NCBI GenBank assembly: GCA_003712055.1
Contig: RHLJ01000001.1
Span: forward strand, 1 to 64,000
Direction: 5' to 3'
DNA length: 64,000 nt
Source: Balneola sp.
GTDB lineage: Bacteria > Bacteroidota > Rhodothermia > Balneolales > Balneolaceae
Part shown: piece by piece, positions 1-64,000 of the stretch
Layout: every line of letters begins with the position of its first letter
Numbering within the stretch: the stretch's first letter is position 1
The notes under the pieces: model-generated
Told to the model about the DNA's origin: nothing
The model's database searches: none
What the model saw: the letters and a program-made list of their open reading frames with translations, nothing else
Program-made: the position numbers and the translations under genes

Positions 1-1046
1 ACGATATTGCTCAAAGTATGGAATCGGTTGGAGGCTATTTAAATGCCTTCACTTCTTCTGAATACACCTGTTATTACGCTCGTTGTGTGGATGATCAGCT
101 AGAACGAGCATTAGATGTACTTTCAGATATGGTACTCAGCCCATCTTTTCCAGAAGAAGAAATTGAAAAGGAGAAGAAAGTGGTTATCGAAGAAATGAAG
201 ATGTACCGGGATTCCCCGGATGATTACCTCTTCGAGGAATTCAGTTCCAAGCTCTTTGAAGGTCATGCCCTGGGTCGCCCAATTCTTGGCTTCGAAGATA
301 CTGTATCCGCCTTCAAGCGACAGGATTTATATGATTATATGACAGACCGTTACAAGCCGTCTAATCTCTTGGTAGCTGTAGCCGGACATGTTGACCATGA
401 AAAGGTAGTTGAGCTTGTGAGCGGCTATTTTGGAGCTAATCAGAGTGATCAGGTGGTTAATGGTCATCAGCCTATAGATGTATTTAGTCCTGAAAAGCTT
501 CAACTCACTAAAGCGATTGAACAGACGCATTACATCCTCGGGAGAAGAGGGTTGAATTTTGATCATGATGACAAGTACCTGCTCCTATTAGCAAATACAG
601 TACTTGGAAGTGGAATGAGTTCACGACTGCACCAAAATGTGCGCGAAAAATATGGCTACTGCTATTCCATCCAAACCTTCAATCAATCCTATTCCGATTC
701 AGGAATATGGGGCGTGTATGTAGGAACGGATAAAGAATATGTGAGCCACGTTCATGAACTAGTTGTGAATGAGCTTGATAAGATCAGAAATGAAGAGATT
801 CCAGCTAAAGAACTCGAAGAAGCAAAATCACAGCTGAAAGGAAAACTGTTACTTTCTCAGGAAAACACCAGTAACCGGATGATGCGATTGGCAAAGAGTG
901 AGCTTTATTTTAATCGCTTTGTGACTTTAGATGAGCTTGAGGAAAACATTGAAAAAGTAAAAGCTGAGGATATCCAGCGGTTTTCTGATAGTTTCTTTGA
1001 TCAACAACACTTTATGGAGGCAGTTCTTTCACCAGAGGACAATTAA
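1..1046 (+). CDS. M16 family zinc metallopeptidase (pitrilysin/processing-peptidase type), 5' end outside window
   Basis: The reading frame is open from base 3, upstream of the first ATG at 18, so the gene starts before the window. The visible part begins just after where the HxxEH zinc motif should be. The downstream segment EKEKKVVIEEM matches the family helix that carries the third zinc ligand (Glu) of M16 peptidases. The rest covers the first inactive-domain linker and a second M16-like half with the R/Y-rich motif REKYGYCYSI. The visible 347 codons are most of a single-unit 410-430 aa bacterial M16 peptidase. Such enzymes degrade peptides and are usually cytoplasmic or periplasmic. The HxxEH motif cannot be checked here, so activity is assumed. 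A 13-bp inverted repeat follows the stop codon. Confidence 0.93.
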   Translation, partial: DIAQSMESVGGYLNAFTSSEYTCYYARCVDDQLERALDVLSDMVLSPSFPEEEIEKEKKVVIEEMKMYRDSPDDYLFEEFSSKLFEGHALGRPILGFEDTVSAFKRQDLYDYMTDRYKPSNLLVAVAGHVDHEKVVELVSGYFGANQSDQVVNGHQPIDVFSPEKLQLTKAIEQTHYILGRRGLNFDHDDKYLLLLANTVLGSGMSSRLHQNVREKYGYCYSIQTFNQSYSDSGIWGVYVGTDKEYVSHVHELVVNELDKIRNEEIPAKELEEAKSQLKGKLLLSQENTSNRMMRLAKSELYFNRFVTLDELEENIEKVKAEDIQRFSDSFFDQQHFMEAVLSPEDN

Positions 1047-1061
1047 TCAATTTTTCAATGA

Positions 1062-1090
1062 TCAATTAAGAATGATTCATTCTTAATTGA
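1062..1090. repeat. Perfect 13-bp inverted repeat between M16 gene and asnS
   Basis: Arms TCAATTAAGAATG and CATTCTTAATTGA are perfectly complementary around a 3-nt loop. A third partial copy (taattcttaattg) follows directly at 1092-1104 and runs into the asnS start region. There is no T-tract, so it is not an obvious intrinsic terminator. The same kind of AATTA-rich hairpin occurs at 10803-10834. Confidence 0.7.
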
Positions 1091-1107
1091 CTAATTCTTA
1101 ATTGTAT

Positions 1108-2601
1108 ATGACTTACATCAACCAACTTGCAAACCACGTAGATACCGAAGTAACCTTAAAAGGATGGGTTTACAATTATCGTAGCAGCGGAAGCCTGGTA
1201 TTTATCGAAATGAGAGATGGAACCGGCCTTGCTCAGTGTGTGGTAGCTAAAGATGACGTTTCAGAGGCAGCATGGGAAGCGGCAGCTTCGTTAAAGCAGG
1301 AAAGCTCCCTGGAAATAGTTGGAACGGTTAAAGCCGATGAACGCAGTGTTGGCGGACATGAAATCCATGTTTCGGATGTAACGGTCATTCAAATTGCCGA
1401 AGATTATCCTATTACTCCTAAAGATCACGGCGTTGAGTTTTTGATGAATAATCGTCACCTCTGGTTGCGCAGTCAGCGCCAGTGGGCGGCGATGCGCGTA
1501 CGGAATGAGATCATTTTTGCGATCCACACCTTTTTCCAGGGAAGGGGCTTTATGCAGATGGATTCCCCAATATTTACGGGTAATGCTGCAGAAGGAAGTA
1601 CCACCTTATTTGAAACGGAATTCTTCGAAGAACCTGCTTATTTAGCTCAAACCGGGCAATTATATGGTGAGGCTATGGCGATGGCTCATGGTTTGATTTA
1701 CACCTTTGGTCCTACTTTTCGGGCAGAGAAGTCCAAGACTCGTCGACACCTTTCTGAATTCTGGATGATTGAACCGGAAATGGCCTATTACGATTTAGCC
1801 ATGAATATGGACCTGGCTGAAGATATGATCCGTTTCATTGTAAAAACGGTACTAGAGAAGAGGGGGGCGGAGTTAGAGATCCTGGGAAGAGATATTTCCA
1901 AGCTTCAGCCTTTGGTTGATAAGCCATTCATTCGAATGACCTATACCGAAGCAGTAGATATTCTCACCAGTGAAGCCACTGCTCAACTACTGGATGATAT
2001 GATGGCTTCCCGAAAACAAGAAGAGAAAGACCTGAAAGAAGAGAGAGAAGCTATTAAGAAAGAACACGGCTCCGCAAAGAAATGGAGAAAGAAACAGATC
2101 GAAGCTCGTCAGATTGAAATAGGCGCTCGCTTAGACCAGATCGAAGAAGATTACCGCAATATCCCTCAGTGGAAAGAGTCTGCTAAAGGTTTTGAATGGG
2201 GTAATGATTTTGGTGGTAGTGATGAAACCGTATTGATGATACAATATGATGTTCCCATTATGGTAACTCACTGGCCAGCAGAAATTAAAGCCTTTTACAT
2301 GAAGAGAGATGAAGGTGGTAAGCACGCTCTTGGTGTGGATGTACTTGCCCCGGAAGGTTATGGCGAAATTATTGGCGGAAGCCAGAGAGAAGACGACCTC
2401 GAACTCATGCACGAACGCATTGAAGAGGAGGGACTGGACAAAGAAGTCTTTGAATGGTACCTGGATTTACGCCGCTATGGAACTGTACCTCATGCCGGAT
2501 TTGGCCTTGGCCTTGAACGAACCGTAGCCTGGATTTGCGGCCTTCAACATGTGCGTGAAACCATCCCATTCCCAAGAATGATGGGTAGGTTGACGCCTTA
2601 G
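1108..2601 (+). CDS. asnS: Asparaginyl-tRNA synthetase
   Basis: Charges tRNA-Asn with asparagine in the cytoplasm. The N-terminal OB-fold anticodon-binding domain spans roughly residues 1-110 and the class IIb catalytic domain the rest. Motif 2 is visible as TFRAEKSKTRRHLSEFWM and motif 3 as GFGLGLERTVAWICG near the C-terminus. At about 497 aa it is some 30 aa longer than the E. coli enzyme. The extra length is a highly charged, probably coiled-coil insertion around residues 295-355, rich in K/E/R. I chose the ATG at 1108 over the TTG two codons upstream because ATG is the stronger start and family N-termini begin close to it. It stands alone, followed by an intergenic repeat. Confidence 0.97.
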   Translation: MTYINQLANHVDTEVTLKGWVYNYRSSGSLVFIEMRDGTGLAQCVVAKDDVSEAAWEAAASLKQESSLEIVGTVKADERSVGGHEIHVSDVTVIQIAEDYPITPKDHGVEFLMNNRHLWLRSQRQWAAMRVRNEIIFAIHTFFQGRGFMQMDSPIFTGNAAEGSTTLFETEFFEEPAYLAQTGQLYGEAMAMAHGLIYTFGPTFRAEKSKTRRHLSEFWMIEPEMAYYDLAMNMDLAEDMIRFIVKTVLEKRGAELEILGRDISKLQPLVDKPFIRMTYTEAVDILTSEATAQLLDDMMASRKQEEKDLKEEREAIKKEHGSAKKWRKKQIEARQIEIGARLDQIEEDYRNIPQWKESAKGFEWGNDFGGSDETVLMIQYDVPIMVTHWPAEIKAFYMKRDEGGKHALGVDVLAPEGYGEIIGGSQREDDLELMHERIEEEGLDKEVFEWYLDLRRYGTVPHAGFGLGLERTVAWICGLQHVRETIPFPRMMGRLTP

Positions 2602-2631
2602 AAAACTAACTACGGAGGTTTTGGGGATTTA

Positions 2632-2704
2632 GTCATCCTGAGGATACCTCCGAAGGATCCAATCGAATATCCGTTTAGATTCTTCGCTTTCGCTCAGAAT
2701 GACT
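2632..2704. repeat. Palindromic intergenic repeat, family A (copy 1)
   Basis: A 73-bp element bounded by near-inverted termini GTCATCCTGAG and CTCAGAATGAC, with internal blocks CCGAAGGATC and GATTCTTCGC. Two related copies lie at 24748-24855 and 34551-34626, all between genes. It looks like a small non-autonomous hairpin repeat. It lies downstream of asnS. Confidence 0.85.
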
Positions 2705-2785
2705 CTAATAAAGGGTTTTGGGTGTGTCCAAATGTATACTTAAATAAATTCAGTACAGTATGCTTGAGCCATAAAAGGGCCTAAC

Positions 2786-3235
2786 TCATTTCTTAAGCTT
2801 TATCACAACTGATACTGAAAGCATATCATGAATAGCTCTTTTGTTGTCGCTAAACGAAACAGTTAATAGCGATAACCATCCTAGTAGAAATTTAGTCCAG
2901 TGCCTAAAGAATGAAAGGGCGACAAAGATGTTCTGATCCGGATCTCTATATTGTCTAACTCTCAATCCTATTAGATAATGCCCGATAGTGCCTCCAAAAA
3001 AACTTACTGTCAAAGGCTCATAAAGAAATAGAGGTACGACAAATAATGAGAGCCTTACCATAGGCAGGGGATCTTCAAAGTTTTCCAAAATTAAAGCTAC
3101 AGCTACATAATAAGTGGCAAGCAAAATCCAGTCTATAAAAAAAGCTTTTATTCGATCGATTAGGTAAGGATAGGATATGTTTTCCATGGGAGGGATGTCG
3201 TTTGAGTAATACTGAATAGAACTCAATAAATACAA
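2786..3235 (-). CDS. RDD family membrane protein
   Basis: A 149-residue integral membrane protein with about three hydrophobic segments (residues 35-55, 62-82 and 108-128). Family landmarks are visible: R-I-K-A-F-F-I-D in the first helix, GGTIGHYLIGLRV in the middle and the C-terminal AIHDMLSVSVV, which carries the last Asp of the RDD signature. RDD proteins are poorly understood; some act in ion or osmotic stress transport. No operon partner is evident: it is separated from asnS by a family A repeat and from the carbonic anhydrase by a terminator. Function beyond the family name cannot be given. Confidence 0.85.
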   Translation of the reverse strand: MYLLSSIQYYSNDIPPMENISYPYLIDRIKAFFIDWILLATYYVAVALILENFEDPLPMVRLSLFVVPLFLYEPLTVSFFGGTIGHYLIGLRVRQYRDPDQNIFVALSFFRHWTKFLLGWLSLLTVSFSDNKRAIHDMLSVSVVIKLKK

Positions 3236-3332
3236 AAATAAGCTAAGACTTACCTTCTCTATACTTAGTTTTTCGGAGAGTAATTGCTATTCTTTGAAAT
3301 TTCAAGAGTATTAGCAAAAGCTTAATACAGAA

Positions 3333-3369
3333 ATAAAAAAAGCCCTCACGCTTTGGCGTGAAGGCTTTT
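3333..3369 (-). terminator. Rho-independent terminator of the carbonic anhydrase gene
   Basis: On the minus strand a hairpin with arms AAAGCCtTCACGC and GCGTGAgGGCTTT around CAAA is followed by a run of Ts. It begins about 20 nt after the stop of the carbonic anhydrase gene. Confidence 0.85.
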
Positions 3370-3391
3370 CAGGTCATTATGCTGTGAGAAC

Positions 3392-4129
3392 TTATTCGTT
3401 CTCAACAAAAGTTACTTCTCCGGTATCAAGATCGTAGTAAGCACCTACAACCATGATTTCACCTTGCTCTAACAAGCCTGCTAATACAGGGCTTTCAGCA
3501 AGCATTTCGTCAATAGTGGTGTCTACATTTTTGTGAACTACATCGTCTACAAACTCAGCGTTTGCGGAAGTCCTGTCGTCATAGCCTGTTACAGCGTCGA
3601 TAGCTGGTTGTACTCTTCCAAGAAGAATGTCAGCGTTAGCACTTAACTCTGCTTTATCGATAGCAGCTTTAACGGCTCCACAAGCTTCGTGACCCATTAC
3701 AACGATCAATTTAGAGCCCGCAACAGCTGCGCCGTACTCAATACTTCCGAGAATATCAGGATTAACAGTATTTCCAGCTACACGTGCAACGAATACATCA
3801 CCTACACCTTTGTTGAATACTTTTTCAACAGGCACACGGCTATCGATGCATGATAGAATTACAGCTTTTGGATATTGACCGGCTGCAGTTGCAGCAACCT
3901 GAGCATTATAGTCTCTTGGTGTAAGGTCATTGTTCATATACTTAACGTTTCCTTCCTTGAAACTCTGTAGAATTTCTTCAGGAGTAAGAGCGGCTTGTTC
4001 TTCCGCAGTTAGTACAGCATCAACCAAATCTTCAGAAGATTCAGCGGTATAGTCCCCGGTATTTGTACATGCTGCAAAAAGGACAAGCATTAACATACCA
4101 GTCAATAGAGATGAGTATGATTTTCGCAT
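3392..4129 (-). CDS. Beta-class carbonic anhydrase, predicted lipoprotein
   Basis: Catalyses reversible CO2 hydration. The zinc site is intact: CIDSR (Cys94, Asp96, Arg98) and HEAC (His147, Cys150), as in beta carbonic anhydrases. The N-terminus is a lipoprotein signal (hydrophobic stretch ending LFAAC, Cys21), then about 35 acidic linker residues, so the enzyme should be exported and lipid-anchored. Most beta-class enzymes are cytoplasmic. Length 245 aa, about 200 aa once the leader is removed, fits the family. It is monocistronic, with its own terminator downstream. It is divergent from the MFS gene, with a 249-bp gap in which I see no further feature. Family and export signal are clear; physiological role (periplasmic CO2/bicarbonate conversion) is inferred. 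Confidence 0.95.
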   Translation of the reverse strand: MRKSYSSLLTGMLMLVLFAACTNTGDYTAESSEDLVDAVLTAEEQAALTPEEILQSFKEGNVKYMNNDLTPRDYNAQVAATAAGQYPKAVILSCIDSRVPVEKVFNKGVGDVFVARVAGNTVNPDILGSIEYGAAVAGSKLIVVMGHEACGAVKAAIDKAELSANADILLGRVQPAIDAVTGYDDRTSANAEFVDDVVHKNVDTTIDEMLAESPVLAGLLEQGEIMVVGAYYDLDTGEVTFVENE

Positions 4130-4378
4130 AGTTGTTTAATTTTATGGGTTATTATGGTACAAAGTATTATTAACACTCGATAATCGATGGAATAACCTCT
4201 TGGATTATTCTCCTCGTTCTCCTGAAATTGTAAAGAAACGTAATATCGATGTAGCGCTTTAACCCTAAGTCGTTCAAAGGCTAATATCTTTTCTAATTCA
4301 CTCAATTATTAGTGACTGGGTTTTGCGTCTGGGAAACGAACTCTATTTCATCTATACTCCACCAGCAAAAGAATTCTA

Positions 4379-5686
4379 ATGAGTACAGTTACTACCACAG
4401 CATCAGCCAAATCTTCTTCAATCTTTCCCATTCTGCTGGTGAATTTCATTGGTGCCCTGGGGTACAGCCTGGTTCTTCCATTCCTGATAGTATTGGTACT
4501 TAACTTTGGTGGCAACGAAGTGATATATGGAATTCTGGGAGCTACCTATTCTTTCTTCCAGTTTATAGGGGCTCCTATTCTAGGTAAATGGTCAGATACC
4601 CAAGGCAGGAAAAGGATATTGATACTAAGTCAGGCCGGGACATTTATAGCCTGGATTCTTTTCCTGGTTGCGCTGGTGATTCCTAATACCATTATTTTTG
4701 AAATTGAATCTTCAACCATAGGTGTTTTTCTATTATCTATTCCTTTGATTCTTTTATTTGCCGCACGTGCTTTAGATGGGATCACAGGAGGGAATATCTC
4801 AGTTGCTAATGCTTATCTATCAGATATAAGTACAGATGAAACCCGTAAGAGCAATTTTGGAAAGATGGCTGCTTCTGCAAATTTGGGATTCATCATTGGA
4901 CCCGCACTGGCAGGGGTTTTGGGCTCAACGGTATTAGAAGAAAAATTACCTGTATTGGTTACCATGCTTATATCCTTAGTGGCAATTGCTGTAATTAAGT
5001 TTTTGCTAAAGGAATCCAATCCTTGTGCCAGAAAAGACCAGATCCAAACCGGGGAATTGAAGAAGGTGATCGGAGCCGAAGTAAAGAACTGCTATGATGA
5101 TACCAGTACAAAAAAAGCCGGGTTCTTTGAGATAGCCCGAATGGAATGGATTGGATTCATCCTGGTGCTCTATTTCCTCATTTTTCTTTCCTTCAATTTC
5201 TTTTATGTAGCCTTTCCGGTACATGCTGTTCAGGCCTTGGGGTGGGATTTATTTCAATTAGGAATTTTCTTTTCGGTGATGGGGGCTATTATGGTGCTTG
5301 TTCAAGGACCGGTTCTATCCTGGATTTCCAATAAGCTTTCCGAAGGCATACTTATTGTTTTAGGTAGTTTAATTTTGGCGATTGGCTTTTATCTATTTAC
5401 CAAGCAGGATATGATCCTGATTTACCTGGCTGTAACATGCTTTGCAATTGGGAATGGCATTATGTGGCCTTCATTCCTTTCTGTGCTGTCTCAAAAGGCA
5501 GGAGGGGAGTACCAGGGAGTTATTCAGGGTTATGCAAGCAGTATGGGAAGTTTAGCCAGTATCATTGGAATGCTCTCAGGTGGATTTGCTTATGGTTTAA
5601 TGGGAGGTCTACTGTTTTGGGTTCCGGCGATATTAATGGGAGGTATTGGTTTTATATCCGTTCGTTTCTTGAGGACTAGTTCTTAG
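4379..5686 (+). CDS. MFS transporter, TetA/DHA1-like drug-proton antiporter type
   Basis: A 435-residue protein with about 12 membrane helices. Motif A of the major facilitator superfamily is visible between helices 2 and 3 as GKWSDTQGRKRILI. Helix 5 contains GFIIGPALAGVLG, resembling the antiporter motif C of DHA1 exporters. A hydrophilic loop of about 40 residues separates the two six-helix halves. The family includes tetracycline and other drug/proton exporters; the substrate cannot be told. It is transcribed alone, divergent from the carbonic anhydrase. A fragment of repeat family C follows the stop codon. Confidence 0.9.
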   Translation: MSTVTTTASAKSSSIFPILLVNFIGALGYSLVLPFLIVLVLNFGGNEVIYGILGATYSFFQFIGAPILGKWSDTQGRKRILILSQAGTFIAWILFLVALVIPNTIIFEIESSTIGVFLLSIPLILLFAARALDGITGGNISVANAYLSDISTDETRKSNFGKMAASANLGFIIGPALAGVLGSTVLEEKLPVLVTMLISLVAIAVIKFLLKESNPCARKDQIQTGELKKVIGAEVKNCYDDTSTKKAGFFEIARMEWIGFILVLYFLIFLSFNFFYVAFPVHAVQALGWDLFQLGIFFSVMGAIMVLVQGPVLSWISNKLSEGILIVLGSLILAIGFYLFTKQDMILIYLAVTCFAIGNGIMWPSFLSVLSQKAGGEYQGVIQGYASSMGSLASIIGMLSGGFAYGLMGGLLFWVPAILMGGIGFISVRFLRTSS

Positions 5687-5699
5687 TTATCCTTTAGCA

Positions 5700-5717
5700 T
5701 ATCAAGTCCGGGATGAC
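5700..5717. repeat. Solo fragment of repeat family C
   Basis: An 18-base exact reverse-complement match to 19957-19974 (gtcatcccggacttgata). It sits between the convergent ends of the MFS gene and the next minus-strand gene and is probably a decayed copy of the repeat mosaic found near 20 kb. Confidence 0.6.
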
Positions 5718-5728
5718 CAAGGAAAAAT

Positions 5729-6490
5729 CTAATCCACCTTATTAGCCAGGGTATCATGGTGCTCGAGGAGGAGGGAGCGTAGGTAACTTCCGATATAGTT
5801 TACTCCTTCAAAGCCAGCCTTTTTTGCGGCTTCATTTTCATCCTCGAAGGTGGTTTCTCCATCACCGGCAAAATCCCTAAGATTATAGTAGGCTCCAATG
5901 GTAAAAATATCCCACGATGGCCCAAAGACTCTTGTGAAGATCAGATTTCCTTTATGGTCAATATGGCTGTAAAACACATTCTCCATCTGGCGCTGCTTCA
6001 ATAACTCTTCTTGCTTTCCAGCCAAAGCAGTAAAAATTTCAATGTGGAAATAGCCATACTCTTCAAACCAGCTAACAAAGGTTTCTCTATCAGGGCCTTC
6101 AACAATAGCCTCTTCCTGGAAGCTCACCAAATCAAAGAAGTCATCTCCATAAGCTTTGTTTAGTGTGGCAGAAGAGCTCCGCTTTTCTATGCTTTCTTCT
6201 GAAAGGTAAGAGCTAATATTCTCGATAGGGTAGATGAACATCAAATCCCAGTGGTCACCCTGGCTATGCCTCAGCAAATAGGGCTTTTCAATTCCAAACT
6301 CTTCATGATTTTGAATGTCTTCTTTCACTTCATCAATTAATTCCAGCAAATCACCAGGATTGGCCCTCAGTAAGGTAACTTTGTATTGTTGGGTTTGTGC
6401 TGAAACCGAAAGGCTCAAAAAAGTGATACAAAGAATAAGGAAGACTTTTCTTTGTATTAGGGAAGGTAAAAAATGGAAGAAACGCAGCAT
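5729..6490 (-). CDS. Secreted protein of unknown function
   Basis: About 253 residues from the chosen start. I place the start at the internal ATG (MLRFFHFLP) because it gives a clean signal peptide ending SVSAQ; the frame is open 15 codons further upstream. The mature protein has two alpha/beta-type segments with similar landmarks (GDHWDLMFIYPI near residue 85 and GPSWDIFTIGAY near residue 190). This suggests two ferredoxin-like or dimeric alpha-beta-barrel halves, but I do not recognise a named family. It is probably periplasmic or exported. No operon partner; it is flanked by repeat elements. Confidence 0.85.
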   Translation of the reverse strand: MLRFFHFLPSLIQRKVFLILCITFLSLSVSAQTQQYKVTLLRANPGDLLELIDEVKEDIQNHEEFGIEKPYLLRHSQGDHWDLMFIYPIENISSYLSEESIEKRSSSATLNKAYGDDFFDLVSFQEEAIVEGPDRETFVSWFEEYGYFHIEIFTALAGKQEELLKQRQMENVFYSHIDHKGNLIFTRVFGPSWDIFTIGAYYNLRDFAGDGETTFEDENEAAKKAGFEGVNYIGSYLRSLLLEHHDTLANKVD

Positions 6491-6560
6491 TGAATTTTTT
6501 TGAAGGAGTGTACTGCGTTTCTTCCAGTAAGACAATAGGGGATAAGTTTAGATATATAGG

Positions 6561-6661
6561 AACTCATCCGCGAGGTACGAAGCGGTCTCAGAGTGTCTAG
6601 AGATGATTCCGAGATTGCTTCGTCTCCCGAAAACCTTCGGGATCCTCGCAAATGATGAGTT
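6561..6661. repeat. Palindromic intergenic repeat, family D
   Basis: A 101-bp element with outer arms AACTCAT/ATGAGTT and inner arms GCGAGG/CCTCGC and ACGAAGC/GCTTCGT. It fills the gap between the secreted unknown gene and the SRPBCC operon. Blocks of the type GAGATTGCTTCGT are common intergenic palindromes in many bacteria. It is the only copy in this window. Confidence 0.75.
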
Positions 6662-6664
6662 GGA

Positions 6665-7201
6665 CTAGATTAGCTTTTCATATTCCTCTTCAAGTGGCAT
6701 GTGGACGCTCCAAAAACCTTTCGGTTTGTTTTGATTTAACACATCTTCTAGAATGTTGAGGTGAGTATGCCATCCAGCACTTACCCCGATCTTAAAGTCA
6801 TGAGAATCCGGAACGCGCTTATGAGTCAGAACCAAAAGCACTTTATCTTCACCGACCTCCGAAAGTTCAAAAGTAACTTCTGAAGAAGAGTTATCAACTT
6901 CATTCCAGGTATAACTGAGCTTAGAGTAAGGATTCCAGATAGTCACATCGCCAAACATCGTGCTGGTCTCACCAATATCTTTGTATTTCTCAGGCAATGG
7001 CTCGTACTCACCACTTAATGAATGATGATCGAAATTGTGGGTTACTTTACCACCTACTTTAGGCTCTACATCTCCACCGGAAAGCCATTTCCCTTTATGC
7101 TCTGATTTAGTTAGGCAATCCCATACTAGCTCCAAATTACCAGTAAGCACTCGTTTGAATTGAAGGGTTTCGGTATCTAAAAAACTTCCAAATTGTGACA
7201 T
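6665..7201 (-). CDS. SRPBCC (AHSA1/START-like) domain protein, second gene of ArsR operon
   Basis: 178 residues of the activator-of-Hsp90-ATPase-like START fold, a ligand-binding helix-grip cavity. The family signature is visible as the N-terminal VWDCLTKSEHKGKWLSGG and the C-terminal GWHTHLNILEDVLN. It is translated three bases after another SRPBCC gene and follows an ArsR regulator, an arrangement common in bacteria. The proteins may bind or modify a small hydrophobic ligand, but no substrate is known. It should be cytoplasmic since no signal peptide is present. Regulation is probably by the ArsR protein at the operators near 8223-8264. Confidence 0.92.
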   Translation of the reverse strand: MSQFGSFLDTETLQFKRVLTGNLELVWDCLTKSEHKGKWLSGGDVEPKVGGKVTHNFDHHSLSGEYEPLPEKYKDIGETSTMFGDVTIWNPYSKLSYTWNEVDNSSSEVTFELSEVGEDKVLLVLTHKRVPDSHDFKIGVSAGWHTHLNILEDVLNQNKPKGFWSVHMPLEEEYEKLI

Positions 7202-7204
7202 AAG

Positions 7205-7705
7205 TTACTCCGCTAATGTTGCTAAATGCTTGTCGAGGCAATCGAAGCTGGAATTCCAGCCTTCCACCACATGCATATTTTTGTGAAGATCTCTGTCGTG
7301 CTGAGAAGGGTAGGTCATAGTGAGGGTAAGTTTAGTTTTCCCCTCTACCTCTTCAAAAAGAGCTGTAATTGTATCGATTTGAGGAATCTCAACACCCATT
7401 TTTTTGGCCATTTCCTTGTACTCCTCTCCAAATTCATCGGTGGAGACAACCTTTTCGTTTTCAACTATCTCAATAAAGCGACCGGTTACGGGATATTCTG
7501 TGCCATCCGGTCCCGTCATTACAAATTTTGACCGACCACCAACTTGAAAATCATATTCTTCAACACGAGTGTCGAATCCTTCGGGGCCCCACCATTTGGC
7601 AATATGCTCCGGCTCTGTCCACACCTTGTAGAATAAATCTACAGGTGCATCAAAAACCCTGGTAATGATGATAGGTGGTATTTCATGTCTGGTCTCAGTA
7701 GTCAT
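7205..7705 (-). CDS. SRPBCC (AHSA1-like) domain protein, first of two
   Basis: 166 residues. The landmark VWTEPEHIAKWWGPEGF near the N-terminus and the C-terminal GWNSSFDCLDKHL are typical of the AHSA1 branch of the START superfamily. It lies two bases after the ArsR gene and three bases before a second SRPBCC gene, so all three are almost certainly cotranscribed. The two SRPBCC proteins are clearly different in sequence, so they are not a recent tandem duplication. Role inferred as a ligand-binding or enzymatic partner controlled by the ArsR repressor. Confidence 0.93.
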   Translation of the reverse strand: MTTETRHEIPPIIITRVFDAPVDLFYKVWTEPEHIAKWWGPEGFDTRVEEYDFQVGGRSKFVMTGPDGTEYPVTGRFIEIVENEKVVSTDEFGEEYKEMAKKMGVEIPQIDTITALFEEVEGKTKLTLTMTYPSQHDRDLHKNMHVVEGWNSSFDCLDKHLATLAE

Positions 7706-7707
7706 AG

Positions 7708-8037
7708 TTAATCCTTTTTAGTGCTTTGTTGAATTTCTTTGAGGTAGCTATCCAGGGCATCAAGCCGATTATTCCAAAGTTGCATATTCTTTTCTACCCA
7801 TTCTGAAACTGGATTGAGTTCTTCTGGCTTAAGTTCACATATGCGTTCACGGCCTTCCTGCTGGATATCGATGAGGTTGCACTCTTCCAGTATCTTAATG
7901 TGTTTCGAAATGGCCGGGCGGCTAATATCAAATTGATCAGCAATGGCATTAAGATTCAAAGCCTCGCCTTTAGCCAACAGGCTGATTATTTCCCTGCGGG
8001 TGGGATCAGCAATTCCCTGGAAAACATCTCGTCTCAT
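7708..8037 (-). CDS. ArsR/SmtB-family winged-helix transcriptional regulator
   Basis: 109 residues forming a single winged helix-turn-helix. The recognition region reads FDISRPAISKHIKILEE, and the N-terminus IADPTRREIISLL is the usual opening of the metal-independent ArsR subgroup found with SRPBCC genes. No cysteine pair of a metal-sensing site is seen. It is the first gene of a three-gene operon. Two 16-bp dyad operators lie 186-227 bp upstream of its start, with a repeat element between them and the gene. It is probably an autorepressor of the operon; the signal is unknown. Confidence 0.94.
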   Translation of the reverse strand: MRRDVFQGIADPTRREIISLLAKGEALNLNAIADQFDISRPAISKHIKILEECNLIDIQQEGRERICELKPEELNPVSEWVEKNMQLWNNRLDALDSYLKEIQQSTKKD

Positions 8038-8088
8038 AGTTGTATTTATTTTCTTTGTTCTAGGAAAGAAATCTTTATTAGCGTTAAA

Positions 8089-8164
8089 GTCATTCCGATG
8101 CGTAAGCCGGAATCTAGATTGATATGAAAGGCTAACTCTAGATTCCTGCCTGTGCAGGAATGAC
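8089..8164. repeat. Paired-hairpin intergenic repeat, family B (copy 1)
   Basis: A 76-bp element with ends GTCATTCC and GGAATGAC. It consists of two small hairpins (the second ATTCCTGC-ctgt-GCAGGAAT) facing each other with inverted TCTAGAT blocks between. A second copy lies at 19852-19936. Here it is wedged in the leader of the ArsR operon, between operators and coding region. Confidence 0.8.
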
Positions 8165-8222
8165 TCATTAAATTATTTCTGCTACACCAAAACTGTTCTT
8201 ATTAAGCAAAGAGTGTATTAAT

Positions 8223-8264
8223 GTAACCGAATGATTACAAATATATATGTAACTATTCGGTTAC
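8223..8264 (-). promoter_or_regulatory. Double dyad operator of the ArsR-SRPBCC operon
   Basis: Two 16-bp sites, gtaaccgaatgattac (8223-8238) and gtaactattcggttac (8249-8264), each with GTAA...TTAC dyad symmetry. The second is the reverse complement of the first at 14 of 16 positions. Their centres are 26 bp apart. Placement upstream of the arsR gene and similarity to the TAACC(N)xGGTTA-type sites seen before this regulator class support an operator. The remainder of the 303-bp gap up to 8342 holds a family B repeat and nothing else I can support. Confidence 0.65.
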
Positions 8265-8342
8265 GCAAATTAATTTTTTTCAAGGTGAGATCTAAAGAGG
8301 GAAGGGGGAAAGTAACCCCCTACCGTTAAGTAAGGGGAAAAA

Positions 8343-8681
8343 TTAAAACTGAGGGGTTAATACAACTGTCGTATCAGCAGTGGGGTTATTTATAGTGAAT
8401 TGCGCATACCAGTTATCTGGTTGAGCACCCACTTCTGTTACGGTTACAATATGGTCTACTGATAGTTGAAGATCCGTAATGCTTCTTGTTTCTTCAAAGG
8501 AAATGGTTCCATAGTTCTCAACGGAACCGCCAACGGGTTGAATGTGGAAGTCTACATCAATCTGGAATGCACTTGTCACATTCAAATCAAAAGTTGTGTC
8601 CGGTTCTGAATTGGAGGCATCGCTGCATGAAAAGCTCACAAATAGCCAACCCAATACTAATAAATAAGAGTACTTTTTCAT
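8343..8681 (-). CDS. Small lipoprotein of unknown function
   Basis: 112 residues with a lipoprotein signal (hydrophobic core, then LFVSFSC, Cys19). The mature part is short and beta-rich, with alternating polar and hydrophobic residues and an acidic start (SEPDTTFDL). No family is recognised. It is a single gene between the ArsR operon and holA, the latter on the opposite strand. It is probably anchored in the outer membrane or the periplasmic face. Function unknown. Confidence 0.8.
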   Translation of the reverse strand: MKKYSYLLVLGWLFVSFSCSDASNSEPDTTFDLNVTSAFQIDVDFHIQPVGGSVENYGTISFEETRSITDLQLSVDHIVTVTEVGAQPDNWYAQFTINNPTADTTVVLTPQF

Positions 8682-8821
8682 TTTTTTGTATTCAAATTAA
8701 AGTTTGATATGCGAGTAAAGAGGAGGTAGTAATTCGACGTTACACAAAAGTGAATTTCGTAGACCAATCATAGACGATTTCTCAGCGAACTATCGGCTGC
8801 TTCTGTATCTTTGAAGAGTCT

Positions 8822-9880
8822 ATGGCAGCCAAAAAGCAAAACAGTTCGGATATTTTTCAACAACTTCAGCAGGAGATAGGATCGGGGAGCCTTAAACCTG
8901 TTTATTATCTGTTTGGAGAGGAAGAATTCTATCTGGATGAGCTATTAGATCGTTTTTCAAATATCCTTCCAGAACATGAGAAAGATTTCAACTTTGATTT
9001 GCTTTATGGTCAGGATATAAACCCTGCAAAAGTACTTGGCATCGCCCGTAGTTTTCCAATGATGGCCGAGCGAAGGGTTCTTATCGTTCGGAATTTCCTT
9101 CAAACAGCAAAAGGTGCAGCCGGTGAAGGGGATATGAATGATTTCATTCCCTATTTAGAAAACCCAAATCCAGCCTGTCTCTTAATTCTTTTTGATACCT
9201 CAAAGCCAGCGGGTAATACTAAAATTGGTAAGGCTCTCTCCAAGAATCCGAATGTAGGTTTTTACCAGTTTGAAGCTATGCCGGATTATCTGGTACCGGA
9301 ATGGGTAATTAGCTGGGTAGAATCTCATCATAAGAAAAGAATCAACCCGGGCGCTGCGCAAATGTTAGCTCAGTTTGTAGGTAATAATTTACAGCTATTG
9401 TCTACTGAAATAGACAAAGTGAGCACTTTTGTGGACACTTCAGATTCGATATCTGAAGACGATGTCAAAAAAATAATAGGCTCATATCGCGAATATACCG
9501 CCCTGGAGCTTAAAGAAGCGGTAATTAAGAGAGACTTAGAAAAAGCTCTATTTATCTCGGAACAGATGTTGCAACACAGTAAAACAGACACGGGGGAGTT
9601 AATCCGACTCGTGGGGTTCTTTTACAGTGTGTTTGTGAATATCTGGCAGATTAGAAGGCTAGCTGACCGTGGTAATGCTAAACAACAAGTTCAGGCTCAG
9701 CTAGGCATCAGCAACAACTGGTACTTTAACAAGTTGTGGGATGATGCTTCTCAATTCAGATACGGTGACATGCCCAGGGTTTTTGAAGCTCTGCTTGATG
9801 CCGATAAATCCATTAAAGGGTTCTCTACACTCGACTCCACTTCGATTTTATTCCTCCTTGTTAGGCGAATGATTGGCTAA
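8822..9880 (+). CDS. holA: DNA polymerase III subunit delta
   Basis: The clamp-loader delta subunit, which opens the beta sliding clamp during replication. 352 residues, the usual length. The N-terminal segment VYYLFGEEEFYLDELLDRF is the family opening (HolA folds like an AAA+ module but lacks a functional Walker A). The middle lid region contains FVGNNLQLLSTEIDKVSTF and the C-terminal collar domain contains GFFYSVFVNIWQIRRL. It is followed 54 bp later by an ECF sigma gene on the same strand, which may share transcripts. Confidence 0.95.
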   Translation: MAAKKQNSSDIFQQLQQEIGSGSLKPVYYLFGEEEFYLDELLDRFSNILPEHEKDFNFDLLYGQDINPAKVLGIARSFPMMAERRVLIVRNFLQTAKGAAGEGDMNDFIPYLENPNPACLLILFDTSKPAGNTKIGKALSKNPNVGFYQFEAMPDYLVPEWVISWVESHHKKRINPGAAQMLAQFVGNNLQLLSTEIDKVSTFVDTSDSISEDDVKKIIGSYREYTALELKEAVIKRDLEKALFISEQMLQHSKTDTGELIRLVGFFYSVFVNIWQIRRLADRGNAKQQVQAQLGISNNWYFNKLWDDASQFRYGDMPRVFEALLDADKSIKGFSTLDSTSILFLLVRRMIG

Positions 9881-9934
9881 ACAGCTCATCGATCGCCGAT
9901 TAACATTAACTGGAATGAAATTTGGAGATCGAAA

Positions 9935-10546
9935 ATGGATGCGTTTAATCATACTGTTATTTCAAGCTATAGCGATGAAGACTTAATGGAATACTTTCAA
10001 GAGGGGAAGAACCTAGCTTTTAATGAGCTTATTAACCGCTATACCGATCGCCTCCATAATTTTTTGTATCGATATACTCATAACCATCAGGATTGTGAAG
10101 ACCTTGTTCAGGAAACTTTTTTGAGAGTTCATAAGAGCAAGCAGTCCTACGTGAGAATCGCCAAATTCAGTACCTGGATGTACACAATTGCACTTAACCT
10201 GGCCAAGAGTTTGTATAAAAAGAAGTCGAGAATGCAGCAGGTTTCTATTCATAAAGATGATTCAGACCCAAATGATTATGAACTCACTATTGAGGATAAA
10301 GCCATTTTGCAGGATGAGGAATTGCACCAACAATTAAGTATTGAGCAGTTAGAAAAAGCATTAATGAGTCTCGCTCCTGAATTCAGAGAGGTAGTGGTTT
10401 ACCGCGATCTGCAGGAATTTACCTATGAGGAAATTGCAGAACTCACTGGCGTAGCCATGGGGACGGTAAAGTCCAGGATCAATAGGGGAAGAGCTCAAAT
10501 TCAACAAATGATCGGAAGTTATGTGGATATGGGAACATCTTTCTAG
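9935..10546 (+). CDS. ECF-type RNA polymerase sigma factor
   Basis: 203 residues with sigma region 2 at about residues 25-95 (HNHQDCEDLVQETFLRVH followed by FSTWMYTIALNLA) and region 4 at about 135-190 (LAPEFREVVVYRDLQEFTYE, then a helix-turn-helix ending GTVKSRINRGRAQI). Extracytoplasmic-function sigma factors redirect RNA polymerase to a small regulon, often for envelope stress. A 68-residue gene follows after 41 bp and occupies the place where an anti-sigma gene is normally found. No second large anti-sigma gene is present, so control is unclear. Confidence 0.95.
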   Translation: MDAFNHTVISSYSDEDLMEYFQEGKNLAFNELINRYTDRLHNFLYRYTHNHQDCEDLVQETFLRVHKSKQSYVRIAKFSTWMYTIALNLAKSLYKKKSRMQQVSIHKDDSDPNDYELTIEDKAILQDEELHQQLSIEQLEKALMSLAPEFREVVVYRDLQEFTYEEIAELTGVAMGTVKSRINRGRAQIQQMIGSYVDMGTSF

Positions 10547-10587
10547 AATCGGAATACAAGGTTCTAAAGATGGACTAGCATTACCAT

Positions 10588-10794
10588 ATGAGAAATTTTA
10601 TTGAGAAAGAATACCACCCGGTAATCGAAGAGTATATAACATCCTATGTAGACGACGACATAGAATCCGTTGAGAGAGAGACCTTCGAGGAGTTGCTGGT
10701 TTATGATGATGATCTCCGTGAACTGGCATTCTCCGCGAAGGAGGGGAAAAAACTTATGGAGACGCTACGATTGCTAAAGCAGGGTGATAATTAG
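10588..10794 (+). CDS. Small acidic protein downstream of sigma factor, possible anti-sigma-like partner
   Basis: 68 residues, strongly acidic, predicted mostly helical, with no membrane segment and no HxxxCxxC zinc motif. The pattern EEYITSYVDDDIESVERETFEELL resembles the N-terminal part of anti-sigma factors of the zinc-less anti-sigma domain type, in which a short helical domain binds the sigma factor. Position directly after the sigma gene supports this; sequence alone does not prove it. It could be a complete small regulator or the remnant of a longer anti-sigma protein. Confidence 0.7.
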   Translation: MRNFIEKEYHPVIEEYITSYVDDDIESVERETFEELLVYDDDLRELAFSAKEGKKLMETLRLLKQGDN

Positions 10795-10802
10795 GAATTT
10801 GT

Positions 10803-10834
10803 GAATTAGGAATAACTTCCCATATTCCTAATTC
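10803..10834. repeat. Inverted repeat between converging transcripts
   Basis: Arms GAATTAGGAAT and ATTCCTAATTC are perfectly complementary over 11 bp around a 10-nt loop. It lies between the sigma operon and the convergent amylase gene. No T-run on either strand follows directly, so its use as a terminator is uncertain. It is similar in flavour to the hairpin at 1062-1090. Confidence 0.65.
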
Positions 10835-10853
10835 TATATTGACCTATTCTTAA

Positions 10854-13337
10854 TTATTTGATCAATGTCATCTTTTTAGTGGAAACAAAATCTCCTGCTT
10901 CCAATCGGTAGAAATATACCCCACTTGATAGAGTTGATCCTTCAAATTGAACGGAATGAGAACCCGCTATTCTTTTCTCATTTACCAAAGTACTAACCAG
11001 GCGTCCGGTTATATCAAATACCTGGAGTTTTACTTCTGAAGCCTGAGGTAAATAGAAAGAAATGGTGGAGGTAGGGTTGAAGGGGTTGGGATAGTTTTGC
11101 ATCAGCTCAAACGAGTCTATATTTCTACTTCCATCCTCATTAGATAAGCCTCTAGGGGCTAATTTATAAACTTTAATTTCATAAGGAGCGAGTTCTACTT
11201 CATGTAGCATCCATGAGTCATTCATAGGTGTAGTTGCTCCAAATCCCGGTTCAGAAAACAAAATCGGTTCAAGATAGTAGTCGATCAGTTCATTGTTATT
11301 CACCGCGTTGTAAGTAAAGGTGAAATTACTGGTAACCTGATTGCCACTAAGATTTATAAGTACAGTGTAAGCCGATAATCCATCAGTAAATCTTGAAAAA
11401 CCAATGGTAGAATTGGTGGTACTATTTCCAAATTCTAATTCTCCTAACTGAAAAGGTTCATGATCATTTCTCAAGTGAATAAGATTCCTGTAGTGATTGA
11501 ATAATGAATTCTGATCCTCACTCATCACCTCAACATTGAAATCTGCAAAGTTTGAGTTGGGGTTTCTCCAGGGAGAACCAGATGTAAATCCTGAATTAGA
11601 TTCATCACTCCATTGCATGGGCAACCGAATATCTTCATCCGGCTTTTGGCCGAGCATACCTACTTCTTCTCCATAGTATAAATAGGGAATTCCTGGTAAG
11701 GTGAGCAGGAGGGAGGCGGCTACTTTAGCTTTGTTTATATCTTGTCCCAATACATTCATAACCCGGTTTTGGTCGTGATTGGTTAGAAAGGTCCCATATT
11801 GAAGGAAAGGATATACATCGTACACTTTCTGCATCTGGGAAATTATTGAAGCAGCGTTTCCACTATTTACAGAACCCAGAATGGCATTAGCCAAATCAAA
11901 TTCAAAGGCATAGTCCAATCTATCATTGGAGATATAGTCTAGAACGATATTGGTAGGTTCCCAGGCTTCTCCAACATTAAAGGCATCAGGGTTAATGGAT
12001 TTTACATGGGTGTTAAAGTCTTGCCAGAATTGAAAAGTCTCATCGGTATTTTTTAACTGAGAACCATCTTCATCAATATAAAGCACGGCATCCTGTCGAA
12101 AACCATCTACTCCTATATCGGATAACCAAAACTCAGCAACAGCAAACATAGAGTCTTTTAGGGCTTCGCTGTCATAGTTGAGGTCGGGCATTCCTCCCCA
12201 GAACAACCCGTAATAATATTCACCATTTCTTGAGTGCCATACCGTTTGTCCCCACGGTCCAGTATATCCAGGATTGGTATTGCTCCAGCGGTAAAAGTCT
12301 CTGTACTGAGGATCATTGGCAGCCGATTGTTCAAACCATGGATGCTGAGTAGAGCTATGATTCATTACCAGATCAATGATCACTCTTATTCCACGGTCAT
12401 GAGCCTCAGAAAGGAAGTTCTTGAAATCTTCCAAAGTCCCATAATCCGGGTTAATGGATCGATAATCGACCACATCATAGCCATGGTAGGAGGGAGAGTC
12501 ATGAATGGGCATCAACCAGATTCCGGTAATACCAAGATCCGTATCGGTATTGGGATCACCATCATTAAGATAATCCAGTTTCTCAGTCAACCCGTTGAAA
12601 TCACCAATTCCATCTCCGTCTGAGTCATAAAAACTTCTGACAAATATTTCGTAGAAAACCGATTCGTTCCACCATTTGGTTTCTGCTAGCACCCGTTCGT
12701 TAACTTCTATATAGTTCTCATAAAAGAGGGTATCGAATACTTCTCCATCGGATACGATAAGCTCTACATCAAACAAACCAGTTTCTAAATACCTGATGGC
12801 AGGTTCAGCATCTGATGAGGTGTCAGGAGTCCCTCCTTCAAATGCCCATGAATAGCTGGTTACTTTGCCTGAGCTTAAATCATTGAACTGAACAAGGCTA
12901 TTTTGAAAAATGCTTCTGCTTGAGGTTTCAAACCCAGCCGTTGGAGGGCCATCCGGGTCTACCTCATTATTATACCATACCAGGATGATGTTGGTATCGG
13001 CAGCGACGGTATATCTTCGGTTATTTCCAGCGCCGGGAAATTCTTCCCTGTCGTCCCAAGCTCCGTTATATCTGAATTTGTATTCGATTTCCTGACCTAT
13101 GGTGAATCCACCTACTTCTACAGAATAGACAGAGTCGTCATCGGCATCATTGAGTTGGATAAGGTTTCCTCCCCAACCGTTAAATGTACCGGCGATATCT
13201 ACAAATTCAGAGGAAAGGTCAAAGCTTCCCTTTTTGATTTGGTAACTCATATCCACCTGAAAAAGAATGGACTTATCCTGAGCCTGGATAGTAAGAGTAA
13301 TAAGTAAGATGAATAGGAGTGAGAAGGTAGACTTCAT
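10854..13337 (-). CDS. Secreted GH13 alpha-amylase family protein with N-terminal starch-binding-like and PKD domains and C-terminal sorting domain
   Basis: 827 residues. Order: signal peptide (1-20, ending IQAQ); an early-set or CBM-like domain (about 25-125, with IAGTFNGWGG); a PKD-like domain (about 131-212); the GH13 barrel (about 220-640); a beta domain; and a C-terminal sorting domain starting NYPNPFNPTSTISF and ending KKMTLIK. Catalytic regions are intact: DLVMNH (Asp322), GFRQDA (nucleophile Asp416), GEAWE (acid Glu457) and NHD (Asp522). It should hydrolyse alpha-1,4 glucans outside the cell. The sorting domain implies type IX-like secretion or surface attachment. It is the last gene of a minus-strand cluster; its ATG shares one base with the stop of the preceding small membrane gene (TAATG). 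Confidence 0.95.
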   Translation of the reverse strand: MKSTFSLLFILLITLTIQAQDKSILFQVDMSYQIKKGSFDLSSEFVDIAGTFNGWGGNLIQLNDADDDSVYSVEVGGFTIGQEIEYKFRYNGAWDDREEFPGAGNNRRYTVAADTNIILVWYNNEVDPDGPPTAGFETSSRSIFQNSLVQFNDLSSGKVTSYSWAFEGGTPDTSSDAEPAIRYLETGLFDVELIVSDGEVFDTLFYENYIEVNERVLAETKWWNESVFYEIFVRSFYDSDGDGIGDFNGLTEKLDYLNDGDPNTDTDLGITGIWLMPIHDSPSYHGYDVVDYRSINPDYGTLEDFKNFLSEAHDRGIRVIIDLVMNHSSTQHPWFEQSAANDPQYRDFYRWSNTNPGYTGPWGQTVWHSRNGEYYYGLFWGGMPDLNYDSEALKDSMFAVAEFWLSDIGVDGFRQDAVLYIDEDGSQLKNTDETFQFWQDFNTHVKSINPDAFNVGEAWEPTNIVLDYISNDRLDYAFEFDLANAILGSVNSGNAASIISQMQKVYDVYPFLQYGTFLTNHDQNRVMNVLGQDINKAKVAASLLLTLPGIPYLYYGEEVGMLGQKPDEDIRLPMQWSDESNSGFTSGSPWRNPNSNFADFNVEVMSEDQNSLFNHYRNLIHLRNDHEPFQLGELEFGNSTTNSTIGFSRFTDGLSAYTVLINLSGNQVTSNFTFTYNAVNNNELIDYYLEPILFSEPGFGATTPMNDSWMLHEVELAPYEIKVYKLAPRGLSNEDGSRNIDSFELMQNYPNPFNPTSTISFYLPQASEVKLQVFDITGRLVSTLVNEKRIAGSHSVQFEGSTLSSGVYFYRLEAGDFVSTKKMTLIK

Positions 13338-13678
13338 TAACTAATTGATTGGAGCATGACTACTACTATAATGGCACTTAAAATAGAAATCAGGTTACCT
13401 ATTAGAAAGTAGTCATTCGATACTTTGTTCTCATCTTGTTTGATTCTTGTACCAATCTTCAATGCTCCAAATGCAGTAATTACATGCGGGTAGCCTGCCA
13501 TAAGTCCAACGATTAACACGATTCGTTCCAGTATTCCTTTTAGAACATCCTTTAAGTTGAGAGTAGGGGATGCTCCCTCCTGAATAGATTTGATCATTTT
13601 TTTATTAAGGATATAAAAGATCAGATGGACAACCACTTCCATCAAGGTCCAAATCAGTATACTTCGTGGGTCTGTCAT
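13337..13678 (-). CDS. Small membrane protein translationally coupled to SatD
   Basis: 113 residues with about three membrane helices (residues 7-27, 48-70 and 90-110) and a short charged loop (KIGTRIKQDENKVS). Its start overlaps the satD-like stop by four bases (ATGA) and its stop overlaps the amylase start, so it is translationally coupled on both sides. Small membrane proteins often accompany SatD regulators. I infer that it is a partner, possibly a sensor or transporter component, but no family was recognised with certainty. Confidence 0.85.
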   Translation of the reverse strand: MTDPRSILIWTLMEVVVHLIFYILNKKMIKSIQEGASPTLNLKDVLKGILERIVLIVGLMAGYPHVITAFGALKIGTRIKQDENKVSNDYFLIGNLISILSAIIVVVMLQSIS

Positions 13679-14310
13679 AGTGTTTTAATGTAATCGAAGA
13701 TAAAAGATTTGAGCAGGCTATACTCCTTAATCATCAGTGTTTTTCTACGCTTCCAGATTTGAGTCCTCGTTTTCTGATGGAGCTCCCCGACTTCCTGGTT
13801 ATTCTCATTGTTGATCATATCCAGAATGAGAGGGAAGTCCTCTTTTTTCCACGATTCTATAATGCTGTCCAGGACCTCAAAAATTCGTGTTAATTGCTCT
13901 GAGTGAATCGGTTCGTCCAGATAAAATTGAAACCTCTTTCTATCCCTCTTTTTGGAGGTGAGCATTTTTCGGGCTTCGGTTAGGCCAGCGCCAAGCATTT
14001 CATGAGCTATATCGGGGTTTATTTCGGTATCAATCTCTCCATATTGATACACATAGTGTAGGTTGAAATCTAAGGATTGTTGAAGCCTTAGTTCTTCCAT
14101 AGAGAATATGATGTTTATTGCAGTGGAAAGAGAATCAGTTACTCCCTGAAATTCATCACCGAGTGTGATAGTAAGAGGAGAAAAAATACTGTTCTTGAAT
14201 AAACTATTCGCTTTATCAACCAGGGTTTTGAGGTCTGCCTTTAGCGCCTCAGCATCTTTAGTTGAGCTACCAGTTACATCACCCATCAATATGGAGTAGT
14301 TTTTCGACAT
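13675..14310 (-). CDS. SatD family protein (putative DNA-binding regulator)
   Basis: 211 residues. The N-terminus ILMGDVTGSSTKDAEALK and the central FSPLTITLGDEFQGV are hallmarks of the SatD family. The family has a nucleotide-cyclase-like fold core and a C-terminal helix-turn-helix. Here the C-terminal part EVGELHQKTRTQIWKRRKTL looks like that helix-turn-helix. SatD was named from a Streptococcus acid-tolerance locus; its biochemical role is not established. Two tandem 21-bp dyads lie directly upstream, which fits an autoregulator. It is coupled to a small membrane protein and then to the amylase. Confidence 0.85.
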   Translation of the reverse strand: MSKNYSILMGDVTGSSTKDAEALKADLKTLVDKANSLFKNSIFSPLTITLGDEFQGVTDSLSTAINIIFSMEELRLQQSLDFNLHYVYQYGEIDTEINPDIAHEMLGAGLTEARKMLTSKKRDRKRFQFYLDEPIHSEQLTRIFEVLDSIIESWKKEDFPLILDMINNENNQEVGELHQKTRTQIWKRRKTLMIKEYSLLKSFIFDYIKTL

Positions 14311-14317
14311 GCTCTAT

Positions 14318-14367
14318 TGTATCAAAAAAAATGAAACAAATCAATGTGTATCAAAAAAAATGAAACA
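14318..14367 (-). promoter_or_regulatory. Tandem dyad operators upstream of the SatD gene
   Basis: Two identical 21-bp sites start at 14318 and 14347, each of the form TGTATCA-N7 (all A)-TGAAACA. This is an inverted repeat with one mismatch between half-sites. An 8-bp spacer separates them, and a looser half-site (TGTGTCA) follows at about 14376. The first site ends 8 bp upstream of the SatD start codon. Exact duplication in the shortest part of the leader suggests a repressor operator overlapping the promoter or the translation start. Confidence 0.65.
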
Positions 14368-14410
14368 ATATAATATGTGTCAATAATTGTGAATCTGGAC
14401 AGGGGCTATT

Positions 14411-14752
14411 CTACCACTCGCTGAAAGCGATAGTACCGTGGGTGAGGTGAGTTATATGCCGGGGATTGCTAATAGGATTTTGAGCTACCCAAAGCTCTAT
14501 TTCAACTCCAAGAAGCTCGTCTTGTAATTCTTCAACGTTAAATCCTTGCTCAATACCCCGATTGATGTAGTACCTGGTATCGTCACCCTCCAGCTTGAAA
14601 ACAATATCATAAGAAGGGCCTTCAATGATATTTGTAACTACTCCGGTAATAGCAACAGAATTTTCCTGGCTTGTATCAACCTTAAAGAAATAGATAAGGA
14701 TAAAGAATCCAAAGAATGAAAGAGTTGCGAGGTAGAAGAGAGCTTTTTTCAT
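14411..14752 (-). CDS. Small membrane-anchored protein of unknown function
   Basis: 113 residues with one N-terminal hydrophobic segment (about residues 5-23, no lipobox) and a soluble domain of about 85 residues. The soluble part has a beta-barrel-like rhythm (VAITGVVTNIIEGPSYDIVF, then GVEIELWVAQNPI), reminiscent of a small OB-like fold; this is only an impression. It lies 23 bp after the Nudix-like gene and 100 bp before SatD, in the same orientation. No named family is recognised. Confidence 0.75.
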   Translation of the reverse strand: MKKALFYLATLSFFGFFILIYFFKVDTSQENSVAITGVVTNIIEGPSYDIVFKLEGDDTRYYINRGIEQGFNVEELQDELLGVEIELWVAQNPISNPRHITHLTHGTIAFSEW

Positions 14753-14775
14753 AATGGGTCAGGTTATTAAACAGT

Positions 14776-16113
14776 CTAATTATCCATACTATTCTTCAAA
14801 AACTCAAGATGTTTAAAAGCCAGCCGCAAGGCGGAGTCTCCGGCAGCTAATAATCCTTCTTCTAATCGTTGATCTACTTCTTCTTTAGTAAACGGAATTC
14901 CCCATCGGTCGGCTTCGGTAATGATGACTCCCTCATCATTATTTGTGAAAGGAGTGGGGCCAAAGAGCTCGTTGAAAGTGTCTTCTTTAAAGATGGAAAC
15001 AGAAACTACTTCCGCCTGTAAGCTGAGTGGGTCCAGGCCAAAACCAAGAAAGAAGTTTTTGATGTTTCCCTGTTCTACTTCTCTTAGATAATCGCTAAAC
15101 GGGGAGGTTTTTGAATAGTCGAAGATTTTGCCCTCTTCTCCTTTGAATTCTTCCAGGTTCCCAAGCTCTTCCGCGTACTCTCTCATGGTATTATTCCATA
15201 AAGGGAGATCCTTGCTGAAGTTATCGCCTTTGCTCAATGGCTGATATTCTCCAGCTGGAATAACGTGCCGGATATTTGCAGCATACCCTTGTCCTGAACC
15301 TCGTTCATGCAATAGAAAGCGGAAGGAGTTTCCATCATAAAGCAAAGTAAGTGTAGAAACCCCACCTAAGACCACCGTATGATTGAAAGTTTCGGTGTTC
15401 TTTAGTCCTTCGAGAACCTTCCTTCTGAAAGGGAGAGATTTGATTTTAGGGGTTTTATCAAAGGAAAATACATCATCGAATAAGTCAATTTTGTTTATTC
15501 GAAGGAGCTCGCTAATCAATTCATGCTGTACCCCTTTTCCATAGTTGATCTTATAGAAATAGCTGTACGGTTTTCTGGAAATATTGAACTGAAAGTTCGA
15601 TCCATCACTTTCCAAATCCAGAAATCGATATTGGCGGTTATCCTCAAATATTTTTGGCTTGAGTAATTCCTTGACTGCGCTTGTATAAAGGGGAAAATGA
15701 TTTTGCTCATCGGTATAGGGAAGAGATAGTTTAACCGGATTGAGTTCTGGAGCTTTTTCATCTATCAACGAACAGGATATACTTTCAAGTGGAACAGGCT
15801 TTTCAGGAATCCATCGATCAATACAAAGCAAAGGAAGTTCTTCTAGCGGTAGGAATTTCTCATCCTTTAGGTAATCCAGATTGATGGAATGCGCAATTCG
15901 TGAGATCTGAGTACGGTTAAGTCCTCCAAATTTCTTATTGATGATGACAAATTCTTCTTGGCTCTGTTTAAAATTGACAGGTTTCTGGTTCTTATTTTTT
16001 GCGGACTTGATTACCCACATTACGATCCCGAAAGCAGGAGCAGCGATACCAAGTATGATAGCAAGAGCCTGAAGGATGGGACTCTCAACTATAGATTGAA
16101 AAAACTCACTCAT
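14776..16113 (-). CDS. Membrane-anchored protein with a degenerate Nudix-like domain
   Basis: 445 residues. One N-terminal membrane helix (about 12-34) is followed by a Lys-rich stretch, so the bulk is probably cytoplasmic. A region of about 200 residues without a recognised fold comes next. Residues about 245-400 look like a Nudix fold: strand TVVLGGVSTLTLLYDGNSFRF, then the loop PAGEYQP (286-292) and REYAEELGN (311-319). The latter fits the REUxEExGU half of the Nudix box, but the spacing from PAGE to REY is longer than usual. If active it would hydrolyse a nucleoside-diphosphate-linked substrate at the membrane. The flanking genes are unknowns in the same orientation with about 25-bp gaps, suggesting a three-gene transcript. 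Confidence 0.75.
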   Translation of the reverse strand: MSEFFQSIVESPILQALAIILGIAAPAFGIVMWVIKSAKNKNQKPVNFKQSQEEFVIINKKFGGLNRTQISRIAHSINLDYLKDEKFLPLEELPLLCIDRWIPEKPVPLESISCSLIDEKAPELNPVKLSLPYTDEQNHFPLYTSAVKELLKPKIFEDNRQYRFLDLESDGSNFQFNISRKPYSYFYKINYGKGVQHELISELLRINKIDLFDDVFSFDKTPKIKSLPFRRKVLEGLKNTETFNHTVVLGGVSTLTLLYDGNSFRFLLHERGSGQGYAANIRHVIPAGEYQPLSKGDNFSKDLPLWNNTMREYAEELGNLEEFKGEEGKIFDYSKTSPFSDYLREVEQGNIKNFFLGFGLDPLSLQAEVVSVSIFKEDTFNELFGPTPFTNNDEGVIITEADRWGIPFTKEEVDQRLEEGLLAAGDSALRLAFKHLEFLKNSMDN

Positions 16114-16138
16114 TAGTAGTCAAAGAATATTTAGTGGG

Positions 16139-16960
16139 TTAGTTTTTAAATGAGTTTTGGATATCAAGAAATTCATTCTGAAGTTCATCAAACATCTTGA
16201 ACTCATCTCTATTGATGTTGTAGTAGTAAATTATTCTGGTTTTTTCGAAATGATTACGGTAGGCCAATGGGCTATCTCTATCTTCGAGGACACGGTCGAA
16301 GTAAATCTCATTATAATCATCCGAAAACCAAATCTGTCTAAGGTCAAGGCTATCCGGAGTGATTTGCCTTAAATTGGTACCATCAAGGTCAGAGATATAA
16401 TAAGGGGTAAAGTCTTTATCATTAATTCTTGAATCGCCGTTGTTGTCAGCTAGTGCAATTTTATATATGGCAAATGGAAGGTGCTCTTCATCTTGGGAGT
16501 AATAGCGCCCCTCTCTAGAACCAATAGTAAAGCTATGTATGTAACCATTATTTGGTAATAGCCTTCTAACTTCGGTTCGGTCTTTATTGAAAAAGATGAC
16601 ATTAATCGCAGCTCCGACCATGTATATGGAAATATCGCTTGCTGAGTTAATCATATCCACCACGTCTCTAGGCAAGTCTTTATCCTGTACTATAACGGGG
16701 GAGTAATAGAATTCCGAGTTTTTGATACTTGTAGGTTGATCATAAATCAAATGTTGAAGATCGATATTTAACTGTTCTGCTCTTTCAGCTTTCTTTGCTA
16801 CAATAAGTCCCTTCTCCGAGGTGTCGGATTCAAACCAATAACCAACTCTGTGAAATGGAAGGATGTCAATTATAGAGATCACAATAAGTACAGCTAATCC
16901 AATTCCATTGAATGTCCAAACAAACTTCATGAATTTAGTTTTTGGGTACTTGTCACTCAT
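16139..16960 (-). CDS. Membrane-anchored protein of unknown function with an EF-hand-like loop
   Basis: About 273 residues from the chosen ATG (MSDKYPKTK); an in-frame ATG lies 12 codons upstream. A single membrane helix near residues 15-35 (IGLAVLIVISIIDIL) anchors a soluble domain that should be extracytoplasmic. The loop DNNGDSRINDKD has the spacing of acidic residues expected of an EF-hand or dockerin-like calcium site. It is followed by YISDLDGTNLRQITPD, typical of a TolB-like beta-propeller blade. Only one or two blades are recognisable. It leads the cluster with the Nudix-like gene. Function unknown. Confidence 0.75.
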   Translation of the reverse strand: MSDKYPKTKFMKFVWTFNGIGLAVLIVISIIDILPFHRVGYWFESDTSEKGLIVAKKAERAEQLNIDLQHLIYDQPTSIKNSEFYYSPVIVQDKDLPRDVVDMINSASDISIYMVGAAINVIFFNKDRTEVRRLLPNNGYIHSFTIGSREGRYYSQDEEHLPFAIYKIALADNNGDSRINDKDFTPYYISDLDGTNLRQITPDSLDLRQIWFSDDYNEIYFDRVLEDRDSPLAYRNHFEKTRIIYYYNINRDEFKMFDELQNEFLDIQNSFKN

Positions 16961-17102
16961 ACTGATAATCCATTGTGTTCTATGTTGAGAGTTCAACGTC
17001 CAAGGTTCAGATAAGAACGGGAATTATCCTGATTTACAAAACTTGGCTTTTAAACCATTTCGAATTTGCTATACTTGAATGCTTAAAACTAACTAGATAG
17101 CT

Positions 17103-19844
17103 ATGAAATTGATCGTCAAAAGAATACTGCTCTTTGTAACTATACTTTGTTTACCTGTTTCTGTATTTGCACAAGGGCAACTCACCTTCGAAGATGTGAT
17201 GAAATTCGAAGACCTCACCACACCAAGAATATCTGACCAGGGAAACTGGTTGATTTATGGGGTTTGGCCTGATCGTGGAGATGGATATTCGGTTGCTAGC
17301 CAGGTTAATGGAAACACGGAATACCAAATCGAGTTGGGTGCTAATCCTATTATTTCATCCAATGAATTATGGGTAGCTGCCAGACGAGAAGTCTCTTTAG
17401 CAGTTCAATTGAAAGAAAAAAAGAAGGCCCCAAAACGAGGGATGAGTTTACTTTCCCTGGAGGATGGTTCCATTGCTCAATTTGACAGTGTAACCAGCTT
17501 CCGGTTTTCGAATAACGGGGAATGGCTGGTTTATAAGAAACTTCAGACAAAGGAGATCACGGATCTGAAATCGAAAAACAAGAAACTTGGCACCGAGTTG
17601 GTGCTTCGCGAATTGGGAACCGAAGAAGAGTTTTCTTTTGACTTCGTTACAGCTTTTGCCTTCGACAGCTTGTCCAGCTATTTAGCCTATTCGGTTATTG
17701 ACACCTCCAATATGGAAAACGGGGTCTATCTGTTTGATCTCTCTGCAAAAGAAACAATGACAGTTCAGAACATCGAATCAGGAGTATTTAGCAATTTAAC
17801 CTGGGAGCCTAAGAAATCGAATCTGGCTTTCACAGTGGCGACCTATGATACTAATTTCATAGACAGCGATGCATCACTAATGCTATGGACATCCAGAAAC
17901 AAAGACCTGAGTACTCTGGTGGAGCCCGGTGATGTAGATGATGAGTTTGCTTTGCGATCCAGAAACCGCCTGCTGTTTACCCATGATGGGGATCGATTGT
18001 TCTTTGCACTAAGAGATCGTGAAATGGTTGATCTGGATAACCAAAAGGATGAGGAAGAAGAGGAGATCGATATTTATGACATCAATTCTATTATTGATGA
18101 CCGAGGCCTGGATATCTGGCATGGAGATGATCCTCTAATCAAAACACATGAAATTCAGACCTGGAACGGAAGAAAGAATCATTTATACACAGCAGTCTAT
18201 CATTTTGGAAGACGGGCAAAGTGGGTGCAATTAGGTGATAAATCCGTTCCCGATGTTCAGCTACATCACAATGAGAATGTAGTGCTGGGATATAGCAACT
18301 TACCTTATCGAAAGGATAGAACCTGGGATGGTACCTATCGCGATTTCCATACCATAGACCTGGAAACAGGAGAGAAGACGCAATTTCTAAGTCGTCAGGG
18401 ATTCTTTCCTCAACTTTCTAAGGAAGGAAATTATGTTGCCTACTACCAGGATAAGCACTGGTACCTGTATGATGTTGAAAATGAGTCTTCCCGAAATTTA
18501 ACAGGAGGAATAGACAACCCTTTTTATAACGAAGATCATGACTATCCAAGCGCTGTTCCAGGTTACGGGGTAGCTGGTTGGACTTCCAACGATGCCCATG
18601 TGCTGATTTATGACAAATTCGATGTCTGGAAGTTTGATACCAGGAATGGAAACTCTACCAACATTACCGGTGGAGAGGGAAGAGCCGAAAACCGCATTTT
18701 CCGTATTACTCGCCTGGATAATAGCGGGAATGCGTTTGCACCTGGTCAGAGGGTTCTTCTCAATTCTTACCACGATTTAAACAAGAACTTCGGCTTCTAT
18801 TCAACAGGGATCAATGATTCTGAAGTAGAGGTGCTTTTGGAAGAAGACAAAAAGTTCACTTTTGTGACTAAGGCCGATGACTCGGATGCTGTGTTGTATA
18901 AGCGAGAGGCTTATGATGAATTCCCGAATCTATGGGTAGCCAATGACTGGATGTTTAGAGATGTAGCAAAGCAAACGAATCTACATGAGAACCTGAGTGA
19001 GAAATGGAATTGGGGGAAAGCTGAACTGGTGGATTGGTTAAGCACCGATGGAACCTATATGCAGGGGGTGGTCATCAAACCCGATGATTACGATCCTAAT
19101 AAGAAGTATCCCATCATGACCTATTACTATCGATTCTTTACTAATCGTTTGCATGATTTCAATGAGCCGAGAACTAACCACCGCCCGGTCTTTGCCCAAT
19201 ATGTGAGTGATGGTTATGTAGTATTCCTGCCGGATGTACGCTTTGAAATTGGTCGACCTGGTTTTGCAGCTACCAAAAGCGTGGTTCCGGGTATACAGAA
19301 GCTAGTTGATATAGGTATTGCTGATCCTGATAAACTGGGGCTACACGGTCATTCCTGGAGCGGATACCAAACAGCCTTTATTGTCACCCAGACTGATATT
19401 TTTGATGCGGCTGTTTCAGGTGCCCCGGTTAGTAATATGACCAGCGCTTATGGTGGAATACGGTGGGCGTCTGGATTAGCACGTAGTTTCCAGTATGAAA
19501 AAACGCAAAGTCGGATAGGAGAGACCCTGGTGGATGCTCCGATGAAATACATTGAAAATTCCCCGGTCTTTTATGCCGATCAAATCACCACGCCGATGCT
19601 CATCCAGCACGGAGACGATGATGGAGCCGTGCCCTGGTACCAAAGCATTGAGATGTACCTGGCCATGCGCCGCTTTGATAAAGACGTGATTTTCCTACAG
19701 TACCATGGAGAACCTCATCACCTACAGAAATTCGAAAACAAGCTGGATTATGCCATCCGCATGAAGGAGTATTTCGATTACTACCTGAAAGGAGAAGGCG
19801 AACCCGAGTGGATCATCTCCGGTGAAAGGTTTCAGGGGCGGTAG
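17103..19844 (+). CDS. Secreted S9 family serine peptidase (prolyl oligopeptidase / glutamyl-type)
   Basis: 913 residues. The signal peptide ends VSVFAQ. The first 600-odd residues form a beta-propeller-like domain (repeated strand patterns, LEDGSIAQFDSV and similar). The C-terminal alpha/beta hydrolase carries GHSWSGYQ (nucleophile Ser751), the aspartate loop DDDGAVPW and the histidine loop GEPHHLQ, so the catalytic triad is complete. The second Ser of GHSWSG replaces the more common Gly. Such enzymes cut oligopeptides in the periplasm or outside the cell. It is transcribed alone, divergent from the membrane-anchored cluster, with a run of intergenic repeats after its stop. Confidence 0.95.
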   Translation: MKLIVKRILLFVTILCLPVSVFAQGQLTFEDVMKFEDLTTPRISDQGNWLIYGVWPDRGDGYSVASQVNGNTEYQIELGANPIISSNELWVAARREVSLAVQLKEKKKAPKRGMSLLSLEDGSIAQFDSVTSFRFSNNGEWLVYKKLQTKEITDLKSKNKKLGTELVLRELGTEEEFSFDFVTAFAFDSLSSYLAYSVIDTSNMENGVYLFDLSAKETMTVQNIESGVFSNLTWEPKKSNLAFTVATYDTNFIDSDASLMLWTSRNKDLSTLVEPGDVDDEFALRSRNRLLFTHDGDRLFFALRDREMVDLDNQKDEEEEEIDIYDINSIIDDRGLDIWHGDDPLIKTHEIQTWNGRKNHLYTAVYHFGRRAKWVQLGDKSVPDVQLHHNENVVLGYSNLPYRKDRTWDGTYRDFHTIDLETGEKTQFLSRQGFFPQLSKEGNYVAYYQDKHWYLYDVENESSRNLTGGIDNPFYNEDHDYPSAVPGYGVAGWTSNDAHVLIYDKFDVWKFDTRNGNSTNITGGEGRAENRIFRITRLDNSGNAFAPGQRVLLNSYHDLNKNFGFYSTGINDSEVEVLLEEDKKFTFVTKADDSDAVLYKREAYDEFPNLWVANDWMFRDVAKQTNLHENLSEKWNWGKAELVDWLSTDGTYMQGVVIKPDDYDPNKKYPIMTYYYRFFTNRLHDFNEPRTNHRPVFAQYVSDGYVVFLPDVRFEIGRPGFAATKSVVPGIQKLVDIGIADPDKLGLHGHSWSGYQTAFIVTQTDIFDAAVSGAPVSNMTSAYGGIRWASGLARSFQYEKTQSRIGETLVDAPMKYIENSPVFYADQITTPMLIQHGDDDGAVPWYQSIEMYLAMRRFDKDVIFLQYHGEPHHLQKFENKLDYAIRMKEYFDYYLKGEGEPEWIISGERFQGR

Positions 19845-19851
19845 GAGTTAA

Positions 19852-19936
19852 GTCATTCCTGCGTAGGCAGGAATCTGGATTTAAATAGAATAATTGCTCT
19901 TGATAACAATCTAGATTCCCACCTTCGTGGGAATGA
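19852..19936. repeat. Paired-hairpin intergenic repeat, family B (copy 2)
   Basis: Same organisation as at 8089-8164: outer GTCATTCC/GGAATGAC, hairpin ATTCCTGC-gtag-GCAGGAAT, a central AT-rich spacer with the TCTAGAT block, then hairpin ATTCCCAC-cttc-GTGGGAAT. The stem bases differ between copies but keep pairing, a sign that the hairpins matter or that copies are replaced as units. Confidence 0.8.
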
Positions 19937-19956
19937 CAATCATCCGCCAAGTAGTC

Positions 19957-20133
19957 GTCATCCCGGACTTGATACTGAATCAAGTTCAGCACAGGTCCCG
20001 GGATCTGTAGGGGATGATTCGCGATAGAGGGCTTGTTATTAGCTAAAGCTACTCCTTACAGATGCTGAATCAAGTTCAGCATGACTGCATTTAGTAAAAC
20101 TGGTTCAAGTAGCCTGTACTGAACTTGATTCAG
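19957..20133. repeat. Repeat mosaic, family C
   Basis: The 15-bp near-palindrome CTGAATCAAGTTCAG occurs at 19975-19989 and 20065-20079, and its reverse complement at 20119-20133. The first copy sits in a larger hairpin bounded by CCCGGAC and GTCCCGGG. A solo fragment of this family is at 5700-5717. The rest of the 388-bp gap up to the HEPN gene holds a small hairpin CAAGCG-ga-CGCTTG (around 20160-20173) and a probable terminator. Confidence 0.75.
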
Positions 20134-20199
20134 TATCCACTTGGACCAGAGACATTGCACAAGCGGACGCTTGCGATAAGTTAGGGAAGTGCGATTTAG

Positions 20200-20222
20200 T
20201 CCACCAAAAAGTTTTTTTGGTA
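20200..20222 (-). terminator. Possible terminator of the RT-HEPN operon
   Basis: A hairpin with arms ACCAAAAA and TTTTTTGGT lies 11 bp beyond the HEPN stop codon on the minus strand. The stem is A/T-rich and the tract that would form the U-tail is inside the stem, so strength is uncertain. Confidence 0.4.
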
Positions 20223-20232
20223 CCGCAAATAA

Positions 20233-21030
20233 TTAGTTAGAATTGTCAATTCTTCTATGAACATAAGAAGCAGTAACTAAGAGATCTAAAGCATCTGACT
20301 CGGGCATATCCCATTCTATTCTTGCTTCATGTGCAGCAGGATTTCTAAATGTTCCAAATAAACCTTTTACCAAATTTAGGAACCCTTTCTGTTCACTTTT
20401 TTCAGACTGGGTTTCGAAGCTATTTATTAAAACCCTTGGAGAAGATCCACCAATTGAAGCATCAATTAAGTGACTTCCATCAAGATCAAGACCTGACTTT
20501 TCTCTTAATTTTGCGGCTATACTTTTTGTGGCTTCAAGTACTGCATGAAAATAATTGTCTTCCAGTAATTCGGCCTTACAAAATTTCAAGACGTCCAAAT
20601 GAACATCTCGATTTTGAAGTTTTTTCCGAAGTTGACTGGCTTTTTTTTCTGCTTCTGATAAAGATTTAGCTTTAGAAGCTTTAAGAAATTTACCATTGTC
20701 AGAAAACTTAAATCCAACAAAGGCTAAAACATTATTTATCTCTTCTTGTCTTTTTTCAAAAACATCTTTACTTCCTACATATCTAGCTGGTTCTAGTGCG
20801 TGATGGATAAAGTTAAATACACAAGTACTATTCCCAGCTTTATTTTGACAGTTTGCAAAGGCATTGTAAAGTCTTTTCCATTTTGTGTTGTTTGGATCAA
20901 CATCTTTTATACGAGCTTGTTCAAGTAGCTGTCCAATTTGACTTCCGGTCAAACCATCCTCTGTATTTCCTAGAATCTGTGCAATTTTTTCTACTTGACC
21001 AGAAGTGAGATAAGGAGGTGTACTTGACAT
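20233..21030 (-). CDS. TIGR02391/Ymh-type HEPN domain protein, likely RNase effector of an RT defence module
   Basis: 265 residues. The N-terminal part (about 1-140) is a helical domain with the conserved NFIHHALEPARYV and ITFxG-like segments. The C-terminal part (about 145-262) matches the Hypoth_Ymh/TIGR02391 family and contains FRNPAAHE (Arg229 and His234), the R-x4-H signature of HEPN ribonucleases. The C-terminal end SYVHRRID is also typical. Family members are frequent in phage-defence neighbourhoods. It lies 71 bp downstream of the reverse transcriptase gene on the same strand, so it is probably the effector or toxin partner. HEPN membership and co-orientation are seen; RNase activity and defence function are inferred. 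Confidence 0.85.
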   Translation of the reverse strand: MSSTPPYLTSGQVEKIAQILGNTEDGLTGSQIGQLLEQARIKDVDPNNTKWKRLYNAFANCQNKAGNSTCVFNFIHHALEPARYVGSKDVFEKRQEEINNVLAFVGFKFSDNGKFLKASKAKSLSEAEKKASQLRKKLQNRDVHLDVLKFCKAELLEDNYFHAVLEATKSIAAKLREKSGLDLDGSHLIDASIGGSSPRVLINSFETQSEKSEQKGFLNLVKGLFGTFRNPAAHEARIEWDMPESDALDLLVTASYVHRRIDNSN

Positions 21031-21101
21031 AGTTGGTAAATGTATTAATAGGTTAGAAATTTAAGCGGGCACTTGGTTAGATGGGGGTATTTTAGGTATG
21101 A

Positions 21102-22682
21102 TTAAATTTTCTTTTCTAATATACCATCTATTTGATTGGCTAATTTCCAGTGCTTTCTTTCATCCTTGCCTAGTTTATTTGACGAACTTAAAATTGCTAG
21201 TTTTAGTATATCAGACGAAGCTGGAAAATCGTTTTTGATCACCAGGGCTTCTGCTCGGTTTCCACATTTTCCTATCGCCAGTGCAGCGTATCTTTTTAAT
21301 ACTTCTGAGTTAGAGTTTTGATATAACTCAATTATATCTTTTGAATGATTCCAATCTTCGGAAGTCGAAAATATCCATAATATCCACATTGCGTAGTAGT
21401 TAGGAGGAGGGTTCCTTTTACTTTTTAATGGCTTAAGTAGAAGTTTCGCAATGTCCTTTTTTTCTTTTCTAGTAAGCCCACTATAGTTTTGAACATATTT
21501 AGCTATTTGTTCAGTAACAGGGTAAAGTAGTTCTGCATTTTCAATAACAAAATCTAATACCTGTTTTTTTAAGTCTTCAGAAACACCCGGGACTCTATTT
21601 AGCTTAGTAAGCACATACTTAACAATTTCATAGTCAACAAGATTTTGATCAGATACAGATTCATTGAGCATGCCTAATAAATCAAATTCTTGTAGCTTCA
21701 ATAATACTTCTTGAATTTCACCCTCATCTAAATCTTCCTCATCGATTTCTTCATAGATTGAAGTAAAATCCTGAAGAAATTCTACAGCTTGATCTCTGTT
21801 GGATAATTGATCATCTGGCTTTATTAGAATTTCGCCCAAATATCTTTTTACTGGTAATATTTTCGTTTTTGCAGATTGAAAAGTAAGTCCATGATTTGTG
21901 TAAAGCCATTCTCCAAGTCCAAATAAAGTAGATTGAGCTTCATATTCAGATTTGCAAAAAATATTGTAATCATCAACCCATCTAACGAAATCTATATTTT
22001 TTGAATATAGAAAAGCATCTACATCAATTAGAACTGCTTCAGCTAATACTCTTGATGCATAAGGTCCAACTGGGATTCCATAACTATTTCGCCCCATCAA
22101 ATTACTTATAAGTTTTTTTACTAAAACTCTAGCTACTTCTATACTTCTATTATCTGTTGCTATTGTTTCAATTACGTTTTCAAGCCTATGCTGATAGATC
22201 CTAGGGTAAAAATCTGCGATATCTGCAATGCCTACAAACTTTATATTTTTCTTATCACTTTTCTTCTTTAGGTAACTCAAATATTCATCGTGTGCACCAC
22301 GGGCGTCATATAATCTATCTGACTTTGAAGTGTCAACCCGATAAGAGAAAACTCTTTTTGCTTTCTTACTAATACGTCCAGCTTCAATATCATTTTTTAC
22401 GATAATTGTAAGCGCAGTGTAGATTATTAAATCTTGAGGGTGCAGTAGATGAACAACACGAATATTAGCTCGATTCTTAGGAGCAAAAACCTTCATTGGT
22501 TTAAAAGGTTTATAGTTATCCAAATCGAGTTCCTTTATATAGTTGGTAATTTCAACTCGATTTTCTAATACAACTTGCCACTCAATTGGTTCGGGTAACA
22601 AGGCACTATATCCATGAAATTCAATTGCTTTGATTGCATTTTCAATTTCTGTTTCTGTTAGCTTAAACATAGAGCCATGCAA
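21102..22682 (-). CDS. Reverse transcriptase with Abi/DRT-like architecture (RT domain plus helical C-terminal half)
   Basis: 526 residues; Met1 or Met5 may be the start. RT landmarks in order: VFSYRVDT (fingers, about 111-118); motif A ADIADFYPRIYQH (catalytic Asp154); motif B GIPVGPYASRVLAEAVL (202-218); motif C FVRWVDDYNIF (Asp237 and Asp238); motif D GLTFQSAKTKIL; motif E RYLGEILI. The catalytic triad is complete. Residues 300-526 are helical, ending in HEAT-like segments (YAALAIGKCGNRAEALVIK), as in abortive-infection and UG/DRT reverse transcriptases. There is no maturase, endonuclease or retron-type X domain. It begins a two-gene module with a HEPN protein and follows the E1 gene by 56 bp. 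Its AT-rich composition contrasts with the E1 neighbour. Family is clear; the exact DRT class cannot be assigned by eye. Confidence 0.9.
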   Translation of the reverse strand: MHGSMFKLTETEIENAIKAIEFHGYSALLPEPIEWQVVLENRVEITNYIKELDLDNYKPFKPMKVFAPKNRANIRVVHLLHPQDLIIYTALTIIVKNDIEAGRISKKAKRVFSYRVDTSKSDRLYDARGAHDEYLSYLKKKSDKKNIKFVGIADIADFYPRIYQHRLENVIETIATDNRSIEVARVLVKKLISNLMGRNSYGIPVGPYASRVLAEAVLIDVDAFLYSKNIDFVRWVDDYNIFCKSEYEAQSTLFGLGEWLYTNHGLTFQSAKTKILPVKRYLGEILIKPDDQLSNRDQAVEFLQDFTSIYEEIDEEDLDEGEIQEVLLKLQEFDLLGMLNESVSDQNLVDYEIVKYVLTKLNRVPGVSEDLKKQVLDFVIENAELLYPVTEQIAKYVQNYSGLTRKEKKDIAKLLLKPLKSKRNPPPNYYAMWILWIFSTSEDWNHSKDIIELYQNSNSEVLKRYAALAIGKCGNRAEALVIKNDFPASSDILKLAILSSSNKLGKDERKHWKLANQIDGILEKKI

Positions 22683-22738
22683 TTAGATAGATTATTAAGT
22701 GGTGATAATCTACACTCTAGCCATTAATAAACAAATAT

Positions 22739-24721
22739 TTAATAAGCTAATAAATCCTCAACCTTCCCCTTCAATCCCTCCAAATTCAAATAGCCATCCT
22801 CTAAGCCTTTATTGAAAGGTATAGGCATATCAAGGGCAGCGGAGCGGAGGACGGGGGCATCCAGCCATTCAAAGCAATGTTCGTTAATTAGGGCGGAGAC
22901 TTCACTCATGGGGCCCATGGTTAGAGAAGGTTCCTGAAGTAATAAAACCCGGTTGGTTTTTTGGACGGTAGCTTTAATAGCCTCCAGGTCGAGGGGAGAG
23001 AGGCAACGGAGATCCAGGATTTCCAGGGAAATCCTATCTTTTTCCAGTTCTGTAGCTAATTCCAATGCCCATTGCACGCCCATTCCATAAGTGATGATGG
23101 AAGCGTCAGTTCCTGCTCGCTGGATTTTAGCTTTCCCAAGTGGCTCATAAGAAACGGAATCAGGGGTAGTGCTTCTCAGACTTCGGTACAGCTTTTTATG
23201 CTCAAAGAAGAGTACCGGATTTGGATCATAGAGGGAGCTGTAAAGCAGGTTTTGGGCATCTTCCACAGTTCCAGGAACTACAATCTTCAATCCTGCATGA
23301 GGCATAAACCAACCTTCCGGTGACTGGGAGTGGAAAGGCCCAGCACCAACGCCTGCTCCATGAGGGAGCCGGATGGTAATATTCATCGGTGGAGTCCAGC
23401 GATAATGGGATTTGGCAATATTCTGGATGATCTGGTTCATCCCGCAGCTCACAAAGTCCGCAAACTGCATTTCAACCACAGGTTTAAATCCTTCCAAAGA
23501 CAGACCTAAAGCGGCTCCTAAGGCTCCTGATTCAATAATGGGGGTATTCCTGACCCGCTCCTTGCCAAACTTGTCTGTGAAGCCTTCTGTGATTTTAAAA
23601 ACCCCGCCATATTCGGCGATATCCTGTCCCATAATGAGAAAGGATTCATCTTCCTCAAAAGCCTGAGCTAAAGATTGCTGGATGGCATCAATAAAGCGTT
23701 TTTCAGAGGAGCCACTCTTTTCAATAGAAGAAATAGAGGGAGTTTCATTGGAAAAAACCGCATCAAGCTCTGTTTGCTTATCAAATATGGGAAGCTCTGC
23801 ATTGAGGGCTTTATCAAGGTCTTCTCTGAATGAGGGCTCTATCTCTTGCTTGATTTCTAATAGAGCCTCTTCGCTGAGCTTATGCTCTGATTGAAGGTAT
23901 TCCTCCATTCGTTTGATGGGATCCTTTTTCGACCAGGTATCAAACATGTCTTGAGGGACATAGGCAGTACCAGAAGCTTCTTCATGGCCACGCATTCTAA
24001 ATGTCTGGGCTTCAATAAGAACAGGCTTACCTTTAAGAGTTAGTTTACGAGCCTTTTCGATGGTAGACATCACTTCAAAAACATCGTTTCCATCAATATG
24101 AAAACCTTCTATGCCATATCCTTTGGCTTTGTCTACCAGTCGCTCGCAGGCATATTGTTCTTTGGTAGGAGTAGAAAGTCCATAGCCGTTGTTCTCAATG
24201 ATGAATATCACGGGTAAATCCCATACCGCAGCCAGGTTAATGGCTTCGTGGAAATCTCCTTCACTAGTGGCACCATCCCCGCAAAAAGAAAAAGCGACCG
24301 CATCTTCTTTTTTCAGTTGCTTCGCCAGTGCAATTCCATCAGCAACTGGCATCATTGCTGCCAGGTGGGAGATCATCCCAACAATGTTGTGCTCCATTAC
24401 ACCAAAATGGAAGGAACGCTCCCGTCCTTTGCTGAATCCATCTGTCTTTCCGAACAGTTGGCAGAAGAGAGGGTAGAAGGGCACTTCCCGGGTAGTAAAC
24501 ACCCCAAGGTTCCGGTGCATGGGAAGGATATAATCTTCTTGTTTGCTGGATAGCGTAACTCCAACGGCAATAGCTTCTTGCCCGATTCCGGAAAACCATT
24601 TGCTGATCTTGTTCTGGCGAAGAAGCTTAAGCATTCGTTCTTCAATAGAACGGGGAAGGAGCAGTGCCCGATAGATCTCAAGGGCTTTTTTTTTACTAAT
24701 CTTTTTTGATGGTTTGATCAC
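22739..24721 (-). CDS. 2-oxoacid dehydrogenase E1 component, alpha-beta fusion
   Basis: 660 residues joining E1-alpha (about 1-320) and E1-beta (about 335-660), which are separate genes in most bacteria. The thiamine diphosphate motif is intact in the alpha half (CGDGATSEGDF through IIENNGYGLS), as is the phosphorylation-loop-like FRMRGHEEASGT. The beta half shows MGQDIAEYGGVFKIT and RLPHGAGVGAGPFHSQ. It decarboxylates a branched-chain 2-oxoacid or pyruvate and passes the acyl group to an E2 lipoyl carrier, which is not in this window. Fused E1 genes are common in Bacteroidota-related lineages. It is transcribed alone, upstream of the reverse transcriptase. Confidence 0.94.
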   Translation of the reverse strand: MIKPSKKISKKKALEIYRALLLPRSIEERMLKLLRQNKISKWFSGIGQEAIAVGVTLSSKQEDYILPMHRNLGVFTTREVPFYPLFCQLFGKTDGFSKGRERSFHFGVMEHNIVGMISHLAAMMPVADGIALAKQLKKEDAVAFSFCGDGATSEGDFHEAINLAAVWDLPVIFIIENNGYGLSTPTKEQYACERLVDKAKGYGIEGFHIDGNDVFEVMSTIEKARKLTLKGKPVLIEAQTFRMRGHEEASGTAYVPQDMFDTWSKKDPIKRMEEYLQSEHKLSEEALLEIKQEIEPSFREDLDKALNAELPIFDKQTELDAVFSNETPSISSIEKSGSSEKRFIDAIQQSLAQAFEEDESFLIMGQDIAEYGGVFKITEGFTDKFGKERVRNTPIIESGALGAALGLSLEGFKPVVEMQFADFVSCGMNQIIQNIAKSHYRWTPPMNITIRLPHGAGVGAGPFHSQSPEGWFMPHAGLKIVVPGTVEDAQNLLYSSLYDPNPVLFFEHKKLYRSLRSTTPDSVSYEPLGKAKIQRAGTDASIITYGMGVQWALELATELEKDRISLEILDLRCLSPLDLEAIKATVQKTNRVLLLQEPSLTMGPMSEVSALINEHCFEWLDAPVLRSAALDMPIPFNKGLEDGYLNLEGLKGKVEDLLAY

Positions 24722-24747
24722 GAAGACTAATGTAACTCTTATTAATG

Positions 24748-24855
24748 GTCATCCTGAGGATATTTCCGAAGGATCTAATCGGCTTTAAGTCGACGAGATT
24801 CTTCGCTTTTGCCTGTCCTCCGTACGAGTACTTCGGAAGGCGGGCTCAGAATGAC
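24748..24855. repeat. Palindromic intergenic repeat, family A (copy 2, expanded)
   Basis: It has the same ends (GTCATCCTGAG, CTCAGAATGAC) and internal blocks as the copies at 2632 and 34551. It is 108 bp because of about 35 extra bases near the right end (tcctccgtacgagtacttcgga region), which add a second small palindrome. It lies upstream of the E1 gene start. Confidence 0.8.
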
Positions 24856-24935
24856 AACAAGGTTGTTTTAAGTCGAGTAGATAGGCAAATTTGTATCCAT
24901 CAACAATAGGGAAGTGAATCAGAAAACCGCTTTTT

Positions 24936-25916
24936 CTACCAACCGAGCAGGTAAGCGAAAATTAACGGAGCTACAATGGTTGCATCCGATTCGATAATAA
25001 ATTTCGGAGTATCTATTCCCAGCTTGCCCCAAGTGATTTTCTCATTGGGGACCGCTCCTGAATAAGAGCCATAACTGGTGGTAGAATCGCTTATCTGGCA
25101 GAAATAAGACCACAGAGAAGCATCAATGCCTAAATCCTGGTCTAGCATAGGAACCACGCATATCGGGAAGTCTCCGGCTATTCCTCCGCCGATCTGGAAA
25201 AAACCAATTCCATTCGTTGAATTTAGTTGGTACCATTCCGCCAGGAACATCATGTATTCAATGCCTGATTTCATAGCAGAAGGCTTGGTTCTGCCTTCGA
25301 TACAGTGAGAAGCAAAGAAATTACCACAGGTAGAATCTTCCCATCCTGGTACTATAATAGGGGTGTTTTTCTCTGCTGCAGCTAATAACCAGGAGTTTTT
25401 CGCATCGATCTGGTAGGAGGGAGTCAGGTCTCCGGAAAGTAGGATGTCGTAGAAATACTCGTGAGGAAAGAATCGATCTCCGTTTTCGGAAGCAGAAACC
25501 CATCGTTTTACCAAATGCTCCTCGATAGCCCTCATAGCCTCTTCTTCGGGGATACAGGTATCAGTGACACGATTAAAGTGATTATCTAACAGTTCCTGTT
25601 CAGCTTCAGGACTTAGGTCTCGATAGTTGGGTATTCGCTTATAATGATTATGAGCAACCAGATTGAACACATCTTCTTCCAGGTTTGCCCCGGTACAGGT
25701 GATAATGTGCACCTTATCCTGCCGGATCATTTCTGCCAATGAGATGCCAAGTTCAGCGGTACTCATTGCCCCGGCAAGAGTGATCATCATCTTCGCATTA
25801 GAAGTCAACTGATCTTCGTAAGCCTTTGCAGCATCAACTAGTGATGCTGCATTAAAATGTCGATAATGGTGGAGTATAAATTGAGAAACGGGTCCTTTGT
25901 TAGTCGTCATAGCCAA
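24936..25916 (-). CDS. Deoxyhypusine-synthase-like enzyme (polyamine metabolism)
   Basis: 326 residues, close to the 330-370 aa of the family. The NAD-binding landmarks ITLAGAMSTAELG and ITCTGANLEEDVF are present. Near the C-terminus EKITWGKL holds the lysine equivalent to the catalytic Lys of eukaryotic deoxyhypusine synthase. Bacteria lack hypusinated eIF5A, so homologues act on free diamines: some are homospermidine synthases. The gene starts inside the last codons of the arginine decarboxylase gene (17-bp overlap), so the two are coupled. I infer aminobutyl transfer to a polyamine made from agmatine or putrescine. The family is certain; the substrate is not. Confidence 0.88.
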   Translation of the reverse strand: MAMTTNKGPVSQFILHHYRHFNAASLVDAAKAYEDQLTSNAKMMITLAGAMSTAELGISLAEMIRQDKVHIITCTGANLEEDVFNLVAHNHYKRIPNYRDLSPEAEQELLDNHFNRVTDTCIPEEEAMRAIEEHLVKRWVSASENGDRFFPHEYFYDILLSGDLTPSYQIDAKNSWLLAAAEKNTPIIVPGWEDSTCGNFFASHCIEGRTKPSAMKSGIEYMMFLAEWYQLNSTNGIGFFQIGGGIAGDFPICVVPMLDQDLGIDASLWSYFCQISDSTTSYGSYSGAVPNEKITWGKLGIDTPKFIIESDATIVAPLIFAYLLGW

Positions 25917-27306
25917 GGATATTTAGCATGTTTTCTACGTTTTGTTCTTCCCGGTACACATGGTCAATAAGGTTACCATCTTCATCAATATCCACAACCA
26001 CTTGTTTGGGCGAAGGGATCAGGCAATGTTTAATTCCTCCGTACCCACTAATGGCATCCTGGTAGGCACCGGTATGGAAAAATCCCACATACAAAGGTTC
26101 TTTGTCAGTTTCTGAATATCCAGGAAGGAGAATCTGCTGATTTAGTTGTTCAGAGTTGTAATAGTCCAGATGATCACAGCTGATGCCCCCGATATTGATT
26201 CGTTTATACATTTTATCCCATTTATTCAGGGGGAGGAGGATGAACTTTTCGTTAATGGACCAGGCATCAGGAATCGTATTCATCAGGCTGTTATCAATGA
26301 TATACCACAACTCGGTATCGTTTTGCTGTTTTTGCTCCAGCACTTCAAAAATGACAGCCCCACTTTCGCCAACGGTGAATTTCCCAAATTCTGTGAATAG
26401 ATCGGGCTCGCTCACATCTGCTTCAATACAGGCCTCTTTCACATTTCGGATGATTTCATTCACGATATACTGGTAATCATAATCGAAGCTGAGGCTATTT
26501 TGGATCGGGAATCCACCTCCGATATTCAGTGCAGATAATCCAGGAGCAAGTTTTTTGAGTTTTACGAAGAGCGAAAGTGCCTTTTGAAACTCTCCCCAAT
26601 AGTAGAGAGAGTCGGTTATTCCGGAATCCACGAAGAAATGAACCATCACCAATTCAAATTTAGGATTTCCAACGATCTTGTTTTTTACCAAATCCAGGAT
26701 TTCTCCCTTATTGATTCCCAATCGAGAAGTGTAATAGGCGGCCCCAGGACTTTCTTCAATAGAGATTCTAAGCCCAATTTTGATAGGTTTTGAGGTGTTT
26801 AAGGACTCAAGCTTAGCTAACTCATTGGGGCTGTCCAACACCGTAATTGAGTTCTCAAAACCCTGCTCAAGTAACCTTCCAATCTTTTTAATGTAGTTAT
26901 CGGTCTTATACCCATTGTGAACCAGGGTTGTGGATGTATCAAGTCTTCCGTTTTGATGAAGACGTTCAATCAGGTCGATATCGAAGGAAGATGAGGTTTC
27001 GATAGAAACATCTTCAGTAAGGGCGGTTCGTATTACATGGCTGAAATGACAGCACTTAGTGCAATAACAGAATTCATAGTTACCGCTGTAATTGTGCTTT
27101 TCAAAAGCATTTTTGAAGTAAGTGCGTGCCTCTCGAATCTGTTCTTTAATCTTAGGTAAATAGGTCAAACGAAATGGAGTGCCATATTTATCTATTAGGT
27201 GCTTTAAATCTACGTTATTGAAGGTCAGGTACCCGTTTGACTCATCAAACCCATTTTGAGGGAAGTCGTAGGTCTGTTCAATAAGTTCTCGGTAGGTGTT
27301 TTTCAT
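25900..27306 (-). CDS. Arginine decarboxylase-type PLP enzyme (fold type III)
   Basis: 468 residues of the alanine-racemase/ornithine-decarboxylase fold. The PLP lysine region is modified to FCYCTKCCHFSHV, where the family has YAxKAN. Further landmarks are NIGGGFPI (glycine loop binding the PLP phosphate) and the C-terminal GAYQDAISGYGGIKH, where the family has GAYxxxxx. It resembles the short arginine decarboxylases of Bacteroidota, which make agmatine for polyamine synthesis. A diaminopimelate or carboxynorspermidine decarboxylase is an alternative, but the coupling to a deoxyhypusine-synthase-like gene favours polyamine synthesis. It is divergent from the Omp85 gene across an 85-bp gap. 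Confidence 0.85.
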   Translation of the reverse strand: MKNTYRELIEQTYDFPQNGFDESNGYLTFNNVDLKHLIDKYGTPFRLTYLPKIKEQIREARTYFKNAFEKHNYSGNYEFCYCTKCCHFSHVIRTALTEDVSIETSSSFDIDLIERLHQNGRLDTSTTLVHNGYKTDNYIKKIGRLLEQGFENSITVLDSPNELAKLESLNTSKPIKIGLRISIEESPGAAYYTSRLGINKGEILDLVKNKIVGNPKFELVMVHFFVDSGITDSLYYWGEFQKALSLFVKLKKLAPGLSALNIGGGFPIQNSLSFDYDYQYIVNEIIRNVKEACIEADVSEPDLFTEFGKFTVGESGAVIFEVLEQKQQNDTELWYIIDNSLMNTIPDAWSINEKFILLPLNKWDKMYKRINIGGISCDHLDYYNSEQLNQQILLPGYSETDKEPLYVGFFHTGAYQDAISGYGGIKHCLIPSPKQVVVDIDEDGNLIDHVYREEQNVENMLNILGYDD

Positions 27307-27391
27307 TCAGGTAAAAGATGCGAGATAAGCGGGTGCAAAGTTATTTAGTTTATGCCACAATAAAAATGGATGCATTGGTTATTATTCAGTA

Positions 27392-29065
27392 ATGATTTCA
27401 TCTGCTCTCAACAAAGTTTTTCCAGCTGGTATATTCGTTCTTTTGGTGATGTTAGTATTAACTCATAACGTTGATGCCCAGTCTGTTATAAAAATCACCG
27501 AAGATGGTAAGGAGCTTGGTATCCCAAATGAATTAAAGGCTTCACTTACGTCAGCAAATGGGAGCGAAAATGAGATTTTAAAGCAGTGGTATGCTTCAAA
27601 AGGATTTCTTGCTGCTAAGATAAGGCAACTTGGAGAATTGCGATTTGAGATCAATAAAGGATGCCTGTTTCAGATTGAAAATGTGATGGTGCAATCTGAG
27701 GTCAATTCGAAGTATCGATTAGAAGGATTTGGTTCCTATTCCGATACAAAGCTTGAAGAAATCGCCGGTCAAGTTCTATCAGACTTTGAAGACGAAGGGT
27801 ATGCCTTTGCCAGTTTAGAGATCGAGCATATTGATCAACAAACAGGGAAATGTACCCTGGATATACATTTAAAGGTGAATGCAGGTCAGAAATACTACAC
27901 TTCTGAAATCCTATTCCTTGGAAACAGACTGAATAATCAAGCTTATCTTAAAAAGATTTCATCATTCCGTGATTCACTGCTCATTACTCCTGATTATCTG
28001 AAAGGTATCCAAGAACGATTGCTGGGGACTGAGCTTTTTGAGCAGGTATTCTATCCTGAAATTGTGATTGATTCATCATCAACTGTACTTTTGATTTCTG
28101 TACAAGAGCGCTCTTTGAACCAGTTTGATGGGCTCCTTGGATATGTTCCTGATCAGAATGGAGATGGGCAAATTGTTGGTAATTTTGAACTATCTCTATG
28201 GAACGTACTAAGCCAGGGCAACGGCATTGATTTGAATTATCAACGGTTACGACCTGAAACAACACGGTTGAATATTGGAGTTGAACAGCACTGGATAGAT
28301 CAGATACCTATTGGATTGGGTTTCAATTTCAACTTTTACCAGAATGATACTACTTACCAGACACGCGATCTCAGGTTGAGCTCTTTTTACCAGGTTTCTA
28401 ATAGAATGAGATTAACAGGTGCAATTGGCCAGATATCATCTACTTCATCCAGTTCAGCCATTACAAATCTTGAGCCTGATGGGAAGAAACAATATGCCGA
28501 GCTTGGTTTCAGGTATTCAACGCTGGATAACCCGGATGTGCCAACCCAAGGCAACCGTTTAGAGCTTAGTCTCGGAACTTCTGCAAAGGATATTGAGTCA
28601 GATTCTTCAAGGGTGATAGCACAGCGCTATGTGTATTCCAGTTTTTCTCAATTTATTCCGGTTTCCAGGAAAGGAGTTGTGGTAGTTTCTACCCAAGGAT
28701 TCTTTCTGAATGCCAATACTATTACAGAAAATGATCTTTATCGCTTCGGGGGAGCGTCTTCATTCAGGGGGTATGAGGAAGAGCAATTCACTGCTTCAAC
28801 ATTGGTGTGGGGAGAACTTGAGTATCGCTTTTTAATAAATAGATCATCTTATCTATTCGGTTTTGGAGCGTATGGCGGATATCATCGTCCTCGATTATTC
28901 AGTGAGATTGATAATAGTTTTAAAACCACTGATTACCTTTCATCCCTGGGATTTGGAATTAGCTATAAAGTTGCTGTAGGTCGATTAACCTTTACCTATG
29001 CTATTTCACCTGAAGAAACCATAGGTAATGGGAAGGTACATGTGGGTATTAATACGAAATTGTGA
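27392..29065 (+). CDS. Omp85/BamA-superfamily outer membrane protein
   Basis: 557 residues. The signal peptide ends NVDAQ. Two or three POTRA-like repeats cover about 30-230 (for example YYTSEILFLGNRLNNQAYLKK), followed by a 16-strand-type barrel to the C-terminus. The loop-6 motif of Omp85 proteins is visible as FRGY inside RFGGASSFRGYEEEQF. It lacks the five POTRA repeats of BamA and is closer in size to TamA or other accessory Omp85 members. It inserts or exports proteins or lipids at the outer membrane; the cargo is unknown. It converges with the TPR gene, whose stop is two bases away. Confidence 0.9.
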   Translation: MISSALNKVFPAGIFVLLVMLVLTHNVDAQSVIKITEDGKELGIPNELKASLTSANGSENEILKQWYASKGFLAAKIRQLGELRFEINKGCLFQIENVMVQSEVNSKYRLEGFGSYSDTKLEEIAGQVLSDFEDEGYAFASLEIEHIDQQTGKCTLDIHLKVNAGQKYYTSEILFLGNRLNNQAYLKKISSFRDSLLITPDYLKGIQERLLGTELFEQVFYPEIVIDSSSTVLLISVQERSLNQFDGLLGYVPDQNGDGQIVGNFELSLWNVLSQGNGIDLNYQRLRPETTRLNIGVEQHWIDQIPIGLGFNFNFYQNDTTYQTRDLRLSSFYQVSNRMRLTGAIGQISSTSSSSAITNLEPDGKKQYAELGFRYSTLDNPDVPTQGNRLELSLGTSAKDIESDSSRVIAQRYVYSSFSQFIPVSRKGVVVVSTQGFFLNANTITENDLYRFGGASSFRGYEEEQFTASTLVWGELEYRFLINRSSYLFGFGAYGGYHRPRLFSEIDNSFKTTDYLSSLGFGISYKVAVGRLTFTYAISPEETIGNGKVHVGINTKL

Positions 29066-29067
29066 TT

Positions 29068-30612
29068 TTATTCAGAGCAACTATTCGCTCTAATAGAATC
29101 AAGTTCTTCTGATTCCAATTCTAACTGGAAAGCTAAATTGAAATCAATACAAGCTTTTTCTTTTTCATCTTGCTCTAAATAGAGCTTACCTCTTTCTAAA
29201 TAAATTTGAGCATCGTTAGGGTAGAGCTCAATGGACATTGTAAAATCATTAATTGCTTCTTCAATTTTATTAAGATTAACTCTTGCCCGGGCTCTGTAAT
29301 CATAAGCTTGCGTAAAGCTTTCATCAAGAGAAATAGTTTTAGAGAACAAGGTTTCTGCCCCTTCAAAATCCTCTAGTTCAAACAGAGAATACCCATAGTA
29401 ATAGGTTAGGTTAGATGAAGTAGAATCGATGAGAAAGGTTCTTTCAAAGTATTCAAGGGAGGCCTGGTGTAATGTACTATCTTGAAGTGCGTATGCTTTA
29501 AACATGTTCGTCTCAAACGAAGTAGAATCTATATTCAGGGAAAGATCGAAATACTTGATGGCATCGCGATATCTTTCTTTGTAATAAAAGTTCTTTCCTA
29601 CCTCTAAAAGGTTTATCGGGTCAGACATTGTTAAAGAGTCATCTAGCAGGATATTAATAGCTTTGTCATATTCATAAATGTTTGTGTAGGATTGAGCCAG
29701 ATAATAGCTTTGATCAGTAAAATTCCCACCAAGCTCATAGTTTTTTTCGAAGGACCTAACCGCATTTACATCATCTTCGAGATACTGATAAGCAAGCCCC
29801 GAATTAAAATGAAGGTAAGCCTGAGTTGAATCTATATTTAAAGCGGTTTGGTAATCGTTTAGCGCTTCAGAAAATTTGCTCTGATAATAATAGGTAAGAC
29901 CCCGACCATTAAGTGAGGTGATGTTTACAGGGTCGTATTTTAAAGCTTCACTAAAATCTAGAATAGCTCCATTATAATCCCCGATACTTCTTTTAGCTAA
30001 TCCTCTGTTGCTAAGTGCCAAAACAAAACCTGGGTATCTTTCTATTGAAGTGGATAGATCTCCAATAGCTCCATAATAATCCCCAAGTAAATATTTACAA
30101 TACCCTCTATTATTATAGGTTGTAGTAAGTGTTGAATCGGGTACATTTGGAGTATTAATTATCTCTGAGTAAACAATATTACCTTCCTCGCAGCCTTTAG
30201 TGTTGGCTATTTCATTGGCATCCAATAACCGTTGATAACTATCCTTTTCTGTTTGTTCTTTTTGTTCCTGTTCTTGCTGTAGCATTACTTCCAGAAAAGC
30301 AGGGCAAGTCCGCAATAATTCATAGCCTATTTGTTCTCCAAACTCTTCATCTATCATCGATATATCAAATGCTTGTGTACTATCTGAACCAAATAGCACA
30401 AGTAAATCAGAGTTTTCTTCAAAAAAATTGACCAAACACTTTTCGAACTCCTCTTCAAATGAAGTAAGAGTACTATCACTCTGGAAATTTTTTATACAAT
30501 TACATGCTTCTTCACTTGCAATGGATACAGCTTCTTCATACTGAGCTGATGCATTTTTTGGGAGGATTAGGAGAGGCAACAAGCAAACGAGTAGAAAGAT
30601 TTTTTTCGGCAT
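29068..30612 (-). CDS. Secreted TPR-repeat protein
   Basis: About 514 residues from the chosen start (MPKKIFLLVC), which gives a clean signal peptide ending NASAQ. An in-frame start 64 codons upstream would run across the SAM riboswitch of the opposite strand and buries the signal peptide, so I reject it. About nine tetratricopeptide units follow from residue 130 to the end (patterns such as NRGLAKRSIGDYNGAILDFS). The N-terminal 120 residues contain a CNCIKNF cysteine motif and an acidic EQEQEQK stretch. TPR proteins are scaffolds; the partner is unknown. It is probably periplasmic. Confidence 0.9.
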   Translation of the reverse strand: MPKKIFLLVCLLPLLILPKNASAQYEEAVSIASEEACNCIKNFQSDSTLTSFEEEFEKCLVNFFEENSDLLVLFGSDSTQAFDISMIDEEFGEQIGYELLRTCPAFLEVMLQQEQEQKEQTEKDSYQRLLDANEIANTKGCEEGNIVYSEIINTPNVPDSTLTTTYNNRGYCKYLLGDYYGAIGDLSTSIERYPGFVLALSNRGLAKRSIGDYNGAILDFSEALKYDPVNITSLNGRGLTYYYQSKFSEALNDYQTALNIDSTQAYLHFNSGLAYQYLEDDVNAVRSFEKNYELGGNFTDQSYYLAQSYTNIYEYDKAINILLDDSLTMSDPINLLEVGKNFYYKERYRDAIKYFDLSLNIDSTSFETNMFKAYALQDSTLHQASLEYFERTFLIDSTSSNLTYYYGYSLFELEDFEGAETLFSKTISLDESFTQAYDYRARARVNLNKIEEAINDFTMSIELYPNDAQIYLERGKLYLEQDEKEKACIDFNLAFQLELESEELDSIRANSCSE

Positions 30613-30683
30613 ATGAATAGAATTTTGAAAGAAAGTAATTCTTTTTTTGTAGTTATCAATTATGTTATCTTTAAAACTGTTAA

Positions 30684-30799
30684 TGCTTATTAAGAAAGAC
30701 TGAGGGAATGGGCCCGATGAAGTCTTGGCAACCATTTCGATATAATCGGAAAAGGTGCCAAATCCCACTCTGAAAAAGAAGTTCAGAGATAGATAAGTG
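30684..30799 (+). promoter_or_regulatory. SAM-I (S-box) riboswitch upstream of metH
   Basis: The S-box core is visible on the plus strand: TGAGGGAATGGGCCCGATGA (30701-30720), then CTTGGCAACC and, after a P3 hairpin, GGTGCCAAATCCC. Helix P1 closes between CTTAT (30686-30690) and ATAAG (30793-30797). It ends 47 nt before the GTG start of the methionine synthase N-terminal gene. A weak 5-bp hairpin (AGTGA...TCACT) follows. No strong terminator is seen, so translational control is as likely as attenuation. S-adenosylmethionine binding would turn off metH. Confidence 0.92.
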
Positions 30800-30846
30800 A
30801 TCATTTTTTCACTCTTTGTTAATAAGCCTATCTAAATTTATTAAGA

Positions 30847-31851
30847 GTGAATATTAAAGAGCTATTACAGGAACGCATTTTGATACTTGATGGTGCTATG
30901 GGTACCATGATCCAGCGCCATCGACTTACTGAGGAAGATTTCAGAGGAGATCGATTCCGTTATTCCAACATAGATTTAAAAGGAAATAACGATCTGCTTT
31001 CAATTACACGTCCTGATATTATCCAGGGGATTCATGAAGAGTATTTAGAGGCAGGAGCTGATATTGTTGGCACCAATACATTCAGTGGAACAACGGTAGC
31101 ACAAGCCGATTATGAATTAGAATCAGCGGTTTATGATATCAATTATGAATCAGCAAGAATTGCTAAACTGGCTTGTGAGAAATACACTAAAAAAGACTCA
31201 TCAAAGCCTCGCTTTGTAGCTGGTGCTATGGGGCCTACGAACAAAACCTGTTCACTTTCACCCGACGTTTCACGCCCAGAGTATCGTGCCATCAATTTTG
31301 ATCAGCTTAAAGAAGCTTACAAATTACAAGCTCAGGGACTGATCGACGGCGGAGCAGATGTATTAATCATCGAAACCATTTTCGATACATTAAATGCAAA
31401 ATCTGCGCTATTTGCAGTACTTGAGCTCTATGAGGAAACAGGCACTGAACGTCCCATCATGATTTCGGGAACCATTACGGACGCCAGTGGACGAACGTTA
31501 TCAGGCCAAACCGTTGAGGCATTCCTGATTTCATTATCACATGCCCCACTTCTTAGCATTGGTTTTAATTGTGCGCTGGGAGCTAAACAACTTAAACCGT
31601 ACCTGAAAAACCTGGCTGATCGATCTCCATTCTTTATCAGTGCTTATCCAAATGCAGGATTACCTAATGAATTTGGTGAGTATGATCAGGGGCCAGATGC
31701 AATGGCAAAGGAAGTTGAGGCATACCTACAAGATGGAATTGTCAATATTTTAGGTGGGTGTTGTGGAACTGATCCTGAACACATTAAGAAAATGGTGGAA
31801 GTTGCTTCTCGATATGAGCCGAGAAGAATAACCAAAGAAATCGTAGCCTGA
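30847..31851 (+). CDS. metH: Methionine synthase, homocysteine-binding N-terminal half as a separate gene
   Basis: 334 residues covering only the Hcy-binding barrel of cobalamin-dependent methionine synthase. The opening is [11 protein letters not shown]. The zinc cysteines are visible as [11 protein letters not shown] and [10 protein letters not shown]. The start is a GTG 47 nt downstream of a SAM-I riboswitch. The stop codon overlaps the ATG of the next gene by one base (TGATG), so both halves are translationally coupled. Together they total 1228 residues, almost exactly the length of the single-chain E. coli MetH (1227). The split falls between the homocysteine and folate modules. Confidence 0.95.
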
Positions 31852-34535
31852 TGAAACCGAATCCAATTACACTTAGTGGGCTGGAGCCTCTTATTATTAC
31901 TCCAGATTCTAACTTTGTTAATGTTGGAGAACGAACCAATGTTACCGGGTCGAAGCGGTTCTTAAATCTAATCAAAGCCCAAGATTATACAACGGCACTT
32001 GAAGTGGCTTTAGACCAGGTTCGGGGTGGCGCCCAGATTCTGGATGTAAACATGGATGAAGGGATGCTGGACAGTGCCCAGGAGATGACCACCTTCCTGA
32101 ATCTGATTGCTTCTGAGCCGGAAATTGCCCGGATTCCCATTATGATAGATTCCTCCAAGTGGGAGGTGATAGTAGCTGGATTGAAATGTATTCAAGGGAA
32201 GGGAGTAGTTAATTCCATCAGTCTAAAAGATGGGGAAGAGGAATTCCTCAAACGCGCCCGGATTATCAGACGTTTTGGAGCAGCTGTAATAGCTATGGCC
32301 TTTGACGAAGAAGGTCAGGCAGATAGTTTCGAACGAAGAAAGGAAATTTGTGACCGATCGTATCGGTTGTTGGTCGATGAAGTTGGCTTTGATCCATCCG
32401 ATATAATTTTAGACCCGAATATTTTTCCGGTTGCTACAGGAATGGAAGAGCACCGTCGAAATGCATTAGATTTCTTTCTAGCCGCGAAATGGATCAGAGA
32501 AAATCTCCCTGGAGCTCATATCATAGGGGGGGTAAGCAATGTGTCTTTTTCATTTAGAGGTAATAACCCAGTAAGAGAGGCGATGCATTCTGCCTTTCTC
32601 TATCACGGCATTCAGCATGGAATGGATATGGGAATTGTGAACCCTACTCAGCTGGAAGTGTATGACGAAATCCCGAAAGAGTTACTCGAACGGGTTGAAG
32701 ATGTCCTTCTGGACAGAAGGGATGACGCAACGGAGCGGCTACTTGAAATTGCTGAAAAGTACAGGGATTCAGGAGAAAAGAGGGAAAAGGAAACCGAAGA
32801 ATGGCGACTTGGTACGGTTGAAGAACGGTTGAGCCATTCCCTGGTCAAAGGAATTACCGATCATATTGAAGAAGATACCGAAGAAGCTCGGGTGAAAATC
32901 GAGAGTCCTCTGGAAGTTATTGAAGGGCCATTAATGGATGGTATGAATATCGTTGGAGATCTATTCGGTTCCGGAAAAATGTTTCTGCCACAGGTGGTGA
33001 AAAGCGCCCGGGTCATGAAACAGGCAGTAGCTTACCTGACTCCATTTTTAGAAGAGGAGAAAAAGAAAAACAAGGATGTAGCACAACGCTCAAAAGTACT
33101 GTTAGCTACGGTAAAAGGAGATGTGCATGATATCGGGAAGAACATTGTAGGGGTGGTTCTCGCCTGTAATAATTTTGATATCGTCGATTTGGGAGTGATG
33201 GTGCCCACCGACAAAATTCTTGATGAAGCGGAAAAGGAACAGGCTGATATCATTGGGTTGAGTGGCTTGATTACTCCTTCACTAGATGAAATGGTAGGAG
33301 TTGCCAAAGAGATGCAGCGAAGAAAGATGAGAACTCCTTTATTAATTGGAGGAGCAACGACTTCAAAAATTCACACTGCAGTAAAAATTGACCCTAATTA
33401 TGACTCCGCAGTAGTGCATGTATTAGATGCTTCTCGTTCGGTAACTGTGTGCAGCGATTTACTAAGTACTACCAATAAAAAACGTGTTTCTAAATCCATC
33501 AAGCAGGAATATGAAAAAATGAGGGAAGAGCATGCTGCAAGGACCTCAAGAAAAAAGATACTTTCTTATAACACAACACTTTCTAACAGGACGGATATTG
33601 ATTGGGAGAATACAGAGTATCAGAAGCCTGCTTTTGTCGGAAAGAAGGTGTTTGAGGATGTAGATCTGAATGAGCTTCGGAATTTCATCGACTGGTCACC
33701 TTTCTTCAGAACCTGGATGCTTACGGGGAAATACCCGGCTATTCTTAAGGATGAAAATGTTGGAGAACAAGCTCAGGACTTGTTTAATGATGCAAAGGAA
33801 ATGCTGGATGAGGTGATTTCTAAGAAATTACTCCGAGCTAAATCGGTAATTGGGTTGTTTCCTGCCAATAGCTTTGGAGATGATATTATTCTTTTTGAAG
33901 ACGAAGCCAGAACTAAACAATTGAGCAAGTTTCATTTCCTCAGGCAGCAAACTCAAAAAAGAGGGGATCAACCAAACTCATCCCTTGCTGATTATGTCGC
34001 TCCATGGGATACGGGTAAACCGGATTATATGGGCTTATTTGCGGTAACATCTGGTCTCGGTATCGAGGAACTGATAAAGAAATACGAATCTGAAAATGAT
34101 GACTATAAGTCTATCATGATTAAAGCATTGGCCGATCGCCTGGCGGAAGCCCATGCCGAATACATGCATTATAAAATCAGGACCGAGTTTTGGGGCTACG
34201 CTCCAAATGAAGGTTTTGATAATGAAGAACTCATTGCTGAAAAGTACCAGGGAATTCGGCCAGCACCTGGATATCCTGCATGTCCTGATCATACTGAGAA
34301 ACGAACTCTATTTGATGTGCTGGAGGTGGAGAAGAATACGGGCATCTCGCTAACGGAATCGTTTGCTATGTATCCGGCCAGTTCTGTAAGTGGCTTCTAT
34401 TTCTCGAATCCTAAGTCGAGGTATTTTGGAGTGGGAAAAATAGATAAGGATCAGGTTATTAATTATTCAGAACGAAAAGGGCAGAGTATTGAAAAAACCG
34501 AGAAATGGCTGGCTCCAAATTTGAGCTATAAATGA
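31851..34535 (+). CDS. metH: Methionine synthase, folate-, cobalamin- and activation-domain half
   Basis: 894 residues. Order: pterin-binding barrel (about 15-290, [16 protein letters not shown]); helical cap and cobalamin domain (about 330-560) with [13 protein letters not shown], whose His is the lower ligand of cobalamin; and the C-terminal AdoMet-binding reactivation domain (about 580-894) with [15 protein letters not shown]. It methylates homocysteine delivered on the partner chain, using methyl-THF. It is controlled by the upstream SAM-I riboswitch through coupling to the first half. metF follows after a 115-bp gap that holds a family A repeat. Confidence 0.96.
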
Positions 34536-34550
34536 AGTAATAAGTTTTAA

Positions 34551-34626
34551 GTCATCCTAAGCATACCTGCGAAGGATCATCGCAAATATGAAAATGCGCT
34601 GATTCTTCGCCTTCACTCAGAATGAC
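34551..34626. repeat. Palindromic intergenic repeat, family A (copy 3)
   Basis: 76 bp with ends GTCATCCTAAG and CTCAGAATGAC and internal GCGAAGGATC and GATTCTTCGCC. It is inserted between metH and metF, which are otherwise in operon-like arrangement. Confidence 0.82.
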
Positions 34627-34650
34627 CAAATAAATAATATCATCAGTAGA

Positions 34651-35607
34651 ATGAAAGTAACCGACTATTTTAACCAGGCAAATGGCGAAACCCTTTTCAC
34701 GTTTGAGGTTTTACCTCCATTAAAAGGTCAGAACATTCGAACACTATTCGATCATATCGATCCGCTTATGGAGTTTAATCCTCCATTTATTGATGTGACT
34801 TACCACAGAGAGGAATATTCCTACAAGAAACATTCGAATGGTCTATTGGAGCGAAAAACTGTTCGTAAACGCCCGGGCACGGTTGGAATGTGTGCTGCTA
34901 TCCAGAACCATTATAATGTGGATGCTGTCCCTCATATCATTTGTGGGGGGTTCACCAGGGAGGAAACAGAAAATGCGTTGATTGACCTTAACTTCCTTGG
35001 GATTGATAATGTGTTGGTGCTGCAGGGGGATGTAAGGAAACCTGATCGCGAGTTTATCCCTGAGGAAAATGGGCATGCCTATGCTTCTGAGTTGCTGGGC
35101 CAGGTTGTAGAGATGAATAACGGGATTTATTTAGATGATGAAATCGAAAATGCTCAACCTTCCAATTTTTGTATTGGTGTTGCAGGGTACCCCGAAAAGC
35201 ATACCAATGCTCCCAATATGGAATCGGATCTTCGCTACTTAAAGAAGAAAGTAGAAGGGGGCGCTGATTACATTGTTACCCAGATGTTTTTCGATAACCA
35301 GAAGTATTTTGATTTTGTGAAGTCATGCAGGGCTATAGGAATCGAAGTTCCTATCGTACCGGGACTTAAGCCTATAACAACCTTAAAGCAGATCACGCTT
35401 CTTCCAGACTTATTTCACATCGACATTCCTGAACCACTCACTAATGAACTGGAAAAGTGTAAGGATAATGAAAGTGCTCGGGAAGTAGGGATTGAGTGGG
35501 CCATAAAGCAATCAAAGGAACTGATTGAGTTTGGTGTACCTACGCTACACTATTATTCAATGGGCAAGTCTTTATCCGTGTATGAAGTAGCTAAAGAAGT
35601 GTTTTAA
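34651..35607 (+). CDS. metF: Methylenetetrahydrofolate reductase
   Basis: 318 residues of the FAD-binding TIM barrel. The family opening FTFEVLPPLKG carries the catalytic Glu, and the flavin and folate segments FIDVTYHREE, GIDNVLVLQGD and YIVTQMFFDNQKYFDF are present. It reduces methylene-THF to methyl-THF, the methyl donor for the MetH pair just upstream, and is probably cotranscribed with it. The last 72 bases are duplicated in decayed form at 38901-38970, beyond a three-gene island, so the current 3' end marks an insertion junction. Confidence 0.96.
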   Translation: MKVTDYFNQANGETLFTFEVLPPLKGQNIRTLFDHIDPLMEFNPPFIDVTYHREEYSYKKHSNGLLERKTVRKRPGTVGMCAAIQNHYNVDAVPHIICGGFTREETENALIDLNFLGIDNVLVLQGDVRKPDREFIPEENGHAYASELLGQVVEMNNGIYLDDEIENAQPSNFCIGVAGYPEKHTNAPNMESDLRYLKKKVEGGADYIVTQMFFDNQKYFDFVKSCRAIGIEVPIVPGLKPITTLKQITLLPDLFHIDIPEPLTNELEKCKDNESAREVGIEWAIKQSKELIEFGVPTLHYYSMGKSLSVYEVAKEVF

Positions 35608-35678
35608 AGCAATTGCTAATATTGTTATAATACCTAAAAAAATAAAAGAAAGAAGAGTCTTGGCTTTTTTTTCATTTT

Positions 35679-36758
35679 CTATAATCCAAATGCACTTTTT
35701 TTTTTGCTGATTATTGTTTCCATGTTTTTTAAGGTTAAATCCATTTTATCTTTTAGTAGGACAAGTGTATCAAATTCTCCTTCCATAATTTTTATTTTTT
35801 TTTGAAAAGATTTTAAAGATAAATCTAATTCTTCTTCCTTCTCTTTTTTATCCTCTACTGATTTCTTTAGAGTCGAACATTTTTGTTCCAGTATGTTAAT
35901 TTCTTCTTCATACTTTTTTCCTTCTTTAATTATTGAATCGAAGTTATTAGCATTTACTTTTAAATCATTGACTAATCCATTTAATCGCTCTATTTCTTTT
36001 ATAGAATGAGTAATTTTTTCTGATAAATGCCGTGAGGTTTTTTGGTTCTGTTCTATTTGAGAAAGCAAGGAGTTTTTTTGCACATGTAATTCATTAAGAA
36101 AATTTCTTCTTGCTTCAGACAGTGATTTAAAGTCAAGGTTAATAAACTTAATGGGAATTTTATTTTTATCACGTATATATTCTTCTGTTTTCACAGAAGA
36201 GGAAAAATATATATCTGAATAATTGTTGAGCTCTTCAGTAAAAATTGAATCAATTAGATTAAGTTTTGATGAAAAACTTTCATTTAGTTTGAAGAAAACC
36301 GTTTCTCCACTTGTTATTGGTTTTGAAGGGTTTTTCTTCAGACTCTTTTGTAAGTCTTGGGCAAAAGTTCTTCTGATATATATTGATTCAAAATCTTCAA
36401 CTTTAAATCTAGAGTTATTTTGAAGTCCAAAATTGGCATAAGCTAAAAGCTCATGAAGATGACTTAAAATAATCTCGGATGAAGCAAAACAATTTTTGAA
36501 ACCAATAGATGCCCCATTAAAACAACCTTCTCTTTCTGAGTTTCTTGCTTTTGCAAACTCATAAATGAAAAATGTAATGTAGAAATCGCCTTTCTGTATA
36601 AATCTATTAACTCTATAAAGTGAAGAATTAGGTAAAACTTTGATTTCAGTATTGTCTATATCGAAGTAGTTAATTCTAAAATTCTCATAGAAGCCGAATT
36701 TTTTTGCTTTCAATCCAATTGGAGTACCAAATAAAGCAAATCCGAGATCACTTTGCAT
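35679..36758 (-). CDS. Coiled-coil protein of the metF island (third gene)
   Basis: 359 residues. The first 210 form a mixed alpha/beta domain without a recognised family (landmarks FGTPIGLKAKKFGFYENFRI and EGCFNGASIGFKNCF). Residues about 222-352 are a long, heptad-rich coiled coil of K, E, L and I. No membrane segment or signal peptide is visible, so it is cytoplasmic. It starts six bases after the GTPase gene and is surely cotranscribed with it. The globular head plus coiled coil is what one would expect of an adaptor or effector recruited by the GTPase, possibly comparable to the GTPase-associated proteins of described NTP-dependent conflict systems; that link is inference only. Confidence 0.85.
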   Translation of the reverse strand: MQSDLGFALFGTPIGLKAKKFGFYENFRINYFDIDNTEIKVLPNSSLYRVNRFIQKGDFYITFFIYEFAKARNSEREGCFNGASIGFKNCFASSEIILSHLHELLAYANFGLQNNSRFKVEDFESIYIRRTFAQDLQKSLKKNPSKPITSGETVFFKLNESFSSKLNLIDSIFTEELNNYSDIYFSSSVKTEEYIRDKNKIPIKFINLDFKSLSEARRNFLNELHVQKNSLLSQIEQNQKTSRHLSEKITHSIKEIERLNGLVNDLKVNANNFDSIIKEGKKYEEEINILEQKCSTLKKSVEDKKEKEEELDLSLKSFQKKIKIMEGEFDTLVLLKDKMDLTLKNMETIISKKKSAFGL

Positions 36759-36764
36759 TTTATA

Positions 36765-37751
36765 TCATTTAAAAAATCTGAAGATAGTTCTAAATAATTT
36801 AAACTTAAATAGTTTCTCTTTTGCTATTTTTTCGTACAACCAGGTAACTACAGTTTCTGAAGATTCGAGCTTTAGTTCCTTAACAGCAATAACTGAGTTA
36901 TCGGTCTTATCGATTTGCATATCTCCCAATGAAAACCAAACAACATCCGCTCCTTGGTTTATTGAATTAAGTTTTTGATAAGTACTTTTTAAGTGTTCAT
37001 TTACATATCCTAAAACATTTTGCTTATGAGCGTCTTTATAGGTATCCCATTTCGTAATCGCAAGAAGAATATCAGGGTTTTCGTGGTTATCTGATAACTC
37101 TCTTATATATTCGATGAATCTTGCTAGCAGTTGGTCATCATCTTCATTCGTATCATGTGATGTAACTAAAATAAAAAGTAAATTTATTTCAGGGCATTCG
37201 AGATAAAAATTAATTTCATCAGGTAAAATACCGCTATATGGTTCTGAACTAGAAGTTTCAATTTCTACTTTTTTAAGATCTTCGCCAGACATCTCTAAGA
37301 ACGTTAGATTCATTTTTTTCCGGTTTTCAGGAGTGAAACTCAGATCTAGTTCAGTGATTGTTTTTTTGTTTAGAGTAGGAGTTCTATCAATAAACTTACC
37401 AACATTTATATTTCTTCTAAGATCATTATAAAACCTAACTCCTTGTTCATTTTGTTTGCGCGTACTATTTGGGGTTAATTCACCGAAGGGTGTAGTAGCC
37501 ATATAGTGAGTTAGTCCTGATACCATAGCACTTTTTCCTGATGACTCTCTCCCAAAGACAAATACGTATGTCGTATCCCTTTCTTGTAGTTGTGTATATA
37601 TCCTTCTGTAATCTTCTGGTTTATATTTAGAAGCAGCATCGTCATTATCAAATCCGATATTAAAAGAACTTTCAATGGTATCTTCTTCTGATAATCTATC
37701 TCCTAATGGATTATCGTTAAATGGGAAGTCTTGATTCTGTTCTATATCCAT
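36765..37751 (-). CDS. P-loop GTPase-like protein of the metF island (second gene)
   Basis: 328 residues. Walker A/G1 is GRESSGKS (67-74), preceded by the hydrophobic strand YVFVF. A candidate G2 is RTPT (123-126). A G3-like LEMSGED (152-158) has Glu for the usual Asp. G4 is TKWD (233-236) at the end of ILLAITKWD. This pattern indicates a TRAFAC-type GTPase rather than an ATPase. The first 60 residues are acidic and probably disordered. The last 18 are basic and aromatic (KLFKFKLFRTIFRFF), suggesting membrane contact. It lies between the membrane protein and the coiled-coil protein with gaps of 25 and 6 bp. Activity and role are inferred. Confidence 0.85.
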   Translation of the reverse strand: MDIEQNQDFPFNDNPLGDRLSEEDTIESSFNIGFDNDDAASKYKPEDYRRIYTQLQERDTTYVFVFGRESSGKSAMVSGLTHYMATTPFGELTPNSTRKQNEQGVRFYNDLRRNINVGKFIDRTPTLNKKTITELDLSFTPENRKKMNLTFLEMSGEDLKKVEIETSSSEPYSGILPDEINFYLECPEINLLFILVTSHDTNEDDDQLLARFIEYIRELSDNHENPDILLAITKWDTYKDAHKQNVLGYVNEHLKSTYQKLNSINQGADVVWFSLGDMQIDKTDNSVIAVKELKLESSETVVTWLYEKIAKEKLFKFKLFRTIFRFFK

Positions 37752-37776
37752 TTTTGTTTGTTTAAGTGGGTAAGTA

Positions 37777-38826
37777 TTAATTGCGTGCTCTTACTTTATC
37801 CGATCGAAATCTATGAGAAATCCTTAAATTGGATGTATAATTATTGCTAGCAGTAGTAGTAAATCGAACGAAAAGGGGTATAAGCAAATCTATTCCAAGG
37901 CTCATAAATGTGATCAATATTGTAGCTGTATTATTTACTCTATAGACAAAGGCCGACCTGTAAGAGTGACTCATTTTGCCATATTGTCTATTCAAGGGTT
38001 CAATTAGGGAGTAATCAAAATCTTCAATGCTGAGAAATTCATTTGTTAGTTCCCCAATTAAATTATTTGCCTCTGCTATTTCATTAACCGTGGTTTTATA
38101 TTTCTCTAGATCAGCTGAGTCAAAGTTCATTCTTTTAATAGTATGACTAATCGAATCATAAGTAGCATCAATTCTTCGCTTAACATCATTGTAGTTTTGT
38201 AATAATGGTTGAATCTTAAATTCTAAGCTAGAATCAATTATTTTTTCAAATGAATTTGCAATTTGAGCAGGTGTGCCATACGGAACAGTCAATTCTAATT
38301 CCAAAATATTGTCAATCTTCTCTTTTATCAATTTAGCTCTAGTTCCGTAACCTGGGTTACTTTCATCAAGAATTTGAAGAACTAAATTTATTTTAAGTTG
38401 ATTGACAATAGATTTTATTTCTTCTGCTTCTTCAAAGTATGTTGAACCTTGAAGTGCAGTTAGAGATGAATTGTATGTTTGGTCTAGGGTCTCTTGGGAA
38501 CTTAAAACTTCATTTTGAAGTAACTCTTGACTCATGTATTTCATATAGAAGGCATTGAAATTCCCTCCAAAGCTAAAAATAAGAGGCAGCAAATAAATAA
38601 ATAATAAACCGCGCGTAGATTCATTTCTCTTTGAAAGCTCTCTATACCGAAAGTTCAGAAATAAAAACATAATTGCTATTGCAAATGCAAATACTAATGA
38701 GATTGTAGTACCGAGCATCAATCTGTATCCCAAGAAAGTTTGTATTGCACTTATGCTTACAAACAAAATATTTAAGATTAAAAAAGTAGTGAATTGTAAG
38801 TCAACAGTATTGTTTTGATTATACAT
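37777..38826 (-). CDS. Four-helix membrane protein with large helical soluble domain (first gene of metF island)
   Basis: 349 residues. Three membrane helices lie in the first 95 residues (about 12-34, 38-60 and 72-93). A soluble helical region of about 200 residues follows, then a fourth helix at about 300-322 (ILITFMSLGIDLLIPLFV) and a short basic tail. With four helices both ends share a side; the positive C-terminus points to the cytoplasm, so the large middle domain would be outside. It looks like a sensor or pore scaffold with coiled-coil-rich ectodomain. No family is recognised. It is first in the three-gene transcript. Confidence 0.85.
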   Translation of the reverse strand: MYNQNNTVDLQFTTFLILNILFVSISAIQTFLGYRLMLGTTISLVFAFAIAIMFLFLNFRYRELSKRNESTRGLLFIYLLPLIFSFGGNFNAFYMKYMSQELLQNEVLSSQETLDQTYNSSLTALQGSTYFEEAEEIKSIVNQLKINLVLQILDESNPGYGTRAKLIKEKIDNILELELTVPYGTPAQIANSFEKIIDSSLEFKIQPLLQNYNDVKRRIDATYDSISHTIKRMNFDSADLEKYKTTVNEIAEANNLIGELTNEFLSIEDFDYSLIEPLNRQYGKMSHSYRSAFVYRVNNTATILITFMSLGIDLLIPLFVRFTTTASNNYTSNLRISHRFRSDKVRARN

Positions 38827-38852
38827 TTAAGACAATATTAGTGATTTTTATT

Positions 38853-38880
38853 ACTATAGAGTTACATATATATCATACAA
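38853..38880 (-). promoter_or_regulatory. Possible promoter of the metF island operon
   Basis: On the minus strand TTGTAT and TATAGT are separated by 16 bp, about 26 bp upstream of the ATG of the first island gene. The -10 element differs from consensus at one base, the -35 element is poor, and the local DNA is AT-rich. This is a weak call. Confidence 0.3.
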
Positions 38881-38900
38881 TAACTTTTCCTTAAAAAAAA

Positions 38901-38970
38901 GTATCTACTCAACATTATTTTATTGGGTTAGTCACTTTATGTGTATGAAGTAGCGAAAGAGGTTTTTTAA
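38901..38970 (+). pseudogene. Decayed second copy of the metF 3' end
   Basis: 70 bases aligning with the last 72 of metF. The last 30 bases encode VYEVAKEVF plus stop with three synonymous differences. Upstream, similarity drops to roughly 65-75 percent, with a 2-base deletion that breaks the frame. Recognisable codons for V-S-T-Q-H-Y still face V-P-T-L-H-Y of metF. It lies 7 bases from the stop of the convergent flanking gene. It is the scar of the island insertion. Confidence 0.82.
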
Positions 38971-38977
38971 TAACGAG

Positions 38978-39502
38978 TTAACTCAGCTCGATCTCCTGTT
39001 CTAGGCACCTTTCCATAAAGCGGTGTAGTCCTGACATCTGTTTATGTCCCAGCTTTTGTCCGGTATAGGCGACCAGGTAAAGACTCAAGAAAATGAATGT
39101 CAATACGGGAACTAGCCAAAGTATAGTAGCTGGTTGATCGAGCGTAAGGAAGGAGAGGCCAATCATCAATACAATAAGAATAGCAAACCCAATGAATGAG
39201 TAGAAAAAAACGAACATTGTCCAAACAGAAGGTTTGGGTCCATACAGACCTCGTACCAGTGATCCTTGTTCTTCCTCCTCAATGGTAATGGTTAGCTGAG
39301 GAGACCAGTAGTGCTGGTCTTCAGCTAATGGGTAAATCGTGGCAAAATGGGCAGTGGTCTTGCCTGTACAAGTAGGTGATTCGCTTTTGAGCTGATTTCT
39401 TATTATTGATACAATTTCTTCAGAACGCTTTTGGCTATGCACTTTGAATCGTGGACGGATTCTAGGAATACTGATATGTGATTCCTCATGCATCAAGTTC
39501 AT
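38978..39502 (-). CDS. Membrane protein of unknown function with two helices
   Basis: 174 residues (Met1 or Met4). The N-terminal 85 residues are soluble, with a beta-sheet rhythm (YWSPQLTITIEEEEQGSLVRG). Two adjacent membrane helices follow at about 92-117 and 121-142, then a short helical tail of about 30 residues (HRFMERCLEQEIEL). It overlaps the end of the Gfo/Idh gene by 17 bases and closes the minus-strand run that starts with the LacI gene. No family name can be given. Before the island arrived, this gene would have converged directly with metF, about 7 bases apart. Confidence 0.8.
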   Translation of the reverse strand: MNLMHEESHISIPRIRPRFKVHSQKRSEEIVSIIRNQLKSESPTCTGKTTAHFATIYPLAEDQHYWSPQLTITIEEEEQGSLVRGLYGPKPSVWTMFVFFYSFIGFAILIVLMIGLSFLTLDQPATILWLVPVLTFIFLSLYLVAYTGQKLGHKQMSGLHRFMERCLEQEIELS

Positions 39503-40826
39503 ACCCTTTTCGGTATTCCTTCTTTAATCGGGAATTGGCATAATCGTCGTCAATAAACTGTTCTGAAACCGGATCCCAATCCAGGGGCCTTCTAATTTCA
39601 TAGGCGATATTAGCAATATTGCATATGGTTGCCGTTCGATGCCCAATTTCTACATCGGCAACGGGTTTGGTTCTGTTCTTGATAGCATCAATCCAATCCT
39701 GGTAAAAGTTATCCGTTCGATACAGTTTTATTTCAGTATCAGAAAGTTCATGATCAATCAGTTTTGCATCAGAAGGTTCAAAGAAGCCACGACTGATATC
39801 AATACTTCCTTTAGTTCCGATAAACCGGACTGCATTTCCTCGTCCAAAATCTTCATGCACCATTTCGATACCGTTTTCATACATGAACTTCATTCCACGC
39901 TGGGCATTTCTAGCTGTTGGAGGAATGAATTTAACAGGCCCGGAATCGTCCATGCCTAAAGCCCATTGGGCAATATCAAACATATGAGCTCCCCAATCGG
40001 TGACACCACCGCCTCCAAATTCTTTGTATCTCCTCCACATCGGATAATTATCCCAGGGGAAAGGAGGGGCCAGGATATCATTATACTCTTCATAGAATGC
40101 CGGGCCTATCCATCGATCCCAATCCAACGTGTCGCGAAGAGGTTGTTTGGGTAAATCATAAGGAACAGGAGGGCCACCGACATTAACTTTGATCTCTGTT
40201 ACATCCCCGATATAGCCATTTCTAACAAGTTCGCAGGCTTTTCTAAAGTTTCCCCAAGAGCGTTGCATGCTCCCTGTTTGAAATACCCGGTTATTTCTCC
40301 TGGTGGCTTCAACCATTGCCCGGCCTTCTTCTACAGAATGTGCTAGTGGTTTTTCACAATACACATCTTTTCCTGAATTTAATGCGGCAATAGAAGGATG
40401 GGCATGCCAGTGATCAGGGGCACAAACGATAACTGCATCTATATCATCCCGATCTATAATTTCACGATAATCATCATGAATGGTACAGCTACTGTAAGAA
40501 CCTGAACCGGTTTGTTCTGTATATCTGCGGTCAATCCATTGTTTAAATCTTAGCCTCTTGATTGCATCAACATCATTAGTTGCTACAATTTGAGCTTCAT
40601 CAATTCCGATAAATGGATTGGCTAATATTGTTCCTTGTTTTCCATTACCTATAAAACCTATCGTAATTTTGTCGCTGGGAGCTATATACCCGTTTCCACC
40701 CAAAACAAAGCGAGGGACTATGCTAAAAGCAGTAAGTCCCAGTGCCGTTTTTTTAAGGAATTCTTTTCTTGATACAGAAGAGTTGGTTGAATTTTTTTTG
40801 GCTAGATTAGTGGGATTTTTTTTCAT
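39486..40826 (-). CDS. Gfo/Idh/MocA family oxidoreductase, exported
   Basis: About 446 residues from the chosen start (MKKNPTNLAKK); the frame is open 17 codons upstream, but that removes the normal signal architecture. The N-terminus SRKEFLKKTALGLTAFSIVP is a Tat-like signal with R-K instead of R-R. The Rossmann opening ITIGFIGNGKQGT and the family motif CEKPLAHSVEEG are intact. The C-terminal half is the Gfo-type beta sheet (GGGGVTDWGAHMFD). Exported members act on sugars or glycosides, sometimes as NAD-dependent glycosidases with tightly held cofactor. It follows a beta-helix gene, suggesting carbohydrate processing. Confidence 0.9.
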   Translation of the reverse strand: MKKNPTNLAKKNSTNSSVSRKEFLKKTALGLTAFSIVPRFVLGGNGYIAPSDKITIGFIGNGKQGTILANPFIGIDEAQIVATNDVDAIKRLRFKQWIDRRYTEQTGSGSYSSCTIHDDYREIIDRDDIDAVIVCAPDHWHAHPSIAALNSGKDVYCEKPLAHSVEEGRAMVEATRRNNRVFQTGSMQRSWGNFRKACELVRNGYIGDVTEIKVNVGGPPVPYDLPKQPLRDTLDWDRWIGPAFYEEYNDILAPPFPWDNYPMWRRYKEFGGGGVTDWGAHMFDIAQWALGMDDSGPVKFIPPTARNAQRGMKFMYENGIEMVHEDFGRGNAVRFIGTKGSIDISRGFFEPSDAKLIDHELSDTEIKLYRTDNFYQDWIDAIKNRTKPVADVEIGHRTATICNIANIAYEIRRPLDWDPVSEQFIDDDYANSRLKKEYRKGYELDA

Positions 40827-40889
40827 CAAACAAAGAATTAATTCCCTGAATGTGAAAAAAAAGAGCCGGAATTTCAAAGCAGATGTTTT

Positions 40890-42791
40890 CTAAAATTGGG
40901 CGTTTAAGAAAGTACCTTGATAGAGCAATTTAGAGGGGGTAGGGACAAGAGGCGCACTTATGGAAAGAACGTTTACTCCGGGTTTCAAATCAGTGAGAGG
41001 CCCAAGAGTGGGAAATCTGCTTTTCCTTTGGTTTTTGTAGAAATCCCAATCCACAGTAATGGGATTTCCTTCTTCATCGGCTATGCTTTGTTCGGCGTTT
41101 GGGATAACACCAACAAGCTCCTGGTTAATAGTTGGGGTTTCGAAATCAGAGTAGGTGCTATCTAGAGTAATAGTAAGTGTGGCTGCCTCTGAATTAAACT
41201 TCAGACTATGTGAAAATGTCCGTTCCCTGTAAATCGCGAATTCATGGCTATCTCCCGGAGTAGCACCCCCTGCATAAAGGTTATGAGAAATCTTATTCCC
41301 GGTTCCCGTTTGGGGTCCGAATTCATAAGGGCCTTTTGCACCCAAAAAAATATTGTTATACATCTGGTTGTATTCTATCTCAACCGGGATGCCCATATTG
41401 GTTCTTATTGTAGAATGTGGTTTAAGTGTATACGCTCTTCGGGCTCCTGAACCCTCATTATCAAACTCCTGGATCCTGAAATCAAAATTACTGTTAACAA
41501 ATAAGTTATGAGCGAAAATGGAACCTCCTGAGTACACCATAATGGCTCCTTCTTTCTTATCAATAATCACGTTGTTATCAACCAGGGTAGGGCCGACATT
41601 TGCTTCAAGGAATAATGCAGTAGTTGTTTGACGATCTGCATATAGGAAATTTCTCGTGATCCTTGTTCCCTGGTTCGCATAATCAATCCAAATACAATAG
41701 GCCTGAGAGTTATTACTTTGATTAGCAACTACCCGCTGAATGGCATTATGCTCAATAAGTACATCCGAAGAATTCCAAATTTTTATACCTGCGGGTTCAT
41801 ACCCTCCAAATTCATTACGGTAGTTAATTGCTTCAATTCGGTTTCCGGAAATCTCACTACGGGAAATTCCTTTTTGCCCTGCAATACCATACTGACCATT
41901 CTTGTGGATGTAATTATTACGAATGACATGATCTCCAAACTGAGTAACATCTTCAAAAGAAGATTCCGGCCCATCATTTTCTCCAAACATAATACCAGCT
42001 GTTTTTGAGTAGGCTATTTCGGAGTTCTCTACGATCCAGCCTTTGCCCATGTTAGAACCCACTGCACCAACCTGTATAAGTCTGTTAGGATCATTATCCC
42101 CGGTATTGGGAGCCTGCCAGTTTGGAGCTGCATGAAGAAACCTAAAGCCATCAATCGTTAAGTAATTGACATCTGTATCGGTAGCGAAAAAAATCAATTC
42201 CCTTACATTGATTTCTACAAGCTCTGTGTTCGGATTGTAGTCTACAAAATTGGCATAGATAGTTGTTTTCCCATTTTCTGTTTTGGTATACCAGGTGTAG
42301 GTAGTTTCTTGTACTTCTCGTAGAGTTTTTCTTTCGCCAAGAGGACTATTGTTGAGATATACATCTCCACGGGTATGCCACTGGCCGTAGTTTTGATAGT
42401 CACCATTTACATGTAGGATATAAGGGTTATATCCATTAAAGTAAGAGGTGTCAAACTCTGCCTTCCAAAGCTTGTCTCTGGTTGGAACCCATCGGTTGAC
42501 TTCTTGAGAGCCTTTGATAAATACAGTTTCGCCTTCTGCCGATTTAAAAGTAACTCGCTCTTCATCAGAGTTACCCCCTATCGGAGGATTGACATATTCC
42601 CTATAGGTACCTTCATGAACGATAATGCTTTGTCCGGGTTGAACAATTTCGGCTGCTCTTTGAATAGTTAGAAGGGGGGATTCTTTTGATCCGGAGTTTG
42701 AATCGTTTCCGGTTTTGGAAACATGAATCTGGGCATAACCAGCTTGCATACAATTCAAAAGAAGGATAAGAAGAATCAGTAATCGAATCAT
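40890..42791 (-). CDS. Secreted right-handed parallel beta-helix protein (pectate-lyase-like fold)
   Basis: 633 residues. The signal peptide ends AGYAQ. The segment HVSKTGNDSNSGSKESPLLT is the DUF1565-type opening of polysaccharide-lyase-like helices. Short beta-helix rungs with Asn ladders run from about 230 to 480 (for example VIRNNYIHKNGQYGI, DVLIEHNAIQRV and TRITRNFLYADR). A C-terminal beta domain follows. Such proteins cleave or bind acidic polysaccharides; the catalytic residues cannot be assigned by eye. Its start overlaps the methyltransferase stop by four bases, and the exported Gfo/Idh gene follows. Together with the LacI gene they look like part of a glycan-use operon. Confidence 0.88.
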   Translation of the reverse strand: MIRLLILLILLLNCMQAGYAQIHVSKTGNDSNSGSKESPLLTIQRAAEIVQPGQSIIVHEGTYREYVNPPIGGNSDEERVTFKSAEGETVFIKGSQEVNRWVPTRDKLWKAEFDTSYFNGYNPYILHVNGDYQNYGQWHTRGDVYLNNSPLGERKTLREVQETTYTWYTKTENGKTTIYANFVDYNPNTELVEINVRELIFFATDTDVNYLTIDGFRFLHAAPNWQAPNTGDNDPNRLIQVGAVGSNMGKGWIVENSEIAYSKTAGIMFGENDGPESSFEDVTQFGDHVIRNNYIHKNGQYGIAGQKGISRSEISGNRIEAINYRNEFGGYEPAGIKIWNSSDVLIEHNAIQRVVANQSNNSQAYCIWIDYANQGTRITRNFLYADRQTTTALFLEANVGPTLVDNNVIIDKKEGAIMVYSGGSIFAHNLFVNSNFDFRIQEFDNEGSGARRAYTLKPHSTIRTNMGIPVEIEYNQMYNNIFLGAKGPYEFGPQTGTGNKISHNLYAGGATPGDSHEFAIYRERTFSHSLKFNSEAATLTITLDSTYSDFETPTINQELVGVIPNAEQSIADEEGNPITVDWDFYKNQRKSRFPTLGPLTDLKPGVNVLSISAPLVPTPSKLLYQGTFLNAQF

Positions 42792-43483
42792 TTTTGAGCA
42801 ATAAGCATCACATTTCTGGAGTCTGGGTCAAAGCGATGAACCAGGTTGAATCCCGCTTCTTTCAGCCATTCGAGGAAGTTATCGTTAATGGCAGGAAAAT
42901 CGAAATTTCTCATGTGATTATAAATAAGCTCCTTATCAGAGTCAGAAATCATAGTCCATTTTGTGGCAATATGTTCTATGTATTCTTCAAGATATTCTTC
43001 TCTCGATAGTTTTTGATCTCGCATGATATCAATAGCAATAAAGATTCCTCCTTCTCGCAAATGATTATAAAAACCCCTGAGTAACTCTTTCTTTCCGTGG
43101 TCATCTAAATGGTGGATAGCAAAACTACTATAGATTAATCCGAATGTGGTATCCTCTTTTTTTATAGAAGATTCCATTGGGCCTTGAACAAGTTTCACTT
43201 CTGTCTTTAAAGCATGAAGATTTTCTTTTGCTATAGACAAAGCCTGGGAAGACATGTCGTATCCGGTAAAGGAGTTGACGGATATATTTTTTAAGAGATT
43301 GGAAAGCATATAAGCATCGCCACAGCCAGCATCCAGAACATTGAATGGGGAAGAGAAACGGTGCTTTCTCAGAAATCGAAAGATTTTTTGCGAAAGGTTA
43401 TGGTGGAACATATAGTTTTGTTCCAGTATTTCTTGATATATCCGCCAATTTCTAGCAAATATTTCTGTCGAAGCAGTATTCAT
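42788..43483 (-). CDS. Class I SAM-dependent methyltransferase
   Basis: 231 residues. Motif I is VLDAGCGDAYML (about 49-60). The acidic end of strand 2 is seen in FTGYDMSSQAL, and motif III-like GLIYSSFAIHHLDDHG precedes a typical GIFIAIDIMRD strand. The substrate is unknown; small-molecule methylation is likely from the Methyltransf_25-like organisation. It overlaps purC and the beta-helix gene by four bases on each side (ATGA junctions), so it is translationally coupled. It should be cytoplasmic. Confidence 0.9.
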   Translation of the reverse strand: MNTASTEIFARNWRIYQEILEQNYMFHHNLSQKIFRFLRKHRFSSPFNVLDAGCGDAYMLSNLLKNISVNSFTGYDMSSQALSIAKENLHALKTEVKLVQGPMESSIKKEDTTFGLIYSSFAIHHLDDHGKKELLRGFYNHLREGGIFIAIDIMRDQKLSREEYLEEYIEHIATKWTMISDSDKELIYNHMRNFDFPAINDNFLEWLKEAGFNLVHRFDPDSRNVMLIAQK

Positions 43484-44442
43484 TGGTAAATAGAGAAAAT
43501 ATTATTCAGTGTTGTACTGAAATCCATTTCCATTCTCGGTTTAAACGCTTCTCCTGTAAGCATTTCGAATAATTCAGCATATCTACTAAAAACTTCCAGT
43601 CGAAATTGGTCGGGGAGATCAGGTAGGGTTTGTCCTTCTAAACCCTGGAATTGATGCTCCATGAGCCATTCTCTCAGAAATTCTTTGGATAATTGCTTTT
43701 GAGGATCTTTTGCAAGCTGTCGCTCCTCATAACCTCCCAGGTAGAAATATCGAGAAGAATCGGTTGTATGGACTTCATCAATTAATGTAAGTTCCCCATT
43801 GTAAATTCCAAACTCATATTTTGTATCCACAAGAATCAATCCTTGTTTCTCTGCTATCTGAGTACCTCTTTCAAATAGTTGGAATGCTTTTTCTCTGATT
43901 TCACTCCATAATGATGGTTCCACTATACCTCGCTCCAATATTTCTTTTTCAGAGATATCCTCGTCATGACCTTCAGTTGCTTTGGTAGCGGGTGTGAGAA
44001 TGGGAGCTGGAAAACGATCATGTTCGTTCATCCCATCAGGAAGGGGGACTCCGCAAAGTTCCTTAATTCCTGCTTTATAAGTTCTCCAGGCATGACCAGT
44101 TAAATAGCCTCGAATGACTACCTCAATGGGAACGGGGGAGCACTTTTTGGCAATAGTAACATTTGGATGAGGTACATCAATGATATGTGTGGGTACAATG
44201 TCCTTTACCTTGTCGAATGAAAAAGCAGCAAGCTGGTTCAAAATCTGACCTTTGAACGGAATAGCTTGCTTCATGATGTAATCAAAAGCAGAGATACGGT
44301 CGGTTACTACGATTCCCAATGTATCAGCATCAAGCTCGTACACTTCACGAACTTTTCCTTTATAAGGTGTTTTTCCTTCTACTGATGTTTCAGTAATACA
44401 ATAGGCGAGTGCGTCTTCGGTTGAGAAAGGATAATTACCCAT
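43480..44442 (-). CDS. purC: Phosphoribosylaminoimidazole-succinocarboxamide synthase (SAICAR synthase)
   Basis: 320 residues, of the longer type found in yeast and many Bacteroidota-related bacteria rather than the 237-residue E. coli type. Landmarks: GKVREVYELDADTLGIVVTD (ATP-binding strands), RISAFDYIM, EVVIRGYLTGHAWRTY and LVDTKYEFG. It joins aspartate to CAIR in step 7 (or 8) of purine synthesis. It begins inside the last codons of a LacI-family regulator and is followed by a coupled methyltransferase. It is unusual for purC to sit in such a run without other pur genes. Confidence 0.96.
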   Translation of the reverse strand: MGNYPFSTEDALAYCITETSVEGKTPYKGKVREVYELDADTLGIVVTDRISAFDYIMKQAIPFKGQILNQLAAFSFDKVKDIVPTHIIDVPHPNVTIAKKCSPVPIEVVIRGYLTGHAWRTYKAGIKELCGVPLPDGMNEHDRFPAPILTPATKATEGHDEDISEKEILERGIVEPSLWSEIREKAFQLFERGTQIAEKQGLILVDTKYEFGIYNGELTLIDEVHTTDSSRYFYLGGYEERQLAKDPQKQLSKEFLREWLMEHQFQGLEGQTLPDLPDQFRLEVFSRYAELFEMLTGEAFKPRMEMDFSTTLNNIFSIYQ

Positions 44443-45451
44443 CCACTTTATTAGTTGATCCGCGTTCTACAAGAATCGGGTTAATAGAAGTTTGGAAAAG
44501 ATTATCGTCTGGATCCTTAATGATTGCTGATAACCTGGATGTTGCCTGAATACCAATTGTATGCATTTGCTGATCGATAGTAGTTAGATCAAGGTATTTG
44601 CTAAGTTTGATATTATCATAACCCATCAAGGCAATATCGGTGGGTACTTTCATTCCAAGGCGGGATAATGCATGCAAAGCTCCTAAAGCCTGTGTATCGT
44701 TTACACAAAAAACAGCATCAGGATATTTACCCATCTTGTCATATTTCTCTATAGCTTCAAAACCTGCCTCTTCAGTAAACCCTGCATGCTTGGTGGTTTC
44801 GCCAGTAACGAAGAGCTCCTTATCGATCTTCATTTTATAATTCTTTAGTGCGTCTTTGAAACCTCTTTCTCGTTCTGAAGAAGATCTTGTTTTAACAGGA
44901 GTGGAAATCATACCGATATTTTCAAAGCCTTTTTTGACAAGGTGCTCACCCGCCATATAGCCACCCTGGTAGTCATTTACCATAAAATAATTATAGGAGG
45001 GGTGCGAAGCATTTACGAGAACCACAGGAACATGAGTAGATTGTAAGTGCTTATGGATAGTTTCGCTGACATCTATAGATAATAGTATAAGTGCATCCGC
45101 AGTACCTCTATCAAAAAAATTAATCACTGCGTCTTCAGGATCTTTTGAGCCAGTATTATAGAGAATGATATCGAGATCCATTTTTTTGATCTCATCTTTA
45201 ACTCCTTTTAAAACCTCATTGAAAAAAGGAGTGGTGAAAGAAGGAACTGCCACAGCAAGCATTTGGGGTTCCTTACTGGCTAGTTTACGCGCACTTACCT
45301 GAGGCCTAAAATTAAGGTCATCGATTGATTTCTGTACTTTTTCCTTAGTCTCATCTGACACATTCGGGGAATCATTTAACACCCTTGATACTGTAGAAAT
45401 TGCAACGCCGGCATTCTTCGCTACATCGTATATGGTTATTTTCTTACTCAT
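44435..45451 (-). CDS. LacI-family transcriptional regulator
   Basis: 338 residues. The N-terminal helix-turn-helix and hinge are textbook: TIYDVAKNAGVAISTVSRVL, then NFRPQVSARKLAS. The rest is a periplasmic-binding-protein-like effector domain with FFNEVLKGVKDEI and the effector-pocket segment VNDTQALGALHALSRLG. It overlaps purC by eight bases, so it leads a six-gene transcript. The effector may be a sugar (beta-helix and Gfo/Idh genes in the run) or a purine, as in E. coli PurR (purC next door). The sequence does not decide. The 171-bp divergent gap to the terpenoid synthase gene shows no clear LacI-type palindrome. Confidence 0.93.
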   Translation of the reverse strand: MSKKITIYDVAKNAGVAISTVSRVLNDSPNVSDETKEKVQKSIDDLNFRPQVSARKLASKEPQMLAVAVPSFTTPFFNEVLKGVKDEIKKMDLDIILYNTGSKDPEDAVINFFDRGTADALILLSIDVSETIHKHLQSTHVPVVLVNASHPSYNYFMVNDYQGGYMAGEHLVKKGFENIGMISTPVKTRSSSERERGFKDALKNYKMKIDKELFVTGETTKHAGFTEEAGFEAIEKYDKMGKYPDAVFCVNDTQALGALHALSRLGMKVPTDIALMGYDNIKLSKYLDLTTIDQQMHTIGIQATSRLSAIIKDPDDNLFQTSINPILVERGSTNKVDG

Positions 45452-45622
45452 AATCCGTGCGTGTATATTCTAAATTTCTTTAAAGTTTTGTCCTTTATTT
45501 GGGCAAAATTTGTTTCAATGCACATAATACTCATCTTATGTTGAATATGTAATTGATTTCAAAAAATTATTTATTTCTTCATGAATGGAACTTTTACCAT
45601 CTTTTTTTCGATTTAAGATTTC

Positions 45623-46597
45623 ATGAGTACAATACTACGTATCCCATATTCAGTTATAAGACCCATTTACGAGAGAACGTCATTTCATCGCTCGGTAATT
45701 GAGGAGATTAATGATATAGAGCTCAAGCCAGCCTATTCGCATTGCAGGGCTATCACTAAGTTTTATGCAAAAACCTTCTATATGGCTACCCGTTTTCTAC
45801 CAAATGAAAAGCAGCGTGGTATTTTCGCTATTTATGGGTTATGTAGATACCTAGACAATTTAGTAGATGATGCTATTGATCTTTCCGACTATTCATCAGT
45901 CTCACTTTCGCAGGTAGATGAAAAGCTTGAAGATTTCAAATGTCGTCTCATTTCGGTTTATAATGGATACCAGGGTGATGATCCCATATTAATTGCGTTC
46001 TCAGATACCCTTAAAACGTATCATATCCCCATTGATCTTCCATTCTTATTGATTGATGGCGTTAGAAGCGATCTGGAGAAAAATAGATTCAGGAATTTCC
46101 AGGAGGTTTATGATTACTCCTACAAGGTAGCATCAGTAGTCGGTTTGATGACAAGCCGAGTATTTGGGTATAGTAACGACTCAGCTTTAGAGCATGCAGT
46201 AGACTTAGGTATTGCGATGCAGTTAACCAATATTTTAAGAGATATTGGAGAAGATTTGGAAAGAGATAGGATTTACATCCCTGCTGATGAATTGAAGATG
46301 TTTGGCGTAAGTGAAAAAGAATTATTCAATCATGAAGTATCAGAGAATTTCATTTCTATGATGAAATTTCAGATCGATAGGGCACGAAAGTATTACGAAA
46401 GCGCAGACAAGGGGATAGAAATGCTAAATCGCGATAGTCGTTTGCCTGTGTACCTGGCTCGTTATAATTATGGTCGAATCTTAGATAAGATTGAGGAAAA
46501 TGATTACAACGTTTTTGATGAGAGAGCTTTTCTTAGCGGGTTTGAAAAATTTTCAATCCTTCCGCAAATCTTCGTTAAAATGAGAGCAGCCAGCTAA
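45623..46597 (+). CDS. crtB: Squalene/phytoene synthase family enzyme, probable phytoene synthase
   Basis: 324 residues. The family opening AITKFYAKTFYMATRFLP leads to the first aspartate-rich motif YLDNLVDDA. The second is seen in LTNILRDIGEDLERDRIYIP. It condenses two C20 (or C15) prenyl diphosphates head to head. Length and the RDIGED form favour a phytoene synthase of carotenoid synthesis, but a squalene synthase of the HpnC/HpnD kind is not excluded because no crt or hpn partner is near. It is the first plus-strand gene of a run that continues with accC. Confidence 0.85.
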   Translation: MSTILRIPYSVIRPIYERTSFHRSVIEEINDIELKPAYSHCRAITKFYAKTFYMATRFLPNEKQRGIFAIYGLCRYLDNLVDDAIDLSDYSSVSLSQVDEKLEDFKCRLISVYNGYQGDDPILIAFSDTLKTYHIPIDLPFLLIDGVRSDLEKNRFRNFQEVYDYSYKVASVVGLMTSRVFGYSNDSALEHAVDLGIAMQLTNILRDIGEDLERDRIYIPADELKMFGVSEKELFNHEVSENFISMMKFQIDRARKYYESADKGIEMLNRDSRLPVYLARYNYGRILDKIEENDYNVFDERAFLSGFEKFSILPQIFVKMRAAS

Positions 46598-46651
46598 GCT
46601 TCTATTGGTGCTTTTTTAACGAATTCGATACTATTGGGAAAAAACTATCCC

Positions 46652-48139
46652 ATGCCAAAAATCAATAAAGTTTTAATCGCGAATCGAGGAGAAATTGCAG
46701 TTCGTGTAATTCATACATGCAAAGAACTTGGAATCAAGAGTGTCGCCGTTTATTCACGACCAGATGCACAAGCTCCTCATGTACAACTCGCTGATGAATC
46801 TGTATTTATAGGGGAAGCTGCTTCTTCTGAAAGCTATTTGGTAATGGATAAAATTATTGATGCGGTTAAGCTCACCGGAGCTGATGCTGTACACCCTGGG
46901 TATGGTTTTTTGAGTGAGAATGCTGAATTCTCCAAACGCTGCAAAGAAGAAGGGATCATCTTTATTGGTCCAGACCCTAAGGCGATTTCGTTAATGGGGG
47001 ATAAAACTTCAGCACGTGAGTTAATGACAGAGGTTGGTATTCCAACGCCTCCGGGATTAAAAAGTACCCTCCAGAGCATCGAAGAAGCCAGGGAAGTTGC
47101 CTTAGATATAGGGTTCCCTATTTTGATTAAAGCCTCAGCCGGTGGTGGTGGTAAAGGAATGAGGATCGTCCATGAGGAATCTGAATTTGAATCAAGTATC
47201 AAAGCAGCAAAATCTGAAGCCAGGAATGCTTTTGGTGACGACCGGGTGTACATCGAGAAATACTTAGAAGAGCCACGCCATATCGAATTTCAAATAATGG
47301 CGGATACTCATGGGAACATAGTTCATGTGTATGACAGGGAGTGCTCAATTCAGCGCAGGCATCAAAAAGTAATTGAAGAAGCTCCAAGTGTATTATTAAC
47401 TCCCGAACTGAGAGAAGAAATGGGAAAAGCGGCAGTTAAAGCAGCTGAAGCTTGTGATTATGTTGGTGCTGGGACGATTGAATTTCTCGTTGATAAGCAT
47501 ATGAATTTCTATTTCCTAGAGATGAATACCCGGTTACAGGTAGAACATCCGGTCACAGAAATGATTTCAGGGATTGATCTTGTAGCAGCTCAGATAGCTG
47601 TAGCTGAGGGTAAAAAACTGGAATTCACTCAAGATGATATCAAGAAGAAAGGGCATGCTATTGAGTGCAGGATCTATGCGGAAGATCCTGAGAATAATTT
47701 CCTGCCGAGTACCGGTCTTTTATCAAAACACAGAGTGCCTTCCGGAACAGGTGTTCGAGTTGATGCCGGAGTTGAGGAGGGGCAGGAGGTAACGATCAAC
47801 TATGATCCTATGATTTCAAAGCTTACTGTTTACGGAAATGATCGTGAGGATGCCCGGAAGAAAATGCTAAGAGCTCTAGATGAATATGAGATAGCAGGTT
47901 GCAAGACAACGATTCCGTTTTGTGAATACACGTTAGAACATGAAGCCTTTATTTCAGGGAAATATGATACCCATTTTGTAAAGGATCATTTTAGTCCACA
48001 GGATTTAAGTAATACTGTTTCTAATGACATCATAGCTTTAGCTGGTACACTTCTTAAACTTCAAGAAACGGCAGAACCACAACAAGCACCTATCACAATG
48101 GGTGAAGGGTCATCCGAATGGTGGAGAAATCGCCGCTAG
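46652..48139 (+). CDS. accC: Biotin carboxylase subunit of acetyl-CoA (or related acyl-CoA) carboxylase
   Basis: About 495 residues from the ATG at MPKINKVL; a TTG six codons upstream is rejected because the family starts at KVLIANRGEIA. The ATP-grasp glycine loop is intact (ASAGGGGKGMRI), as are the catalytic segments HIEFQIMADTHGN, ECSIQRRHQKVIEE and EMNTRLQVEHPVTE. It carboxylates biotin on a carrier protein in the first step of fatty-acid synthesis. No accB neighbour is here. The C-terminal 40 residues are longer than in E. coli and rich in Gln and Pro. murQ follows after four bases. Confidence 0.92.
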   Translation: MPKINKVLIANRGEIAVRVIHTCKELGIKSVAVYSRPDAQAPHVQLADESVFIGEAASSESYLVMDKIIDAVKLTGADAVHPGYGFLSENAEFSKRCKEEGIIFIGPDPKAISLMGDKTSARELMTEVGIPTPPGLKSTLQSIEEAREVALDIGFPILIKASAGGGGKGMRIVHEESEFESSIKAAKSEARNAFGDDRVYIEKYLEEPRHIEFQIMADTHGNIVHVYDRECSIQRRHQKVIEEAPSVLLTPELREEMGKAAVKAAEACDYVGAGTIEFLVDKHMNFYFLEMNTRLQVEHPVTEMISGIDLVAAQIAVAEGKKLEFTQDDIKKKGHAIECRIYAEDPENNFLPSTGLLSKHRVPSGTGVRVDAGVEEGQEVTINYDPMISKLTVYGNDREDARKKMLRALDEYEIAGCKTTIPFCEYTLEHEAFISGKYDTHFVKDHFSPQDLSNTVSNDIIALAGTLLKLQETAEPQQAPITMGEGSSEWWRNRR

Positions 48140-48143
48140 ATAA

Positions 48144-49064
48144 ATGGATACATCAAAACAGAAGCTCTTCGATCAGCTAAAAAAACTAGACACAGAGCAG
48201 CGCAACCCAAATACAATGTCTATAGATTTGGCTTCGTCGAGCGAAATTGTAGCATTAATCAATCAAGAGGATAAAAAGGTTGCTGATGCTGTATCTCTGA
48301 AGATCGATGAAATTTCGAAAGCAGTTGATATAGTAAGTGACAGTTTTCACATAGGAGGGCGCTTACTGTATTTTGGAGCAGGGACAAGTGGCAGATTAGG
48401 AGTCTTAGACGCTGCAGAATGCCCTCCAACTTTTGGTTCTGATCCAAGTCAGGTTGAAGGCTTTATTGCTGGTGGAAAAGAAGCGATGTTTGTCGCACAG
48501 GAAGGAGCAGAAGACTCAGAGCTTGTTGGAGAGAATGATTTAGTGGGTAGCAAAGCTTCTAAAATTGATGTTGTCTGTGGACTTGCTGCAAGTGGAAGAA
48601 CTCCCTATGTACTTGGAGTAATCAAAAAAGCAAAGGAACTAGGCATTTCAACTATTCTAATTACTACGGTACCTAAAGACCAATTAAGTGTTCTGGGTGA
48701 TATTACTATTGATGTTCCTGTTGGGCCTGAAGTGATAATGGGCAGCACTAGAATGAAAAGTGGAAGTGCCCAGAAAATGGTTCTCAATATGATTACTACT
48801 GGAGCTTTTATATTACAGGGAAAGATTCTTGAAAATGTAATGGTGGATCTCAAACTCACAAACAAAAAACTTGTAGAGAGAGCAAAACGAATCATCATGA
48901 ATTTTGGTAAGGTAGATTATGATACTGCTACCTCTTTTCTGGATAAGTCGGGCAGCCATGTTAAAACAGCTCTTGTAATGATTTTGTCAGGTGTAGATAA
49001 AAAGGAAGCGGAATCATTACTAAAAACGCATAATGGTTTCATAAGAAAAGCGATTGAGAATTGA
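48144..49064 (+). CDS. murQ: N-acetylmuramic acid 6-phosphate etherase
   Basis: 306 residues with one SIS sugar-phosphate domain. The opening TEQRNPNTMSIDLASSSEIV and the active-site segment GTSGRLGVLDAAECPPTF are diagnostic. A second glutamate segment is AQEGAEDSE. It splits the lactyl ether of MurNAc-6-phosphate to give GlcNAc-6-phosphate and D-lactate during cell-wall recycling. It lies between accC (4 bp) and plsC (3 bp), so it is cotranscribed with lipid-synthesis genes; no anmK or other recycling gene is in the window. Confidence 0.95.
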   Translation: MDTSKQKLFDQLKKLDTEQRNPNTMSIDLASSSEIVALINQEDKKVADAVSLKIDEISKAVDIVSDSFHIGGRLLYFGAGTSGRLGVLDAAECPPTFGSDPSQVEGFIAGGKEAMFVAQEGAEDSELVGENDLVGSKASKIDVVCGLAASGRTPYVLGVIKKAKELGISTILITTVPKDQLSVLGDITIDVPVGPEVIMGSTRMKSGSAQKMVLNMITTGAFILQGKILENVMVDLKLTNKKLVERAKRIIMNFGKVDYDTATSFLDKSGSHVKTALVMILSGVDKKEAESLLKTHNGFIRKAIEN

Positions 49065-49067
49065 GAT

Positions 49068-49796
49068 ATGAATAAGGTTTTGTTCAGTATTTTTGTTTGG
49101 ACTTATTATGTAGTACTATTTTTACTTTTCTTCGTCCTTATTCTAGCCACTTTTATTCTCACTTTCCCATTCGACAGGTACCAAAAAATACCCAATAAAG
49201 TACTCGGAATGATGGCCTGGTGCTTAATGCATGTGAGTCCTGGGTGGAAAATTACCATTGAAGGGCAAGAAAAATATGATCCTTCTAAGCCTACTATTTT
49301 CATAGCCAATCACGAGAGTTTTCTGGACATACCACTTCTTTTTCAACTCCCTTGGAAAATGAAATGGGTAGTAAAGCATAGTATGACATTTATACCGGTA
49401 ATGGGCTGGATGGTAAAGTTAACAGGGCAGCTTACGATAAATAGAGGTAGCAAAGGGGCCCTCAAAAAACTATCGAATCTAGTAAACCCGTTAAAAGATT
49501 TGGTTCCCGTTATGATATTTCCTGAAGGAACACGTTCAATGGATGGTAACTTACAATCGTTCAAAAATGGTGCTTTTTTACTAGCTATGGAACACAGTTT
49601 TCAGATTCAGCCAATTGTTGTCGACGGGCCTTATGAAGTGCTTATTTCAGGATCAAAGATGTTAAACCCAGACGGAAATTTTAAAGTGTCAGTTTTGGAT
49701 GCTATTAATCCTGATGATTTTGACAATATGAACGCACTAAAATCCCATTGCCGAACGATTATACTTGAGGAAAAAGAAAGATTGGAATCTTCTTGA
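49068..49796 (+). CDS. plsC: 1-acyl-sn-glycerol-3-phosphate acyltransferase
   Basis: 242 residues. The N-terminal membrane helix (about 8-32) is followed by the PlsC catalytic motif NHESFLD (H-x4-D, about residues 81-87) and the glycerophosphate-binding motif FPEGTRS. It transfers the second acyl chain to lysophosphatidate to make phosphatidate at the inner membrane. The stop overlaps the TTG start of the TonB-like gene (TTGA), and murQ is just upstream, so the three are one transcript. Confidence 0.93.
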   Translation: MNKVLFSIFVWTYYVVLFLLFFVLILATFILTFPFDRYQKIPNKVLGMMAWCLMHVSPGWKITIEGQEKYDPSKPTIFIANHESFLDIPLLFQLPWKMKWVVKHSMTFIPVMGWMVKLTGQLTINRGSKGALKKLSNLVNPLKDLVPVMIFPEGTRSMDGNLQSFKNGAFLLAMEHSFQIQPIVVDGPYEVLISGSKMLNPDGNFKVSVLDAINPDDFDNMNALKSHCRTIILEEKERLESS

Positions 49797-50476
49797 AAAA
49801 AGAAGTTATAGATATCATCGTTTCACAAACCCACTATCAACACAGAATAATGGGGTGTATAATAGTGGCTCAGCTAATTATGATATCTGTATTTAAATTC
49901 TGGCCGGAACAGGAAATCAAAAAACCAGCTTTTATTATTCCAGATAATGAGGCCATTATTGTCGAAGAGATGATAGTAACCAGGCAGGCAAATGCCCCAG
50001 CTTCTCCTCCAAAACCCCAGGTTCCGATACCAGTACCTACTTATGAAGTGATTGAAGATGAAATCCTGGATTTTCCAGAGATGGATGATTTTCAAAATGC
50101 TGATCCGTTGAGTGAATCAATTACAACGGGTCAAAGAGGAGACGAAGAACGGATTTCTGGTAACCCTGATCGTCCTCCCAGAGTGACTAAGATTTTTGAA
50201 CCTATTGTACCTGAAGAGGCAAAAGAAGCCAGTATAAAAGCCATAATTTTTGTGAATTTTCTTGTAAACAGAGATGGTAGTGTAAAAGAGGCCTATGTTT
50301 CAGAAGTACGACTTTACGATGATAAAGGAGAGAACTACGAAGTCGTTCAGAGTATCAGGTATGGATTGATCGAAGCAAGTCTTGAAGCTGCCTATAAATG
50401 GAGGTTCCGCCCGGCTACAGAAGGAGGAGAGAAGGTAGGAGCCTATGCTCAGAATTCATTTACTTTTGGTTTTTAA
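49793..50476 (+). CDS. TonB-family energy transducer-like protein
   Basis: 227 residues starting at a TTG that overlaps the plsC stop. One N-terminal membrane helix (about 20-37) is followed by a Pro-rich linker (APASPPKPQVPIPVPTYEV). A C-terminal TonB-like domain (about 140-227) shows VNFLVNRDGSVKEAYVSEV and AAYKWRFRPA, the usual family landmarks. It should link inner-membrane proton-motive force to outer-membrane receptors. No exbB or exbD is nearby, so it presumably borrows a motor encoded elsewhere. Confidence 0.88.
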   Translation: MKKEVIDIIVSQTHYQHRIMGCIIVAQLIMISVFKFWPEQEIKKPAFIIPDNEAIIVEEMIVTRQANAPASPPKPQVPIPVPTYEVIEDEILDFPEMDDFQNADPLSESITTGQRGDEERISGNPDRPPRVTKIFEPIVPEEAKEASIKAIIFVNFLVNRDGSVKEAYVSEVRLYDDKGENYEVVQSIRYGLIEASLEAAYKWRFRPATEGGEKVGAYAQNSFTFGF

Positions 50477-50531
50477 AGGGAATTATTTTCGCTGATTGTA
50501 GATTAAAAGTTTAATCAACAAAATTAATGAT

Positions 50532-52514
50532 ATGGCCTCTGTACTACTGTTTCTATTCGCGATCTCATTTAGTAACGACCAGATTCATCTTGAAAAGCAG
50601 ATTCTTGAAGATGGTCGCTTCATGGAATTAAATGAAAATTACGAAGCGGCACTTCAGATATGGGAATCTGCTAAAGAAAGATTAGATAAACCTAGTATAG
50701 AAATTGCTCTCAATTATATCCGCGTTTCAACCGAGCATGATATGAGGGGCTATTATGAGTCGGCTTCGGATCTTTATAAATGGGCGTTATCTGCTGACTC
50801 AATAGAGAACAAAGATATTGCAATTTGGGAATTAGAACTTTCTATGGTCGAACCCATAATGTCTCAAGAGCTTCAAAAGAATCTGAGAAATTACCTTTCT
50901 CAAAATGATCCAGACTTTTTTGAATACTTAAATGGATTCTGGAAGCAAATAGATCCAACACCTTTTACAGAATACAACGAGCGTTTAATCGAGCATTGGC
51001 AACGTATAGCTTATGCTCGTGCTAACTATGACAGAAACGAAAATACAGTTTATAATACCGATGATAGGGGGCTTGAGTACATTAGATATGGACCTCCTTT
51101 AAAAAAAAGAACCGGTGTTTTAAGGGTGTCTCAATCTGATATAGAGAAAACATGCAATATCTTGAGTGCATGTGATCCTGATGTAATGCGATCGGTTATC
51201 TTTGGAATGGACCCAACTCCATATTATGAAGTATGGATTTATAACAGGTTCAATACTGAAATGCGGGATAATTTAGTATTAATATTTGGGGAATCTCCCT
51301 TTGGTTTGAGGCGTCTTAACTCTATAGATGATCTAATTCCTAATCAGGCATTTAGTTTTGGAAAGAGGTTTGACCATCCCACTCTGGCTGGATTTGAGTT
51401 GGAAGCTGGAGTAATTAGTCCCGGTATGGTTTTCCAATATGTGTACTACACAAAGCTTGCTAGTTTGGATATGTACTTTGGAAGATTTGCCTCTGAAATG
51501 AATATGAATTGGGATGCATCTAGTCCGACCAGTCTTGCGAGGTTAGGACCACATTTAGGGCCTGTACTTAATCAAGAAGCGGATTTAGCAATAAGATTGG
51601 CAAGAAATGCAGCTCCTGAGCAAGTTACCTCAACATCAAACATGATTCGAAATATTGATATAAAGATATATCCGTATCGATTTCTTGGTGTAAATGGCCA
51701 ACCTTATTATGCCACATTTTTAGAAAGTCAACCTCATCGAGCCTTTGTAGAAGACTTAAGTTCGAACGATGAAATTATGATGCCAGAGGGTACATTATTT
51801 GAAGAAGCTTTTCAGCAATATGAGCTTTTGCATGGCATTCAAATTCTTGACGAAGTTGGAAATGTACGCACTCAGTCCAGAATCCAATCAGAACTGGTAG
51901 TAACGGGTGAAGAAGAAAGTGCCCCCAGTTACTCTGTGTTCACAATACCGTATGTGAGTGATGAAAATAAAATCATCTTTCAAGCAGAGCTTCATAATAG
52001 AAATACTGAAACCAACCCGAAGCTTAATACAGCTTTTTCCAGTTCATTGCGAGGCTTAGGTAAAATTGATTATGAACTACCCGGTCCTCTCGAAAATGAT
52101 CCGGAAGAGTTAGTATTGGGTGATATAATCTTTGGATATGATCTGGACTATGATTCAGAATTAAATACCCTAGTTCCTTTTGTAGTTTCTCACGAACGCA
52201 TGATTCCCAAGGGTAAAGCACTGGCGCTTCATTTCCAGTTATACAATTTGATCCCAACTGAAGGACTAAGTGAATTTCAGCTAAAATATGAGATCACCAG
52301 AGATAGGGGATTTGAATGGTTAAGAGGGAAGGAAAGGGAGGTAAGTCTGGAAGTAGGGTTTCAAACCCGCGGTTCCAGGTTTGTGGACAACCTGGAAATT
52401 CAAACCCGTGACCTGGAACCTGGCGACTATACACTTTCTGTTGTATTCACGGACTTAAATACTCAGAAAAGAGTAGAAAAAGATTTAAGCTTTAAAGTGA
52501 TTTCTTCTGATTAG
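50532..52514 (+). CDS. GWxTD-type domain protein, exported
   Basis: 660 residues. A short signal peptide (MASVLLFLFAISFSN) begins directly at the only usable start; a TAG stop lies 11 codons upstream in frame. The segment NTDDRGLEYIRYGPPLKKR corresponds to the GWxTD domain core (usually GWxTDRGxxYIRYGpP); the W is not conserved here. The N-terminal 110 residues look like helical repeats. The C-terminal 150 residues are beta-rich (RGSRFVDNLEIQTRDLEPGD). The family is found in Bacteroidota, Ignavibacteria and Balneolota and has no assigned function. It follows the TonB-like gene by 55 bp. Confidence 0.85.
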   Translation: MASVLLFLFAISFSNDQIHLEKQILEDGRFMELNENYEAALQIWESAKERLDKPSIEIALNYIRVSTEHDMRGYYESASDLYKWALSADSIENKDIAIWELELSMVEPIMSQELQKNLRNYLSQNDPDFFEYLNGFWKQIDPTPFTEYNERLIEHWQRIAYARANYDRNENTVYNTDDRGLEYIRYGPPLKKRTGVLRVSQSDIEKTCNILSACDPDVMRSVIFGMDPTPYYEVWIYNRFNTEMRDNLVLIFGESPFGLRRLNSIDDLIPNQAFSFGKRFDHPTLAGFELEAGVISPGMVFQYVYYTKLASLDMYFGRFASEMNMNWDASSPTSLARLGPHLGPVLNQEADLAIRLARNAAPEQVTSTSNMIRNIDIKIYPYRFLGVNGQPYYATFLESQPHRAFVEDLSSNDEIMMPEGTLFEEAFQQYELLHGIQILDEVGNVRTQSRIQSELVVTGEEESAPSYSVFTIPYVSDENKIIFQAELHNRNTETNPKLNTAFSSSLRGLGKIDYELPGPLENDPEELVLGDIIFGYDLDYDSELNTLVPFVVSHERMIPKGKALALHFQLYNLIPTEGLSEFQLKYEITRDRGFEWLRGKEREVSLEVGFQTRGSRFVDNLEIQTRDLEPGDYTLSVVFTDLNTQKRVEKDLSFKVISSD

Positions 52515-52580
52515 AGTAGAAATTGTACTAATTGTATTGATAACAGAACTTATTACTTCTATATTTGTCGCCCTTCAAAA

Positions 52581-52668
52581 GGAGAGGTGCCGGAGTGGTC
52601 GAACGGGCTCGCCTGGAAAGCGTGTGTGCCTCACAAGGGTACCGAGGGTTCGAATCCCTCCCTCTCCG
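52581..52668 (+). tRNA. tRNA-Ser (anticodon GGA)
   Basis: 88 nt with a seven-pair acceptor stem GGAGAGG/CCTCTCC, discriminator G, T-arm GAGGG-TTCGAAT-CCCTC and the long variable arm of a class II tRNA. The anticodon loop CTGGAAA reads GGA (52615-52617), decoding UCC and UCU. The second pair of the anticodon stem is a T-T mismatch (CTCGC against GCGTG). CCA is not encoded. A small hairpin CTCTAC...GTAGAG follows at 52669-52694; the rest of the gap to 52953 shows nothing I can support. Confidence 0.95.
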
Positions 52669-52953
52669 CTCTACTTTGCCAAGGCTTTGTAGAGCAGACT
52701 CAGTCAGGAAAATCGACCAAGAGTCTTTTTTAAACTGTATTTATAACACCCTATTGTGCAACTGTAAATAATTGGGCTTCAACAAAAAACTGCACATAAA
52801 GTTTAGAATTTATCACTACTTTCAAGAAATATTAGAGTAATCTACAGGCATATGGGTAAACATTGAATTGTAAGAATTTAATTTGCATTCAGGATCCCCT
52901 TTCTTAGGTTTATTAGAATTAACATTTCAAATCAAAACTCAATCAAGTAACAG

Positions 52954-55221
52954 ATGCGTAATTTCAAGCTGTTAGCTTTCTGGTTGTTGGTCTTTGGCAC
53001 CTTTCTAGGGTGTGAAATACCAAAAGAACCAGATTTTACCACTTCCCAGCGCATAGAAACACCTATTCTTGTTGATAAAGAATATCAGTTTTTAGGCGGT
53101 GGCGGATCAGTAGATGTATTGATCGATACAACAGGAAGCGAATTTGATTCGCTTTTTACATTAGATGCAACCGGGTTCATCACTCTTTCTCAGGAACAAG
53201 ATTTCGAGTTTGGAGATCTAAATGATGCTATTCCTGAAATAACTACCGACCCAACTGATTTTAGCTCAGAAGTAGGTGAGTTGGAGATTGGAAGTTTTTC
53301 TTCAGGTGGATCTAGTCTTGGTAGTGCAAGTTTCGAAGAGGTAACAGGCTTAAACCCAGCTTTAGTGCCAGCAGGTACACCAATTCCTGGCGGGACCACT
53401 CCAACCCCTGTTAATATCGAAGTAGGTAGCAACACAGATTACTTTGTAAGCGCCACGATTAAACGAGGAGGAGTAGAGGTTACTATTTTTAATAACTTGG
53501 GATTTGATATCGCAGAAATTGACATAGACTTGAATTCTGGGGCAACATTTGTGGCTACCGGAACAATAAGTAATGTTGATCATGGAGCTAGCAGTAGTGG
53601 CCTAATTCCTTTCTCTGATGGAGATGTGTTAGCTGATATAAATGTCGATATTTCAGTTACCTGGAATGCTCAGAATACTCAGGCTAATCCTGGAGAAATG
53701 GATGTTGAAGATATTCAGGGTGTAGATCTTGTAGCTTCTGCTGTTGAAGCAGCACTTACCCCTCAACGATTTGTTACCAGTAGTACAACTGAATTTGATG
53801 ACACTGAATTTGTGTTCTCTTCACCTAACCATTATATGGAGATGGAATCTGGAACTATAGTTATAGACCCAATCGTAAATGGTATAGATTTAACTCTTGA
53901 TACTTTATTAATAAGTTTTCCTGAGATTCGACAAGGCCCCAGCTATCTGCCTGGTGATTCCTTGGTAATTGAATATGTTGCAGGTAATGACCAGGTCTTA
54001 AGGAGCAGTACTTCAAATGCTAAGAATATTGATTTAGCTGGATACAGAATATTCGCTTTCAATAATGAGGTACAGTACAATATTGTAGCTATCACTGAAA
54101 ATACACAAGAAACTGATCCATCAGATCAAAACCGTATTATCACAGAAACAGATGAAGTTTCATCCAGAGTAGTAATTAATAATCTGACTATAGCAGAAGC
54201 TTTTGGAGATATTTTACCTCAAACCGTAATACTTGGTGATGACGTTGGAGATGATGGTATTATTGATGTCTTCAATGATACTGAGGCAGAAATAACAGAT
54301 ATAGATGGTCTTGAAGACCTCTCTTCTCAGGTTGATGGTCTTGAGTTCACTCAAGCTTCTTTAACCATCAATTATACTTCAAATATTGAGGTTCCTACAA
54401 CCATTTACGCTTCGTTTGTTGGTACAAATGGGGATGGCGATGAAGTGTATTTAAGTGGGAAAGCTGGAACAGTTACTGAGGTGGATATAGTAGATCCAAT
54501 AAGTGGCCTTGAAGCTAATGGTGTTCAATTGCAACCTGATCAAATGATAAAGTTTGAATTGGAAACCTATGATGCGGTTACGAATCCTGGGCCATTTTCA
54601 CTTACTTTTGATTCTACCAATTCAACAGTGAACCAGTTTTTAAATAACCTTCCAAACCAAATAAGGTTTATTGGTAAATCTTTAGTAAATGAAGATGGTA
54701 CGGAAGCAACAATCAGTACTCCATTGGAATTTGATCCAATGATTTCTGTAAACCTTCCTTTAGCATTTAGCACAAGTAGTGCAGCAACTTTTTCTGATAC
54801 AACAGAAACATCTGATCTTCAAGATTTACCAGATGAAAATGATGATCTTAGGATTACACAAGGTCTATTGAACATCAATTACAGCAATGGTTTGCCACTT
54901 GGGGTAGATTTAAGTTTAATTTTATTAGATGAGAACGGAGCTGAAGTTACTACACTTCCGATCGACGCATCAGCTGGTGAGAGGTACGAGTTACTGGGTG
55001 CACAAGTTGACGCAATAACACGCTTTGCTACAATGAGTACCAATGGTAGTATTCAAATAGCTCTTACAGAACAGCAGTTACTCGACTTATCTGATACTGC
55101 TTCAATTGTTATTGAAGCTGAGCTTAGGACTACTAGTAATGAAGAGGTCAAATTCAGAGCAACTGATGCCATTCGAATCAGTGTTAGTGCACAAATCACT
55201 ATCGAAAACACTGTAAACTAA
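52954..55221 (+). CDS. Large beta-rich lipoprotein of unknown function
   Basis: 755 residues. The signal ends FLGC (lipobox Cys20). The mature protein is acidic, Ser/Thr-rich and beta-structured, with at least three similar modules in which short segments recur (SQVDGLEFTQASLTINYTS near residue 455 and ENDDLRITQGLLNINYSNG near residue 630). This suggests tandem Ig-like or beta-sandwich units. No catalytic motif is visible. It is followed 11 bp later by an outer-membrane beta-barrel-like gene, and the pair is probably coexpressed as a surface lipoprotein plus membrane partner. Function unknown. Confidence 0.88.
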   Translation: MRNFKLLAFWLLVFGTFLGCEIPKEPDFTTSQRIETPILVDKEYQFLGGGGSVDVLIDTTGSEFDSLFTLDATGFITLSQEQDFEFGDLNDAIPEITTDPTDFSSEVGELEIGSFSSGGSSLGSASFEEVTGLNPALVPAGTPIPGGTTPTPVNIEVGSNTDYFVSATIKRGGVEVTIFNNLGFDIAEIDIDLNSGATFVATGTISNVDHGASSSGLIPFSDGDVLADINVDISVTWNAQNTQANPGEMDVEDIQGVDLVASAVEAALTPQRFVTSSTTEFDDTEFVFSSPNHYMEMESGTIVIDPIVNGIDLTLDTLLISFPEIRQGPSYLPGDSLVIEYVAGNDQVLRSSTSNAKNIDLAGYRIFAFNNEVQYNIVAITENTQETDPSDQNRIITETDEVSSRVVINNLTIAEAFGDILPQTVILGDDVGDDGIIDVFNDTEAEITDIDGLEDLSSQVDGLEFTQASLTINYTSNIEVPTTIYASFVGTNGDGDEVYLSGKAGTVTEVDIVDPISGLEANGVQLQPDQMIKFELETYDAVTNPGPFSLTFDSTNSTVNQFLNNLPNQIRFIGKSLVNEDGTEATISTPLEFDPMISVNLPLAFSTSSAATFSDTTETSDLQDLPDENDDLRITQGLLNINYSNGLPLGVDLSLILLDENGAEVTTLPIDASAGERYELLGAQVDAITRFATMSTNGSIQIALTEQQLLDLSDTASIVIEAELRTTSNEEVKFRATDAIRISVSAQITIENTVN

Positions 55222-55232
55222 GGAAGCAGACC

Positions 55233-56744
55233 ATGAAAAATTTAAGATTCATTTTCACGATCGCATTTGCTCTTTCGGCTGCTTCTTTAGTAGCGCAAAG
55301 CAGGCATTATAATTCAACTACCCTTGGTATGGGAGGTGGAGGTACCGCATTTATTGATGGTTACCATGCTAATTTCCTAAACCCAGCAAACTTAATGCTT
55401 GATGACGGACGAAAGCCCAAAAGAGAATTAGGGCTAGTTGGTGGAGTAGGAGTGAGAGCCGGAGGTTCTCTTGTAAACCTGGATGTTTACGATCAATATT
55501 TAACAAGAGGCTTGAAGATTGAAGGGCAGATCAGGACTGATATGTTAGAAGAATGGTTTGGTTCTGATGTTACCAATACACGTGATTTGTCAACTACTAT
55601 AGATGTTGTACCTCTTGGGTTTTCTAGTAGGGGGAGGAAGTCTGCTTTTAGTCTTGCTACAAGAGTAAGAACCACTCAAGACCTTACTTTTAACAAGGGA
55701 TTTGCAGAATTATATTTTTATGGACTTGATTCCGAGCAGTTTGGATCCGGGGTACCTGTAGATTTAAATAGTCGTACGATTTCTTACACCGAAATCTCTA
55801 TTGGTTATGCAATGAAGTTACCTGTACCACTAACTGGGTTAGTAGAATCTTTGCCCTTCATCAATGGGATTAATTTATATGCAGGTGTAGCTCCAAAATA
55901 CCTTGTAGGTATGCAATCTGTCGAGCTGGACTTAACTTCAACATTAACGGTTAATCCTGTATCACTAACCAGTAATGGTGGTATTACTCATGATTTTGAG
56001 TATTCATTGTATTCCTACGGAGAGCTCTCGGAACAACTTAGAGCGTATTCTTTAGCTCGTGAAGTAGATGAAGATGCAAAACTGGAAGATTATGTCGACT
56101 ATTCTGGCTCTGATATTGGAACACTAGGATCCGGATTTGGTCTTGATTTGGGTGTTACTGCAGAGCTTGATGTTTCTTTACCAGCACTTGGCTTTTTTGG
56201 TAAAAGACAAAAACTTGTATTGGCAATGTCGATTACTGATATGGGTAGTATTACTTATGACGAAACACCTTCTCGCGTAACAGCCTCAGGTTTGGTAACT
56301 ATTGATGGAGATATTGGTGACCAAGCACCAGGAGATTACTTCGAAGATTTAGCTGATAGTCTTGGCAATGATGTGTATGGAGGATTTACTTCTGAAGACG
56401 CAAGTAACCAGAAATATTCATTACCAGGAATGTATAACTTTGGAGCTGCACTTACCCTCGGTAAACTCACTACTACTCTGGATTATGGATTTGGGTTTAA
56501 TGATGTAGGTACTAACTCAAGAAGAAGTGCACTTACATTAGGAGCTCAATATCGTTTATTAGGGTTTATTCCAATTAGGGTTGGAACCCGCTTAGGAGGT
56601 TATTCTTCTGCATCTTACTCTGCGGGGATAGGTCTCGATTTCCGTTTCTTGGAACTTACCGTAGCAGCATCTATGGCTAACAATTCCGGTAGCAATGGGA
56701 ATTCGGTTACTGCAGCATTTAGCGGTTTAGTAATCCGGTTCTAA
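55233..56744 (+). CDS. Outer-membrane beta-barrel protein (DUF5723/FadL-like), partner of preceding lipoprotein
   Basis: 503 residues. The signal peptide ends SLVAQ. The mature N-terminus (MGGGGTAFIDGYHANFLNPA) resembles the opening of the FadL-like and DUF5723 barrels of Bacteroidota-related bacteria, where the N-terminus plugs the pore. Alternating amphipathic strands run to the C-terminus, which ends in an aromatic (SGLVIRF) as outer-membrane barrels do. It lies 11 bp after the lipoprotein gene and ends in a terminator. Transport of a hydrophobic compound is a family-level guess. Confidence 0.82.
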   Translation: MKNLRFIFTIAFALSAASLVAQSRHYNSTTLGMGGGGTAFIDGYHANFLNPANLMLDDGRKPKRELGLVGGVGVRAGGSLVNLDVYDQYLTRGLKIEGQIRTDMLEEWFGSDVTNTRDLSTTIDVVPLGFSSRGRKSAFSLATRVRTTQDLTFNKGFAELYFYGLDSEQFGSGVPVDLNSRTISYTEISIGYAMKLPVPLTGLVESLPFINGINLYAGVAPKYLVGMQSVELDLTSTLTVNPVSLTSNGGITHDFEYSLYSYGELSEQLRAYSLAREVDEDAKLEDYVDYSGSDIGTLGSGFGLDLGVTAELDVSLPALGFFGKRQKLVLAMSITDMGSITYDETPSRVTASGLVTIDGDIGDQAPGDYFEDLADSLGNDVYGGFTSEDASNQKYSLPGMYNFGAALTLGKLTTTLDYGFGFNDVGTNSRRSALTLGAQYRLLGFIPIRVGTRLGGYSSASYSAGIGLDFRFLELTVAASMANNSGSNGNSVTAAFSGLVIRF

Positions 56745-56761
56745 GATCGGTTGGATTTTTG

Positions 56762-56797
56762 AAAGCCTCATTCAGAAATGGATGGGGCTTTTATTTT
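56762..56797 (+). terminator. Terminator between converging genes (barrel protein and FAD oxidoreductase)
   Basis: AAAGCCTCAT and ATGGGGCTTTT form the stem around TCAGAAATGG, followed on the plus strand by TTATTTTTTA. The stem starts about 17 bp after the barrel-gene stop and its tail overlaps the stop of the minus-strand gene. Confidence 0.75.
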
Positions 56798-57906
56798 TTA
56801 TAGAACCGCTCAATCGAAACTTCTTCAGGCAACGCCTTTCCATGTATCAGAAACTCACTCATTAGCTTAGCAAGGTAAGCTGAATATAAAAGTCCTTTTG
56901 AAGCCAGCCCTGTAAATATTGAGCAATTTTGAACCTGATCATTATTTCCCAAAACAGGCATTCGATTAGGAGTAGATACTCTCACACCAGACCATTGAGT
57001 TTTAAGTGTGGAGTTTTTCGCTAAAGAGGGGAAAACCTGGCTAAATCTCTTCATTAAATAGTCCAGACCATTTCGGTCAGGGTTTTGATGATCATAATTA
57101 TGTTCATAAGTACTACCAACAACAAATTCATTACCTGATAATGAGGTGATATATCCCAAGGAGGAAATAGCATGTTCAAAATCTAAGGGAGCCTTTGATT
57201 CTAAAACAGCCAATTGCCCTTTTATAGTATGAGTTTTGATTGTATTCCAAAGCGAATGATTATAGATTGAAGAACCAATACAAAAGACAATATGATCAGC
57301 CTCAATAGTTCTTCCATCATCAAAGCTAATCTGCCATTTTTGAGTGGAGTTGGTGAGCTGATAGTTCTTGCCAGTGATAAATTTTACTCCCCGGGATTCA
57401 AGTAACCTTGCATGATTGAGTAAATAGGTAGGTATATCTACGGTTAATCCAACAGGTAACCATACACCTCCATCAACGCATGAGATGCCTGGATGAAATT
57501 CTTTTATTTCTTTTTCATCCATCCATGAAATCCACCCCTCCGGCCAATTATACTCATGAAAATTGCGATGCATTTTTTCTGCGATTTCTTCTTCTTGAGC
57601 CGGGCGAAGTACACCACTCTTTCTAAAGAAGAAACTCTGACTTTGTTCGCTAACATACTGGAGGTTCTCTAACACAGCCTGATAACATTCTTCAGCTCTC
57701 CATGATAAAGAAGCGAATCGACCACCTGCGGGATTTACTAACCCTAAGGGAGTTCCGGAGGCTCCGCTAGCAATTCCATAAGGGTCAACTACACATGTAC
57801 TAACTCCATTGGATGAAAGCTCTTTTGCAAGAGTTATACCTGCTAAACCAGCTCCGAGTATGCAATAGTCGATATTTTTGGTAACTCTGTTAATTATCTA
57901 TATCCA
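56791..57906 (-). CDS. FAD-dependent oxidoreductase (DAO/MnmC-C-like) with apparent 1-nt frameshift at the N-terminus
   Basis: Downstream of 57675 (GTG) the frame encodes 294 residues including GVRVSTPNRMPVLGN and the C-terminal FTGLASKGLLYSAYLAKL, typical of the DAO fold and close to the MnmC oxidoreductase domain. The frame stays open upstream and encodes DYCILGAGLAGITLAKEL (the FAD GxGxxG) and GASGTPLGLVNP, so the gene is clearly longer. No ATG, GTG or TTG lies between the in-frame TAG at about 57900 and the Rossmann motif. An ATG at 57906 in the neighbouring frame would fuse perfectly (M-D-I-D-N-N-R-V-T) if one T were removed at about 57893. So the gene has a 1-nt frameshift, an ATT start, or a base-call error. 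It should give about 371 residues. Confidence 0.8.
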
Positions 57907-57938
57907 TAAAAAAAGGCCTTCTGAAAATCAGAAAGCCT
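57907..57938 (-). terminator. Rho-independent terminator after the LpoB-like gene
   Basis: On the minus strand AGGCTTTCTGA and TCAGAAGGCCT form a stem around TTT, followed by seven Ts. It begins about 23 bp after the LpoB-like stop. The T-tract touches the ATG that I propose as the original start of the FAD oxidoreductase. Confidence 0.85.
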
Positions 57939-57960
57939 GAGAAAATTAGCGAGAGGAATT

Positions 57961-58566
57961 TTACCCTCTGTAATTTCTGCGTTCGATCAACTTTTTAATC
58001 TTCTTATTTCCAATCCAAACCTTTTGGTTGGTTTCTACATTAACGAGTTCAAGATTCACAGTATAAAAGACAGCAAGGGTGCTATTATCAACGGCTTCGT
58101 CAACAATCGAATTAATGTTTCCGATCATCATAAAGTCGGCGCCTAATTCCTCTGCCATCCTTTTTGTTGTTTCGAAGGAAGCAAAATCCTGTTGATCTGC
58201 TCTTTCTTCTCTAATTTGTTGGCGTTCTTCTGAATTTGCTACTACTGATACAGAGCCAGAGTTTACAAAAGCACGTTCCATTTCTTTCGTAAATACTTCA
58301 GTATCGATGTGTTCCATACTTTCATTTCTAACTCTTCCCAGTATTAAGACAGGAGGTTTCTGCGTATCCCTGCTAAATTGGTTGAGCCATGGTTTAGTTA
58401 GTGCATCACTAATCAGTTCTTCAGCGACGAGTCTGGCATCTGTATCATTCCATTTTCCAGATAGATCTGTAGTTGTACCTGGGTCGATTCGTGTTACTTT
58501 ATTTGAAGGCTGGCAGGCAGTAACTGCCATAAGTATCATAAGTGTACTCAGTAGAGTGTATCTCAT
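57961..58566 (-). CDS. LpoB-like lipoprotein (penicillin-binding protein activator family)
   Basis: About 201 residues from the chosen start (MRYTLLSTL), which gives a lipoprotein signal ending VTAC. The frame is open 12 codons further, where an ATG would overlap the upstream stop by four bases. The LpoB core is visible as WNDTDARLVAEELISDAL, VLILGRVRNES and ELGADFMMIGNINSIVDE. In E. coli LpoB activates PBP1b across the periplasm. Here it follows a COG3014-type lipoprotein, a pairing known from other phyla. A terminator follows directly. Confidence 0.88.
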   Translation of the reverse strand: MRYTLLSTLMILMAVTACQPSNKVTRIDPGTTTDLSGKWNDTDARLVAEELISDALTKPWLNQFSRDTQKPPVLILGRVRNESMEHIDTEVFTKEMERAFVNSGSVSVVANSEERQQIREERADQQDFASFETTKRMAEELGADFMMIGNINSIVDEAVDNSTLAVFYTVNLELVNVETNQKVWIGNKKIKKLIERRNYRG

Positions 58567-58598
58567 TGTGGTTACCTGTTGGTTTTGGTTGATAATGT

Positions 58599-59924
58599 TC
58601 ATTTTGAAAAAATAGATTCTATAAGTTCGAGGTCGGTATTTTCTGTTATATCTACTTCATATTCTTCAGCATAGAGTACTTGTCCTGTTGAAGAAAGATA
58701 TTCTAATGTGACGGTATTAGTGCCTATTGGGAGGTTAATGGCATGCATCCAGGCCTGACCGGGCATTGTTTGCCATCCTCTTAAATCGGCTTTTTCACTC
58801 GCTTCTTTATATAATAGGCTTAGAACTTTTGCAACAAATCCTGCCTCTGTACTTTCTTCTTCAATTGCATCGGAGATTAAAGAGGTTCCTCCAGCTTTAA
58901 ATAATGATCGGAGAAAAGCCCGGGTATAAATAATAGGTTGTTTGGCCTGATAGATTTCTTTGGAAACAAGATCCATTTCCTCAATAAGATGAAGATTAAG
59001 GTCTCTTTTTCCGTTTATTACAGCTCGAACATTATGTACTCTTGTCTGATATAATTCTATTGAAGGAAAGGAGAATTTTAAATAACTCTTATCAAGAAAT
59101 AATCTAACGTCATTTTGATATTTAATAGGTGATTGACCGGTAAAACTTGTTAGGAGGACATTATATGTTCCCGGGTTTTTCAGGTACTCAAGCTCTTTAG
59201 TATCGAAGGGCTCATAATTGCCAAGTGCTGCCTGATCACGGAAAGCTACTCCTATTTTTTCAAACTCTATGCGGGCATTATCAGGATTTCCGGTTTTAGC
59301 ATATAAAACTGTTGACAGATAATGAGCAAAGGCACTGTTCTGAATATTTACTTTATTCGACTCCCATTCTCCTCTGCCGGAACTGTCTGCCTTTGAGAAG
59401 GCATCAGCAAGACCTTTAATCTTTATATCGAGTTGTTCCATTTTAAAGCTCATACGCCGGGTTTCAACAAGTGCGCCTTCCCAGTCTTTTTGATGGACAA
59501 AATTTAATGCCTTAAATGCATTCAGATATATATCCTCATAAGGTTCTCCATCGTAGGCTAGTTTATTGTCGTTTGCGATTAGAGATTCAAATCCAACACT
59601 AATACTCTTTGTATAATTGTTCTCGATATCAAGCTCTGCTTGGTGCAGGAAAGTGGTACTGCTATCATATTTTCCTGCAAACCGGTAGATCATCCCATTT
59701 TCCAGATTCCAAAGTACAGCGTCTTTTCCTTTATATAGATCTCTTTCATCAAAACTTTTCAGGAGTTGTTCTGATTGGCTATAATCTCCATCAGCGAAGG
59801 AATTTCTTAGATCATATTGAGCATCATCTAATAGGTAAGAATTACATCCTGCTATTAGAAGCAAAAGGAAAGGGAACAATATTCTAATACAATAAGAATT
59901 ACTATGTTCTGTTTTTTGCTCCAT
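58599..59924 (-). CDS. COG3014-type lipoprotein, helical repeats, partner of LpoB-like protein
   Basis: 441 residues. The signal ends LLIAGC (lipobox Cys27). The mature N-terminal half is TPR-like (DLRNSFADGDYSQSEQLL and AFKALNFVHQKDWEGALVE). The C-terminal half is mixed alpha/beta, with the conserved GWQTMPGQAWMHAINLPIG segment of the COG3014 family. It sits directly upstream of the LpoB-like gene and is surely cotranscribed. Function is unknown; the pairing suggests a role in cell-wall synthesis at the outer membrane. Confidence 0.85.
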   Translation of the reverse strand: MEQKTEHSNSYCIRILFPFLLLLIAGCNSYLLDDAQYDLRNSFADGDYSQSEQLLKSFDERDLYKGKDAVLWNLENGMIYRFAGKYDSSTTFLHQAELDIENNYTKSISVGFESLIANDNKLAYDGEPYEDIYLNAFKALNFVHQKDWEGALVETRRMSFKMEQLDIKIKGLADAFSKADSSGRGEWESNKVNIQNSAFAHYLSTVLYAKTGNPDNARIEFEKIGVAFRDQAALGNYEPFDTKELEYLKNPGTYNVLLTSFTGQSPIKYQNDVRLFLDKSYLKFSFPSIELYQTRVHNVRAVINGKRDLNLHLIEEMDLVSKEIYQAKQPIIYTRAFLRSLFKAGGTSLISDAIEEESTEAGFVAKVLSLLYKEASEKADLRGWQTMPGQAWMHAINLPIGTNTVTLEYLSSTGQVLYAEEYEVDITENTDLELIESIFSK

Positions 59925-59976
59925 CTATTTTTTGACCAACCTCATAAGTTTTAAATCCCATTTGTATATTTGCTTG

Positions 59977-61620
59977 ATGATTGAGCACACGCAAAGTTAC
60001 GTCAAAAAAAATCCCCGGTTATATCACATTTTGGTGCTAGTCGTTTTTTTGACGATTTATGGTTGTGCAACACCAATTGCACCAACTGGTGGTCCACCAG
60101 ATAAAGAGGCACCAAGAGTCACAGAAACCTTTCCTGTACCGGGCACAACTAACTTTACAGGAGACACCTTCGAGTTCCAGTTTTCTGAGTTTATCCAGCG
60201 ATCATCAGTTTCACAGAATATTAATGTTGAACCGGATTTAGACCTGGAATACCGCATTAAATGGAAGAAGAAAAAACTGTCGATCACATTTCTGGATCCA
60301 TTACCTGACTCCACCACAGTGATTCTAACCTTGGGGGGAGAGATTACAGATACAAAAAGAAATAAGATGGGGAGACCCTTAACTGTTGCCGTTTCTACCG
60401 GACCGGAAATTGATGAGGGTACGGTAACAGGGAAAATCAAAGAAGCTGAATCAGGAAGATCAGCAGATGGAGCAAAGGTACTGCTTTATAGAGAGCCGTT
60501 TGACTTCTCAAAAAAAGCGACCTACCAGGCTGAAACCGATACTTCGGGTGAATTTAACTTCGCGTATCTACGAGAGGGAACCTATAGGGCTATCTATGTG
60601 GATGACCGAAACAGAAATAAAATTTGGGAACAAGGCCTGGAAGATGCTCAACCGTTTTCAAAAGAGTTAATAGAACTGGAAAAAGCCGGAGGAGATACTC
60701 TCGATGTTTTATACATCAATAAACCAGATACTATTGCACCCAGGTTATTGGGAGTAGGGCTATTTTCTTCTAACCGGTTGAGGCTGAGGTTTAATGAAAA
60801 TATAAAAATTCAGGAAGGCGCTGATATTTCGGTTCTGGATACTTTAGGTGAGGAGTTTTCATCTGGTTATGTGCTGTATAATTCTCAAAAAGACCCATTT
60901 GTTGCTTATGCTCAATCAAGTAATGAGTTGGGATTATCTCAGGAATATGGGATAAGAGTTAACGGAATTACCGATGCGGCTGGAAATAGAGCTGTGACTG
61001 AGGATGTAATATTTGAAGGAAGTACACAAGCAGATACAACCATTCAGCGCATAATAAGTCATGAGACAAAAAATGGAATTTCTCCTACTCAAAGTGTAGA
61101 AGTAGTGTATGCAGCTCCAATCCAGGATCCAATGATTTTGGATTCCATTGTAGTAATAGAAGGGGATGTGAGTTTTGATGACTGGCCGGCAATTGAAGTA
61201 ATTAATAATAGACTATTCGTTGATCCTCAGGGTACATGGATAGAAGGATTGACCTATCAATTCCTTGTTTGGAGCCCAAACTCAAGAAGACGTCAACTTT
61301 ATACTCCGGAAATTTGGGATGAAGTGGAATTGGGTGATCTCATTTTAAAAGCAGCCAATAGAGATAGTGGGGAGGTGTTTTCTGTGTCGCTCGAAAATGA
61401 AAGCATTGCTTTTTCTGTAGACACTGTATTTACAGATAGTTTGTTGATCCAAAACCTGCCACCAGTAAACTACACCCTAAAAGTGTTTATAGATAGAAAT
61501 AGCAATAATAGATGGGATCAGGGGATACCTTTTCCTTTTAAAGCTCCCGAACCTTACTACATTCAACAAGGTGTTCAAATTCGTCAAGGCTTTGCCTCCG
61601 AAATTATTATGCAGTTTTAG
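59977..61620 (+). CDS. Lipoprotein with bacterial Ig-like domain (Big_5/SbsA type)
   Basis: About 547 residues from the ATG at MIEHTQ; the frame is open 15 codons upstream. The lipobox is TIYGC, followed by ATPIAPTGGPPDKEAPRV, the typical start of a Bacteroidota-wide Ig-like lipoprotein family. The first domain (about 55-145) is the SbsA/Big_5 sandwich (FEFQFSEFIQRSSVSQNINV). A carboxypeptidase-regulatory-like domain follows (about 150-230, GEFNFAYLREGTYRAIYVDD). Two or three further beta domains lie toward the C-terminus, which again ends in a GTYxxxVFxDxxxN-like segment (VNYTLKVFIDRNSNNRWD). It is surface-anchored; function unknown. Confidence 0.85.
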   Translation: MIEHTQSYVKKNPRLYHILVLVVFLTIYGCATPIAPTGGPPDKEAPRVTETFPVPGTTNFTGDTFEFQFSEFIQRSSVSQNINVEPDLDLEYRIKWKKKKLSITFLDPLPDSTTVILTLGGEITDTKRNKMGRPLTVAVSTGPEIDEGTVTGKIKEAESGRSADGAKVLLYREPFDFSKKATYQAETDTSGEFNFAYLREGTYRAIYVDDRNRNKIWEQGLEDAQPFSKELIELEKAGGDTLDVLYINKPDTIAPRLLGVGLFSSNRLRLRFNENIKIQEGADISVLDTLGEEFSSGYVLYNSQKDPFVAYAQSSNELGLSQEYGIRVNGITDAAGNRAVTEDVIFEGSTQADTTIQRIISHETKNGISPTQSVEVVYAAPIQDPMILDSIVVIEGDVSFDDWPAIEVINNRLFVDPQGTWIEGLTYQFLVWSPNSRRRQLYTPEIWDEVELGDLILKAANRDSGEVFSVSLENESIAFSVDTVFTDSLLIQNLPPVNYTLKVFIDRNSNNRWDQGIPFPFKAPEPYYIQQGVQIRQGFASEIIMQF

Positions 61621-61730
61621 GTGTTCATAGTTTTGAATGCCTTTTTTAATAAACATTATCTTCTGAGAGCTACTAAATACATCTGCAAATCCATATCTTT
61701 GGAACCGCTTCCATAAACTGAACATTGTCT

Positions 61731-64000
61731 ATGTCAACGAAAACAAAAGAATCAAAATCAAAAGAGAGCGACTCTACTTTGTCTATCAATTCAAGTATTC
61801 CTTATCAATCACAGAATAAGATTCGGTTTGTAACTGCAGCGAGTTTATTTGATGGTCATGACGCAAGTATCAATATTATGAGGCGTATCCTCCAGAGTAG
61901 TGGAGCTGAAGTGATTCATTTAGGACATAACCGTTCGGTTCACGAGATTGTTAATTGTGCTATCCAGGAAGATGTACAGGGGATTGCAATTAGTTCCTAT
62001 CAAGGTGGGCATGTAGAATATTTTAAATATATGATTGAGCTTCTTGAAGAGCATGGAGCGGGTCATATTAAAGTATTTGGAGGCGGTGGTGGTGTAATTG
62101 TACAGGATGAGATAGATGATCTCCATGCATCCGGTGTAACCCGAATTTTTTCTGTTGAAGATGGTAGTAATATGGGGCTCCAGGGTATGATTAACTTCAT
62201 GCTTAGAGAATGTGATTTTGCCCCTGTTACTATAGGTGATTTTGATGCTCATAAAATAAAAGAGAAAGATTCGATCACCCTTGCTAAAGCTATTTCAGCA
62301 TTAGAGAACGGAAATGAAGAGCTCATCTCTTATGATCCTGGTAGCTATCTGATGAGTAATGGGAAGCGATTAGATGTTCACTCTGATCGAAATATTCCTC
62401 TACTAGGAATAACCGGGACAGGAGGTGCTGGTAAGAGCTCACTTACCGATGAGGTTGTTCGTCGCTTTTTGAATGAATTTACTGATCTGTCAATTGGGAT
62501 TATCTCTGTTGACCCGTCCAGATTAAAAACGGGTGGTGCCTTATTGGGAGACCGGATACGAATGAACAGCATAGATACTCATAGAGTGTTTATGAGGAGT
62601 CTGGCTACTCGCGCGTCAAACAGGTCTACCAGTGCGGCATTGCAAGCTGTGATTGAGTTATACAAAGCAGCTGGTTTCGATTTAATCATTGTAGAGACCA
62701 GTGGAATTGGTCAAAGTGGTACAGAAATCGTTGATTTGACTGATATACCAATTTATGTAATGACCAGCGAGTATGGAGCGGCCACTCAGCTTGAAAAGAT
62801 TAATATGCTTGACCTGGCTGATATTGTAGTGCTCAATAAGTTTGAGAAGAAAGGCTCACAAGACGCCCTTCGTGATGTAAGAAAACAAATGCAAAGGAAT
62901 TCAGGGCAATGGCATACAAACCCGGAAGAAATGGCTGTGTTTCCTACCATTGCTGCACAATTCAATGATGAAGGGGTAAATCGCCTTTTTAAAGCGCTTG
63001 TCGATCGAATCAATGATAAGTATGGGGTAAACTGGGAAACCAGTATTTACACTGATTCTAAGCCTTCAGATGGAATTCAGTCTCAGGCAATCATCCCCGG
63101 AAAAAGAGTCCGGTATTTATCTGAAATTTCAGAAACGGTAAGGAACTACCACACATGGGCGAATCAACAAGTTGAAGTAGCAGCTAAATGGGAGCAGGTT
63201 AAAGGAACCATCGCTCAATTAAAAGAAGCGGGTTCAAAAGTAGATGCCCAACTATTGACTCCACTTAAGCAGCTTCAATCAAGGTGGGAAGATGAACTGG
63301 ACAGGGTGCCTAAAAATATTCTTGAAAACTGGGATAATCTGTCAGAAAAATATCAGCAGGAAAGTTTTGATATCCAGATTCGAGACAAGGTTATAAAGAA
63401 TAAGCTTTATCGAACGTCCTTAAGCGGACTTCAGATCCCAAGAGTAGCTCTTCCGAAGACAAAGCAGGCAGCTGATAGGCTTCATTTCGCCTTGAAAGAG
63501 AATTTACCTGGCTATTTTCCATATACGGCTGGAGTTTTCCCATTCAAAAGAGAAGGAGAGGATCCAACGAGGATGTTTGCAGGTGAAGGAACTCCTGAAC
63601 GTACTAATAAACGTTTTCACTTTGTTAGCGAAGGACTCCCTGCAGCACGATTATCTACGGCCTTCGATTCAGTCACTCTTTATGGTGAAGATCCGGGTTT
63701 CAGACCCGACATATATGGGAAGATTGGAAACTCAGGAGTAAGTATTTGTACGCTTGACGATATGAAAAAGCTGTACTCCGGCTTCGAGCTTACTAAACCA
63801 ACTACATCTGTATCAATGACCATAAACGGTCCCGCTCCAATGATTTTGGCCATGTTTATGAATACAGCCATTGACCAGGAAATAGAGCGTTATTTAAAAT
63901 CAGAAGGGAAGTGGGAAGAAGCACAGGAAAAGATAAAAGCACATTTCGAGAAAATTGGAGTGCCTGTTCCCGTTTATACAAATGAAATTCCAAAAGGGAA
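61731..64000 (+). CDS. icmF: Fused isobutyryl-CoA (methylmalonyl-CoA-type) mutase with G-protein chaperone, 3' end outside window
   Basis: Open from the ATG at 61731 to the right edge (756 codons, no stop). Order: cobalamin-binding domain (about 30-170) with DGHDAS (base-on His43); P-loop GTPase of the MeaB/ArgK type (about 215-420) with TGTGGAGKSS, VDPSRLKTGG, VETSGIGQSGTEI and NKFEKKG; a linker; then the start of the mutase TIM barrel (GYFPYTAGVFPFKREGEDP through MTINGPAPMILAMF). This is the IcmF architecture, which interconverts isobutyryl-CoA and n-butyryl-CoA and repairs its own cofactor. Full-length members have about 1090 residues, so roughly 330 are missing. The gene is intact as far as seen. 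Confidence 0.94.
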   Translation, partial: MSTKTKESKSKESDSTLSINSSIPYQSQNKIRFVTAASLFDGHDASINIMRRILQSSGAEVIHLGHNRSVHEIVNCAIQEDVQGIAISSYQGGHVEYFKYMIELLEEHGAGHIKVFGGGGGVIVQDEIDDLHASGVTRIFSVEDGSNMGLQGMINFMLRECDFAPVTIGDFDAHKIKEKDSITLAKAISALENGNEELISYDPGSYLMSNGKRLDVHSDRNIPLLGITGTGGAGKSSLTDEVVRRFLNEFTDLSIGIISVDPSRLKTGGALLGDRIRMNSIDTHRVFMRSLATRASNRSTSAALQAVIELYKAAGFDLIIVETSGIGQSGTEIVDLTDIPIYVMTSEYGAATQLEKINMLDLADIVVLNKFEKKGSQDALRDVRKQMQRNSGQWHTNPEEMAVFPTIAAQFNDEGVNRLFKALVDRINDKYGVNWETSIYTDSKPSDGIQSQAIIPGKRVRYLSEISETVRNYHTWANQQVEVAAKWEQVKGTIAQLKEAGSKVDAQLLTPLKQLQSRWEDELDRVPKNILENWDNLSEKYQQESFDIQIRDKVIKNKLYRTSLSGLQIPRVALPKTKQAADRLHFALKENLPGYFPYTAGVFPFKREGEDPTRMFAGEGTPERTNKRFHFVSEGLPAARLSTAFDSVTLYGEDPGFRPDIYGKIGNSGVSICTLDDMKKLYSGFELTKPTTSVSMTINGPAPMILAMFMNTAIDQEIERYLKSEGKWEEAQEKIKAHFEKIGVPVPVYTNEIPKG

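Follow-up and report, generated by a model that had tools for sequence, protein, structure and literature searches.

The metH riboswitch and its neighborhood

The window, by which we mean the whole 64,000-nucleotide stretch of Balneola sp. DNA analyzed here, harbors a methionine synthase gene, metH, that is split into two adjacent open reading frames (ORFs). Together these cover all MetH domains, in line with the initial annotation, and where they meet, the stop of the N-terminal half and the ATG of the C-terminal part overlap (TGATG). The metF gene follows, and a TPR gene diverges from metH on the opposite strand (Table 1). In an Infernal search against Rfam 15, the window yielded a single riboswitch, SAM (RF00162), for which all 108 positions of the model align (1–108). 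The match scores 82.5 bits (gathering score 44.4; E value 5.9e-18), far beyond chance. The alignment shows P1 to P4 and intact SAM-I core strings (GAGGGA, GGCCC, UGAAG, GGCAACC, AGGUGCCAA, and UCC), and the GTG start of metH is located 47 nt 3′ of the aptamer end; split metH and metF provide the gene context of a SAM-I switch. Spermidine-binding SAM-I variants carry changes at certain positions, according to the accessible part of the source (PMC10853860). The aptamer in the window belongs to the known SAM-I class, and its ligand is presumably SAM.

The initial annotation had placed an S-box core with a closing P1 47 nt before metH, and the RF00162 match bears this out; the SAM-I model search that it proposed gave a score above, not below, the threshold. 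Its interval begins exactly at the aptamer start, 30684, and ends at 30846, the base before the metH GTG. A promoter-like element, which we take to be of the Bacteroidota −33/−7 type, lies 5′ of the aptamer and has a short spacing of 16 in the window. The best match in a raw promoter scan, run with no shuffle baseline, fell 19–28 nt 5′ of the P1 GC in 20 of 22 leaders.

Table 1. Coordinates of the features at the metH locus
Feature	Position	Strand	Basis
Divergent TPR gene, signal-peptide-like start (judged by eye)	29068..30612	-	ORF list, domain search
Open frame that would falsely extend the TPR gene by 64 residues over the riboswitch	30613..30804	-	ORF list
Promoter-like TTG...TATCTTTA	30647..30673	+	Motif scan of leaders
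SAM-I (S-box) aptamer	30684..30799	+	RF00162, 82.5 bits
P1 5′ strand	30684..30691	+	Infernal alignment
Aptamer 5′ strand GCUUAUUAAGAAAGA (P1 and P2 beginning), anti-P1 partner in the ligand-free model	30685..30699	+	Folding/complementarity
P1 3′ strand	30792..30799	+	Infernal alignment
Start-codon sequestor, 5′ arm	30808..30816	+	Complementarity/folding
Anti-P1 element UCUUUGUUAAUAAGC, repeat of the P1 3′ strand	30813..30827	+	Complementarity, shuffles, pair counts
Start-codon sequestor, 3′ arm, includes GTG 30847-30849	30843..30851	+	Complementarity/folding
metH N-terminal half, homocysteine S-methyltransferase, PF02574 only, 334 aa, GTG start	30847..31851	+	ORF, domain search
metH C-terminal part, 894 aa, pterin (methyl-THF), B12 and activation domains	31851..34535	+	ORF, domain search
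metF, methylenetetrahydrofolate reductase	34651..35607	+	ORF, domain search

The reading frame of the TPR gene (29068–30804, minus strand) remains open across the aptamer, and the stretch beyond its start at 30612 amounts to exactly 64 codons, as had been noted. The start proposed at 30612, with the extension regarded as false, agrees with the signal-peptide-like N-terminus and with the relatives. Among 64 riboswitch loci a similar TPR gene (26–29% identity) lies upstream in only two, G001 and G011; the TPR-like ORF has its first start codon 5′ of the aptamer, at a distance of 112 and 102 nt, respectively, and neither shows an extension. Based on these two relatives, the 64-residue extension is best explained by a frame open by chance, and the case shows how automated annotation could extend an antisense gene so that it runs over a riboswitch. 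A POTRA-like-domain protein (27392–29065) adjoins the TPR gene, and the sole tRNA that ARAGORN found in the window is a tRNA-Ser (GGA) at 52581–52669.

The 92 genomes of the window's family contain 28 full-length split metH-N genes, defined by an open frame of at most 381 aa. SAM-I is located directly 5′ of 22 of these, spanning seven genera, with an aptamer-to-start distance of 42–51 nt in 21 leaders and 134 nt in G075. The six genes with no SAM-I directly before them are all from genus g5 (L078, L186–L190). The start codon is GTG in all 22 riboswitch-bearing metH-N genes, a codon that opens 3 of the 42 long ORFs in the window, and ATG in all six genes lacking the riboswitch. Two g5 genomes, G006 and G024, contain metH-N matches that are interrupted by stops. 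Among the 40 family genomes with a fused metH (frame >1100 aa), none has a SAM-I adjoining that gene and four have no SAM-I match at all; five further genomes with metH frames of 423–859 aa were placed in neither class.

A quick, unrooted MetH tree with 125 rows unites all 28 split proteins in a single clan (SH-aLRT 97), with the g5 genes nested inside; the 17 fused proteins make up a separate clan (99) that is joined with Bacteroidota rows (90). The single clan and the nesting of g5 indicate that split metH has one origin in the family and that genus g5 probably lost its metH riboswitch. Going by this outgroup-less tree, the split gene was possibly acquired by transfer, together with its riboswitch. 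The nearest named MetH relatives among the matches listed share at most 66% identity, a list from which close records may be left out.

Two overlapping predicted helices in the metH leader

The leader 3′ of the aptamer contains two segments with partners elsewhere in the RNA. The anti-P1 element is complementary to the aptamer 5′ strand except for one G-G, and this complementarity extends past P1 into P2. The 5′ arm of the start sequestor is complementary to the segment that holds the GTG. The string CUCUUU is common to the element and the arm and cannot pair in both at once. Both helices are possible in every one of the family's 22 metH leaders, including G075 (L177), where an insertion of ~85 nt falls within the sequestor loop and leaves both arms in place. 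CUCUUU, AUAAGC, and the start context GAGUG are conserved between aptamer and start. A loop motif, GC(C/U)AAUC (GCCTATC at 30826–30832), is also conserved in family metH leaders and had no pairing partner by eye in either model.

The anti-P1 pairing is exceptional. In each of 12 leaders examined, no more than 1 of 300 shuffled platforms paired equally well with the 5′ strand, and the shuffle-based z values, which differ slightly between runs, averaged −4.95 and were below −3 in all 12 metH leaders. When folded without constraint, the 5′ strand lay in the anti-P1 helix in the minimum free energy structure of 21 of 21 leaders (G075 left out). The pair count across 21 leaders (91.7% of 312 cells standard) was reached by none of 500 shuffles. 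Co-variation within the family alone is weak: changes on both sides are found in eight cells, at one pair; 42 of 500 permutations were as low as the cognate pairing; and sliding the partner by +1 column gave an equal co-variation score, but only 57% of cells then paired. These data point to a platform segment that would pair with the aptamer 5′ strand to the exclusion of P1, as in E. coli thiC.

The P1 3′ strand, by contrast with its 5′ counterpart, pairs no better than chance in the same metH leaders (mean z3 of −0.21, 0 of 12 below −3), and a P1-3′-strand antisequestor was rejected on this basis. These values also bear on a conventional reading, in which SAM-I switches through downstream pairing of the P1 3′ strand and the 5′-strand match is a mere sequence echo of P1. 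A right-shoulder-of-P1 antiterminator does exist in yitJ. One has likewise been described for a SAM-I variant, as stated in the accessible part of PMC10853860. We regard the conventional reading as very improbable for metH, given the chance-level pairing of the 3′ strand and a 5′-strand duplex that reaches past P1 into P2 and co-varies in Bacteroidota (see below).

The start sequestor is the more modest of the two helices by these measures. Its pair count (84.2% of 202 cells) was matched by 24 of 500 shuffles, we looked for co-variation and found little (83/500 for the score), and in one group the arms match another group's starts better than their own. Between 0 and 78 of 300 shuffles were as good, making the sequestor unexceptional in several of the 12 leaders. 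In the folds, forcing P1 paired the start with the platform more often: 16 of 21 leaders had it buried and five did not, compared to 4 of 21 paired when unforced (G075 left out). The energetic cost of forcing P1 ranged from 0.8 to 10.8 kcal/mol across the 21 leaders and is 4.4 in the window. The mean probability that AGAGUG is unpaired was 0.14 to 0.54 in free folds versus 0.00 to 0.41 in P1-forced folds; it dropped in 12 of 12 leaders, but little in G005, G019, and G032. No Shine-Dalgarno sequence was seen before the metH GTG at 30847, and the window as a whole shows no Shine-Dalgarno excess (2 of 41 long ORFs versus a background of 9%), so covering the start codon itself would be a reasonable way to block initiation.

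We found no hairpin with a U-run kept among relatives between the aptamer and the metH start; runs of at least five U occur in 7 of the 22 leaders. An intrinsic terminator before metH was rejected for want of one kept across the 22. This is consistent with the lack of a strong terminator reported in the initial annotation, and its suggestion of translational control is supported by the predicted structures and the comparison of leaders. The genome's other SAM-I (C2:239789–239910, in locus L055, C2:237700–240700) has a strong intrinsic terminator and precedes metY, presumably a metY-like O-acetylhomocysteine sulfhydrylase gene. Three metY leaders of the clade were folded and carry strong terminators, and many more show one by eye. 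The anti-P1 z values of the clade's metY leaders average −0.31, with 0 of 52 below −3. In several other genera (L003–L065) the metY match starts 580–1116 nt past the aptamer, indicating that something sits between riboswitch and metY there.

The anti-P1 element across Bacteroidota

Of 80 metH loci from named genomes, almost all carrying a Bacteroidota label, 67 were matched by a model built from 21 family leaders; 62 of the 80 loci are split and the rest are fused or cut. Fifty of 69 model matches could be analyzed, one being dropped for lacking the GGTGC landmark, two because no P1 was found, and 16 for lying outside 15–260 nt from the start. As the platform mimic can pass for P1, the P1 end was set by an earliest-match finder, which at 13 loci agreed exactly with the Rfam ends in 10 and was off by 7 (L126), 13 (L156), and 38 nt (L112) in the others. 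With Rfam ends, the anti-P1 duplex beyond the aptamer reached at least −12 kcal in 12 of the 13 (−6.9 in L112).

The anti-P1 z value was below −2 in 35 and below −3 in 27 of the 50 usable Bacteroidota metH leaders, and the element forms 17 contiguous pairs in Algibacter (L137) and in a Flavobacteriaceae MAG (L109). At several positions, both partners of a pair differ among leaders, in a set that carries 46 hand-assigned genus labels. Cognate pairs of strands scored −13.40 kcal compared to −10.08 (sd 0.37) for permuted ones, and none of 500 permutations was as good. Shuffled-platform and coding controls showed no cognate advantage. A start sequestor using the same segment was found in only 6 of the 50 leaders (e.g., L096, Hymenobacter L147 and L156, and Tenacibaculum L132 and L155), and thus the output step may differ in these bacteria. 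ATG starts were assigned in 48 of the 50 by a script that prefers ATG.

We also compared metH with other SAM-I leaders in a phylum sample of 77, which comprises 60 places hand-picked for family spread among the matches listed and 18 of 30 further loci with estimated aptamer starts, less one duplicate (L280, identical to L212). Here metY-like denotes the best tblastn match among five queries, in some cases at ~30% identity. The z value was below −2 in 7 of 9 metH, 6 of 50 metY-like, and 4 of 18 other leaders, and strong terminators were present in 1 of 9, 28 of 50, and 2 of 18, respectively. These counts place the anti-P1 element mostly in metH leaders. That it is a general property of SAM-I was rejected, with 0 of 52 clade metY and 2 of 50 phylum metY-like leaders below −3. 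In the Cyclobacteriaceae metH leaders L116, L142, L101, and L118 the anti-P1 element is followed immediately by a U-run.

It seems to us somewhat better than an even bet that the metH SAM-I leaders of Bacteroidota and of the window's lineage share one inherited platform, in which the P1 3′ strand occurs a second time and this extra copy competes for the aptamer 5′ strand, unlike the terminators of the clade's metY leaders. In the window's family, release of this copy would hide a start that lacks a Shine-Dalgarno sequence.

Predicted switching and comparison with known systems

The aptamer, the two helices and their overlap, their conservation, and the co-variation seen in Bacteroidota for the anti-P1 helix were computed here; from these we infer SAM binding, the direction of control, and translation as the controlled step. 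We favor, with a probability of roughly 0.7, a translational OFF switch in which an anti-P1 antisequestor acts on SAM-I. At low SAM, the aptamer 5′ strand, comprising P1 and the beginning of P2, would pair with the anti-P1 element; this would dismantle the aptamer, occupy the element, and leave the GTG more exposed (ON). At high SAM, P1 to P4 would form and free the element, whereupon the sequestor arms would pair and bury the GTG (OFF). Translation of the first metH half would be repressed in this manner and probably that of the second as well, as the overlapping stop and start of the halves suggest a coupled shut-off. The halves are further apart in three g4 genomes, and such coupling is therefore not general.

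Control might instead be exerted at the level of transcription, with SAM-bound RNA leading to termination, either intrinsic or by Rho at the untranslated leader, and the start hairpin being secondary. The clade's metY leaders with their strong terminators, three folded and many judged by eye, lend this some plausibility, as does the thiC switch, which according to the accessible part of its description acts also through Rho (PMC5234074). We nevertheless consider it unlikely, because no U-run is kept between aptamer and start in the 22 family leaders and strong terminators are rarer among the phylum-sample metH leaders than among the metY-like ones (1/9 versus 28/50). The logic could also be reversed, such that formation of the anti-P1 helix turns metH off and SAM switches metH on, and the terminator-like arrangement of element and U-run in some Bacteroidota, such as Algoriphagus (L116), would suit that. 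However, the element is followed in the window by GCCTATC rather than a U-run, the other family leaders likewise have none there, and the start is buried more often once P1 has formed. SAM repression of methionine synthesis is, moreover, the usual logic, and we give the reversed scheme very little credence.

The SAM-I switches characterized before the Xanthomonas study all used a Rho-independent terminator, as stated in the accessible part of that work (PMC7270179). The leader in the window resembles the B. subtilis yitJ type in aptamer architecture, core, and control of a methionine gene. It differs from terminator-type SAM-I in having no terminator and in that the strand predicted to be captured is the 5′ one of P1 and P2. 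SAM-I Xcc of the Xanthomonas met operon is described in the same source as translational, with a hidden Shine-Dalgarno sequence that is freed by uncharged initiator tRNA, upstream of metA (PMC7270179). The window leader shares with it the lack of an intrinsic terminator and may also resemble it in hiding the start codon in a platform hairpin and in acting on translation. It differs in its gene, metH, in a platform predicted to pair with the aptamer 5′ strand, and in having no Shine-Dalgarno sequence before the GTG. Barrick and Breaker predicted translational control to be the commonest outside Firmicutes, and structures hiding the ribosome-binding site were not modelled in the portion available (PMC2258182).

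The switching principle of the platform model is the same as that of the E. coli TPP switch thiC, in which a long-range anti-P1 stem, apparently C7–G16 with ~146–154, excludes both P1 and the stem sequestering the ribosome-binding site, as given in the accessible text (PMC5234074). The thiC switch has a TPP aptamer, resides in a host that uses Shine-Dalgarno sequences, and is not homologous to the one in the window. The Bacteroidota metH SAM-I leaders share with the window leader the gene, the aptamer, and a co-varying anti-P1 helix but have mostly been assigned ATG starts, show a same-segment start sequestor in only 6 of 50, and in some cases accompany a fused metH.

The literature searched, mostly outside subscription journals, yielded no description of an anti-P1 SAM-I platform or, for this lineage, of metH being regulated by SAM-I. 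What is new is thus the expression platform, comprising anti-P1 element and start sequestor, while the SAM-I class is known. The pairing of a metY controlled by a terminator with a metH controlled, as predicted, at its start codon within one genome would illustrate how one aptamer class serves two outputs. Most studied SAM-I switches end transcription, and in the literature searched, seen in part, the Xanthomonas switch is the one characterized translational case. To these the metH leader would add a structurally different platform. Its anti-P1 helix is conserved and co-varies across dozens of genera, and the window that bears it gives no sign that Shine-Dalgarno sequences are used.
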